Notes under the pieces: generated by a model
What the model was told of the DNA's origin: nothing
Databases searched by the model: none
The model's input: the letters and a program-made list of their open reading frames with translations, nothing else
Assembly (NCBI GenBank): GCA_003044455.1
Contig: POWY01000013.1
Location: 1 to 42,652 of the forward strand
DNA length: 42,652 nucleotides
Reading direction: 5' to 3'
Source of the DNA: Neisseria bergeri
GTDB lineage: Bacteria; Pseudomonadota; Gammaproteobacteria; Burkholderiales; Neisseriaceae
In this document: positions 1-42,652 of the stretch, in pieces
Position numbering within the stretch: position 1 is the stretch's first letter
How the letters are laid out: every line of letters starts with the position of its first letter
Program-made: the position numbers and the translations under genes

Positions 1-291
1 GCCCAGTTCGTCAAAACGGCAAAATAGGTTGAAATCGGTGCGGGTGATGAGGCTGTGTTCGAGTTCGGGATCGGAGAGGCTGTGCCATTGTCCGAGCAGG
101 ACGGCTTTGAACATGGACAACAGGGGACAGGCGGGACGACCGCGGTGGTCTCGGAGGTAACGGGTTTTTTGACGGTTCAGGTACTGCTCGATCGGCTGCC
201 AATCAATCACCTGGTCCAACTTCAATAGCGGGAAACGGTCGATGTGTTTGGCAATCATGGCTTGGGCGGTTTGCTGGAAGAAGGTGCTCAT
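1..291 (-). CDS. IS5-family transposase, N-terminal 97 residues (cut by window edge)
   Basis: This is an open frame from an ATG at 291 to the window edge. It encodes a protein beginning MSTFFQQTAQAMIAK, followed by the RYLRDHRGRPACPLLSMFKA and LSDPELEHSLITRTDFNLFC segments typical of the N-terminal domain of neisserial IS5-group transposases. This domain precedes the DDE catalytic core, which is not in the window, so activity cannot be judged. No stop or frameshift is seen in the visible part. The reading frame is supported by its position just inside the IS terminus and by the AGGAGATTT upstream of the ATG. Confidence 0.85.
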   Translation of the reverse strand, partial: MSTFFQQTAQAMIAKHIDRFPLLKLDQVIDWQPIEQYLNRQKTRYLRDHRGRPACPLLSMFKAVLLGQWHSLSDPELEHSLITRTDFNLFCRFDELG

Positions 292-354
292 GAGAAATCT
301 CCTAAATGTCTTGGTGGGAATTTAGGGGATTTTGGGGAATTTTGCAAAGGTCTC
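1..354 (-). mobile_element. IS5-family (IS1106-like) insertion sequence, 5' terminal part
   Basis: The element starts on the minus strand at position 354 with the terminal sequence GAGACCTTTGCAAAA and runs off the left edge of the window. The transposase start lies about 60 bp inside the end, as is usual for IS5-family elements. The outermost 54 bp (301-354) recur exactly in the palindrome at 23497-23578. No target-site duplication can be judged because the other end is outside the window. The family is assigned from the transposase N-terminus and the terminal sequence as I remember them from neisserial IS1106-type elements, so the exact IS name is uncertain. Confidence 0.85.
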
Positions 355-1790
355 AAGCTTTAGAAAAAACTTTTGCTACACATGATGAATTTAACCGTAA
401 GCCGATAGCCGAAAACATCATCAAGTTGCTGACATCGCCCATCGACCTTTCTCCTATGGTCATCGATGGCGGATGGGGAACGGGCAAAACCGAATTTTGC
501 CAAAAGCTGATTCGGCTCATGAAGCAGCAACAACTCAATTATCAGCCTGTCTATATCGATGCCTTCCGCTCTGACCACAGCGGAGAGCCTTTACTGGCAT
601 TGCTTGCTGAAATCATTAAATCCTGTACACCTGAAGATACCGACGAGCAGCCGTCCGAACAACGCAAAAATATTACAAGGAAAGTCGCGAAAGCCGCAGG
701 ATTTGTGATGAAAACCGTTGCTAAAGCAGCGGTTGGTCATGTTTTAAAGCAAAATACAGATGATTTGGCAGAAGGATTACAACAGATAATAAATGACGGC
801 CAAGATGCAGACAGTTTGGCCGAAACCGTAACCAATGCTGCTGCCACAATCGCCAGCCACACTATTGATGCAACCGTCGAAGCATTGTTAAAAGAGCAGA
901 TCGAATCAGAAAAAAATCTGGAAACGCTCAAGGACTGCCTGAAAGAATTGGCAGCAGACAAACCTATTATTCTGTTTATCGACGAACTTGACCGTTGCCG
1001 CCCTGATTACGCCGTCGATATGCTGGAAATCATCAAACATGTCTTTGATGTCGAAAACGTCAAAGTCGTGCTGGTAACGAACACCAAGCAACTGCGCGCG
1101 GCGATTAATCATCGGTATGGGGTGGAAGTGGATGCGCACAAATATTTGGATAAGTTTTTGAAGTACAGCTTTGCCTTGCCTGACAAGATTGTGGCTCCGT
1201 TTGAGATGGTACAGGCTTTAGTTTCAGTTGAATATTTCAAACAATTGATACGGGATGGCAATTTAAAAGGTTTAATTGGACAAGAGATAACCATAAATCT
1301 CATCAGTGATTTGATAGAACGGAACGATTTATCGCTTAGAGAAACAGAACGATTAGTCCGATTTTTAGAGATATATCATTCTTTAAGTCAAAAACTAAGC
1401 AGTACTACTAGGTGGCAATATGCTGTGCTACGCGTTACAGGTGTATTTATCTTCTGCTTCTATCCAGAATTAATGGATGGTTTTAATAAACATCGCGTTG
1501 ATACCAAAGATCTTGCTCGATTGTTTAATCTTCAGTCTTTACCTAGCGTCCCATTAAATAGTTATCATATTAATTTTACAGATGTTATTGCTGTAATGCT
1601 GATTATGTATGGTAATATTAAAGATACAAGTTTTACATTTGTAACACCTCAACATAAAGAATATTGGGACAAACATATAAATGAAACTTTTCTTGAAAAT
1701 CCATGTATTTTCCCTCTAGGAATGGCTGGAATTTTATCTATCCTGAGAGAAACCTTCCAAGTCCTCAGCCTTGAGCAAACTCCCCAATAA
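306..1790 (+). CDS. KAP-family P-loop NTPase with IS-derived N-terminus
   Basis: This is a predicted cytoplasmic ATPase of the KAP P-loop family. Walker A is GGWGTGKT at about residues 55-62. Walker B is [12 protein letters not shown] at about residues 220-232, followed by the family-typical [20 protein letters not shown] segment. No clear membrane segments are seen, unlike many KAP proteins that carry transmembrane helices inserted in the P-loop domain. Residues 1-16 are encoded by the end of the IS element, and the recognisable family sequence begins near [10 protein letters not shown] at about residue 29. The native start was therefore probably removed by the insertion, and the ATG at 306 has no good ribosome-binding site. 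The C-terminal third is AT-rich compared with rnhB downstream. KAP ATPases are found in mobile and defence contexts, but the role here is unknown. The product may be a truncated pseudogene or a fused functional protein. Confidence 0.7.
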
Positions 1791-1796
1791 ATGCAA

Positions 1797-1826
1797 AGGC
1801 CGTCTGAAACCCTTTTCAGACGGCAT
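1797..1826 (+). terminator. Inverted DUS pair between KAP gene and rnhB
   Basis: AGGCCGTCTGAA (1797-1808) faces TTCAGACGGCAT (1815-1826). The pair can form a stem-loop that would end the KAP transcript and also serves as an uptake sequence. The left half is the AG dialect and the right half the AT dialect. No long T-tract follows. Confidence 0.6.
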
Positions 1827-1851
1827 TCCCACCATCCCGACAGGAAACATC

Positions 1852-2436
1852 ATGCACATACTGACCGCCGGCGTGGACGAGGCAGGACGCGGGCCTTTAG
1901 TCGGCAGCGTGTTTGCCGCCGCCGTCATCCTTCCGGAAACATTCGACCTGCCCGGACTGACCGACTCCAAAAAACTCAGCGAGAAAAAACGCGACGCGCT
2001 TGCCAAAATGATTAAAGAACAGGCGGTTGCGTGGCACGTCGCCGCCGCCTCGCCCGAAGAAATCGCCAGCCTCAACATCCTGCACGCCACCATGCTCGCC
2101 ATGAAACGCGCCGTTGACGGTTTGGCTGTGCGTCCCGAAAAAATATTCATCGACGGCAACCGCATTCCAGAACATTTAGGTATCCCTGCCGAAGCCGTCG
2201 TCAAAGGCGACAGCAAAATCATCGAAATCTCCGCCGCATCCGTTTTGGCAAAGACCGCCCGCGATGCGGAAATGTACGCACTGGCGCAACGCCATCCCCA
2301 ATACGGTTTTGACAAACACAAAGGTTACGGCACGAAGCAGCATCTGGAAGCCCTCAAACAATACGGCGTGCTGCCCGAACACCGCCGAGACTTCGCCCCC
2401 GTCAGAAACCTGATCGCACAGCAGACGCTGTTTTAA
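1852..2436 (+). CDS. rnhB: Ribonuclease HII
   Basis: RNase HII cleaves the RNA strand of RNA-DNA hybrids and removes misincorporated ribonucleotides from DNA. The 194-residue product has the usual length. It shows the N-terminal [10 protein letters not shown] motif (acidic catalytic Asp and Glu), [12 protein letters not shown], a later DGN with the next catalytic Asp, and [16 protein letters not shown] with another, ending with the [14 protein letters not shown] segment. The ATG at 1852 is chosen because CAGGAAA lies just upstream and the protein then starts as in other family members. The open frame continues upstream to 1771 into the DUS pair and is not expected to be translated. Inverted DUS pairs lie on both sides, so it is probably a single-gene unit. 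Confidence 0.95.
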
Positions 2437-2448
2437 ACCGGCACAAAA

Positions 2449-2473
2449 ATGCCGTCTGAACTTCAGACGGCAT
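2449..2473 (+). terminator. Inverted DUS pair after rnhB
   Basis: ATGCCGTCTGAA (2449-2460) and TTCAGACGGCAT (2462-2473) are separated by one base, 12 bp after the rnhB stop. This is the usual neisserial arrangement in which paired uptake sequences double as a transcription terminator. Confidence 0.75.
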
Positions 2474-2535
2474 TTCCAGCATCGCAACTTCAAAGAGAAA
2501 GAACCCATACCGCCATTCCCGCGCAGGCGGTAATT

Positions 2536-2690
2536 TATAGTGGATTAACAAAAATCAGGACAAGGCGACGAAGCCGCAGACAGTACAGATAGTACGGAAC
2601 CGATTCACTTGGTGCTTCAGCACCTTAGAGAATCGTTCTCTTTGAGCTAAGGCGAGGTAACGCCGTACTGGTTTTTGTTAATCCACTATA
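2536..2690 (+). repeat. Correia repeat enclosed element (CREE), full length, copy 1
   Basis: This 155-bp element begins TATAGTGGATTAACAAAAAT and ends in the inverted repeat ATTTTTGTTAATCCACTATA-like sequence (here GTTTTTGTTAATCCACTATA), bounded by TA on both sides. It is the long form that retains the central segment lost in the roughly 105-bp version, and in the literature this segment contains an IHF-binding site. Correia elements are non-autonomous, MITE-like repeats of Neisseria that can add promoters or RNase III sites to neighbouring transcripts. It lies 99 bp after the rnhB stop. Confidence 0.95.
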
Positions 2691-3087
2691 GTTTTTTGGG
2701 TTTCAGTTGTTTTTAAGTTTCGGAAAACTTCCCAACCGTCATTCCCGCGAAAAACAGAAAATCAAAAAAGAACCCTAAAATCCGTCATTCCCGAGCAGAC
2801 GGGAATCCAATCCGTCCGGTTTCCGTTTTTTTTGAATTTCAGGTAACTTCCAAACCGTCATTCCCGCAAAAGCGGGAATCCAGTTCGTTGAGTTTCAGTT
2901 ATTTAGAATAAATTTTGAAACTTTAATCCCGTCATTCCCGCGAAAGCGGGAATCCACAACGTAAAATCTAAAGAAACCGTTTTCCCGATAAGTTTCCGTA
3001 CCGACAGACCTAGATTCCCGCCTGCGCGGGAATGACGATATTTCAGTTTTCTGTTTTTGATTTTTTTTGTTTTTGCGGGAATGACGA
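2691..3087. repeat. dRS3 / NIME repeat array between two Correia elements
   Basis: This block has no gene and is made of neisserial intergenic mosaic repeats. Four complete dRS3 units of the form ATTCCC-N8-GGGAAT are seen at 2787-2806, 2860-2879, 2934-2953 and 3014-3033. Half units are visible near 2741 and 3075, and another near 2515 lies just before Correia copy 1. The spacers carry related AT-rich RS-type segments such as TTTCAGTT and TTGAATTTCAG. dRS3 sites are known integration targets for neisserial filamentous phage and hot spots for recombination. No coding signal is seen. Confidence 0.9.
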
Positions 3088-3242
3088 TATAGTGGATTAA
3101 CAAAAATCAGGACAAGGCGACGAAGCCGCAGACAGTACAGATAGTACGGAACCGATTCACTTGGTGCTTCAGCACCTTAGAGAATCGTTCTCTTTGAGCT
3201 GAGGCGAGGCAACGCCGTACCGGTTTTTGTTAATCCACTATA
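3088..3242 (+). repeat. Correia repeat enclosed element, full length, copy 2
   Basis: This second 155-bp Correia element is in the same orientation as the copy at 2536. The two differ at only three positions by eye, all near the right end (CTGAGG for CTAAGG, GGCAAC for GGTAAC, ACCGGT for ACTGGT). It ends 19 bp from the stop of the minus-strand gene at 3262-3861, so the mRNA of that gene would run into it, where its paired ends could fold and be cut by RNase III. Confidence 0.95.
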
Positions 3243-3261
3243 AAAATTACTCAATTAAGTA

Positions 3262-3861
3262 CTAATCCTGCAGGGTTGTTAGTATTTTTTTATATCTATC
3301 TTTTAGATATTCACTTTTTGTTTCACTATATTTCAAACTGAAGTATTGAATCAATTCTGACTTATACATCATAGGTACAAAGTAAATGTATTCTTCGACC
3401 AAGTTAGTAAAGTATTCCGCAGAAGTCTTTTTAGGAGAGAGTTTAGGTATACTCATAAAATAGGCCCATTTATTCGGGAATTCCTCAAACATTTTCATCT
3501 TAGGGAGATGAAATGCTACAAAAAGAGCTACTCCCTTTCTTTGAATATTCGCTAACATAAGGCGATATATTTCCTCACTCTCAGGAAGCTTATACCTCCA
3601 CATCATCATTCCAAGAGCAGATACTATACAGCGATTGATTTTACTGTTTTCCGCATACTTATTTGCTATTTGCACCAAAACACCCCCAAATTGAACATCT
3701 CTAAAAAGCTCCGTATAATAAGAAGACATTTCTTGCCTAGGCTGTTTCTCAAAATCAACAAGAAGCTTTTCGATCTCTTCGCTTGTTTGAATTTCCCAAT
3801 TCTCAATATGATGCTTCAGTTCGATTATTTTATTAACTCGAAGCTTAGTTTTGCTGTTCAT
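3262..3861 (-). CDS. Hypothetical protein, AT-rich orphan gene next to parA
   Basis: I do not recognise this 199-residue protein. It is predicted soluble, with no signal peptide or clear membrane helix, and is mostly helical. It begins MNSKTKLRVNKIIELKHHI and has a central region GVLVQIANKYAENSKINRC followed by amphipathic segments, giving the look of a small helical-repeat protein. Base composition is far more AT-rich than in parA and rsmG, and it sits between the parA stop and a Correia/dRS3 island, so horizontal acquisition is likely. Small helical proteins of this kind in Neisseria are sometimes orphan immunity genes of contact-dependent toxins, but nothing in this sequence proves that. 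Confidence 0.6.
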   Translation of the reverse strand: MNSKTKLRVNKIIELKHHIENWEIQTSEEIEKLLVDFEKQPRQEMSSYYTELFRDVQFGGVLVQIANKYAENSKINRCIVSALGMMMWRYKLPESEEIYRLMLANIQRKGVALFVAFHLPKMKMFEEFPNKWAYFMSIPKLSPKKTSAEYFTNLVEEYIYFVPMMYKSELIQYFSLKYSETKSEYLKDRYKKILTTLQD

Positions 3862-3961
3862 ATTTCTAGAAATAACGATATAAGTATTTTTATTTTAATC
3901 CGCCATATTAACGCACCCGGCCAAACAGCATAAAGGCACGTGCAGCCCGATTTGGATTGAC

Positions 3962-4735
3962 CTATTTCCCCGACACCCTCGCCGCCAGCTCGTCCGCCAA
4001 GGCAAGATACGCCTTGGTACCCTTTGCCTGCGCGTCGTAAGCCATCACCGGCATACCGTGGCTCGGCGCTTCCGCAAGGCGGATATTGCGCGGGATGACG
4101 GTTTCAAACAGCAAATCCCCGAAATGGCTGCGCAACTGTTCGCTGACTTCGGCAACCAGCCTGCTGCGGCTGTCGTACATCGTGCGCACGATGCCCGTGA
4201 TGTCCAAATCGGGATTGATTGCCTGACGGATTTTTCGGACGGTTGCAATCAGGTCGGAAATCCCTTCCAGCGCGTAATATTCGCACAACATTGGCACAAT
4301 CACGCCGCCCGCCGCCACCAAGCCGTTAAGTGTCAACAGCGTCAGCGAAGGCGGACAGTCGATCAGGATAAAGTCGTAATCTTCCGCCACTGCCTTGAGC
4401 GCGTTTTTCAAACGTACTTCCCGGGCGATTTCCTGCACCAGCTCGATTTCCGCACCGGCAAGCGCGCGGTTCGCGCCCAACACAGCGTATCCGCCCTCTT
4501 TGCTGCGTACCGCCGCCGATTTCACGTCCGCATCGCCCAATAAGACCTGATAAACGCCGGACTGCAAACTCGCCTTGTCGATACCGCTGCCCGTCGTCGC
4601 ATTGCCCTGCGGATCCAAATCGACCACCAGCACGCGTTTGCCGCGCGATGCCAGCGAAGCCGCCAAATTTACCGTCGTCGTCGTTTTGCCCACACCGCCC
4701 TTCTGATTGGCGATGGCAAGGATGTTCGCACTCAT
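3962..4735 (-). CDS. parA: ParA/Soj-type chromosome partitioning ATPase
   Basis: This is a deviant-Walker ATPase that binds DNA non-specifically and, with ParB bound to parS sites, segregates the chromosome origin region. The 257-residue product has the sequence NQKGGVGKTTTTVN (deviant Walker A, residues 11-24), VDLDPQGNATTG (switch I), and LIDCPPSLTLLTLNGL (Walker B/switch II). It follows rsmG on the same strand with a 98-bp gap, the gid-par order common in bacteria. The parB gene that normally follows directly is absent here. Its place is taken by the AT-rich gene at 3262-3861. MinD is a separate paralogue encoded at 24826. Confidence 0.95.
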   Translation of the reverse strand: MSANILAIANQKGGVGKTTTTVNLAASLASRGKRVLVVDLDPQGNATTGSGIDKASLQSGVYQVLLGDADVKSAAVRSKEGGYAVLGANRALAGAEIELVQEIAREVRLKNALKAVAEDYDFILIDCPPSLTLLTLNGLVAAGGVIVPMLCEYYALEGISDLIATVRKIRQAINPDLDITGIVRTMYDSRSRLVAEVSEQLRSHFGDLLFETVIPRNIRLAEAPSHGMPVMAYDAQAKGTKAYLALADELAARVSGK

Positions 4736-4815
4736 GTCCCGCCCGTGTCCCGTCTGATGTTGAAAAAAGAAAAACAGTGCGGAATTTTACCTTTATCCGC
4801 ACAAAAAAGGTATTC

Positions 4816-4827
4816 ATGCCGTCTGAA
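4816..4827 (+). repeat. DNA uptake sequence (AT-DUS), single
   Basis: A perfect ATGCCGTCTGAA lies between rsmG and parA without an inverted partner. It marks neisserial DNA for uptake during transformation. Confidence 0.9.
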
Positions 4828-4833
4828 GCGCGC

Positions 4834-5457
4834 TCAACGCTTGCTCAGGATGACGATATGGCGTTCCGCATCCAAGCCCGGCACATCGAGCCTTTGGACT
4901 TTTTCGACGCACACATCCTGCGGCAGGCGGCCGATTTCTTCCTGCGGATATACGCCCTTCATCGCCGCCCAGTATCCGCCGTCTTTCAACAGATGCCCCG
5001 TCCAAGACACAAAATCCGCCAGTTCTGCAAACGCACGGCTGGTAATCACGTCGGCACGTACGTCCAAAACCGCCTCCACGCGTCCGGATACCACGCGCAC
5101 ATTGTCCAATCCCAACTCGATAACCGCCTGCCGCAAAAAAGCCGTTTTCTTCGTATTCGCATCCAACAGCGTAATCTGCAAATCGGGACGGCACACCGCC
5201 GCCGGAATGCCGGGCTGGCCGCCGCCCGAACCGACATCCAGCATCGTCTGTGCGCCTTCGATATGGGGCAGCAGCGTCAGGCTGTCCAAAAGATGATGGA
5301 CAACCATTTTTTCCTCGTCGCGCAGGGCGGTCAGATTGTAGGTTTTGTTCCACTTTTTCAACAAATCCACATAGGCCAAAAGCCTGTCCTGCGCCGTTTC
5401 CGAAATATCCAGCCCCATCGCGGCAATGCCTGCACGCAGGCGTTCTTTACGTTCCAT
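4834..5457 (-). CDS. rsmG: 16S rRNA m7G527 methyltransferase RsmG (GidB)
   Basis: This SAM-dependent enzyme methylates N7 of G527 in 16S rRNA. Its loss gives low-level streptomycin resistance in other bacteria. The 207-residue product has the family length. It shows the N-terminal helix region with WNKTYNLTALRD, then the SAM-binding motif MLDVGSGGGQPGIPAAV, the LLDANTKKTAFL segment and VITSRAFAELADFV. The ATG at 5457 is chosen because AGGAAG lies 6 bp upstream. The frame is open to 5550, but that extension reads through a DUS and has no homologous look. It is probably co-transcribed with parA. Confidence 0.95.
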   Translation of the reverse strand: MERKERLRAGIAAMGLDISETAQDRLLAYVDLLKKWNKTYNLTALRDEEKMVVHHLLDSLTLLPHIEGAQTMLDVGSGGGQPGIPAAVCRPDLQITLLDANTKKTAFLRQAVIELGLDNVRVVSGRVEAVLDVRADVITSRAFAELADFVSWTGHLLKDGGYWAAMKGVYPQEEIGRLPQDVCVEKVQRLDVPGLDAERHIVILSKR

Positions 5458-5501
5458 ATATGCTTCCTGTCCATATTCAGGCGTAATGTTAGCGGAAAAA
5501 C

Positions 5502-5539
5502 ATACCGTCTGAAACCGCGTATCGGGTTTCAGACGGCAT
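5502..5539 (-). terminator. Inverted DUS hairpin upstream of rsmG
   Basis: ATACCGTCTGAAACC and GGTTTCAGACGGCAT face each other over an 8-base loop, with one half carrying a variant DUS. It separates the membrane-protein gene at 5552-6037 from rsmG and likely terminates the former. Confidence 0.65.
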
Positions 5540-5551
5540 TCCCGTTCCAAC

Positions 5552-6037
5552 CTATTTTTTCCTGTGAAACACCACCGGCTGCACCGGCGCGCGCGTCAGG
5601 CGTTTGGGCAGCGTCAGCATAGACACCAGCCACACGGCAAACGCATATTCCGACACCGCCTCCCCGCGCAGCCCGCCCAAAGCGGCACTGCCCAACAACA
5701 GCTCGAGAATCCAAGCCACCGCCGCCGCCGCGCAAGCCGCCACGCCCGACAGAAACAGCGCGTAACGCGAATGCCGCCGCATCATCTTTTTGTACGCCAG
5801 CTTCGTCAGACCCGCTGATACAACCACATTCAAAAACGCAAACACGCCATACACAAACCACACCACGCCGTCCCAACCGCCACGCCAACCGAATCCGCCG
5901 TCCGACACCGACACCGTCAGCCCCGCCCGTCCGAACGCAAGCGCAAAGGCATCATGCACCGCCAACGCAAACGGCAGCGTCAAAAACACCAGCCCCGCAA
6001 ACAGAGCCGTATAGGGATATTTCTCGTTCACATACAT
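5552..6037 (-). CDS. Conserved hypothetical integral membrane protein
   Basis: This is a 161-residue hydrophobic protein with about four predicted membrane helices: near residues 8-25 (YTALFAGLVFLTLPFALAV), 55-75 (GVVWFVYGVFAFLNVVVSAG), 92-116 (YALFLSGVAACAAAAVAWILE) and 130-142 (YAFAVWLVSML). A basic loop, KLAYKKMMRRHSR, lies between helices 2 and 3. The start at 6037 has a strong ribosome site, GAGGAGGG, about 7 bp upstream. I do not recognise a functional family. It is GC-rich like its neighbours and appears to be an ordinary core gene. Confidence 0.75.
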   Translation of the reverse strand: MYVNEKYPYTALFAGLVFLTLPFALAVHDAFALAFGRAGLTVSVSDGGFGWRGGWDGVVWFVYGVFAFLNVVVSAGLTKLAYKKMMRRHSRYALFLSGVAACAAAAVAWILELLLGSAALGGLRGEAVSEYAFAVWLVSMLTLPKRLTRAPVQPVVFHRKK

Positions 6038-6102
6038 CGCCGACCCTCCTCACGAAGCAAACCGCATTATACCGTGCAAAACCCGTGCAGCCGCCCGAAA
6101 AG

Positions 6103-6131
6103 TTGCACAAACAACCGTTCATATATATCAT
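6103..6131 (+). promoter_or_regulatory. Predicted sigma-70 promoter of tRNA-Thr
   Basis: TTGCAC (6103-6108) and TATCAT (6126-6131) are separated by 17 bp. The expected transcription start falls just before the mature tRNA 5' end at 6142. Confidence 0.65.
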
Positions 6132-6141
6132 AACGAAAAAA

Positions 6142-6217
6142 GCCGGTGTAGCTCAGTCGGTAGAGCAGCGCATTCGTAACGCGAAGGTCGGGGGTTCGAT
6201 TCCCTTCTCCGGCACCA
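6142..6217 (+). tRNA. tRNA-Thr (anticodon CGT)
   Basis: This 76-nt tRNA has an encoded CCA end. The D-arm GCTCAGTCGGTAGAGC, anticodon loop TTCGTAA with CGT at 34-36, and T-loop TTCGATT are all in place, and the sequence closely follows the E. coli threonine CGU tRNA. Two non-Watson-Crick positions are visible when folded by eye: U6 opposite U67 in the acceptor stem, and A31 opposite C39 at the top of the anticodon stem. It reads ACG codons. It is transcribed away from the membrane-protein gene at 5552-6037. Confidence 0.97.
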
Positions 6218-6222
6218 ATACC

Positions 6223-6262
6223 AAGCACAGACCCTCCCTTCCCTGGGAAGCCTGTGCTTTTT
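6223..6262 (+). terminator. Rho-independent terminator of tRNA-Thr
   Basis: AAGCACAG (6223-6230) pairs with CTGTGCTT (6252-6259). A short inner stem TTCCC/GGGAA sits within the loop, and the stem is followed by a T-run to 6262. Confidence 0.75.
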
Positions 6263-6273
6263 CACATTTCCGC

Positions 6274-6285
6274 TTCAGACGGCAT
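6274..6285 (-). repeat. DNA uptake sequence (AT-DUS), single
   Basis: TTCAGACGGCAT lies 5 bp before the start codon of the FUSC-like gene, where a ribosome-binding site would be expected. Confidence 0.9.
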
Positions 6286-6290
6286 CCGAT

Positions 6291-7418
6291 ATGAACTCCT
6301 CGCAACGCAACCGCCTCGTCAGCCGCTGGCTCAATTCCTACGAACGCTACCGCCACCGCCGCCTCATACACGCCGTGCGGCTCGGCGGAGCCGTCCTGTT
6401 CGCCACCGCACTCGCCCGGCTGCTCCACCTCCAACACGGCGAATGGATAGGCATGACCGTCTTCGTCGTCCTCGGCATGCTCCAGTTTCAAGGGGCGATT
6501 TACTCCAAGGCGGTGGAACGTATGCTCGGCACGGTCATCGGACTGGGCGCGGGTTTGGGCGTTTTATGGCTGAACCAGCATTATTTCCACGACAACCTCC
6601 TCTTCTACCTCACCGTCGGCACGGCAAGCGCACTGGCCGGCTGGGCGGCGGTCGGCAAAAACGGTTACGTCCCTATGCTGGCGGGACTGACGATGTGCAT
6701 GCTCATCGGCGACAACGGCAGCGAATGGCTCGACAGCGGCCTGATGCGCGCCATGAACGTCCTCATCGGCGCAGCCATCGCCATCGCCGCCGCCAAACTG
6801 CTGCCGCTGAAATCCACACTGATGTGGCGTTTCATGCTTGCCGACAACCTGACCGACTGCAGCAAAATGATTGCCGAAATCAGCAACGGCAGGCGCATGA
6901 CCCGCGAACGCCTCGAGGAGAACATGGCGAAAATGCGCCAAATCAACGCGCGCATGGTCAAAAGCCGCAGCCACCTCGCCGCCACATCGGGCGAAAGCCG
7001 CATCAGCCCCGCCATGATGGAAGCCATGCAGCACGCCCACCGTAAAATCGTCAACACCACCGAGCTGCTCCTGACCACCGCCGCCAAGCTGCAATCTCCC
7101 AAACTCAACGGCAGCGAAATCCGGCTGCTCGACCGCCATTTCATCCAACTCCAAACCGACCTGCAACAAACCGTCGCCCTTATCAACGGCAGACACGCCC
7201 GCCGCATCCGCATCGACACCGCCATCAACCCCGAACTGGAAGCCCTCGCCGAACACCTCCACTACCAATGGCAGGGCTTCCTCTGGCTCAGCACCAATAT
7301 GCGTCAGGAAATTTCCGCCCTCGTCATCCTGCTGCAACGCACCCGCCGCAAATGGCTGGATGCCCACGAACGCCAACACCTGCGCCAAAGCCTGCTTGAA
7401 ACACGGGAACACGGCTGA
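6291..7418 (+). CDS. FUSC/YccS-like inner membrane protein (putative aromatic acid exporter family)
   Basis: This is a 375-residue protein. The N-terminal half holds about six hydrophobic helices (residues 25-165, for example LIHAVRLGGAVLFATALARL and LIGAAIAIAAAKLLPL). A motif-rich loop in between, KAVERMLGTVIGLGAGLGVL, matches the G-x-R-x-x-G-T-x-x-G pattern of the fusaric acid resistance (FUSC) superfamily. The C-terminal half is a long helical cytoplasmic region with many charged residues. Relatives form efflux pores for aromatic carboxylic acids, but the substrate here is unknown. The ATG at 6291 follows a DUS and lacks a recognisable Shine-Dalgarno. The gene ends at an inverted DUS pair and appears to be a single unit. 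Confidence 0.8.
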   Translation: MNSSQRNRLVSRWLNSYERYRHRRLIHAVRLGGAVLFATALARLLHLQHGEWIGMTVFVVLGMLQFQGAIYSKAVERMLGTVIGLGAGLGVLWLNQHYFHDNLLFYLTVGTASALAGWAAVGKNGYVPMLAGLTMCMLIGDNGSEWLDSGLMRAMNVLIGAAIAIAAAKLLPLKSTLMWRFMLADNLTDCSKMIAEISNGRRMTRERLEENMAKMRQINARMVKSRSHLAATSGESRISPAMMEAMQHAHRKIVNTTELLLTTAAKLQSPKLNGSEIRLLDRHFIQLQTDLQQTVALINGRHARRIRIDTAINPELEALAEHLHYQWQGFLWLSTNMRQEISALVILLQRTRRKWLDAHERQHLRQSLLETREHG

Positions 7419-7430
7419 CGGCCGGACACG

Positions 7431-7465
7431 ATGCCGTCTGAAACACCTGCCGCTTCAGACGGCAT
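7431..7465 (+). terminator. Inverted DUS pair after the FUSC-like gene
   Basis: ATGCCGTCTGAA (7431-7442) and TTCAGACGGCAT (7454-7465) form a 12-bp stem shortly after the stop codon. Confidence 0.75.
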
Positions 7466-7481
7466 CCCCAATCCGCCTGCC

Positions 7482-7510
7482 TTGTCGTCATGCCCGAATA
7501 ACGGTACTAT
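7482..7510 (+). promoter_or_regulatory. Predicted promoter of the frr-uppS-cdsA envelope cluster
   Basis: TTGTCG (7482-7487) and TACTAT (7505-7510) have exact 17-bp spacing and lie about 90 bp upstream of the frr start, right after the previous terminator. Confidence 0.6.
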
Positions 7511-7528
7511 TCGCAGTTAACAGTTTTC

Positions 7529-7565
7529 ATGCCGTCTGAAAGGTTTGAAGCGCGTTTCAGACGGC
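7529..7565 (+). terminator. Inverted DUS hairpin in the frr leader
   Basis: ATGCCGTCTGAA (7529-7540) pairs with TTCAGACGGC (7556-7565), with a secondary TTTGAAGCGCG between. It lies after the promoter and before frr, so it would be part of the 5' untranslated RNA and could act as an attenuator. There is no T-tract, and function is inferred from position only. Confidence 0.5.
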
Positions 7566-7598
7566 TGCCCGCTTACCTTATCTTACCGAAAGAACAAT

Positions 7599-8156
7599 AT
7601 GATCAACGATATTCAAAAAACAGCCGAAGGCAAGATGCAGCGTTCGGTCGAAGTACTGAAAGAAAATCTGGCGAAAGTGCGTACCGGCCGCGCGCATACC
7701 GGCCTGCTCGACCAAGTGGAAGTCGAATACTGGGGCAGCATGGTCCCCGTCAGCCAAGTTGCCAACGTAACACTTCTGGACGCGCGCACCATCGGCGTGA
7801 AACCGTTTGAGGGCAATATGGCGGCCAAAGTCGAGAAAGCCATCCGCGATTCAAACTTGGGACTGAACCCGGCATCCGTCGGCGACCTGATCCGCGTACC
7901 GATGCCCATGCTGACCGAGGAACGCCGCAAAGACCTGATTAAAGTCGTACGCGGCGAAGCGGAAGAAGGCCGCGTCTCTATCCGCAACGTGCGCCGCGAT
8001 GCCAACGACCACATCAAAAAACTCCTCAAAGACAAAGAAATTTCCGAAGACGAGGCACGTCGCGGCGAAGAAGCGGTTCAAAAACTGACCGACAAATACA
8101 TTGCCGAAGCCGACAAACTCCTGACTGCCAAAGAAGAAGATTTGATGGCAATTTAA
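7599..8156 (+). CDS. frr: Ribosome recycling factor
   Basis: RRF works with EF-G to split the post-termination ribosome and release mRNA and tRNA. The 185-residue protein has the family length. It carries the conserved segments [13 protein letters not shown], the domain II strand motif [44 protein letters not shown], and the C-terminal helix [12 protein letters not shown]. The ATG at 7599 is chosen by length and by GAAAGAAC upstream. The in-frame extension to 7545 reads out of a DUS. frr is the first gene of the long plus-strand cluster, with uppS next. Confidence 0.97.
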
Positions 8157-8172
8157 CCTGCACGGTTCGGCG

Positions 8173-8184
8173 TTCAGACGGCAT
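8173..8184 (-). repeat. DNA uptake sequence (AT-DUS), single
   Basis: TTCAGACGGCAT lies in the frr-uppS gap. A short GAATGCCGAACCG element nearby partly mirrors CGGTTCGGCGTTC, so a weak hairpin is possible. Confidence 0.85.
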
Positions 8185-8211
8185 TTGAATGCCGAACCGC
8201 GAAAGGCAGAC

Positions 8212-8958
8212 ATGAAAAGCAGCACGCAGGCCGTTTTAGAACACACCGCCATCCCGAGGCACATCGCCGTGATTATGGACGGCAACGGCCGTTGGGCGAA
8301 AAAACGTTTCCTCCCGCGCATAATGGGACACAAACGCGGTTTGGACGCATTGGAAAATATGGTGAAGCATTGCGCCAAACTGGGTGTGCAATATCTGACC
8401 GTGTTTGCCTTTTCAACCGAAAACTGGCGCCGCCCCGAAGACGAAGTTTCGTTCCTGATGGGGCTGTTTTTACAGGCTTTGCAAAAACAGGTACGCCGTC
8501 TGCACGAAAACAATATGCGCCTGAAAATACTGGGCAGCCGCGAACGCTTTAATCGGCAGATTCTGCAAGGCATCGAAGAGGCGGAAGCCTTGACGGCAAA
8601 CAATACCGGCCTGACCCTGAGCATTGCCGCCGATTACGGCGGACGTTGGGACATTTTGCAGGCGGCAAACAAACTGATTGCCGAAGGCGTATCCGAGATT
8701 ACGGAAGACACGCTGGCGAAATACCTGATGCTGGGAGACGCGCCCGAGCCGGATTTGTTCATCCGCACGGGCGGAGAAACGCGCATCAGCAATTTCCTGC
8801 TCTGGCAGATGGCGTATGCCGAACTGTATTTTACCGACATCCTGTGGCCCGATTTCGACGGCAAGGCTTTGGACGATGCCGTCGCTTCGTTCCAAAAACG
8901 CGAACGGCGGTTCGGACGCACCTCCGAGCAACTGCCTATCGAACAGCAAAGGAACTGA
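8212..8958 (+). CDS. uppS: Undecaprenyl diphosphate synthase
   Basis: This cis-prenyltransferase adds eight isopentenyl units to farnesyl diphosphate to make the C55 lipid carrier for peptidoglycan and other envelope glycans. The 248-residue product shows HIAVIMDGNGRWAKK (catalytic Asp at about residue 23), GHKRGLDALENMV, FAFSTENWRRPEDEV, and the C-terminal PEPDLFIRTGGETRISNFLLWQ substrate-binding region. The ATG at 8212 is preceded by GAAAGG at a 5-bp distance. A TTG at 8185 in the same frame is rejected as less likely. cdsA starts 2 bp after the stop, so the two are translationally linked. Confidence 0.97.
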   Translation: MKSSTQAVLEHTAIPRHIAVIMDGNGRWAKKRFLPRIMGHKRGLDALENMVKHCAKLGVQYLTVFAFSTENWRRPEDEVSFLMGLFLQALQKQVRRLHENNMRLKILGSRERFNRQILQGIEEAEALTANNTGLTLSIAADYGGRWDILQAANKLIAEGVSEITEDTLAKYLMLGDAPEPDLFIRTGGETRISNFLLWQMAYAELYFTDILWPDFDGKALDDAVASFQKRERRFGRTSEQLPIEQQRN

Positions 8959-8960
8959 AT

Positions 8961-9758
8961 ATGCTGAAACAACGGGTAATGACCGCCATGTGGCTGCTGC
9001 CGCTGATGCTGGGTATGCTGTTTTACGCGCCGCAATGGTTGTGGGCGGCATTTTGCGGACTGATTGCCCTGATTGCCTTGTGGGAATATGCCCGTATGGG
9101 CGGTTTGTGCAAAACCGAAACCAACCATTACCTCGCCGCAACCTTGGTTTTCGGCGTGGTTGCCTATGCGGGCGGCTGGATGCTGCCTAATTTGGTTTGG
9201 TATGTTGTTTTGGCATTTTGGCTCGCCATCATGCCTTTATGGTTGAGATTCAAATGGAGGCTCAACGGCGGTTGGCAGGTTTATGCCGTCGGTTGGCTTC
9301 TGGTCATGCCGTTTTGGTTCGCGCTCGTATCCCTGCGCCCGCATCCCGATGACGCCCTGCCGCTGCTCGCCGTCATGGGTCTGGTCTGGGTTGCCGACGT
9401 TTGCGCGTATTTCAGCGGCAAGGCGTTCGGTAAACACAAAATCGCACCGGCAATCAGCCCCGGCAAAAGCTGGGAAGGCGCAATCGGCGGTGCGGTTTGC
9501 GTGGCCGTGTACATGACTGCCGTACGAAGTGCCGGCTGGCTGGCATTCGATACAGGCTGGTTCGATACCGTGTTAATCGGTTTGGTGCTGACCGTTGTCA
9601 GCATATGCGGCGACCTTTTGGAAAGCTGGCTCAAGCGCGCGGCAGGCATCAAAGACAGCAGCAACCTACTGCCAGGACACGGTGGCGTGTTCGACCGCAC
9701 CGACAGCCTGATTGCCGTTATCAGCGTCTATGCGGCGATGATGTCGGTTTTAAATTGA
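8961..9758 (+). CDS. cdsA: Phosphatidate cytidylyltransferase (CDP-diglyceride synthase)
   Basis: This enzyme makes CDP-diacylglycerol from phosphatidate and CTP, the precursor of all the phospholipids, in the inner membrane. The 265-residue protein is strongly hydrophobic with about seven or eight membrane helices. It carries the C-terminal family signature [18 protein letters not shown], followed by [10 protein letters not shown], and the conserved ISPGKSWEG loop. The ATG at 8961 follows AAAGGAACTGAAT, 2 bp after the uppS stop. An inverted DUS pair follows, so part of the transcription may stop before dxr. Confidence 0.97.
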
Positions 9759-9762
9759 TTCT

Positions 9763-9791
9763 ATGCCGTCTGAAAACGCTTCAGACGGCAT
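9763..9791 (+). terminator. Inverted DUS pair between cdsA and dxr
   Basis: ATGCCGTCTGAA (9763-9774) and TTCAGACGGCAT (9780-9791) form a tight stem-loop 5 bp after the cdsA stop. It may reduce rather than abolish read-through, because the next gene is co-directional and starts 22 bp further on. Confidence 0.65.
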
Positions 9792-9813
9792 CCGGTATAA
9801 AGTTATCCTCATT

Positions 9814-10998
9814 ATGACACCACAAGTCCTGACCATATTAGGCAGTACCGGCAGCATAGGCGAAAGCACGCTGGACGTTGTCTCCCGCCATCCCGAAAAA
9901 TTCCGCGTATTCGCGCTGGCAGGGCATAAGCAGATCGAGAAACTGGCGGCTCAATGTCAAACGTTCCGCCCCGAATATGCCGTCGTTGCCGATGCGGAAC
10001 ACGCCGCCCGGCTTGAAGCCCTGTTGAAACGCGACGGCACGGCGACTCAGGTTTTACACGGCGCGCAGGCATTGGTTGACGTTGCGTCTGCCGACGAAGT
10101 CGGCGGTGTCATGTGCGCCATCGTCGGGGCGGCGGGGCTGCCTTCCGCGCTCGCAGCGGCGCAAAAAGGCAAAACCATTTATCTGGCGAACAAAGAGACG
10201 TTGGTGGTTTCCGGCGCGTTGTTTATGGAAACCGCCCATGCAAACGGCGCGGCAGTGTTGCCCATCGACAGCGAACACAACGCCATTTTCCAAGTTTTGC
10301 CGCGCGATTACACAGGCCGTCTGAACGAACACGGCATCCGTTCGATTATCCTGACTGCTTCCGGCGGCCCGTTTTTAACGACCGATTTAGGCACGTTCGA
10401 CAGCATTACGCCCGCCCAAGCGGTCAAACACCCAAATTGGCGTATGGGGCGCAAAATCTCCGTCGATTCCGCCACCATGATGAACAAAGGTTTGGAGCTG
10501 ATTGAAGCGCATTGGCTGTTCAACTGTCCGCCTGACAAGCTCGAAGTCGTCATCCATCCGCAGTCCGTGATACACAGCATGGTGCGCTACCGCGACGGCT
10601 CCGTGCTGGCGCAACTGGGCAATCCCGATATGCGTACGCCCATCGCTTATTGTTTGGGCCTGCCCGAGCGCATCGATTCGGGTGTCGGCGACCTTAATTT
10701 CGACGCATTGTCCGCGCTGACCTTCCAAAAGCCCGACTTCGGCCGCTTCCCCTGCCTGAAGCTCGCCTATGAAGCCATGAACGCAGGCGGAGCCGCGCCC
10801 TGCGTATTGAACGCCGCCAACGAAGCCGCCGTCGCCGCCTTTTTGGACGGACAGATTAAGTTTACCGACATTGCCAAAACCGTCGCCCATTGTCTTTCAC
10901 AAGACTTTTCAGACGGCATAGGCGATATAGGGGGGCTCTTGGCGCAAGATGCCCAGACACGCGCACAAGCGCGGGCATTTATCGGCACACTGCGCTGA
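9814..10998 (+). CDS. dxr: 1-deoxy-D-xylulose 5-phosphate reductoisomerase
   Basis: Dxr converts DXP to 2-C-methyl-D-erythritol 4-phosphate with NADPH, the committed step of the MEP isoprenoid pathway that supplies UppS. It is the target of fosmidomycin. The 394-residue protein has the nucleotide-binding GSTGSIG motif at residues 10-16, [10 protein letters not shown], the metal-binding [11 protein letters not shown], the flexible loop with TASGGPF, and [20 protein letters not shown]. The ATG at 9814 gives the usual start. The upstream frame to 9763 runs through the DUS hairpin. No strong Shine-Dalgarno is seen. A DUS copy, TTCAGACGGCAT, also lies inside the gene at about 10908. Confidence 0.97.
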
Positions 10999-11032
10999 TG
11001 CCGTCCGAACACCGTTATCAAAGGAAAACCAT

Positions 11033-12373
11033 TTGCACACCCTTCTAGCTTTTATCTTCGCCATCCTGATTTTGGTCAGCCTGCACGAATTCGGACACTA
11101 CGCCGTTGCAAAATTATGCGGCGTAAAAGTGCTGCGTTTTTCCGTCGGCTTCGGCAAACCGTTTTTCACCCGAAAGCGCGGCGACACCGAATGGTGCCTC
11201 GCCCCGATTCCGTTGGGCGGCTACGTCAAAATGGTCGACACGCGCGAAGGCGAAGTATCAGAAGCCGATTTACCCTACGCTTTTGACAAACAACACCCCG
11301 CCAAGCGCATCGCCATCGTCGCCGCCGGCCCACTGATCAACCTCGCACTGGCGGTTTTGCTGTACGGACTGAGTTTTTCCTTCGGCGTAACCGAACTGCG
11401 CCCCTACGTCGGCACAGTCGAACCCGACACCATTGCCGCCCGTGCCGGCTTCCAAAGCGGCGACAAAATACAATCCGTCAACGGCACACCCGTTGCAGAT
11501 TGGGGCAGCGCACAAACCGAAATCGTCCTCAACCTTGAGGCAGGCAAAGTCGCCGTCGGCGTTCAGACGGCATCGGGCACGCAAACCGTCCGCACCATCG
11601 ATGCCGCAGGCACGCCGGAAGCCGGTAAAATCGCAAAAAACCAAGGCTACATCGGACTGATGCCCTTTAAAATCACAACCGTTGCCGGCGGCGTGGAAAA
11701 AGGCAGCCCCGCCGAGAAAGCAGGCCTGAAACCGGGCGACAGGCTGACTGCCGCCGACGGCAAACCCATCGCCTCATGGCAGGAATGGGCAAACCTGACC
11801 CGCCAAAGCCCCGGCAAAAAAATCACCCTGACCTACGAACGCGCCGGACAAACCCATACCGCCGACATCCGCCCCGATACTGTCGAACAGCCCGACCATA
11901 CCCTGATCGGGCGCGTCGGCCTCCGTCCGCAGCCGGACAGGGCGTGGGACGCGCAGATCCGCCGCAGCTACCGTCCGTCTGTTGTCCGCGCATTCGGCAT
12001 GGGCTGGGAAAAAACCGTTTCCCACTCATGGACAACCCTCAAATTTTTCGGCAAACTGATCAGCGGCAACGCCTCCGTCAGCCATATTTCCGGGCCGCTG
12101 ACCATTGCCGACATTGCCGGACAGTCCGCCGAACTCGGCTTGCAAAGTTATTTGGAATTTTTAGCGTTGGTCAGCATCAGCCTCGGCGTGCTGAACCTGC
12201 TGCCCGTCCCCGTTTTGGACGGCGGGCACCTCGTGTTTTATACTGCCGAATGGATACGCGGCAAACCTTTGGGCGAACGCGTCCAAAACATCGGTTTGCG
12301 CTTCGGGCTTGCCCTCATGATGCTGATGATGGCAATCGCTTTTTTCAACGACATTACCCGCCTGCTTGGCTGA
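11033..12373 (+). CDS. rseP: RseP-type site-2 zinc metalloprotease
   Basis: This intramembrane protease cleaves anti-sigma factors and remnant signal peptides in the inner membrane. The 446-residue protein begins with a membrane helix carrying the zinc motif HEFGH at residues 18-22. It has two periplasmic PDZ-like domains (around [20 protein letters not shown] and [19 protein letters not shown]) and a C-terminal membrane motif [13 protein letters not shown], the third zinc ligand site. The start is TTG at 11033, supported by AAAGGAAAA upstream and by the family N-terminus. The longer frame from 10949 overlaps dxr and is rejected. Together with bamA next door, it fits an envelope-stress and outer-membrane assembly role. 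Confidence 0.95.
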
Positions 12374-12388
12374 ATTTCACGTTTCGTT

Positions 12389-12400
12389 ATGCCGTCTGAA
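12389..12400 (+). repeat. DNA uptake sequence (AT-DUS), single
   Basis: ATGCCGTCTGAA lies in the rseP-bamA gap, 15 bp after the rseP stop, followed by a partial mirror AGCATAACG. Confidence 0.9.
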
Positions 12401-12427
12401 AGCATAACGCACCACAAGGAACTTATG

Positions 12428-15372
<2,945 letters not shown>

Positions 15373-15378
15373 CCCCCT

Positions 15379-15390
15379 TTCAGACGGCAT
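15379..15390 (-). repeat. DNA uptake sequence (AT-DUS), single
   Basis: TTCAGACGGCAT lies between skp and lpxD, 6 bp after the skp stop. Confidence 0.9.
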
Positions 15391-15406
15391 TCCAAACAGG
15401 AAAACC

Positions 15407-16453
15407 ATGAGCCAGACCACCTACACCCTGTCCCAAATCACCGCACAGCTCGGCGGAAAATGGCAAGGGGAAGACATTTCCGTTACCGCCGTGCGCCCGC
15501 TCGCAGACGCGCAGGCGGAACACATCAGCTTCCTTGCCAATCCGAAATACAAAGCCGAAGTCCACGACAGCAACGCGGGCGCGGTCATCGTTTCCGCCAA
15601 AGCAGCAGACGGATTTGAAGGGCGCAACCTGATTATCGCCGACGACCCCTATCTCTATTTCGCCAAAGTCGCGCGCCTGTTTTCACCCGTCGTCAAAGCG
15701 CGCGGCGGCATCCATCCGACCGCCGTCGTCGAACCGAGTGCCACCGTTCCCGCAAGCTGCGAAATCGGCGCGAACGCCTACGTCGGCGCAAACACCGTGC
15801 TCGGCGAAGGCTGCCGCATCTTGGCAAACGCCGTCGTCCAACACGATTGCAAACTGGGCGACGAAGTTGTCATGCACCCCAACGCCGTTGTTTATTACGG
15901 CTGCACACTGGGCAGACGCGTCGAAATCCACAGCGGCGCAGTCATCGGCGCAGACGGTTTCGGACTCGCTTTTGCCGGCGATTCATGGTTTAAAATCCCG
16001 CAAACCGGCGCGGTAACGCTGGGCGACGACGTAGAAATCGGCTCGAACACCAACATCGACCGCGGCGCGATGAGCGACACCACCGTCGGCAACGGCACCA
16101 AAATCGACAACCAAGTCCAAATCGGACACAACTGCAAAATCGGTTCGCACACCGTCATCGCCGCCAAAACCGGCATCTCAGGCAGCGTAACCATAGGCAG
16201 CTACTGCATCATCGGCGGCGGCGTCGGTACGGTCGGACACATCGAAATCGCCGACAAAACCACCATCGGCGGCGGCACGTCCGTCACCCACAGCATTACC
16301 GAAAGCGGCAAACACCTCGCCGGCATCTTCCCGATGTCCACCCATAAAGAATGGGCGCGCAACGCTGTTTACATCCACCGCCTGAGCGAAATGAACAAAC
16401 GGCTCAAAACACTGGAGCAGCAGCTTTCAGATGCCGGTCAAGACAGCAAATAA
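15407..16453 (+). CDS. lpxD: UDP-3-O-(3-hydroxyacyl)glucosamine N-acyltransferase
   Basis: LpxD adds the second hydroxyacyl chain in lipid A synthesis, using acyl-ACP. The 348-residue protein has an N-terminal uridine-binding domain (residues 1-100, with HISFLANPKY). A left-handed beta-helix of hexapeptide repeats follows, with I/V/L at every sixth residue, from about residue 105 to 310. It holds the catalytic-His motif QIGHNCKIG at about residue 240, and a helical C-terminus with HRLSEMNKRLKTLEQQL completes the protein. The ATG at 15407 follows CAGGAAAACC. fabZ is 33 bp downstream in the same direction. Confidence 0.97.
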   Translation: MSQTTYTLSQITAQLGGKWQGEDISVTAVRPLADAQAEHISFLANPKYKAEVHDSNAGAVIVSAKAADGFEGRNLIIADDPYLYFAKVARLFSPVVKARGGIHPTAVVEPSATVPASCEIGANAYVGANTVLGEGCRILANAVVQHDCKLGDEVVMHPNAVVYYGCTLGRRVEIHSGAVIGADGFGLAFAGDSWFKIPQTGAVTLGDDVEIGSNTNIDRGAMSDTTVGNGTKIDNQVQIGHNCKIGSHTVIAAKTGISGSVTIGSYCIIGGGVGTVGHIEIADKTTIGGGTSVTHSITESGKHLAGIFPMSTHKEWARNAVYIHRLSEMNKRLKTLEQQLSDAGQDSK

Positions 16454-16486
16454 CCAAACCGACTTTATTCAAGGAATACGACAGAC

Positions 16487-16936
16487 ATGGACGTACAACT
16501 CCCCATCGAAGCCAAAGACATCCAAAAACTCATCCCCCACCGCTATCCGTTTTTGCAACTCGACCGCATTACCGCCTTCGAGCCGATGAAAACCCTGACC
16601 GCGATTAAAAACGTCACCATGAACGAGCCGCAGTTCCAAGGCCATTTCCCCGACCTGCCCGTGATGCCCGGCGTACTTATCATCGAAGCCATGGCGCAAG
16701 CCTGCGGCACGTTGGCGATTTTGAGCGAAGGCGGCCGCAAGGAAAACGAATTCTTCTTCTTCGCCGGTATAGACGAAGCCCGTTTCAAACGCCAAGTCAT
16801 CCCCGGCGACCAACTCGTCTTTGAAGTCGAGCTGCTGACCAGCCGGCGCGGCATCGGCAAATTCAACGCCGTTGCCAAAGTAGACGGGCAAGTCGCCGTC
16901 GAAGCCGTGATTATGTGCGCCAAACGCGTGGTTTGA
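16487..16936 (+). CDS. fabZ: 3-hydroxyacyl-ACP dehydratase FabZ
   Basis: FabZ dehydrates 3-hydroxyacyl-ACP in fatty-acid elongation and competes with the lipid A acyltransferases for the same substrate. The 149-residue hot-dog protein shows [14 protein letters not shown], then [20 protein letters not shown] with the catalytic His and Glu. It ends [17 protein letters not shown]. In most proteobacteria lpxA follows within a few bases. Here the gap is over 900 bp and holds an inserted Abi-like gene. Confidence 0.97.
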
Positions 16937-16947
16937 GCGTTCGGAAA

Positions 16948-16973
16948 AGGTCGTCTGAAAGTTTCAGACGACC
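16948..16973 (+). terminator. Hairpin of N. mucosa-type DUS (AGGTCGTCTGAA) after fabZ
   Basis: AGGTCGTCTGAA (16948-16959) faces its exact inverse TTCAGACGACCT (16962-16973). Both halves have T in place of C at the fourth base, the dialect reported for N. mucosa, while most others in this window are AT-DUS. It probably terminates the transcript after fabZ, cutting lpxA from the upstream genes. A second imperfect hairpin follows: CCCACCG at 16988-16994 with CGGTGGG at 17022-17028. Confidence 0.8.
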
Positions 16974-17099
16974 TAATAAAAAGAAAACCCACCGGTTTAG
17001 GTTTATTCAAACCCAGGGACACGGTGGGGATTAGTTTTATCTAACTATATCAAATATAGTTTGAAACGTCAATTTAAAAATAAAGAATCAGGGGTTAGC

Positions 17100-17822
17100 G
17101 TGAATTATAAGGAATGCTGTAGTATTTTTTCTGATTTCAGAATGGAACGGTATAAAAATGCCGTTGGGGAAGACAAAGCAGCTGAATTGTATTTATTGAA
17201 TTTATCTTTATCAAGAGAACTTTTTCATGTTGTTTCAATACTTGAGATTGTTTTAAGAAACAAAATTGATATTTGCCTTCAGCAGGCGTTTAAAGACAGA
17301 AACTGGTTATATAACAGCATACAGCCACAAACGAATCCTGCATTGAAATATCAAGGTTGCTTTTTAAGAAATGGCACGAAAGAATCTGCTGAATTAATCA
17401 AGGTTGCATTATCTAAAATACAAAATAATAGCGGGGGAAAGTTTGACCACAACCAATTGGTTGCAGGACTAGGATTCGGTTTTTGGCGGTATCTGTTTGC
17501 AGGAGGGAAAGATGCCCAATTTGATGCTACAGGGAAAGTATTGATGAAAGTTTTTCCAAAAAAGCCTAAATCTACACCAAGTGTGCAATATAACCAAAAA
17601 TGGATTTTTCGAGAACTTTCCAATATTAACAATTTCCGTAATCGTTTGGCACATCACGAACCGATTTGTTTTAAAGGTGCAATAAAAGATACCAACTACG
17701 CTAGAAATATTCACCAATCTATTTTTGAACTGCTTAATTACATGGATGTAGATACTACTTCAGTATTTAGCCATTTTAGCGATCAAGTGATTGCGGTCTG
17801 TGATGAAATCGACAAACTGTGA
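17100..17822 (+). CDS. Abi-like HEPN-domain protein inserted in the lipid A operon
   Basis: This 240-residue soluble, helical protein has the layout of Abi-family (abortive-infection-like) proteins: LNLSLSRELFHVVSILEIVLRN near residues 35-60, GLGFGFWRYLFAGG near 125, and NNFRNRLAHHEPI near 190. The last holds the R-N-x-x-x-H motif of HEPN ribonucleases, in which Arg and His are catalytic. The GTG start at 17100 is preferred because AGGGG lies 5 bp upstream. A TTG at 17061 in the same frame is the alternative. The gene is much more AT-rich than fabZ and lpxA and sits between a foreign-dialect DUS hairpin and lpxA, so it looks acquired. RNA cleavage during phage infection is a family-based inference. 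No antitoxin gene is adjacent. Confidence 0.75.
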   Translation: MNYKECCSIFSDFRMERYKNAVGEDKAAELYLLNLSLSRELFHVVSILEIVLRNKIDICLQQAFKDRNWLYNSIQPQTNPALKYQGCFLRNGTKESAELIKVALSKIQNNSGGKFDHNQLVAGLGFGFWRYLFAGGKDAQFDATGKVLMKVFPKKPKSTPSVQYNQKWIFRELSNINNFRNRLAHHEPICFKGAIKDTNYARNIHQSIFELLNYMDVDTTSVFSHFSDQVIAVCDEIDKL

Positions 17823-17864
17823 TTTTCTATTATTTGTCTTAACAAGCAGCGGAGTATTAAAAAC

Positions 17865-18641
17865 ATGACCCTTATCCACCCGACCGCCGTCATCGACCCC
17901 AAAGCCGAACTCGACTCCAGCGTCAAAGTCGGCGCGTACACCGTTATCGGCCCCAACGTCCAAATCGGCGCGAATACAGAAATCGGCCCGCACGCCGTCA
18001 TCAACGGCCACACCAGCATCGGCGAAAACAACCGCATTTTCCAATTTGCCAGCCTCGGCGAAATTCCGCAGGACAAAAAATACCGCGACGAACCGACCAA
18101 GCTGATTATCGGCAACGGCAACACCATCCGCGAATTCACCACCTTTAATTTAGGCACGGTAACCGGCATCGGCGAAACACGCGTCGGCGACGGCAACTGG
18201 ATTATGGCGTACTGCCACCTAGCGCACGACTGCGTCATCGGCAACCACACCATTTTCGCCAACAACGCCTCGCTTGCCGGACACGTTACCATCGGCGACT
18301 ACGTCGTTTTGGGCGGCTACACGCTGGTTTTCCAATTCTGCCGCATCGGCGACTACGCCATGACCGCCTTCGCCGCAGGCGTACACAAAGACGTGCCGCC
18401 CTACTTCATGGCATCGGGCTACCGCGCCGAACCGGCCGGCCTCAACAGCGAAGGCATGCGCCGCAACGGTTTTACCGCAGAACAGATTTCCGCCGTCAAA
18501 GACGTATATAAAACCCTCTACCATCGCGGCATTCCGTTTGAAGAGGCCAAGGCGGACATCCTCCGCCTCGCCGAAACCCAAGCCGAGCTTGCCGTATTCC
18601 GAGACTTCTTCGCACAATCGACGCGCGGCATCATCCGCTGA
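17865..18641 (+). CDS. lpxA: UDP-N-acetylglucosamine acyltransferase
   Basis: LpxA performs the first step of lipid A synthesis, transferring a 3-hydroxyacyl chain from ACP to UDP-GlcNAc. The 258-residue protein is a left-handed beta-helix with hexapeptide repeats from residue 1 to about 185 ([20 protein letters not shown]) and the catalytic-His region [15 protein letters not shown] helical C-terminal domain follows. The start follows AGCGGAG. Its distance from fabZ (928 bp) and the intervening hairpin and Abi gene raise the question of how it is transcribed. No strong promoter is evident in the 42 bp before its start, so read-through from the Abi gene region is likely. Confidence 0.97.
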
Positions 18642-18654
18642 CCGTACCCTTTTG

Positions 18655-18692
18655 ATGCCGTCTGAAACCTCCAAAAGCGTTTCAGACGGCAT
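18655..18692 (+). terminator. Inverted DUS pair after lpxA
   Basis: ATGCCGTCTGAA (18655-18666) and TTCAGACGGCAT (18681-18692), extended by AACGC/GCGTT-like bases, form a stem that ends the envelope cluster. Confidence 0.75.
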
Positions 18693-18698
18693 TTGCGC

Positions 18699-18704
18699 TA
18701 TAAT
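18699..18704 (+). promoter_or_regulatory. Predicted -10 element of valS
   Basis: A perfect TATAAT lies 30 bp before the valS start, just after the lpxA terminator. No good -35 hexamer is seen at 16-18 bp spacing, because that position falls in the DUS stem, so the promoter call is moderate. Confidence 0.45.
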
Positions 18705-18733
18705 TCAAACCATCTTATTTCTCAGGGCTTCAT

Positions 18734-21571
18734 ATGTTAGACAAATACTCCCCCGCCGAAATCGAATCCAAACACTATCAAAACTGGGAAACCCAAGGTT
18801 ATTTCCAGCCCGATATGGATTTGACGAAACCGTCTTTCTCCATCCAACTGCCGCCGCCCAATGTAACCGGCACGCTGCACATGGGCCATGCCTTCAACCA
18901 AACCATCATGGACGGCCTGACCCGCTACTACCGCATGAAAGGCTGCAATACCGCCTGGATTCCCGGCACCGACCACGCGGGCATCGCCACGCAGATTGTG
19001 GTCGAGCGTCAGCTTGCCGCGCAAAACGTGTCCCGTCATGACTTGGGGCGCGAAAAATTCTTGGAAAAAGTGTGGGAATGGAAAGAAGTTTCCGGCGGCA
19101 CGATTACGCAGCAGATGCGCCGCGTGGGCTGTTCCGCAGACTGGACGCGTGAGTATTTCACGATGGACGACGTGCGTGCCGAAACCGTAACCGAAGTGTT
19201 CGTGCGCCTGTATGAGCAAGGCTTGATTTACCGCGGCAAACGCTTGGTGAACTGGGATCCGGTTTTGGGTACGGCAGTATCGGATTTGGAAGTGGAAAGC
19301 GTGGAAGAACAAGGCTCTATGTGGCACATCCGCTATCCGCTGGCGGACAATCCTGCCGAAGCCGTGATTGTGGCGACTACCCGCCCCGAAACGCTGCTGG
19401 GCGACGTTGCCGTTGCCGTCAATCCTGAAGACGAACGTTATACCCATTTGATCGGCAAGGAATTAATCCTGCCGCTGACCGGCCGCACCATTCCCGTGAT
19501 TGCCGACGAATACGTTGAAAAAGACTTCGGCACAGGCTGCGTGAAAATCACGCCCGCGCACGACTTCAACGACTACGAAGTCGGCAAACGCCACGACACG
19601 CGCCTGATTAATGTGTTCGACTTGGAAGCCAAAGTGCTGGCAAACGCCGAAGTGTTCAACTTCAAAGGCGAAGCGCAACCGGGCTTTGCCCTGCCTGAAA
19701 AATACGCAGGCTTAGACCGCTTCGCCGCGCGCAAACAAATGGTTGCCGATTTGCAGGAACAAGGCTTGTTGGTCGAAATCAAAGCGCACACGCTGATGAC
19801 GCCGAAAGGCGACCGTACCGGCTCGGTGATTGAGCCGATGCTGACCAGCCAATGGTTTGTCGCCATGTCCGCCACACCGGACGGCGGCGAACCCGACAGC
19901 GAATTCAAAGGCTTAAGCCTCGCCGACAAAGCCAAAAAAGCCGTCGACAGCGGCGCAGTGCGCTTTATCCCTGAAAACTGGGTCAATACCTACAACCAAT
20001 GGATGAACAACATCCAAGACTGGTGTATCTCACGCCAACTGTGGTGGGGGCATCAAATCCCCGCGTGGTACGACGAAGCAGGCAATGTTTACGTCGCCCG
20101 CAATCAGGCGGAAGCCGAAAAACAAGCCGGCAAAACAGGCTTGACCCGCGAAGAAGACGTATTGGATACATGGTTCTCCTCCGCGCTCGTGCCGTTCTCC
20201 ACGCTCGGCTGGCCGTCTGAAACCGACGAACTTAAAGCCTTCCTGCCATCCAATGTCTTGGTCACCGGCTACGAAATCATCTTCTTCTGGGTGGCGCGCA
20301 TGATTATGATGACCACCCACTTCACCGGCAAAGTACCGTTTAAAGACGTGTACATCCATGGCATCGTGCGCGACCACGAAGGCAAAAAAATGTCCAAATC
20401 CGAAGGCAACGTCATCGACCCTGTCGATTTGATTGACGGTATCGACTTGGAAAAACTGCTGGTGAAACGTACCACCGGCCTGCGCAAACCCGAAACCGCG
20501 CCGAAAGTGGAAGAAGCAACCAAAAAACTCTTCCCCGAAGGCATCCCCAGTATGGGCGCGGACGCATTGCGCTTCACTATGGCGAGCTACGCCAGCTTGG
20601 GACGCAGCGTAAACTTCGACTTCAAACGCGCCGAAGGCTACCGCAACTTCTGCAACAAAATCTGGAACGCCACCAACTTCGTCTTGATGAACACAGAAAA
20701 CCAAGACTGCGGCTACGGCGCAACCGCCATCGAACCGCGCGGCTATTCCTTCCCCGATATGTGGATTGTAGGCCGTCTGAATCAGACCATCGAGCAGGTT
20801 ACGCAAGCCTACGAAACCTACCGCTTTGATTTGGCAGCGGAAACCCTGTACAGCTTCGTATGGAACGACTATTGCGACTGGTATTTGGAACTCGCCAAAG
20901 TGCAGCTTCAAACCGGCTGCGCCAGCCGCCAGCGCGCCACACGCCATACCTTATTGCGCGTACTCGAAGCCGCCCTACGCCTGCTGCACCCGATTATTCC
21001 GTTCATTACCGAAGAACTGTGGCAAACCGTCGCTCCTATGTGCGACGCGAAAACCGCCGACAGCATTATGCTCGCCCGCTTCCCCGAAGCCGACGGCGGT
21101 GAGATTGTTCAGACGGCATTCGGGCAAATGACCGTGTTGCAGGATTTGATTGGCGCAGTCCGCAACCTGCGCGGCGAAATGGGCATCCAGCCTAACGTCA
21201 AAGCCCCACTGTTTGTCGAAAGCGCGGACGACTTGGCGGACTACCTCAAATACCTGCCGATGATGACCCGCCTGACCGAAGCACGGCAAGTCGCCGCCCT
21301 GCCCGAAAGCGAAGACGCGCCCGTCGCCGTCTGCAACGGCGCGCGCCTGATGTTGAAAGTCGAAATCGACAAAGCTGCCGAAACCGCCCGTTTGAGTAAA
21401 GAAGCCGAGAAGCTGCAAAAAGCCTTGGACAAACTCAATGCCAAACTCTCCAAACCCGGCTACACCGAAAAAGCCCCCGCACATCTGGTGGAAAAAGACA
21501 AAGCCGATTTGGCGGAATTGGAAGACAAAATGGCGAAAGTGCAAAATCAGTTGGCGAAGTTGAAAGACTGA
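18734..21571 (+). CDS. valS: Valyl-tRNA synthetase
   Basis: This class I synthetase charges tRNA-Val and edits misactivated threonine. The 945-residue protein has the HMGH version of the HIGH motif at residues 49-52 (in [13 protein letters not shown]) and the editing domain with [20 protein letters not shown] appears in [14 protein letters not shown], followed by the anticodon-binding domain and a C-terminal coiled coil (about residues 880-945) rich in K, A, E and L. The start follows CAGGGCTTCAT. It is an intact single-gene unit bounded by DUS hairpins. Confidence 0.98.
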
Positions 21572-21587
21572 TTTGATTGAATAAACA

Positions 21588-21628
21588 AGGCCGTCTGAAA
21601 ACCTGAAACCGGGGTTTTCAGACGGCCT
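21588..21628 (+). terminator. Inverted AG-DUS hairpin after valS
   Basis: AGGCCGTCTGAAAACC (21588-21603) pairs perfectly with GGTTTTCAGACGGCCT (21613-21628). Both halves are the AG dialect. Confidence 0.8.
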
Positions 21629-21645
21629 CCTCAAAAGGAAATCAA

Positions 21646-21873
21646 ATGATGGACTTCATCGTGCCTATATTGCTCGTCGTCGCCATCGTCGTACTTCATA
21701 TTCATACCTGCTTTACCGAAGCCGTCCACCTCAACAAATGGCGGCCGTGGCTGATTATTCTATTGTTGATTCTGACCGGCACTTGGTTTATCTACTTCGT
21801 CAGCCGTACCGCACTGATGAAGCTGGGTGTCCAACTGGTGCTGATTGCCGGTCTCGTGATTTACATCTCTTGA
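21646..21873 (+). CDS. Small two- or three-helix membrane protein of unknown function
   Basis: This is a 75-residue hydrophobic protein. Helix 1 covers about residues 3-20 (DFIVPILLVVAIVVLHI), and a short polar turn follows with HTCFTEAVHLNKWRP. Helix 2 is LIILLLILTGTWFIYFVS and helix 3 VQLVLIAGLVIYI. The start has AAGGAAA upstream, and an adjacent second ATG at 21649 is an alternative. It is flanked by non-standard DUS hairpins. I do not recognise the family. Confidence 0.65.
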   Translation: MMDFIVPILLVVAIVVLHIHTCFTEAVHLNKWRPWLIILLLILTGTWFIYFVSRTALMKLGVQLVLIAGLVIYIS

Positions 21874-21901
21874 ACGCCCGCCTGTGGCAGAATACCCGCA
21901 A

Positions 21902-21933
21902 AGGTCGTCTGAAAAATGTTTTTCAGACGGCCT
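21902..21933 (+). terminator. Mixed-dialect DUS hairpin (AGGTCGTCTGAA / AGGCCGTCTGAA)
   Basis: AGGTCGTCTGAAAAA (21902-21916) faces TTTTTCAGACGGCCT (21919-21933) with one T-G pair. The left half is the N. mucosa-type dialect and the right half the AG dialect. A TTTTAAG follows. Confidence 0.75.
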
Positions 21934-21952
21934 CTTTTAAGAAAGGAAATAG

Positions 21953-22081
21953 ATGTTTCAACACACAGGACGACACATAAAGCGTCGCCCTATGTGTTGC
22001 CAAGGGTTACGCCCCTCCCAAATAAAGTCTAATCCTGCCGCCCTAAAGGGCGGGGTTTCAACCGAAAAGGAAATACGATGA
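21953..22081 (+). CDS. 42-codon ORF coupled by ATGA overlap to the downstream secreted-protein gene
   Basis: The small frame begins [20 protein letters not shown] and ends ...STEKEIR. It has a good ribosome site (AAGAAAGGAAA) and ends in TGA overlapping the ATG of the next gene (ATGA at 22078-22081). It contains the hairpin-forming CCGCCC-TAAA-GGGCGG near 22037-22053. The peptide is basic with no known domain. It may be a leader peptide, or only a readable relic of a repeat. The ribosome site and the exact overlap are the only support. Confidence 0.3.
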
Positions 22082-22542
22082 AACTCTTTATTCTGCCGGT
22101 ACTTTTATCCGCAACAACTGCTCTGGCTTCTCCGATTGTCGGTACATGGCATTGCATCGGCACTGATGAAAACATTCACAGTAATGCAAAAGTTGAATAT
22201 CTTCAGGACGGCAGTTTCCGTGGCGATGCTATACTCAAAATCGATGATGACGGCAATATCTTGGCATACCGTGTTGTCGGATCAGGGAAATGGCGTTTTG
22301 AAAACAATGCCTTGACGGAAAGCCAAATCAAATATAGCGAAGTTTCACGACAGCACAGCCCCGAAACGCTGGCATGGTTGGAAGAATCAGAAGACGGCCA
22401 ATTCTTGGAAAGCATGATGTACACCGGATTGGTCGCGCAGATAAACAAGCCCGGTGAAGATGAAGTGTATCAACTGGATAAATCAGGCAAATTAGTGTCC
22501 GAAGACGGAACTTCCCGTGAGGTATGTACGAAAGTGAAGTAA
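22078..22542 (+). CDS. Secreted/periplasmic protein of unknown function
   Basis: This 154-residue precursor has a clear signal peptide, [17 protein letters not shown], cleaved before SPIVGTW. The mature part begins [20 protein letters not shown] and continues with alternating beta-strand patterns ([36 protein letters not shown]), a layout seen in small lipocalin-like or calycin-like folds. Two cysteines are present in the mature protein (in WHC and EVC). The start follows AAAAGGAAATACG. It is less GC-rich than valS. I do not recognise a named family. Confidence 0.7.
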
Positions 22543-22590
22543 AAAACAACTGTCGGTCGGACAAGTTTGTCTGATTGATGGCTGAAATAA

Positions 22591-22630
22591 CAAATGCTGT
22601 CTGAAACTTAAATTTCAGACGGCATTTTTC
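22591..22630 (+). terminator. Inverted DUS hairpin with T-tract
   Basis: ATGCTGTCTGAA (22594-22605, one mismatch to DUS) and TTCAGACGGCAT (22614-22625) extend over TTTAAATT, followed by TTTTTC. It ends the secreted-protein gene. Confidence 0.75.
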
Positions 22631-22650
22631 TTTTTCTCAATCCATCAAAT

Positions 22651-22884
22651 TCAATCAAACCAAACCATCTGACTTTTATCCACGCTGATGCGGATTTCCT
22701 GTTCGATTTGCAGTTTGTCCGTATCGTAGTCGGCGTAGAAACACCCAATCAAATTGCCGTATTGCGGATAGGCGGAGATGAAACGCGTACCTTCGGCGGA
22801 GGATGACAGCTTCACTAATGCAGGCAACCGCCGGATACGGTGCGTTTTACAACGCCGAAACCACGCCGGCAAAAAGGTTCGCAC
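22651..22884 (-). CDS. Uncertain 77-residue ORF, possibly a gene fragment
   Basis: The C-terminal half reads like a real protein (TRFISAYPQYGNLIGCFYAD, then DTDKLQIEQEIRISVD), while the first 30 residues are arginine-rich and look like an out-of-frame reading. No ribosome site is clear. It may be the 3' end of a lost gene. I do not recognise it. Confidence 0.3.
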   Translation of the reverse strand: MRTFLPAWFRRCKTHRIRRLPALVKLSSSAEGTRFISAYPQYGNLIGCFYADYDTDKLQIEQEIRISVDKSQMVWFD

Positions 22885-23104
22885 CTGTAATCCGTTAATC
22901 TTGATGATTAAAAAATCTTTATAGCCGAATTACCCGACATATCAACGCATATATCATTAAAAATTAACTTCCCCCACTGACACAGCCTCCAAAATTTACA
23001 TAAAATAACCCCCCCGCATAATTCCATCTACATAAACCTATATTTTTCAAATATAATATTACGTTTTTCATGACAACTCATTAATCTCTACAAGGATTTT
23101 AACG
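22885..23104. other. AT-rich non-coding stretch before the adhesin relic
   Basis: No gene is seen. A run of seven C (23009-23015) and a TATAAT (23052-23057) precede the relic start. The -35 position holds only a weak TACATA. These look like the remains of its promoter region. Confidence 0.5.
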
Positions 23105-23394
23105 ATGAATAAGACTTTCAAGGTCATCTGGAATCATTCAACCCAAACATGGACGGCGGTCAGCGAGCTTGCCGGTACGAGGAAAAAAAGCAAATCCATC
23201 AAATTGACGGCCATCTCTGCCGCCCTGCTCATGGCATGAGGTACAGCTCAAGCCGCCACACATACGGCTGCGGACAGCCTGATTGCCATATCGGATAATT
23301 TGGCGGCAGGTATAACGGCAAACTGATTTGGAAAGCGCAAGCCAACCTCAACAGCCGTGCAGATGTAGGCGTAGGCATGGCTTACCTCTGGTAA
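23105..23394 (+). pseudogene. Relic of a trimeric autotransporter adhesin (ESPR and last barrel strand only)
   Basis: The first frame opens MNKTFKVIWNHSTQTWTAVS, which is the extended signal peptide region (ESPR) found on large neisserial autotransporters. The hydrophobic signal core LTAISAALLMA follows and is broken by an in-frame TGA at 23237, after which GTAQA and AATHTAADS continue. In another frame the end reads YNGKLIWKAQANLNSRADVG and then VGMAYLW before TAA at 23392, resembling the final strand of a YadA-type membrane anchor. Nearly the whole passenger domain is therefore gone, leaving N- and C-terminal scars joined by deletion. AAGGATTT before the ATG is a fair ribosome site. The adhesin type is an inference. 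Confidence 0.65.
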
Positions 23395-23412
23395 CCTGTT
23401 TAGCCTTACACA

Positions 23413-23442
23413 AAGCCCTTCGGATTTCCGAAGGGCTTTTTT
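23413..23442 (+). terminator. Rho-independent terminator of the adhesin relic
   Basis: AAGCCCTTCGG (23413-23423), loop ATTT, CCGAAGGGCTT (23428-23438), then T to 23442. It is a strong, non-DUS terminator 18 bp after the relic stop. Confidence 0.9.
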
Positions 23443-23496
23443 CAGATAAAACATTTGCACAATTGCAACATCAAGAAACCTTACAATATACAGCCC

Positions 23497-23578
23497 GAGA
23501 CCTTTGCAAAATTCCCCAAAATCCCCTAAATTCCCACCAAGACATTTAGGGGATTTTGGGGAATTTTGCAAAGGTCTC
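23497..23578. mobile_element. 82-bp perfect palindrome derived from the IS5-family terminus (MITE-like)
   Basis: Two exact 35-bp inverted arms (23497-23531 and 23544-23578), each beginning at its outer end with GAGACCTTTGCAAAA, enclose a 12-base centre, TCCCACCAAGAC. The minus strand of 23497-23550 equals the 54-bp IS terminus at 301-354. The element thus looks like an IS with its whole interior lost, leaving two joined ends. No direct target repeat is obvious in the flanks. Confidence 0.8.
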
Positions 23579-23592
23579 AGTCTAAAAGAATA

Positions 23593-23629
23593 AAACAATG
23601 CCGTCTGAAATCTTCAGACGGCATTGTTT
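23593..23629 (-). terminator. Inverted DUS terminator of oxyR
   Basis: AAACAATGCCGTCTGAA and TTCAGACGGCATTGTTT form a 17-bp perfect stem with a 3-base loop. It lies 6 bp past the oxyR stop, and on the minus strand T-rich TTTTATTC follows. Confidence 0.85.
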
Positions 23630-23634
23630 TTGAA

Positions 23635-24555
23635 TTACCCTCTAAGGAACGTTACACCGCTCAACCTCGATTGCATAATCGCCGTTTTCATTGCAGACAA
23701 TGCTTTCGGACGAACAAAGTTACGACGGTATGCCAACACGACCCGACGGCTCGGTGCAGTACCCTCAAAAGGAATAATACTGAAAAGCATATGGTCGTTT
23801 TCAGTCAATGCAGTTGCCGGTAATACACTGATTGCCAGACCGCTTGCAACCATATGGCGAATCGTGTTAATCGAACTGCCCTGCAATGTATTGGTCAAAC
23901 CCTGTATGCGTTGTTTGGCAGCCAACTCGGAGCAACTTGACAACACTTGATCCCGCATACAATTCCCTTCCGTAAGCAACAAAACCTGTTCTTCGCCCAG
24001 CATTTTAGATGACACAGCATCAAGCTCTTCAAACGGATGCCCCTTGGGAACAATGACGAAGAACGGTTCGTCATACAACGGTTCGGTAACGATACCCGGT
24101 TCCTGAAACGGCTCTGCTACGATAATTGCGTCAACATCTCCACGCTTAAGAGATTCAGTCAACGTATGCGTATAGTTCTCCTCCAACATCAGAGGCATCT
24201 TAGGTGCAGTACGACGCAGAGAAACAATCAACTTTGGTAACAGGTAGGGAGCAACTGTGAAAATTAATCCAAGTTTGAATGCCCCCTCCAGCTCATTCTG
24301 CTCTTCATTTGCCAAATGCCTTATAAGCTCTGCCTCCTCAAGCACTTTACGTGCCTGAGCAACAATGCGTTCCCCTGCCTCCGTCGTAATAATATCATTA
24401 CTACTCCGGTCAAACAGGGAAACAGCAAGCTCCTCTTCCAGCTTCTTAATAGCAATGGATAAAGTGGGCTGACTGACAAAACAACGCCGTGCAGCGCGAC
24501 CGAAATGACGTTCCTGAGCAACTGCGACGATGTACCGTAATTCGGTCAAGGTCAT
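23635..24555 (-). CDS. oxyR: Hydrogen peroxide-sensing LysR-type regulator OxyR
   Basis: OxyR senses H2O2 through a disulfide and controls catalase and other peroxide-defence genes. The 306-residue protein has an N-terminal helix-turn-helix (AARRCFVSQPTLSIAIKKLE, residues 21-40) and the redox pair C199 and C208 in EGNCMRDQVLSSCSE, exactly as in the E. coli protein. It starts only 3 bp after the minE stop on the same strand, so it is most likely transcribed with minCDE. Confidence 0.97.
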   Translation of the reverse strand: MTLTELRYIVAVAQERHFGRAARRCFVSQPTLSIAIKKLEEELAVSLFDRSSNDIITTEAGERIVAQARKVLEEAELIRHLANEEQNELEGAFKLGLIFTVAPYLLPKLIVSLRRTAPKMPLMLEENYTHTLTESLKRGDVDAIIVAEPFQEPGIVTEPLYDEPFFVIVPKGHPFEELDAVSSKMLGEEQVLLLTEGNCMRDQVLSSCSELAAKQRIQGLTNTLQGSSINTIRHMVASGLAISVLPATALTENDHMLFSIIPFEGTAPSRRVVLAYRRNFVRPKALSAMKTAIMQSRLSGVTFLRG

Positions 24556-24558
24556 GAA

Positions 24559-24822
24559 CTATACCTTTTTCTGTTCAGGTAATGTAATGTTCAATTCCAG
24601 AACATCGACACCATCCTGCTTCTCTTGAGAAATACGGATATTATCCAAGGAAACATTCACATACTTAGACAAAACTTCCATCAATTCTTTACGCAAAGTC
24701 GGCAAATAATCGGGAGCCTGACCTTCTTGAGCACGCTCTTGGGCAATGATAATTTGAAGACGATCTCGTGCGACAGTTGCCGTTTTCTGCTTTCTACCAA
24801 ATAAAAGATCAATTAATGACAT
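24559..24822 (-). CDS. minE: Cell division topological specificity factor MinE
   Basis: MinE stimulates MinD ATPase and drives pole-to-pole oscillation so that division is blocked only away from midcell. The 87-residue protein has the N-terminal membrane/MinD-binding part ([20 protein letters not shown], then RLQIIIAQE) and the C-terminal dimerisation domain ([20 protein letters not shown]). It starts 3 bp after the minD stop. Confidence 0.97.
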
Positions 24823-24825
24823 ACG

Positions 24826-25641
24826 TTAACCTCCAAACAGACGTTTGAAGAAGCCTTTTTTCTCAACTTCTAAGAAACGCATTTCACGATTTTCACCCAA
24901 TAGACGGGCAATTACGTCCTTATAAGCTTCAGAAGCAACCACGCTGTCTTGATGAATAACAGGCTCACCTGAGTTAGAGGCCTGCAAAACGTTTTGCGAT
25001 TCCGGAATCACACCAATCAAGGGAATACGCAAAATGTCACAAATATCCTGTACTGAAAGCATTTCACCTTTAGCTACACGTTCAGGAGAGTAACGAGTAA
25101 TCAACAAATGCTCCTTAACCGAACCACCTTGCTCTGCCTTACGTGATTTACTTTGTAGAATACCTAAAATCCTGTCAGAGTCCCGAACACTGGAAACCTC
25201 CGGATTGGTCGTTACGATGGCTTCATCGGCAAAATACAATGCCATCAATGCACCTTGCTCAATACCGGCAGGAGAATCACAAATAATATATTCGAAACCC
25301 ATTTTCTTACTACCCAACTCTTTCATGACCTTCTCTACACCCTCACGTGTCAAAGCATCTTTATCCCGAGTTTGGGAAGCAGGCAGAATAAACAAATTTT
25401 CACAGTTTTTATCTTTAATCAATGCCTGATTAAGTGTCGCCTCACCTTGAATGACATTAATGAGGTCATAAACGACACGCCGCTCACAGCCCATAATTAA
25501 GTCAAGATTACGTAAGCCAACATCAAAATCAATCACCGCAGTTTTGTATCCGCGCAATGCCAAACCTGTTGCAATACTGGCACTGGTAGTCGTTTTACCA
25601 ACACCACCCTTACCAGAAGTTACTACAATAATTTTTGCCAC
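24826..25641 (-). CDS. minD: Septum site-determining ATPase MinD
   Basis: MinD is a membrane-binding ATPase that recruits MinC and oscillates with MinE. The 271-residue protein has the deviant Walker A GKGGVGKT at residues 10-17, DFDVGLRNLDLIMGCERRVV, ICDSPAGIEQGAL, and the C-terminal amphipathic helix EKKGFFKRLFGG that binds membrane. The start is GTG at 25641, supported by AAAAAGGAAAT upstream. The longer frame to 25764 overlaps minC and is rejected. minC ends 28 bp upstream. Confidence 0.97.
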   Translation of the reverse strand: MAKIIVVTSGKGGVGKTTTSASIATGLALRGYKTAVIDFDVGLRNLDLIMGCERRVVYDLINVIQGEATLNQALIKDKNCENLFILPASQTRDKDALTREGVEKVMKELGSKKMGFEYIICDSPAGIEQGALMALYFADEAIVTTNPEVSSVRDSDRILGILQSKSRKAEQGGSVKEHLLITRYSPERVAKGEMLSVQDICDILRIPLIGVIPESQNVLQASNSGEPVIHQDSVVASEAYKDVIARLLGENREMRFLEVEKKGFFKRLFGG

Positions 25642-25669
25642 AATATTTCCTTTTTCAAATATCAAACAA

Positions 25670-26371
25670 TTACTCTGAATCAATTGCACTGATAACCAAA
25701 CGATTATCCTGCAACAATATCTGTACCGGCTGTTTATGCAAATGATCCGGCAAATCTTGTTCAAAATTGCGGTAAATACCAGCTATGGAAACTAATTCTG
25801 CCTGCATAGAATGAATAAATATACGGGCGGAAGTATCACCTTTTGCACCAGCTAAGGCCCGACCCCTCATTGGGGCATAAATATGTATATTACCGTCTGC
25901 AATCAACTCTGCACCTTGACTGACAGTACCGGTTACAATTAAATCTCCGTCTTCAGCATAAACCTGTTGGCCAGTACGGACAGAGGTTGTAACCAATACC
26001 GTTTTCCTCGTTTTCAGCTCGTCGGAAGTTTCTTGCGCCTCAATCTGATCCTGTTCTCTAATATTTTCTAGATGAGATGAACAGAAAAGCAAATGATACT
26101 TCGCTGCCACGGCAGCCCATCGCTCATCAAGATGTTTAAGACCTAAAATCTGCATACCATGTCTCGAAAAAAGCGAAACCAATGCAGCAAGATCTAAAGA
26201 CTCAGGATAATCAAACTCCTGAAGATCCAAGACAAAAGGAACGACACCAGATTCCTGGAATTTCTTCCCTAATTTGACTAAAACATTTTCCAAATCAAGC
26301 AAATCTGATGTATGTAAGCAAATAGATAATACATCTATCTTTGTCGATTTTATATCGAAGGCATTAATCAT
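25670..26371 (-). CDS. minC: Septum site-determining protein MinC
   Basis: MinC is the FtsZ-polymer inhibitor delivered to the membrane by MinD. The protein has an N-terminal FtsZ-interacting domain (VVPFVLDLQEFDYPESLDLA) and a C-terminal beta-helix that binds MinD (GDLIVTGTVSQGAELIADGN and IHIYAPMRGRALAGAKGD). The ATG at 26371 gives 233 residues, close to the E. coli length. The frame is open to a TTG at 26416, giving 248 residues. Neither has a clear ribosome site, so the start is uncertain. It is the first gene of minCDE-oxyR, with an AT-rich promoter region above it. Confidence 0.93.
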   Translation of the reverse strand: MINAFDIKSTKIDVLSICLHTSDLLDLENVLVKLGKKFQESGVVPFVLDLQEFDYPESLDLAALVSLFSRHGMQILGLKHLDERWAAVAAKYHLLFCSSHLENIREQDQIEAQETSDELKTRKTVLVTTSVRTGQQVYAEDGDLIVTGTVSQGAELIADGNIHIYAPMRGRALAGAKGDTSARIFIHSMQAELVSIAGIYRNFEQDLPDHLHKQPVQILLQDNRLVISAIDSE

Positions 26372-26477
26372 AGATAAAACTATAGAATTTTTTAATGATG
26401 TAAGTTTACCGCGCAAACCTTAGCTATTCAATTAATATTTACTCAATAAATCATTAACCTTCAAATATTATGTAAAA

Positions 26478-26510
26478 ATAACGCCATCTATTTCTAATAG
26501 ATGGCGTTAT
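26478..26510 (-). terminator. Terminator at the end of the ribosomal protein supercluster
   Basis: ATAACGCCATCTA (26478-26490) pairs perfectly with TAGATGGCGTTAT (26498-26510). On the minus strand it is followed by TTTTTACAT. It lies 10 bp beyond the rplQ stop and carries no DUS. Confidence 0.9.
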
Positions 26511-26520
26511 ATGCTTAAAA

Positions 26521-26889
26521 TTACTCAGCCACTGGTTTATCAACTAATTCAACCAAAGCCAAGGGGGCATTATCGCCCTTACGGAACCCATATTTCAATA
26601 CTCGAACATAACCACCATTACGAGCAGAGAAACGAGGACCCAAATCACCAAACAATTTCACTACAACATCACGATCACGAGTTCGGTCAAATGCCAAACG
26701 ATGATTAGCCAAAGATGGTTTCTTACCCAATGTAATCAATGGTTCAACCACACGGCGCAATTCCTTGGCCTTAGGCAGAGTTGTTACAATCGTTTCGTGA
26801 GTCAATAATGAATTCGCCATATTACGCAGCATTGCAGCACGATGACTGCTGGTACGGTTTAATTTGCGATTGCCATTACGATGACGCAT
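26521..26889 (-). CDS. rplQ: 50S ribosomal protein L17
   Basis: This is a large-subunit protein near the exit tunnel rim. The 122-residue product begins [20 protein letters not shown] and contains [20 protein letters not shown] with [12 protein letters not shown], the standard L17 core, then a C-terminal beta segment. It is the last gene of the alpha operon, 23 bp after rpoA, and ends at a rho-independent terminator. Confidence 0.97.
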
Positions 26890-26912
26890 ATCAATTATCC
26901 TTTAATTCTTCA

Positions 26913-27899
26913 TTAAGGCTTTTCCAAGCCTACAGGTGGCCATGCTTCCAACTTAGAACCCAGTGTCAAACCTTTAGATGCCAATACTTCCTTAATCTCA
27001 TTCAAAGATTTACGTCCCAAATTCGGCGTTTTAAGAAGCTCGGTTTCAGTGCGTTGAATCAAATCGCCAATATAATAAATATCCTCAGCTTTCAAACAAT
27101 TAGCTGAACGTACTGTCAATTCCAGATCATCCACCGGACGCAAAAGAACAGGGTCGATAGGAGGTGCTTTTTCTTCAACCTCCTCCACAGGCGTACCCTG
27201 CAAATCAGCAAAAATAGACATCTGATCAATCAAAATACGTGCCGCACTGCGTACAGCTTCCTCAGGATCAATAGAACCGTCGGTTTCGATATCCAAAACC
27301 AACTTATCAAGATCCGTCCGCTGCTCTACACGTGCAGGTTCAACCTCAAAGCTAACACGGCTGATGGGCGAAAAGCTCGCATCCAACTGGATTGCACCAA
27401 TCTGACGGTTCTCATCACGAACTACCTGACGACCTGAAACAGATTGATAACCACGACCTTGCTCTACTTTAATTTCCATCTCAATTTGACCGTTATCAGC
27501 CAAATGACAAATGACATGACCAGGATTCAGAATTTCTACATCATGCGGCAACTCAATATCACCGGCAGATACGACACCTGAACCTGATTTCTTCAACATA
27601 AGTTGAACTTGGCTACGACCATGGAGCTTAAATACAATACCTTTAATATTCAGCAAAATGTCAACAACATCTTCCTGAACACCATCAACAGTAGAATATT
27701 CGTGTAATACACCGGCAATAGCCACTTCAGTAGGAGCAAAACCATTCATGGATGACAGTAAGATACGGCGCAAAGCATTACCTAAGGTATGACCGAAACC
27801 ACGTTCAAATGGCTGCATAGATACTTTTGCACGAGTTGCAGAAAAAGTATTTACATCAATTTGACGAGGTTTCAAAAATTCGGTTGTGCTATTCTGCAT
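26913..27899 (-). CDS. rpoA: RNA polymerase alpha subunit
   Basis: Alpha dimerises to nucleate RNA polymerase assembly, and its C-terminal domain contacts UP elements and activators. The 328-residue protein has the N-terminal domain with [20 protein letters not shown] and an acidic linker around residues 235-250 ([15 protein letters not shown]). The alpha-CTD carries [18 protein letters not shown] and [19 protein letters not shown]. It lies between rpsD and rplQ as in other proteobacteria. Confidence 0.98.
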
Positions 27900-27924
27900 T
27901 TAACTGTCCCTCACTGAGCTAGCA

Positions 27925-28545
27925 TTATTTAGAGTAGAACTCTACCACCAGCTGTTCATTAATATCACCGGTCAATTCCGAGCGATCCGGCATGTTTTTG
28001 AACACACCCTCAAGTTTATCTGCATCTACAGAAACCCAACCCGGCAAGCCGATTTGAGTTGCCAAACCCAATGCTTCTTGAATACGTGCCTGTTTTTTGG
28101 CTTTTTCACGAACTGAGACAACATCACCAGCTTTCACTTGGAAAGAAGGAATATTGACAACTTGTCCATTTACAGCTATCGCCTTATGAGAAACAAGCTG
28201 TCTTGCTTCAGCTCGGGTAGAACCGAAACCCATACGATAAACGACATTATCCAAACGAGATTCCAGCAATTGCAACAGCAACTCGCCAGTAGAACCTTTA
28301 CGACGATCAGCTTCTGCGAAATAACGACGGAACTGACGTTCTAATACGCCATAAATACGGCGGATTTTTTGTTTTTCACGCAACTGCAAACCATAGTCTG
28401 ACAAACGCGGTTTTTTTGCACCATGCTGACCGGGAGCGGAATCAATTTTACATTTAGAATCCAAAGAGCGGCGCGCACTCTTCAAAAACAAATCCGTACC
28501 TTCGCGACGTGCCAACTTACATTTAGGGCCAATATAACGTGCCAT
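27925..28545 (-). CDS. rpsD: 30S ribosomal protein S4
   Basis: S4 is a primary 16S rRNA binder that nucleates 30S assembly. In E. coli it also represses its own alpha operon. The 206-residue protein shows [40 protein letters not shown] and an S4 RNA-binding domain with [20 protein letters not shown]. Only one cysteine remains near the N-terminus, so this is the zinc-free form. rpoA follows after 25 bp. Confidence 0.97.
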
Positions 28546-28564
28546 GTTTCAAATCACTCCAATA

Positions 28565-28960
28565 TTAAATACGACGTTTTTTAGGCGGACGGCAACCGTT
28601 ATGAGGCAACGGGGTAACGTCAGTAATGCTGGTAATCTTGAAACCAAGAGCATTCAAAGCACGTACAGAGGATTCGCGACCAGGACCTGGACCTTTAATA
28701 CGAACCTCTAAATTTTTAACGCCATACTCTTGGGCAACTTTACCAGCTGCTTCTGCTGCAACTTGTGCTGCAAATGGTGTACTTTTACGAGAACCTTTAA
28801 AACCAGCGCCGCCAGAGGTAGCCCAAGACAACGCATTGCCTTGACGGTCAGTGATTGTAATGATGGTATTGTTGAAAGATGCATGAACGTGCACAATACC
28901 CTCACTCACGGTTTTACGTACTTTTTTACGTACACGTGAAGCTGTGTTTGCTTTAGCCAT
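28565..28960 (-). CDS. rpsK: 30S ribosomal protein S11
   Basis: S11 lies in the 30S platform, contacting mRNA near the exit site. The 131-residue protein has [38 protein letters not shown], and the C-terminal [18 protein letters not shown] signature. It sits between rpsM and rpsD with 19-bp gaps on each side. Confidence 0.97.
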
Positions 28961-28979
28961 TAATAAAATTCCTTAAAAT

Positions 28980-29342
28980 TTATTTCTTACCAGCAATCGC
29001 TTTACGCGGACCTTTGCGAGTACGCGCATTTGTACGAGTGCGTTGACCGCGGCATGGTAAGCCGCGACGATGACGGAAGCCACGATAGCAGCCCATGTCC
29101 ATCAATCGCTTGATACTCATAGTTACTTCACGACGCAAATCACCTTCTACTTCATACTTGGCAACTTGGTCACGCAAAGCATCTAATTGAGTCTCGTCCA
29201 AATCTTTTGCTTTAGTATCAGGCGCAATATTTGCAGCCTCACAAATCAATTTAGCACGAGTAGCACCAATACCGTAAATAGCCTGAAGACCAATTACGAT
29301 GTGTGCGTTATTAGGGATATTTACCCCTGCAATACGAGCCAT
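28980..29342 (-). CDS. rpsM: 30S ribosomal protein S13
   Basis: S13 is in the 30S head and forms bridges to the 50S subunit and P-site tRNA. The 120-residue product begins [20 protein letters not shown] and ends with the basic [20 protein letters not shown] tail. It follows rpmJ after a 65-bp gap, the longest within the alpha part, where an alpha-operon leader could sit. Confidence 0.97.
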
Positions 29343-29407
29343 ATTTTTTCCTTTTTAGGGCAAAGTGTGTCACTATATCACAGAATCACATTAAAAGAAA
29401 TATTCTA

Positions 29408-29521
29408 TTAACCTTGACGCTGTTTGTGACGGGGATCAGTACAAATTACACGAACTACACGATTTCGACGAATAATCTTGCAATTTCGGCAAATTTTCTT
29501 AACAGATGGTTGTACACGCAT
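29408..29521 (-). CDS. rpmJ: 50S ribosomal protein L36
   Basis: This 37-residue zinc-ribbon protein reads [20 protein letters not shown], continuing [15 protein letters not shown]. The four metal ligands C11, C14, C27 and H32 are all present, so it is the zinc-binding (C+) form. It lies between infA and rpsM, and GGAAAAT precedes the ATG. Confidence 0.97.
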
Positions 29522-29541
29522 TTTATTTTCCTTTTATTGGT

Positions 29542-29760
29542 TTATCTTGCTCTGAAAACGATTCGAGCCCTAGTTAAATCATAAGGTGTCAGCTCTACTG
29601 TGACCTTATCTCCCGGAGAAATACGAATGTAATGCATCCGCATCTTCCCAGAAATATGACCCAATACAATATGGTCATTCTCAAGTTTTACTTTAAATGT
29701 TGCATTAGGTAAAGTTTCAAGAATTTCACCTTGCATTTGAATAGTATCTTCTTTCGCCAT
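29542..29760 (-). CDS. infA: Translation initiation factor IF-1
   Basis: IF-1 occupies the A site of the 30S subunit during initiation. The 72-residue OB-fold protein contains [39 protein letters not shown] and ends [11 protein letters not shown]. Location between secY and rpmJ is the usual beta-proteobacterial arrangement. In E. coli infA is elsewhere. Confidence 0.97.
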
Positions 29761-29784
29761 AATTCTATTTCCGAGAAAATGATT

Positions 29785-31074
29785 TCATTTTGAACGAGTC
29801 ATTAACTTATCATACTGTTGAGTAAGCCTATACGAATTTATTTGTGTACTAAAATCCATCGTTACAACAACTAGAATCAACAAAGACGTACCACCCAAAT
29901 AAAAAGGTACATTTAAGACCGTAGTTAAGAACTCTGGAATTAAACAAATAGTTGTAATATAAAGAGCTCCAAACAATGTCAAACGTAATACAACTTTTTC
30001 TAAATACCTAGAGGTCTGCTCACCAGGTCTAATTCCAGGAACAAAAGCACCACTCTTTTTTAAATTCTCTGCCATTTCTTTAGGGCTAAAAACCAAAGCC
30101 GTATAAAAATAACAAAAGAAAATAACTGTCGCTGCAAATAAAGCCATATACAGCAATTGACCGTGTTGTAACAATCCAGCTATTTTGTGCAAAACACTAT
30201 TTGTATCAGCCGAACCAAACCAACCTAAAAGAGTAGATGGAAATAGAATAATACTGGAAGCAAAAATTGGGGGAATAACACCAGCCATATTCAACTTGAA
30301 AGGCATATGCGTATTTTGAGTCCCCACCCTACCATTAAACTGGCGTTTTGCATAATGAATAGGAATCTTCCGCTGTGCACTTTCAAAGTATACAACCAAA
30401 TAAATTAATAATAAGGCACCAAATACAATAAGCAACGCCGTAAGCATGCTCATAGAACCTTGGTTCGTCAGTGTAACCAGCTTTACAATACCCGAAGGAA
30501 TACCTGAAGCAATACCTGCCGTAATAATTAAAGAAATACCGTTCCCGATACCCCTTTCAGTAATTTGCTCCCCAAGCCACATAAGAAACATGGTTCCCGT
30601 TACCAAAGAAACTACCGTGGAAACATGAAACTCAAATGAACTTGTTACAACAACTCCTTGCTGAAATACGAAAGATGCAACACCTAGACTTTGAAGAATT
30701 GCTAACAAAACAGTACCATACCTAGTATATTTCGTAATTACCTTTCTACCAGACTCCCCTTCTTTTTTTAAAGCCTTCAATGATGGCAAAATTTCAGAAG
30801 CGAGCTGTACAATAATAGAAGCTGAAATATATGGCATGATTCCTATTGCAAATATACTAAAGCGCTCTAACGACCCACCGGAAAACATATTCAACATTCC
30901 CAGGATGCCGTTTCCAGCGCTTTCGTATAATTTAGCTAAAGCAACAGCATCAACTCCAGGTACGGGTATATGGGCACCAATTCGAAAAACAATCAATGCT
31001 CCAAATAGAAACAAAAGACGTTTCTTAAGATCTCCAAACTTGGATAAACCTGATGACGTTTGTTGATTAGCCAC
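29785..31074 (-). CDS. secY: Protein translocase subunit SecY
   Basis: SecY is the channel of the Sec translocon in the inner membrane. The 429-residue protein has ten predicted membrane helices, the plug region near GILGMLNMFSGGSLERFSIF, PYISASIIVQL, and the cytoplasmic loop FKLNMAGVIPPIFASSIILF. The start is GTG at 31074. It is the last of the spc-type genes, with infA 24 bp downstream. The sequence is noticeably AT-rich for this window, as for many neisserial secY-region genes. Confidence 0.97.
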   Translation of the reverse strand: MANQQTSSGLSKFGDLKKRLLFLFGALIVFRIGAHIPVPGVDAVALAKLYESAGNGILGMLNMFSGGSLERFSIFAIGIMPYISASIIVQLASEILPSLKALKKEGESGRKVITKYTRYGTVLLAILQSLGVASFVFQQGVVVTSSFEFHVSTVVSLVTGTMFLMWLGEQITERGIGNGISLIITAGIASGIPSGIVKLVTLTNQGSMSMLTALLIVFGALLLIYLVVYFESAQRKIPIHYAKRQFNGRVGTQNTHMPFKLNMAGVIPPIFASSIILFPSTLLGWFGSADTNSVLHKIAGLLQHGQLLYMALFAATVIFFCYFYTALVFSPKEMAENLKKSGAFVPGIRPGEQTSRYLEKVVLRLTLFGALYITTICLIPEFLTTVLNVPFYLGGTSLLILVVVTMDFSTQINSYRLTQQYDKLMTRSK

Positions 31075-31085
31075 AATATTAAACC

Positions 31086-31520
31086 TTACATTTCAATCTT
31101 ACCACCAGCAGCCTCGATAGCAGCTCTCGCACCTTTGGTAACTTTAATACCCCTCAAAGCAACTGCCTTAGAAATTTCACCAGAAGCAATAACTTTAACA
31201 TTAGAGACTGTAGATGCAATCAGACCTGCTTGCTTTAAGACCAAAATATCAATCTCATTAACAGCAATTGATTCCAGTTCACTTAAACGAAGCTGTGCAT
31301 TAGCTGATGCTGTTAAAGATTTAAAACCTCTTTTAGGGAGGCGTCGTTGCAAGGGCATTTGACCACCCTCGAAACCCACCTTATGAAACCCACCAGACCG
31401 GCTCTTTTGACCTTTATGACCACGACCACCTGTCTTACCCAGGCCACTACCAATACCACGGCCTACACGACGACTAGCGTGAGTAGCACCCTCAGCAGGT
31501 TGAATAGTATTCAAAAACAT
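31086..31520 (-). CDS. rplO: 50S ribosomal protein L15
   Basis: L15 is a late-assembling 23S rRNA-binding protein. The 144-residue product has the glycine/arginine-rich N-terminus ([20 protein letters not shown], then GQKSRSGG), followed by [18 protein letters not shown] and the compact C-terminal domain. It starts 1 bp after rpmD, and secY begins 11 bp after its stop. Confidence 0.97.
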
Positions 31521-31521
31521 A

Positions 31522-31707
31522 TTAAGACTCCACTTTCAACAAGTAGCTGATTTTATTGATCATACCACGGTTTTCAGGGGTATCCAAAACCTCTACTGTA
31601 TGCTCACGGCGACGCAAACCTAAGCCACGAGCACAAGCACGATGAGATTCAATTGTACCAATCAGGCTCTTAACCAATGTAACTTTAATCTTTTTTTGCT
31701 CAGTCAT
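31522..31707 (-). CDS. rpmD: 50S ribosomal protein L30
   Basis: This is a 61-residue L30 with [20 protein letters not shown] and [20 protein letters not shown]. Its first eight bases overlap the 3' end of rpsE, indicating translational coupling. rplO follows after a single base. Confidence 0.97.
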
Positions 31708-32218
31708 GGTTAGCTCCCAAAATATCTTCTACTGTCAAACCACGTTTAGCAGCAATATCAGCAGGGGTATACAGTTTAGACAAACCGTCCAATGTAGCAC
31801 GTACAATATTGTAAGGGTTAGTAGAACCATGCACTTTGGCTGAGATATTATGGATACCCATAGCATCAAATACTAAACGCATTGGACCACCAGCTTTTAC
31901 ACCGCTACCTTCTTTAGCAGGTTGCATAAATACTTTAGTAGCGCCATGACGACCAATAACTTCATGATGAATCGTACCATTTTTCAAAGGTACTTTAATC
32001 ATAGAGCGGCGTGCTTGATCCATTGCTTTTTGAACAGCAACTGGCACTTCTTTTGATTTACCCTTACCCATACCGATGCGACCATCGCCATCACCAACAA
32101 CAGTCAGTGCAGAGAAAGCCATAATACGGCCACCTTTAACTACTTTAGTCACGCGATTAACTGCGACCATCTTTTCAATCAGGCCGTCACCGCGTTCTTC
32201 AATTTCATGTTTTGCCAT
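31700..32218 (-). CDS. rpsE: 30S ribosomal protein S5
   Basis: S5 stabilises the central pseudoknot region and influences decoding accuracy. The 172-residue protein has [20 protein letters not shown], the double-stranded RNA-binding part with [20 protein letters not shown], and the C-terminal domain with [13 protein letters not shown]. The [12 protein letters not shown] loop is where spectinomycin resistance changes arise in Neisseria. It reads as the common wild-type form here. Confidence 0.97.
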
Positions 32219-32235
32219 CTGAAAGTCTCCAAATA

Positions 32236-32589
32236 TTAGAAGCTTAAACCATTTTCACGTGCAGCTTCAGCCAAAGCTTTCACACGACCGTGATATTGGA
32301 AACCTGAACGGTCAAAAGCAACTTTTTCAACACCTACTGCTTTAGCTTTTTCAGCAATACGCTTACCAACTACAGCTGCTGCTTCAACGTTGCTACCTGA
32401 TTTCAGGCTACTACGTACTTCAGCTTCCAATGTAGAGGCTTGAGCCAATACTTTATCACCTTCAGCACTAATTACTTGAGCATAAATATGATTATTGCTG
32501 CGGAACACACATAATCTTACCATTTTCAAGTCCGCAATACGCGCACGGGTTTTGCGTGCACGACGGAGTCGGGTTGTATGTTTATCCAT
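32236..32589 (-). CDS. rplR: 50S ribosomal protein L18
   Basis: L18 binds 5S rRNA together with L5 and L25. The 117-residue product begins [20 protein letters not shown], a basic tail, and ends [20 protein letters not shown] with the typical ENGLSF. Gaps of 13 and 17 bp separate it from rplF and rpsE. Confidence 0.97.
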
Positions 32590-32602
32590 TAGTGAACCTC
32601 AA

Positions 32603-33136
32603 TTATTTTTTCTTGGCTTCTTTCATCACTACTACTTCACCTACATAACGAACACCTTTGCCTTTATAAGGCTCAGGAGAACGGAATGCACGAATTTCAG
32701 CAGCGACTTGGCCAACCACTTGTTTATCTGCACCAGTCAAAACGATTTCTGTTTGGCTAGGAGTTTGAACAGAAACACCTTCAGGCATTTCATATACGAT
32801 TGGATGAGAGAAACCCAAAGATAAGTTCAAAACTTTGCCTTGCGCTTGGGCACGATAACCCACACCAATCAATTGAAGTCTTTTCTCAAAACCTTCAGAA
32901 ACACCCTTAACCATGTTATTAACCAATGCACGAGCAGTACCAGACATAGCATTAGCCTGTTTACTGTCATTTTTTGCAGCAAAAGTCAATTTACCATCGT
33001 TTAGTTCAATAGCAACATCGGAATGCAAAGGAAAGGACAGTTCGCCATGTTTACCTTTGATTACCAATGCATCTGTTCCGAATTTTACTTCTACACCAGC
33101 AGGAACAGTCACTGGGTTTTTTGCGACGCGTGACAT
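32603..33136 (-). CDS. rplF: 50S ribosomal protein L6
   Basis: L6 lies near the factor-binding site by the sarcin-ricin loop. The 177-residue protein has two related domains and the L6 signature in [14 protein letters not shown]. It begins [20 protein letters not shown] and ends VVMKEAKKK. Confidence 0.97.
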
Positions 33137-33149
33137 TTACATTTCTCCA

Positions 33150-33542
33150 CTAGGCTACGATGCACAACAACTCACCACCAACACCCTCAGAACGGGCTTT
33201 GCGATCAGTCATCACACCTTTAGAAGTACTAACAATAGCGACACCCAAGCCATTCATTACGCTAGGGATCTCGCTTGATGCTTTGTAAATACGCAAACCA
33301 GGACGTGAAACACGTTTAATTTGCTCAATCACAGGGCGACCTGCATAGTATTTCAATTGAATTTCCAATACCGGTTTTGCATCAGCAGAAACCGTAAAAT
33401 CCTCGATATAGCCTTCATCTTTCAGAACTTTTGCAATTGCACATTTCAATTTTGAAGAAGGCATGGCAACAGTTGCTTTATTAGCACGTTGCGCATTGCG
33501 AATACGAGTCAACATATCGGAAATAGGATCATGCATACTCAT
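33150..33542 (-). CDS. rpsH: 30S ribosomal protein S8
   Basis: S8 is a primary 16S rRNA binder and, in E. coli, the autoregulator of the spc operon. The 130-residue product shows [20 protein letters not shown], and a C-terminal [20 protein letters not shown] segment ending GGELLCIVA. It sits between rpsN and rplF with 14- and 13-bp gaps. Confidence 0.97.
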
Positions 33543-33556
33543 TATTTATACTCCTA

Positions 33557-33862
33557 TTACCAGCTAGCTTTAACAACACCAGGAATCTCGCCACGCATAG
33601 CGATTTCACGGATTTTAATACGACCCAAACCAAATTTACGGAAAGTGCCACGAGGACGACCTGTTAAAGCACAACGACGACGTTGACGTACAGGTGCTGC
33701 ATTACGCGGAATGGATTGAAATTTCAAACGTGCTTCAAAGCGTTCTTCTTCAGTCGCATTAGCATCATTAATAACAGCGAAAATTGCCTCACGTTTAGCT
33801 GCAAACTTTTTCGCCAATGCTTGACGTTTCAGCTCACGATTAATAAGTGCTTTCTTAGCCAT
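33557..33862 (-). CDS. rpsN: 30S ribosomal protein S14 (zinc-free form)
   Basis: This is a 101-residue S14 of the long form that lacks the CxxC zinc ribbon: [20 protein letters not shown] at the start, then [20 protein letters not shown] with a single cysteine, and [15 protein letters not shown] at the end. It starts 2 bp after rplE. Confidence 0.97.
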
Positions 33863-33864
33863 AA

Positions 33865-34404
33865 TTATCCTTTAAACGGAAACTTGAACAGTGACAACAA
33901 AGCTTTCGCTTCTTCATCAGTTTTTGCAGTAGTTGTAATAGTAATATTCAAACCACGCAAAGCATCAATTTTATCGTACTCAATTTCCGGAAAAATGATT
34001 TGTTCGCGAACACCCATATTGTAATTACCACGACCATCAAATGACTTACCGCTTACACCACGAAAATCTCGAACACGAGGCAATGCAATAGTAATCAAAC
34101 GGTCCAAAAATTCAAACATTTGATCACGGCGCAAAGTAACTTTACAACCGACAGGGTAGTTGTCACGAATTTTAAAACCAGCAATAGATTTACGGGCTAC
34201 AGTTACAACAGGTTTCTGACCGGCAATTTTTTCCAAATCAGACACAGCGTGTTCCATTACTTTCTTATCAGCAACCGCTTCGCCAACACCCATATTTAAA
34301 GTAATCTTTTCAATACGGGGCACTTCCATAACCGATTTGTAACCAAACTGTTTAACCAACTCAGGAACAACAGTACTTTTATAAAACTCTCTCAAACGAG
34401 CCAT
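33865..34404 (-). CDS. rplE: 50S ribosomal protein L5
   Basis: L5 binds 5S rRNA in the central protuberance. The 179-residue protein has [60 protein letters not shown] and the final [19 protein letters not shown]. It lies 9 bp after rplX. Confidence 0.97.
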
Positions 34405-34413
34405 GTTATCTCC

Positions 34414-34737
34414 TTATGCTCCAATGATAGAGCCATTAGATTTGAAGAAACGAACGCGCTTAATTTTGCCTTCAGTTTCAATCAATTTAATACCAACACG
34501 GTCTGCTTTGTTTGTCTCGGGATTAAGAATTGCAACATTAGAAATATCCAAAGGCATTTCTTTTACAATAATACCACCCTCAACTCCGCGCATTGGATTC
34601 GGCTTCTGATGACGCTTAACAACATTTACACCAGAAACAATTACCTTACCACCAAGTACACGGATGACCTGACCCCGCTTACCCTTGTCTTTACCTGCGA
34701 TAACAACAACTTGATCGCCTTTAACAATCTTATTCAT
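34414..34737 (-). CDS. rplX: 50S ribosomal protein L24
   Basis: L24 is an assembly-initiating 23S rRNA binder. The 107-residue product starts [20 protein letters not shown] and includes the KOW motif and [20 protein letters not shown]. The end carries [17 protein letters not shown]. Confidence 0.97.
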
Positions 34738-34748
34738 TCCACCACCCC

Positions 34749-35117
34749 TTACAATACTTCAGGAGCCAATGAAACGATTTTCATAAATCGCTCAGTACGC
34801 AGCTCACGAGTTACAGGACCAAAAATACGAGTACCCAGAGGTTCGAGCTTATTATTTAACAACACAGCAGCATTGTTATCAAACTTAATCAAAGCCCCAT
34901 CAGGACGACGAACACCTTTTGCAGTACGAACAACAACAGCATTGTAAACATCGCCCTTCTTGACACGACCACGCGGAGCCGCATCTTTAATTGCAACTTT
35001 AATAATATCGCCAACCGAAGCATAGCGACGCTTAGACCCACCCAATACCTTGATACACATTACTCTACGCGCACCAGAGTTATCAGCCACATCTAAGATG
35101 GTCTGCATTTGAATCAT
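34749..35117 (-). CDS. rplN: 50S ribosomal protein L14
   Basis: L14 sits at the subunit interface. The 122-residue product has [40 protein letters not shown] and ends [12 protein letters not shown]. It is the first gene of the spc segment. The 221-bp gap before it marks the S10/spc boundary. Confidence 0.97.
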
Positions 35118-35338
35118 GTTATTACCTTTAAATTAACCAACTTAATTTACCACTTTCAGATAACTTACAGCAAAGCCGCTGCTTATTAAATGAAACCTTA
35201 CGGTTCAAGTAAACCAGTCTTGGACCCCGAAAGGGAAGAAACTTCCAGAAGAAACTGAAAGACAGGAAACGAAGTTTACACGCAAATTAAATTTGCTGCA
35301 ATACTTCGTTTCCCATTTCAAGCACGTTGCTTTAATTC
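35118..35338 (-). promoter_or_regulatory. S10/spc operon boundary region with long hairpin
   Basis: This 221-bp non-coding gap separates rpsQ and rplN in an otherwise tightly packed cluster. It contains GGAAACGAAGT (35265-35275) facing ACTTCGTTTCC (35303-35313), with an inner ATTTGC-type stem (GCAAAT at 35282-35287 and ATTTGC at 35291-35296). GAAACTTCC- and TTCAAG-type elements follow toward rplN. The hairpin has no T-tract, so an RNA-processing or leader role for the spc genes is more likely than simple termination. No convincing -35/-10 pair is seen. Confidence 0.45.
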
Positions 35339-35602
35339 TTAAACAGAACGTGCTTTCTCAACCAGCTCACTGACAATCCAAGATTTAGTTTTTGATAATG
35401 GACGGGATTCCGATATAACAACTACATCACCAATTCCATATTGATTATTTTCATCATGGGCATGGATTTTAGTAGATAATCGAATAATCTTACCATACAG
35501 CGGATGTTTTACTTTACGCTCAACCAATACTGTTACGGTTTTATCCATTTTGTCGCTTACTACTTTGCCTTGCAAAGTACGAACATTTTTAGTTTCGCTC
35601 AT
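35339..35602 (-). CDS. rpsQ: 30S ribosomal protein S17
   Basis: S17 is a primary 16S rRNA binder of OB fold. The 87-residue product has [40 protein letters not shown] and [20 protein letters not shown]. Its ATG shares one base with the rpmC stop (TAATG), so the two are coupled. It is the last gene of the S10 segment. Confidence 0.97.
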
Positions 35603-35793
35603 TACTTAGCACCTTTTTCAGTTAAAACGGTTTTAATACGAGCAATATCGCGACGTACACGTTTCAATTCACTTGGTTTGCCTAATTGACCAGTAGCGTT
35701 TTGCATACGTAAGCCAAACTGAGCTTTCAACAAGTCCAACAAATCTGCATTCAACTGCTCAACGGATTTGTCTTTCAATTCATTTGCTTTCAT
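35602..35793 (-). CDS. rpmC: 50S ribosomal protein L29
   Basis: L29 lies at the polypeptide exit and helps bind trigger factor. The 63-residue product, [20 protein letters not shown] followed by [17 protein letters not shown], is a two-helix protein. It has TAATG overlaps with rplP upstream and rpsQ downstream. Confidence 0.97.
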
Positions 35794-36209
35794 TATTGAC
35801 CCACCTGTCTTACTACAAAGGTTGTAGGAATAGGCAATTTGGCAGCAGCCAACTCGAATGCTTCACGAGCCAGTTCCTCTGGAACGCCATCCATTTCATA
35901 CAACACTTTACCTGGTTTAATTTCGGCAATGTAATATTCCACGTTACCTTTACCGCCACCCATACGAACTTGAATAGGCTTTTCAGTAATCGGTTTATCA
36001 GGGAATACACGAATCCAAATACGACCACCACGTTTGATGTGACGGGTCATTGTACGACGAGCAGCTTCGATTTGACGGGCAGTCAAACGACCACGACCTA
36101 CGGCTTTCAAGCCGAACTCACCGAAACTTACCTTATTACCGCGAGTAGCGATGCCGGTATTACGACCCTTTTGTTGCTTACGGTATTTCAGTCTAGTTGG
36201 CTGCAGCAT
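35793..36209 (-). CDS. rplP: 50S ribosomal protein L16
   Basis: L16 organises the A-site tRNA region of 23S rRNA. The 138-residue product starts [20 protein letters not shown] and contains [20 protein letters not shown] and [20 protein letters not shown]. The ATG at 36209 is chosen over an upstream in-frame start at 36242 because it gives the family N-terminus. It overlaps the end of rpsC by 17 bp. Confidence 0.97.
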
Positions 36210-36885
36210 TACGTCTACCTGCCTTTCTTTGTTTACTCTCATGTTCAGGTTTGGAAGATTTAATATTGCCTTCCGTATAAACCCAAACTTTCAGACCCAA
36301 TACACCATATGTGGTGTGCGCTTCGCTGGTTGCATAATCTACATTTGCACGTAAAGTATGCAGTGGCACGCGACCTTCACGATACCATTCGCTACGGGCA
36401 ATATCCGCACCATTCAGACGGCCTGAAGTCATAATCTTAATGCCTTTAGCACCAGAACGCATTGCATTTTGCATTGCTCGTTTCATAGCACGACGGAATT
36501 GAACGCGTTTTTCCAACTGCTGGGCAATTCCGTCAGCAATAATTTGAGCATCCAACTCAGGACGGCGGATCTCTTCAATATTTACATGAACAGGCACACC
36601 CATCAAGGCTTGCAAGTCACGTTTCAAAACTTCGATATCCTCACCTTTTTTACCGATAACCACACCCGGACGAGCGGAGTGAATGGTAATGCGTGCAGAT
36701 TTAGCAGGACGCTCGATCACTACGCGACCAACTGAAGCATTAGCCAATTTTTGACGCAAATAATTGCGAACATCGATATCCTGCTTCAAAACAGTAGAAA
36801 AGTCGGTGCTTTTAGCAAACCATTTTGAAGCCCAGTCTTTAGTTACCGCCAGGCGAAAGCCTGTAGGGTTAATCTTTTGTCCCAT
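36193..36885 (-). CDS. rpsC: 30S ribosomal protein S3
   Basis: S3 forms part of the mRNA entry tunnel and helicase activity. The 230-residue protein has [20 protein letters not shown], a KH domain with [20 protein letters not shown], and the S3 C-terminal core [20 protein letters not shown]. The tail is basic: [17 protein letters not shown]. Confidence 0.97.
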
Positions 36886-36894
36886 AGCTTTTCC

Positions 36895-37224
36895 TTAGTT
36901 ACCCACTGTCACATTGATATGACAAGTTTGTTTTTCGATGCGGTTACCGCGACCTTTGGCACGAGCTTGAAAACGTTTCAAGCTTGGGCCTTTGTCAACA
37001 AAGATAGTTACCACTTTCAGTTCATCAATGTCCGCACCGTTATTGTGCTCGGCATTAGCAATAGCTGACTCCAATACTTTTTTGATCAGCTCAGCACCTT
37101 TTTTAGGACTGAAAGCCAAAATATTCAAAGCTTGGGCAACGTCTTTACCACGAATCAAATCAGCTACCAAACGAGCCTTTTGAGCAGAGATACGGGCATT
37201 TTTATGTTGTGCATTTACTCTCAT
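36895..37224 (-). CDS. rplV: 50S ribosomal protein L22
   Basis: L22 reaches the exit tunnel with its loop, where macrolide-resistance changes arise. The 109-residue product has [40 protein letters not shown] and a loop plus end [20 protein letters not shown]. No duplication in the loop is seen. Confidence 0.97.
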
Positions 37225-37232
37225 GATTCACC

Positions 37233-37511
37233 TTATTTCTTTTTAGCCTTTTTATCGGCCAGGTGGCCTTTAAAGGTACGGGTCAATGAGAATTCACCTA
37301 ATTTATGACCAACCATGTTATCGCTGATAAACACAGGCACATGAGTGCGGCCGTTGTGTACAGCAATGGTCAGACCGATAAAATCAGGCAGAATGGTAGA
37401 ACGACGAGACCAGGTTTTAATCGGGCGCTTGTCGTTGCTTGCACGAGCAGCATCTACTTTTTTCAGCAAATGCAGGTCTACATATGGGCCTTTTTTCAAT
37501 GAACGAGCCAT
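37233..37511 (-). CDS. rpsS: 30S ribosomal protein S19
   Basis: S19 is in the 30S head, paired with S13. The 92-residue protein begins [20 protein letters not shown] and has [20 protein letters not shown] plus [20 protein letters not shown]. It lies 5 bp after rplB. Confidence 0.97.
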
Positions 37512-37516
37512 ACTAA

Positions 37517-38350
37517 TTAACCTTTATTTGAGTAACGACGACGAACAATCATGTTATCCGTGCGTTTGTTATTACGAGTGCGGTAGCCTTTAGCAGGAGT
37601 ACCCCATGGGCTAACCGGTTCGCGAGCTTCACCGGTACGACCTTCACCACCACCGTGCGGGTGATCGACAGGATTCATGACAACACCACGAACGGTCGGA
37701 CGAATACCGCGCCAACGATTGGCACCGGCTTTACCGATTTTCTTCAGGCTTTGCTCTTCGTTACCGACTTCACCGATGGTTGCACGGCAATTTACGTTGA
37801 TTTTACGAACTTCGCCAGAGCGCAGACGGACTTGAGCGTACGCGCCTTCTTTAGCCAGCAATACCGCAGAAGCACCGGCAGAACGTGCAATTTGTGCACC
37901 TTTACCAGGCTTCATTTCAATACAGTGGATAGTCGTACCAACCGGAATGTTGCGGATCGGCAGGGTGTTACCTACTTTGATGGCAGCTTCAGCACCGGAA
38001 ACCAATACAGCACCGGCTTGAATACCGCGAGGAGCGATGATGTAGCGACGTTCGCCGTCTGCATAGCACAACAGTGCAATAAAGGCAGTACGGTTAGGAT
38101 CGTATTCGATACGCTCTACTTTTGCAGGGATACCGTCTTTGTTACGTTTAAAGTCTACAACACGGTAATGGTGTTTATGACCGCCGCCTTTATGACGAGT
38201 GGTGATATGACCATTATGGTTACGACCGGCAGTAGAATTTTTCTTTTCGAGCAAAGGTGCATAAGGCGCACCTTTGTGCAAACCTTCTGTTACCACGCGA
38301 ACCATGCCGCGACGGCCTGCAGAGGTCGGCTTCATTTTAACGATTGCCAT
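37517..38350 (-). CDS. rplB: 50S ribosomal protein L2
   Basis: L2 is a highly conserved protein needed for subunit joining and peptidyl transfer. The 277-residue product has [20 protein letters not shown], the RNA-binding domain with [20 protein letters not shown], and [20 protein letters not shown] with its conserved histidine. The end carries RRRYSNKG. It lies 5 bp after rplW. Confidence 0.98.
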
Positions 38351-38355
38351 TTTGT

Positions 38356-38670
38356 TTATTCCTTATCTGCAGCTGCAGCAGCGGCTTCCAAATCCAACTC
38401 TTGACCGGCAGCCAAGCTTACATAAGCTTTTTTAACATCGCTGCGGCGGCCCAAAGTACGACCAAAACGCTTAGTTTTGCCTTTAGTTGTAACGGTAGTT
38501 ACAGAAGCAACTTGAACACCAAACAGCAGCTCAACAGCAGCTTTGATTTCAGGTTTAGTTGCATTTGCCAAGACTTTAAACGTCATTTGGTTGCGTTTTT
38601 CAGCCAATACGTTGCTTTTTTCAGAAACGATAGGTGCCAAAATCACTTGAGTCAAACGTTGTTGATTCAT
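38356..38670 (-). CDS. rplW: 50S ribosomal protein L23
   Basis: L23 sits at the exit and docks trigger factor and SRP. The 104-residue product begins [20 protein letters not shown] and holds [20 protein letters not shown]. The ATG at 38670 overlaps the rplD stop as ATGA and has GAGGAG 8 bp upstream. An ATG two codons earlier at 38676 lies too close to that ribosome site. Confidence 0.96.
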
Positions 38671-39287
38671 ACCCATTGCTCCTCTAATTGTGCAACTGCA
38701 TCTTTAGTGATGATTACTTTTTTGTAACGCAGCAAGCTGTAAGGATCAACTTGTTGAGCTTCCAAAACCAACACGTTTGGCAAGTTGCGTGAAGCCAAGT
38801 AAACATTCTCGTCGAGCTGTTTGGTTACAAACAACACTTGCTCCAGACCAAGATTTTTCACTTGTTCAGCAAAAACTTTGGTTTTAGGAGTTTCAGCAGT
38901 CAACGCCTCAATCGCAAACAAACGCTCGTCACGAGCCAATTGGGACAGAATAGTCGCCATACCGGCACGGTACATTTTACGGTTTACTTTTTGAGTGAAG
39001 TTTTCGTCAGGTTTGTTCGGGAACGCACGACCGCCTTTACGCCACAGCGGAGAAGAAGTCATACCAGAACGGGCACGGCCGGTACCTTTTTGACGCCATG
39101 GTTTTTTGGTTGAGTGTTTTACTTCGGCACGGGTTTTTTGAGCGCGGTTACCAGAGCGGGCGTTTGCCAAGTAGGCATTTACCAGCTGATGAACCAACGC
39201 TTCATTGTATTCGCGGGCGAACAAAGCATCAGAAACAGACAGGCTGCCTGAAACTTGTCCTTTAGCGTCAATTACTTTCAATTCCAT
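38667..39287 (-). CDS. rplD: 50S ribosomal protein L4
   Basis: L4 lines the exit tunnel and in E. coli represses the S10 operon by attenuation and by blocking translation. The 206-residue product contains [20 protein letters not shown], the loop [20 protein letters not shown] and [20 protein letters not shown]. Its ATG shares one base with the rplC stop (TAATG). Confidence 0.97.
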
Positions 39288-39931
39288 TACGCACCTACTT
39301 TCACGCTAGGACGAACTACAACATCGCTGTTGACCGCACCCGGAACAGCACCCTTAACCAACAGCAGTTGGCGTTCTGCATCAACACGGACAACTTCCAA
39401 TTTTTGAACAGTTGCTTTGATGTTGCCGTATTGGCCGGCCATGCGCTTACCAGGGAACACGCGACCCGGGTCTTGCGCCATACCGATAGAACCTGGAACG
39501 CGGTGAGAACGGGAGTTACCGTGGGAAGTACGTTGGGCACCGAAGTTATGACGTTTGATCGTACCGGAGAAACCTTTACCTTTAGAGGTGCCGGTTACAT
39601 CGACCAGTTGACCGACTTCAAACATAGAAACGGTGATTTCGTCACCGGCTTTCAATTCAGCCAGTTTTTCTTCAGTCAAAGCAAACTCGACCAAACCGCG
39701 ACCGGCTTCAACACCTGCTTTTGCAAAGTGCCCGGCTTCGGCTTTGTTGACACGATTGGCTTTTTTCTGACCAAAGGTAACTTGAACGGCAGTATAGCCG
39801 TCAGTATCTTTGGATTTTACTTGTGTAACGCGGTTGGCAGACATATCCAAAACGGTTACCGGAACAGAAACACCCTGTTCGTCGAACACGCGGGTCATAC
39901 CAACTTTGCGTCCAACCAGACCTAAAGTCAT
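39287..39931 (-). CDS. rplC: 50S ribosomal protein L3
   Basis: L3 initiates 50S assembly and reaches the peptidyl transferase centre. The 214-residue product starts [20 protein letters not shown] and has the conserved loop [20 protein letters not shown] with [20 protein letters not shown]. The ATG at 39931 follows AAAAGGAAAAT. A longer frame to 40003 has no support. It is the first gene of this half of the split S10 cluster. Confidence 0.98.
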
Positions 39932-40051
39932 GATTATTTTCCTTTTAAAGTAAAGGGACAGGCTACGATTGGCCTGTCTTTCAGACAAAGTTAAACTTGG
40001 CACAAATGTACCAAGCTCGGCATTATATCCGACAAGTCAAAGAAATATCAA
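39932..40051 (-). promoter_or_regulatory. Predicted rplC promoter and hairpin leader
   Basis: On the minus strand TTGATA (40046-40051) and TATAAT (40022-40027) are 18 bp apart. The leader of about 80 nt includes an AGACAGGCC / GGCCTGTC-like stem (GACAGGC at 39957-39963 against GCCTGTC at 39974-39980 on the plus strand, loop TACGATTG region). This would give rplC and the following genes their own start and a structured leader, a possible L4 autoregulation target. Confidence 0.5.
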
Positions 40052-40076
40052 CAGAAATATCAGAAATATCTTCAAT

Positions 40077-40112
40077 ATGCCGCCTGAAACGTTTTGAATC
40101 TTCAGACGGCAT
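40077..40112 (-). terminator. Imperfect inverted DUS hairpin after the GTPase pair
   Basis: ATGCCGCCTGAA (40077-40088, one mismatch) faces TTCAGACGGCAT (40101-40112). It lies between the end of the second GTPase gene and the rplC promoter, and a small GGTCGG/CCGACC stem (40134-40148) sits next to the stop codon. Confidence 0.6.
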
Positions 40113-40149
40113 AGGGCTGGATGCTTTTAAAGGGGTCGGTATCCGACCA

Positions 40150-40833
40150 TCACGGCGTATGCATCTTTCTCCGACAAACCGGGATATGGTTGATGACTGC
40201 ATCCATTATTTCTTTGAGATGGTAGTTTTCGTATGCCGAATAGTAAACGGGTTTGGAAATCTGCAAACCTGTCGCTTCCAGAATCCTTTTTTGCACCGAT
40301 TCGGCCTTCTCGTCTAGAAACTGTTGCAAAGCCGGCTGCGGCTGATGCAGCACCTTATCCCAATAACGTCCTTTCATCGCCATATCCGCCTGATTAATCG
40401 CAACAATAACCCTATCCGGATCAATCATTTTAAGGATAACGTCCCTCAATAAATCATAAGCCGTACCCAAATCGCGGGAGCTGCCGTCAAGGATAACGAA
40501 CACCAAATCTATCCAGCCCCACTGCCCATCCGAATGAGTATAGGTTTTAGACAGGACATCAATCAGTTTTTGCCGATGGGTGCGGTCAGCTTCTTTCCCA
40601 TCGCCTAAACCTGCGCTGTCCCAAAATCGCAACACATCGTTCAGCATATAGCTTTCGACCAATTGCGTTTCAGGATCCACGCCTGTACCTACCTTGGCTT
40701 TTTGTTCGCCAAACAAGGCATTTAAGGTTGAGGACTTGCCGACACCTGTCGCACCGACAAGCAAGACATCCAGAGGACGGAAACCGGCTGCTGTGACTTT
40801 TTGCCCGATTTCAGAAATACGGTAACGATGCAT
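40150..40833 (-). CDS. HSR1-like GTPase, second gene of the tandem pair (short form)
   Basis: The 227-residue soluble protein has the G1 motif GATGVGKSS at about residues 26-34, the shared VGTGVDPETQLVESY switch region, the G3 motif DSAGLGDG, and G4-like INQADMAMKGRYWD. It begins MHRYRISEIGQKVTAAGFRP and has no C-terminal membrane tail. The ATG at 40833 is chosen since TAGGGG lies 5 bp upstream. The frame reaches a TTG at 40857 overlapping the first gene. It starts 8 bp after the end of the long GTPase gene and is clearly in the same operon. Relatives are YeeP/YfjP-type GTPases of prophage and island regions. The function is unknown. Confidence 0.8.
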   Translation of the reverse strand: MHRYRISEIGQKVTAAGFRPLDVLLVGATGVGKSSTLNALFGEQKAKVGTGVDPETQLVESYMLNDVLRFWDSAGLGDGKEADRTHRQKLIDVLSKTYTHSDGQWGWIDLVFVILDGSSRDLGTAYDLLRDVILKMIDPDRVIVAINQADMAMKGRYWDKVLHQPQPALQQFLDEKAESVQKRILEATGLQISKPVYYSAYENYHLKEIMDAVINHIPVCRRKMHTP

Positions 40834-40841
40834 ATATGCCC

Positions 40842-41861
40842 CTACCAGCCAAACCAAGAGGCAACCGTGCTAATCCCCCTTCCAATCGCTTTTGCAGCGC
40901 CGCCGATCAGCGTCCCGACACTGCTCGCTATCGTTGAAACAACATCTTTAACCACGCCTCCCGCAGCCCCCAATATTTTCTCCAGCGCACTGCCGATACT
41001 GCTGTCGATTTCTTGCCGCTCCTCCTGTTTGCGGCGGCTGGTATCTCGTTCGATTTCTTCCACATTGATCTTCTCTGCCACAATCACCCGTTTTTCAGAC
41101 GGCATAGCAGTAATGATATAACGCAACAGGCGGGTTATGTTATAGGGACGCTGCTCCTCATCCTCACTCTTAAAGCCTGCTGAAAAATAAATCGGATTGA
41201 CCGTAACTCCGGTAGCTTCCTGAATGCGCTTGCGCGTCGAACACACTTTCTCCTCCAAAAAGTTTTCCAAGGCGGCGTTCGGACGGCCGGCTTCTGCATC
41301 CCAATTCCGCCCCTTCATCGCCATATCACACTGATTAATCGCAACCAGCAACCGGTCTGTACGGCCTTCCCCGCTCTTCTTCAATGTATTGATGATGACA
41401 TTGTTAATCAGTTCGTATGATGTCCCCAAGTCTCTGGAACCGCCGTCAAGCAGCACCAAAACCAAGTCGATGACGGCATTGCCGTTACTGTCTTTCTCCA
41501 ACAGCTTATTGATGATATTTCGCCGGTGCCGTTGGTCTGCCTTCTCTCCGTCGCCCAAACCCGGACTATCCCAAATCGTCATATTCTCCAATTCATATTT
41601 GGCAATATCCATAGTTTCAGGATCTACACCCACGCCTACTTTTGCGACCTCCTTTACCGGACCGTCGCTCTTTCCCGTTGCCTGATCTATGCTGAACAAG
41701 GCATTGATGGTGGATGATTTTCCGCAACCGGTGACTCCGGTAATCAAAATATTGACGTGCGTATCCTGCAAGATCTTAACCGCCCGCTCCAAATCATGCC
41801 GTTCTTCCGAATTCAATTCTTTGTTGTTTAAAATATCTTTAAAGACATTAAGTAGGCTCAT
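40842..41861 (-). CDS. HSR1-like GTPase, first gene of the tandem pair (with hydrophobic C-terminus)
   Basis: This is a 339-residue GTPase. G1 is GVTGCGKSSTINALF near residue 40, the shared switch VGVGVDPETMDIAKYEL follows, G3 is DSPGLGDGEKADQRHRR, and G4-like is INQCDMAMKGRNWD. A linker at about 255-285 is rich in E, R and Q (EIERDTSRRKQEERQEI). The last 45 residues are glycine-rich and hydrophobic (ILGAAGGVVKDVVSTIASSV, then GTLIGGAAKAIGRGI), which suggests a membrane-associating tail. Two adjacent ATGs exist; 41861 has AAGGA 6 bp upstream. A DUS copy inside the gene encodes MPSEK. It is paralogous to the short GTPase downstream. Its location between rpsJ and rplC splits the S10 operon. Confidence 0.8.
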   Translation of the reverse strand: MSLLNVFKDILNNKELNSEERHDLERAVKILQDTHVNILITGVTGCGKSSTINALFSIDQATGKSDGPVKEVAKVGVGVDPETMDIAKYELENMTIWDSPGLGDGEKADQRHRRNIINKLLEKDSNGNAVIDLVLVLLDGGSRDLGTSYELINNVIINTLKKSGEGRTDRLLVAINQCDMAMKGRNWDAEAGRPNAALENFLEEKVCSTRKRIQEATGVTVNPIYFSAGFKSEDEEQRPYNITRLLRYIITAMPSEKRVIVAEKINVEEIERDTSRRKQEERQEIDSSIGSALEKILGAAGGVVKDVVSTIASSVGTLIGGAAKAIGRGISTVASWFGW

Positions 41862-41941
41862 CATCTTTCCTTTATTTACTTGAGAATAAAACATCATCCA
41901 TCCTTGGAATCAGATGGATGATTCTGCCCAAACCAAGCCCG

Positions 41942-41968
41942 ATTCTACCTTTCTTCGGGGGGGGGCAA
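41942..41968 (-). promoter_or_regulatory. Candidate phase-variable promoter (C9 tract between -35 and -10)
   Basis: Read on the minus strand, TTGCCC (41963-41968) is followed by more C residues and GAAGAAAGG, then TAGAAT (41942-41947). The complete run is nine C residues (nine G at 41957-41965 on the plus strand). With nine C the spacer is 15 bp, and two more C residues would give the optimal 17. In Neisseria the porA and opc promoters are switched in this way by slippage. The start of the GTPase gene lies 80 bp downstream, after a 9-bp-stem leader hairpin. Confidence 0.6.
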
Positions 41969-42055
41969 GCCTTAGGAAGGCTATGAATGAAACATATCTT
42001 GTTTTATTCACTAAAAAATATCGGGTAATGCCGTATGAAAATTTTTGAAGCACAA

Positions 42056-42090
42056 AAATAAGCCGGTTCCGCCGGCCTCACTGTTTTTTT
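42056..42090 (-). terminator. GC-rich hairpin upstream of the GTPase promoter
   Basis: GCCGGTTCC and its near-complement GCCGGC lie at about 42062-42077. On the minus strand the hairpin is followed by TTATTTTT, and on the plus strand by a T-run at 42084-42090. It could be a second terminator for read-through from rpsJ. Confidence 0.5.
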
Positions 42091-42132
42091 GATTTTGTCG
42101 TTTTGCCTTAAACCTGTTTGCCGCCGCATATT

Positions 42133-42144
42133 TTCAGACGGCAT
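42133..42144 (-). repeat. DNA uptake sequence (AT-DUS), single
   Basis: TTCAGACGGCAT lies just past the rpsJ terminator. Confidence 0.9.
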
Positions 42145-42151
42145 AACATAA

Positions 42152-42184
42152 AAAATCCCCAAGCATTGATTGCTTGGGGATTTT
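42152..42184 (-). terminator. Rho-independent terminator directly after rpsJ
   Basis: AAAATCCCCAAGCA (42152-42165) pairs perfectly with TGCTTGGGGATTTT (42171-42184). On the minus strand a T-run follows. It stands 12 bp after the rpsJ stop, exactly where the S10 operon would normally continue into rplC, so tuf-rpsJ transcripts should end here. Confidence 0.9.
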
Positions 42185-42196
42185 CAATAGTCCGAA

Positions 42197-42508
42197 TTAT
42201 TGGACTTTGATTTCTACATCAACACCGGCCGGCAAATCCAGCTTCATCAGCGCATCGGTAGTTTTATCGGTCCAATCCACGATGTCCATCAGGCGCAAGT
42301 GGGTGCGGATTTCCAATTGTTCACGGGAAGTCTTGTTCACGTGCGGAGAACGCAAAATGTTGAAACGCTCGATTTTGGTCGGCAAAGGAATCGGGCCTTT
42401 TACAACGGCACCGGTACGTTTTGCAGTTTCAACGATTTCTTGTGCAGAACGGTCAATCAGGGCGTAATCATAAGCTTTCAGGCGGATACGGATTTTTTGG
42501 TTTGCCAT
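42197..42508 (-). CDS. rpsJ: 30S ribosomal protein S10
   Basis: S10 is in the 30S head and also partners NusB in antitermination. The 103-residue product begins [20 protein letters not shown] and has [20 protein letters not shown] and a final GVDVEIKVQ. The V at the [19 protein letters not shown] region reads normally. In Neisseria the rpsJ V57M change gives tetracycline resistance; here the loop reads [11 protein letters not shown] with V, the susceptible form. It lies 17 bp after tuf and ends at a strong terminator, separated from rplC by the GTPase pair. Confidence 0.97.
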
Positions 42509-42525
42509 TTATCAATATCCTTCAA

Positions 42526-42652
42526 TTAAGCGATAACAGAAGAAACCACGCCGGCACCCACGGTACGGCCGCCTTCGCGAATCGCAAAGCGCAGGCCTTC
42601 TTCCATAGCGATAGGCGCAATCAGTTCTACGGTGATGGTTACGTTCTCACCC
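42526..42652 (-). CDS. tuf: Elongation factor Tu, C-terminal 41 residues (cut by window edge)
   Basis: EF-Tu delivers aminoacyl-tRNA to the ribosome. The visible end reads [39 protein letters not shown], then IA and TAA, the conserved C-terminal beta-barrel domain of EF-Tu. The rest lies beyond the right edge. Bacteria often have two tuf genes, so whether this is tufA or tufB cannot be told here, though the rpsJ-adjacent copy is usually tufA. Confidence 0.97.

Follow-up and report, generated by a model that had tools for sequence, protein, structure and literature searches.

Between rpsJ and rplC in the genome of Neisseria bergeri lies a pair of genes encoding GTPases, preceded by a run of nine cytosines. 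The question raised by this locus is whether the run belongs to a promoter that is switched by slippage and, if so, what is being switched. The window, meaning the whole stretch of 42,652 nucleotides that was analyzed, is contig 13 of a 40-contig, 2.26-Mb Neisseria genome. Slipping promoter tracts in Neisseria serve mainly surface proteins. An earlier note on this DNA had proposed a phase-variable promoter for the two GTPases. Our best reading, which we consider probable, is likewise that a slippage-tuned promoter drives the pair. The type of switch is already known; what sets it apart is the cargo, a module of two GTPases that in some other genomes lies beside defence genes. If the reading is correct, an internal and possibly anti-phage function would join the stochastic switches of Neisseria.

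The poly-C site and its setting

rpsJ and its terminator come first, followed by the probable promoter, GTPase A and GTPase B, and then by the rplC promoter and rplC itself. The features, in the direction of transcription, are as follows.

42151 to 42185, minus strand: rpsJ terminator (15-pair stem and T tail), upstream of the GTPase unit
41968 to 41982, minus strand: inverted repeat AGCCTT-CCT-AAGGCT, whose last base is the first T of TTG; a possible operator
41966 to 41968, minus strand: TTG, the start of a putative weak -35 box TTGCCC that has its three Cs in common with the tract
41957 to 41965, minus strand: C9 tract (C7 in genome G019, C15/C16 in N. viridiae, C6 in genome G014 and two gonococcal records)
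41948 to 41956, minus strand: constant stretch GAAGAAAGG from the tract to the -10-like box, the same in the three intact copies and one base different in gonococcal-type copies
41942 to 41947, minus strand: -10-like box TAGAAT, the same in G019, N. viridiae and gonococcal-type copies
41893 to 41922, minus strand: leader hairpin of 11 pairs with a T-containing tail; a possible attenuator or operator
40842 to 41864, minus strand: GTPase A, 339 amino acids from 41861, with a glycine-rich hydrophobic C-terminal tail; Pfam MMR_HSR1 and IIGP above cut-off
40150 to 40833, minus strand: GTPase B, 227 amino acids, 8 bp after A and tail-less; Pfam MMR_HSR1 above cut-off
40022 to 40051, minus strand: rplC promoter TTGATA-18-TATAAT, near consensus, downstream of the GTPase unit

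Read on the minus strand from 41968 to 41942, the site consists of TTG, C9, GAAGAAAGG and TAGAAT in that order, and the anatomy, coordinates and counts first reported for it proved exact on re-reading. With the inverted repeat included, the minus strand from 41982 to 41942 is AGCCTTCCTAAGGCTTG-C9-GAAGAAAGG-TAGAAT, followed by a 77-nt leader that holds the hairpin, the Shine-Dalgarno-like AAAGGAAAG and then the start of GTPase A (ATG at 41864, or 41861, 77 nt past TAGAAT). The site had also been placed after a terminator and about 80 bp before a GTPase gene, which agrees with the rpsJ terminator at 42185 to 42151 and the measured 77 nt. The homopolymer thus sits where a slippage-spaced promoter would have it, between a -35-like and a -10-like box (TTGCCC-15-TAGAAT). 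TAGAAT matches TATAAT at five of six positions; the -35 box is weak, with four of six matches between TTGCCC and TTGACA, and nine Cs give a spacer of 15 bp. A scan for consensus promoters with 16–18-bp spacers does not list the poly-C site, and on the minus strand from the rpsJ terminator to GTPase A it gives no other sigma-70-like site.

With a terminator belonging to rpsJ on one side and a near-consensus promoter for rplC on the other, the GTPase pair is a separate unit. The earlier description of the pair as inside the ribosomal supercluster is right by position, but the junction is a loose one. We located rpsJ in 44 of 46 Neisseria genomes, five with the pair or its remnants and 39 without. 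In 18 of these 39, rplC follows 138–352 bp after rpsJ and the interval contains no C or G run of six or more, whereas in the other 21 rplC was not found in the approximately 2 kb retrieved downstream of rpsJ. For 10 of the 21 the end of rpsJ could be placed, and there the ORFs that follow are, by eye, non-ribosomal. It seems that the ribosomal cluster of Neisseria has repeatedly been broken, or has taken up insertions, at this junction.

Tract length among Neisseria genomes

Two further Neisseria genomes, G019 and N. viridiae, have this gene pair behind the same promoter. The intact pair occurs in these and the window's genome only (3/46), and fragments of it are present in two others, G014 and G008; a weak match (residues 15–102, E 4e-4) was seen in G013. 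The remaining 40 genomes gave no match at E 1e-3. A DNA search with the promoter region returned long matches in the same five carriers only, and matches of 24–61 bases elsewhere. In G008 the promoter has been lost, together with part of B and most of A. The copy in G014 is gonococcal-type, with 785 bp identical to gonococcal record NZ_CP119142, and the copy in NZ_CP119140 differs from these two only near the rplC end. Gonococcal-type copies are disrupted by a deletion and an inserted element, which we take to be Correia-type. Both records are complete gonococcal chromosomes that are classed as plasmids in PLSDB. G019 contains a capsule-export domain and lacks a lacZ-type domain (the window's genome has neither), and on this domain content it may be N. 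meningitidis.

Among the intact copies, the window has C9, G019 has C7 and N. viridiae has C15/C16, and C6 precedes the broken pair in all three gonococcal-type copies (G014 and both gonococcal records). The comparison is between species, with one genome per species. The earlier note had named a tract of fixed length as the outcome that would count against a switch, and between species that is not what is seen. The N. viridiae assembly is broken within the tract, one contig ending in C16 and the other beginning with C15 (contigs labelled C28 and C9). A long or mixed tract would produce such breaks, and so can sequencing error at long homopolymers.

The flanks are more constant than the tract. 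The 41 bases flanking it, a region picked after the fact, are identical in the three intact copies; had they evolved as fast as the synonymous sites of gene A (tree length 0.167), about 6.8 changes would be expected. Between the window's genome and G019 there are 2 differences in the 103 positions from tract to start codon compared with 19/213 in the upstream spacer (p 0.027). With N. viridiae the contrast (2/92 and 14/214, p 0.16) points in the same direction and is not significant. The outermost pairs of the leader hairpin (41922 to 41893) are not the same in other species.

The C9 tract is the longest homopolymer in the window and the sole C or G run there of at least eight. In first-order Markov simulations of 335 bp (50,000 per composition), a C9 or G9 run appeared in 59 with the window's composition and in 322 with intergenic composition. 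The fuller pattern, TTG followed by at least nine Cs, 5–13 bases and TANAAT, was chosen after the site had been seen and appeared in none of the 50,000 under either composition. Across the 2.26-Mb genome, tracts of at least nine give 61 matches that merge to 23, and a rough zero-order expectation is about 18, so that runs of nine are near their chance number genome-wide. The looser pattern C6-N6-14-TANAAT is not enriched in the window's genome: it occurs once, at the poly-C site, and the identical pattern in backward reading, taken as a control, also occurs once.

Slippage and its alternatives

In the proposed mechanism, the site would serve a two-gene unit, GTPase A and then B, with the poly-C occupying most of the distance from TTGCCC (-35) to TAGAAT (-10). 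Slipped-strand mispairing would alter the number of Cs, thereby changing the distance between the two boxes and their phase, and transcription of both GTPases would change in turn. The promoters of porA, opc and fetA are alike in having a homopolymer between -35-like and -10-like boxes, in its differences of length between genomes and in a similar distance before the gene. They differ in cargo, which is outer-membrane protein there and a cytosolic-type GTPase pair here, as well as in the weak -35 and putative tract effect of the present site. Tracts between -10 and -35 have been described for porA, fetA and opc (PMC2791445), and for opc a change from C11 to C12 increases expression (PMC3447861).

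Two anatomical parallels were also seen. In the window's genome a TonB-receptor gene is preceded by a C10 tract that can be read as TTGCAA-17-TAATAT, and N. viridiae has TTG-C9-GCAAAACA-TAAAAT (locus L106, approximately 1495–1525) roughly 40 bp upstream of a small gene whose product starts like a signal peptide.

The proposal of a phase-variable promoter is upheld in part: the anatomy stands, tract length varies from one genome to the next (C9, C7 and C15/C16, with C6 in broken copies) and the flanks are constant in the intact copies. We infer the rest, namely that TAGAAT is a real -10 box, that the tract slips within a strain, that transcription tracks its length, and which lengths are ON. 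The ON length of 11 Cs in the earlier note is arithmetic from a 17-bp spacer, and C11 was seen in no genome.

Published surveys speak for slippage: deep sequencing of meningococci found homopolymers of at least eight to be mostly variable (PMC5084427), and a genus survey used a threshold of at least nine Cs (PMC5953494). Taking 8–9 or more as the hypermutable range, the window (9) and N. viridiae (15/16) are inside it. Several observations weigh against a slippage promoter. The C7 of G019 is below that range. The site is unlisted by the consensus scan. If TTGCCC is the -35, the observed tracts yield spacers of 13, 15 and about 21 bp, and of 12 bp in the broken copies, none of them within 16–18 bp. 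Either every sampled genome is in a weak state or the optimum lies elsewhere.

The main rival, which we judge unlikely, is that the tract sets the distance from the -10 box to an upstream regulator site, the inverted repeat at 41982 to 41968, instead of the -35/-10 spacing. The repeat abuts the tract; its arms are preserved in the three intact copies and changed in the broken gonococcal-type ones. There is precedent in nadA, where operator spacing set by a repeat can be what varies (PMC2791445). However, the regulator is hypothetical, the repeat is short and the broken copies are essentially one lineage.

An explanation that we find similarly improbable is that the promoter is real and its tract drifts neutrally, with no meaningful effect on expression. 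C-tract lengths wander, and the A-runs of the spacer nearby differ by 1–2 bases between species, so some change of length is expected without selection. That all spacers seen are off the optimum, and that C6-N6-14-TANAAT is no commoner than its backward control, would also suit drift. The range from 7 to at least 15 Cs beside 41 constant flanking bases argues the other way, as does the fact that known tracts of this kind are functional.

It is very improbable that there is no promoter here and that a chance C9 precedes GTPases whose transcripts read through from rpsJ or begin elsewhere: the site falls under the consensus scan and runs of nine occur at about chance frequency in the genome, but the position of the tract and flanks that stay constant while it differs lead us to set chance aside, the strong terminator after rpsJ does the same for read-through, and the scan offers no other sigma-70-like site on the minus strand from that terminator to GTPase A. 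The slippage-tuned promoter thus remains the preferred reading for this small and conserved site.

We did not find the locus in the main texts that were searched. The main text of the genus phasome survey (PMC5953494) makes no mention of GTP, rpsJ or rplC, and that of the meningococcal survey (PMC5084427) none of GTP, rplC or ribosomal protein. GTP and rpsJ are absent from the main text of PMC5320596 and GTP from that of PMC6232127. Among the literature titles searched, none concerned this locus or the GTPase module.

The GTPase pair and its relatives

Purifying selection acts on both GTPases, with dN/dS values of 0.099, 0.146 and 0.118 for A and 0.077, 0.114 and 0.092 for B. In the alignment of A, GxTGxGKSS and DxPGLGD are invariant and NQxD stands at the usual place of NKxD; we take these to be the G-domain motifs (P-loop GxxxxGKS, DxxG and NKxD). 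A glycine-rich hydrophobic tail ends most A rows and is possibly membrane-seeking. All NCBIfam matches fell below cut-off.

GTPase A resembles IRG/dynamin-type GTPases. Its sequence match to IRG proteins (p47; Irga6, Irgb10) covers residues 24–105 or so, and structural matches have 16–19% identity; unlike the IRG proteins, the pair is bacterial and forms a two-gene unit. The G domain also matches the PADLOC models for the dynamins LeoBC (7.6e-10) and LeoA (3.1e-9) and for mad8 (3.6e-5). All three profiles match only partially; GTPase A has 339 amino acids against 559–601 positions in the Leo models, and membership in LeoA/LeoBC was rejected because the matches are limited to positions 65–141 of 601 and 21–123 of 559. 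PHROG 16468, a phage/prophage family of unassigned function, matches residues 14–336 of the 339 of A at 4.6e-50 and B at 6.9e-34. It also matches all 83 Neisseriaceae genomes and all 14 controls, and was thus excluded from counting. Despite this match, a phage origin was rejected: no relative was found among 50,697 phage records and none was confirmed in viral contigs, where the promoter core was likewise absent (0 occurrences).

An even draw of 369 genomes across the class gave two with relatives at E 1e-60, the window's own among them. Outside Neisseria we counted 16 loci: nine from genome contigs, five plasmid records, G059 and G138, with three Proteus records counted as one and G046 as the same locus as L005. 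Two or more such GTPases are in tandem at 13 of the 16, the single ones being at L005, L152 and L159. Of the 12 B rows in a 27-row tree, 11 group in a single clade (support 100/100); the remaining one, from a Vibrio plasmid, sits on a long branch outside that clade. This single clade indicates that the A/B split probably predates the spread of the module between phyla. Such an early split suggests that A and B work together.

Restriction-modification, methylase or CRISPR-signalling genes neighbor the module at 4 of the 16 loci, a count made without a matched background, and at none in Neisseria; we regard these defence neighbors as a lead only. On a Vibrio alginolyticus plasmid (L151, 3959–5433) the order is hsdM-hsdS-A-B-PD(D/E)XK-hsdR, and the nuclease matches PADLOC PDC-S26. 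This type I restriction-modification operon enclosing the pair is a candidate composite defence operon. The pair is near csm6, cas1, cas2 and an MkoC-matching protein on a Photobacterium plasmid, and near a Csx1/Cas_NE0113 protein in a Succinivibrionaceae genome. G138 has two C5 cytosine methylases, at distances of about 1.5 and 3.7 kb from the pair. A WYL regulator before a Psychrobacter pair was left out of the count. Among selected neighbors scanned with profiles, the other loci showed no recognisable defence gene. Mobile-element genes were present at some of these other loci: a serine recombinase (L003), IS5, MobA and a toxin-antitoxin pair (L150), and radC with AlpA (L152).

From these neighbors one might suppose that a mobile defence module of two GTPases with an IRG-like fold sits between rpsJ and rplC in a few Neisseria species, slippage-switched so that only part of each population would pay for and gain protection. 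Such a phase-varied prokaryotic counterpart of IRG proteins is a tentative suggestion that we regard as doubtful.

The sequence GCCGTCTGAA, presumably a DNA uptake sequence, occurs on either side of the GTPase unit (42133 to 42142 and 40101 to 40110) and within gene A (41094 to 41103). This placement would fit spread by transformation.
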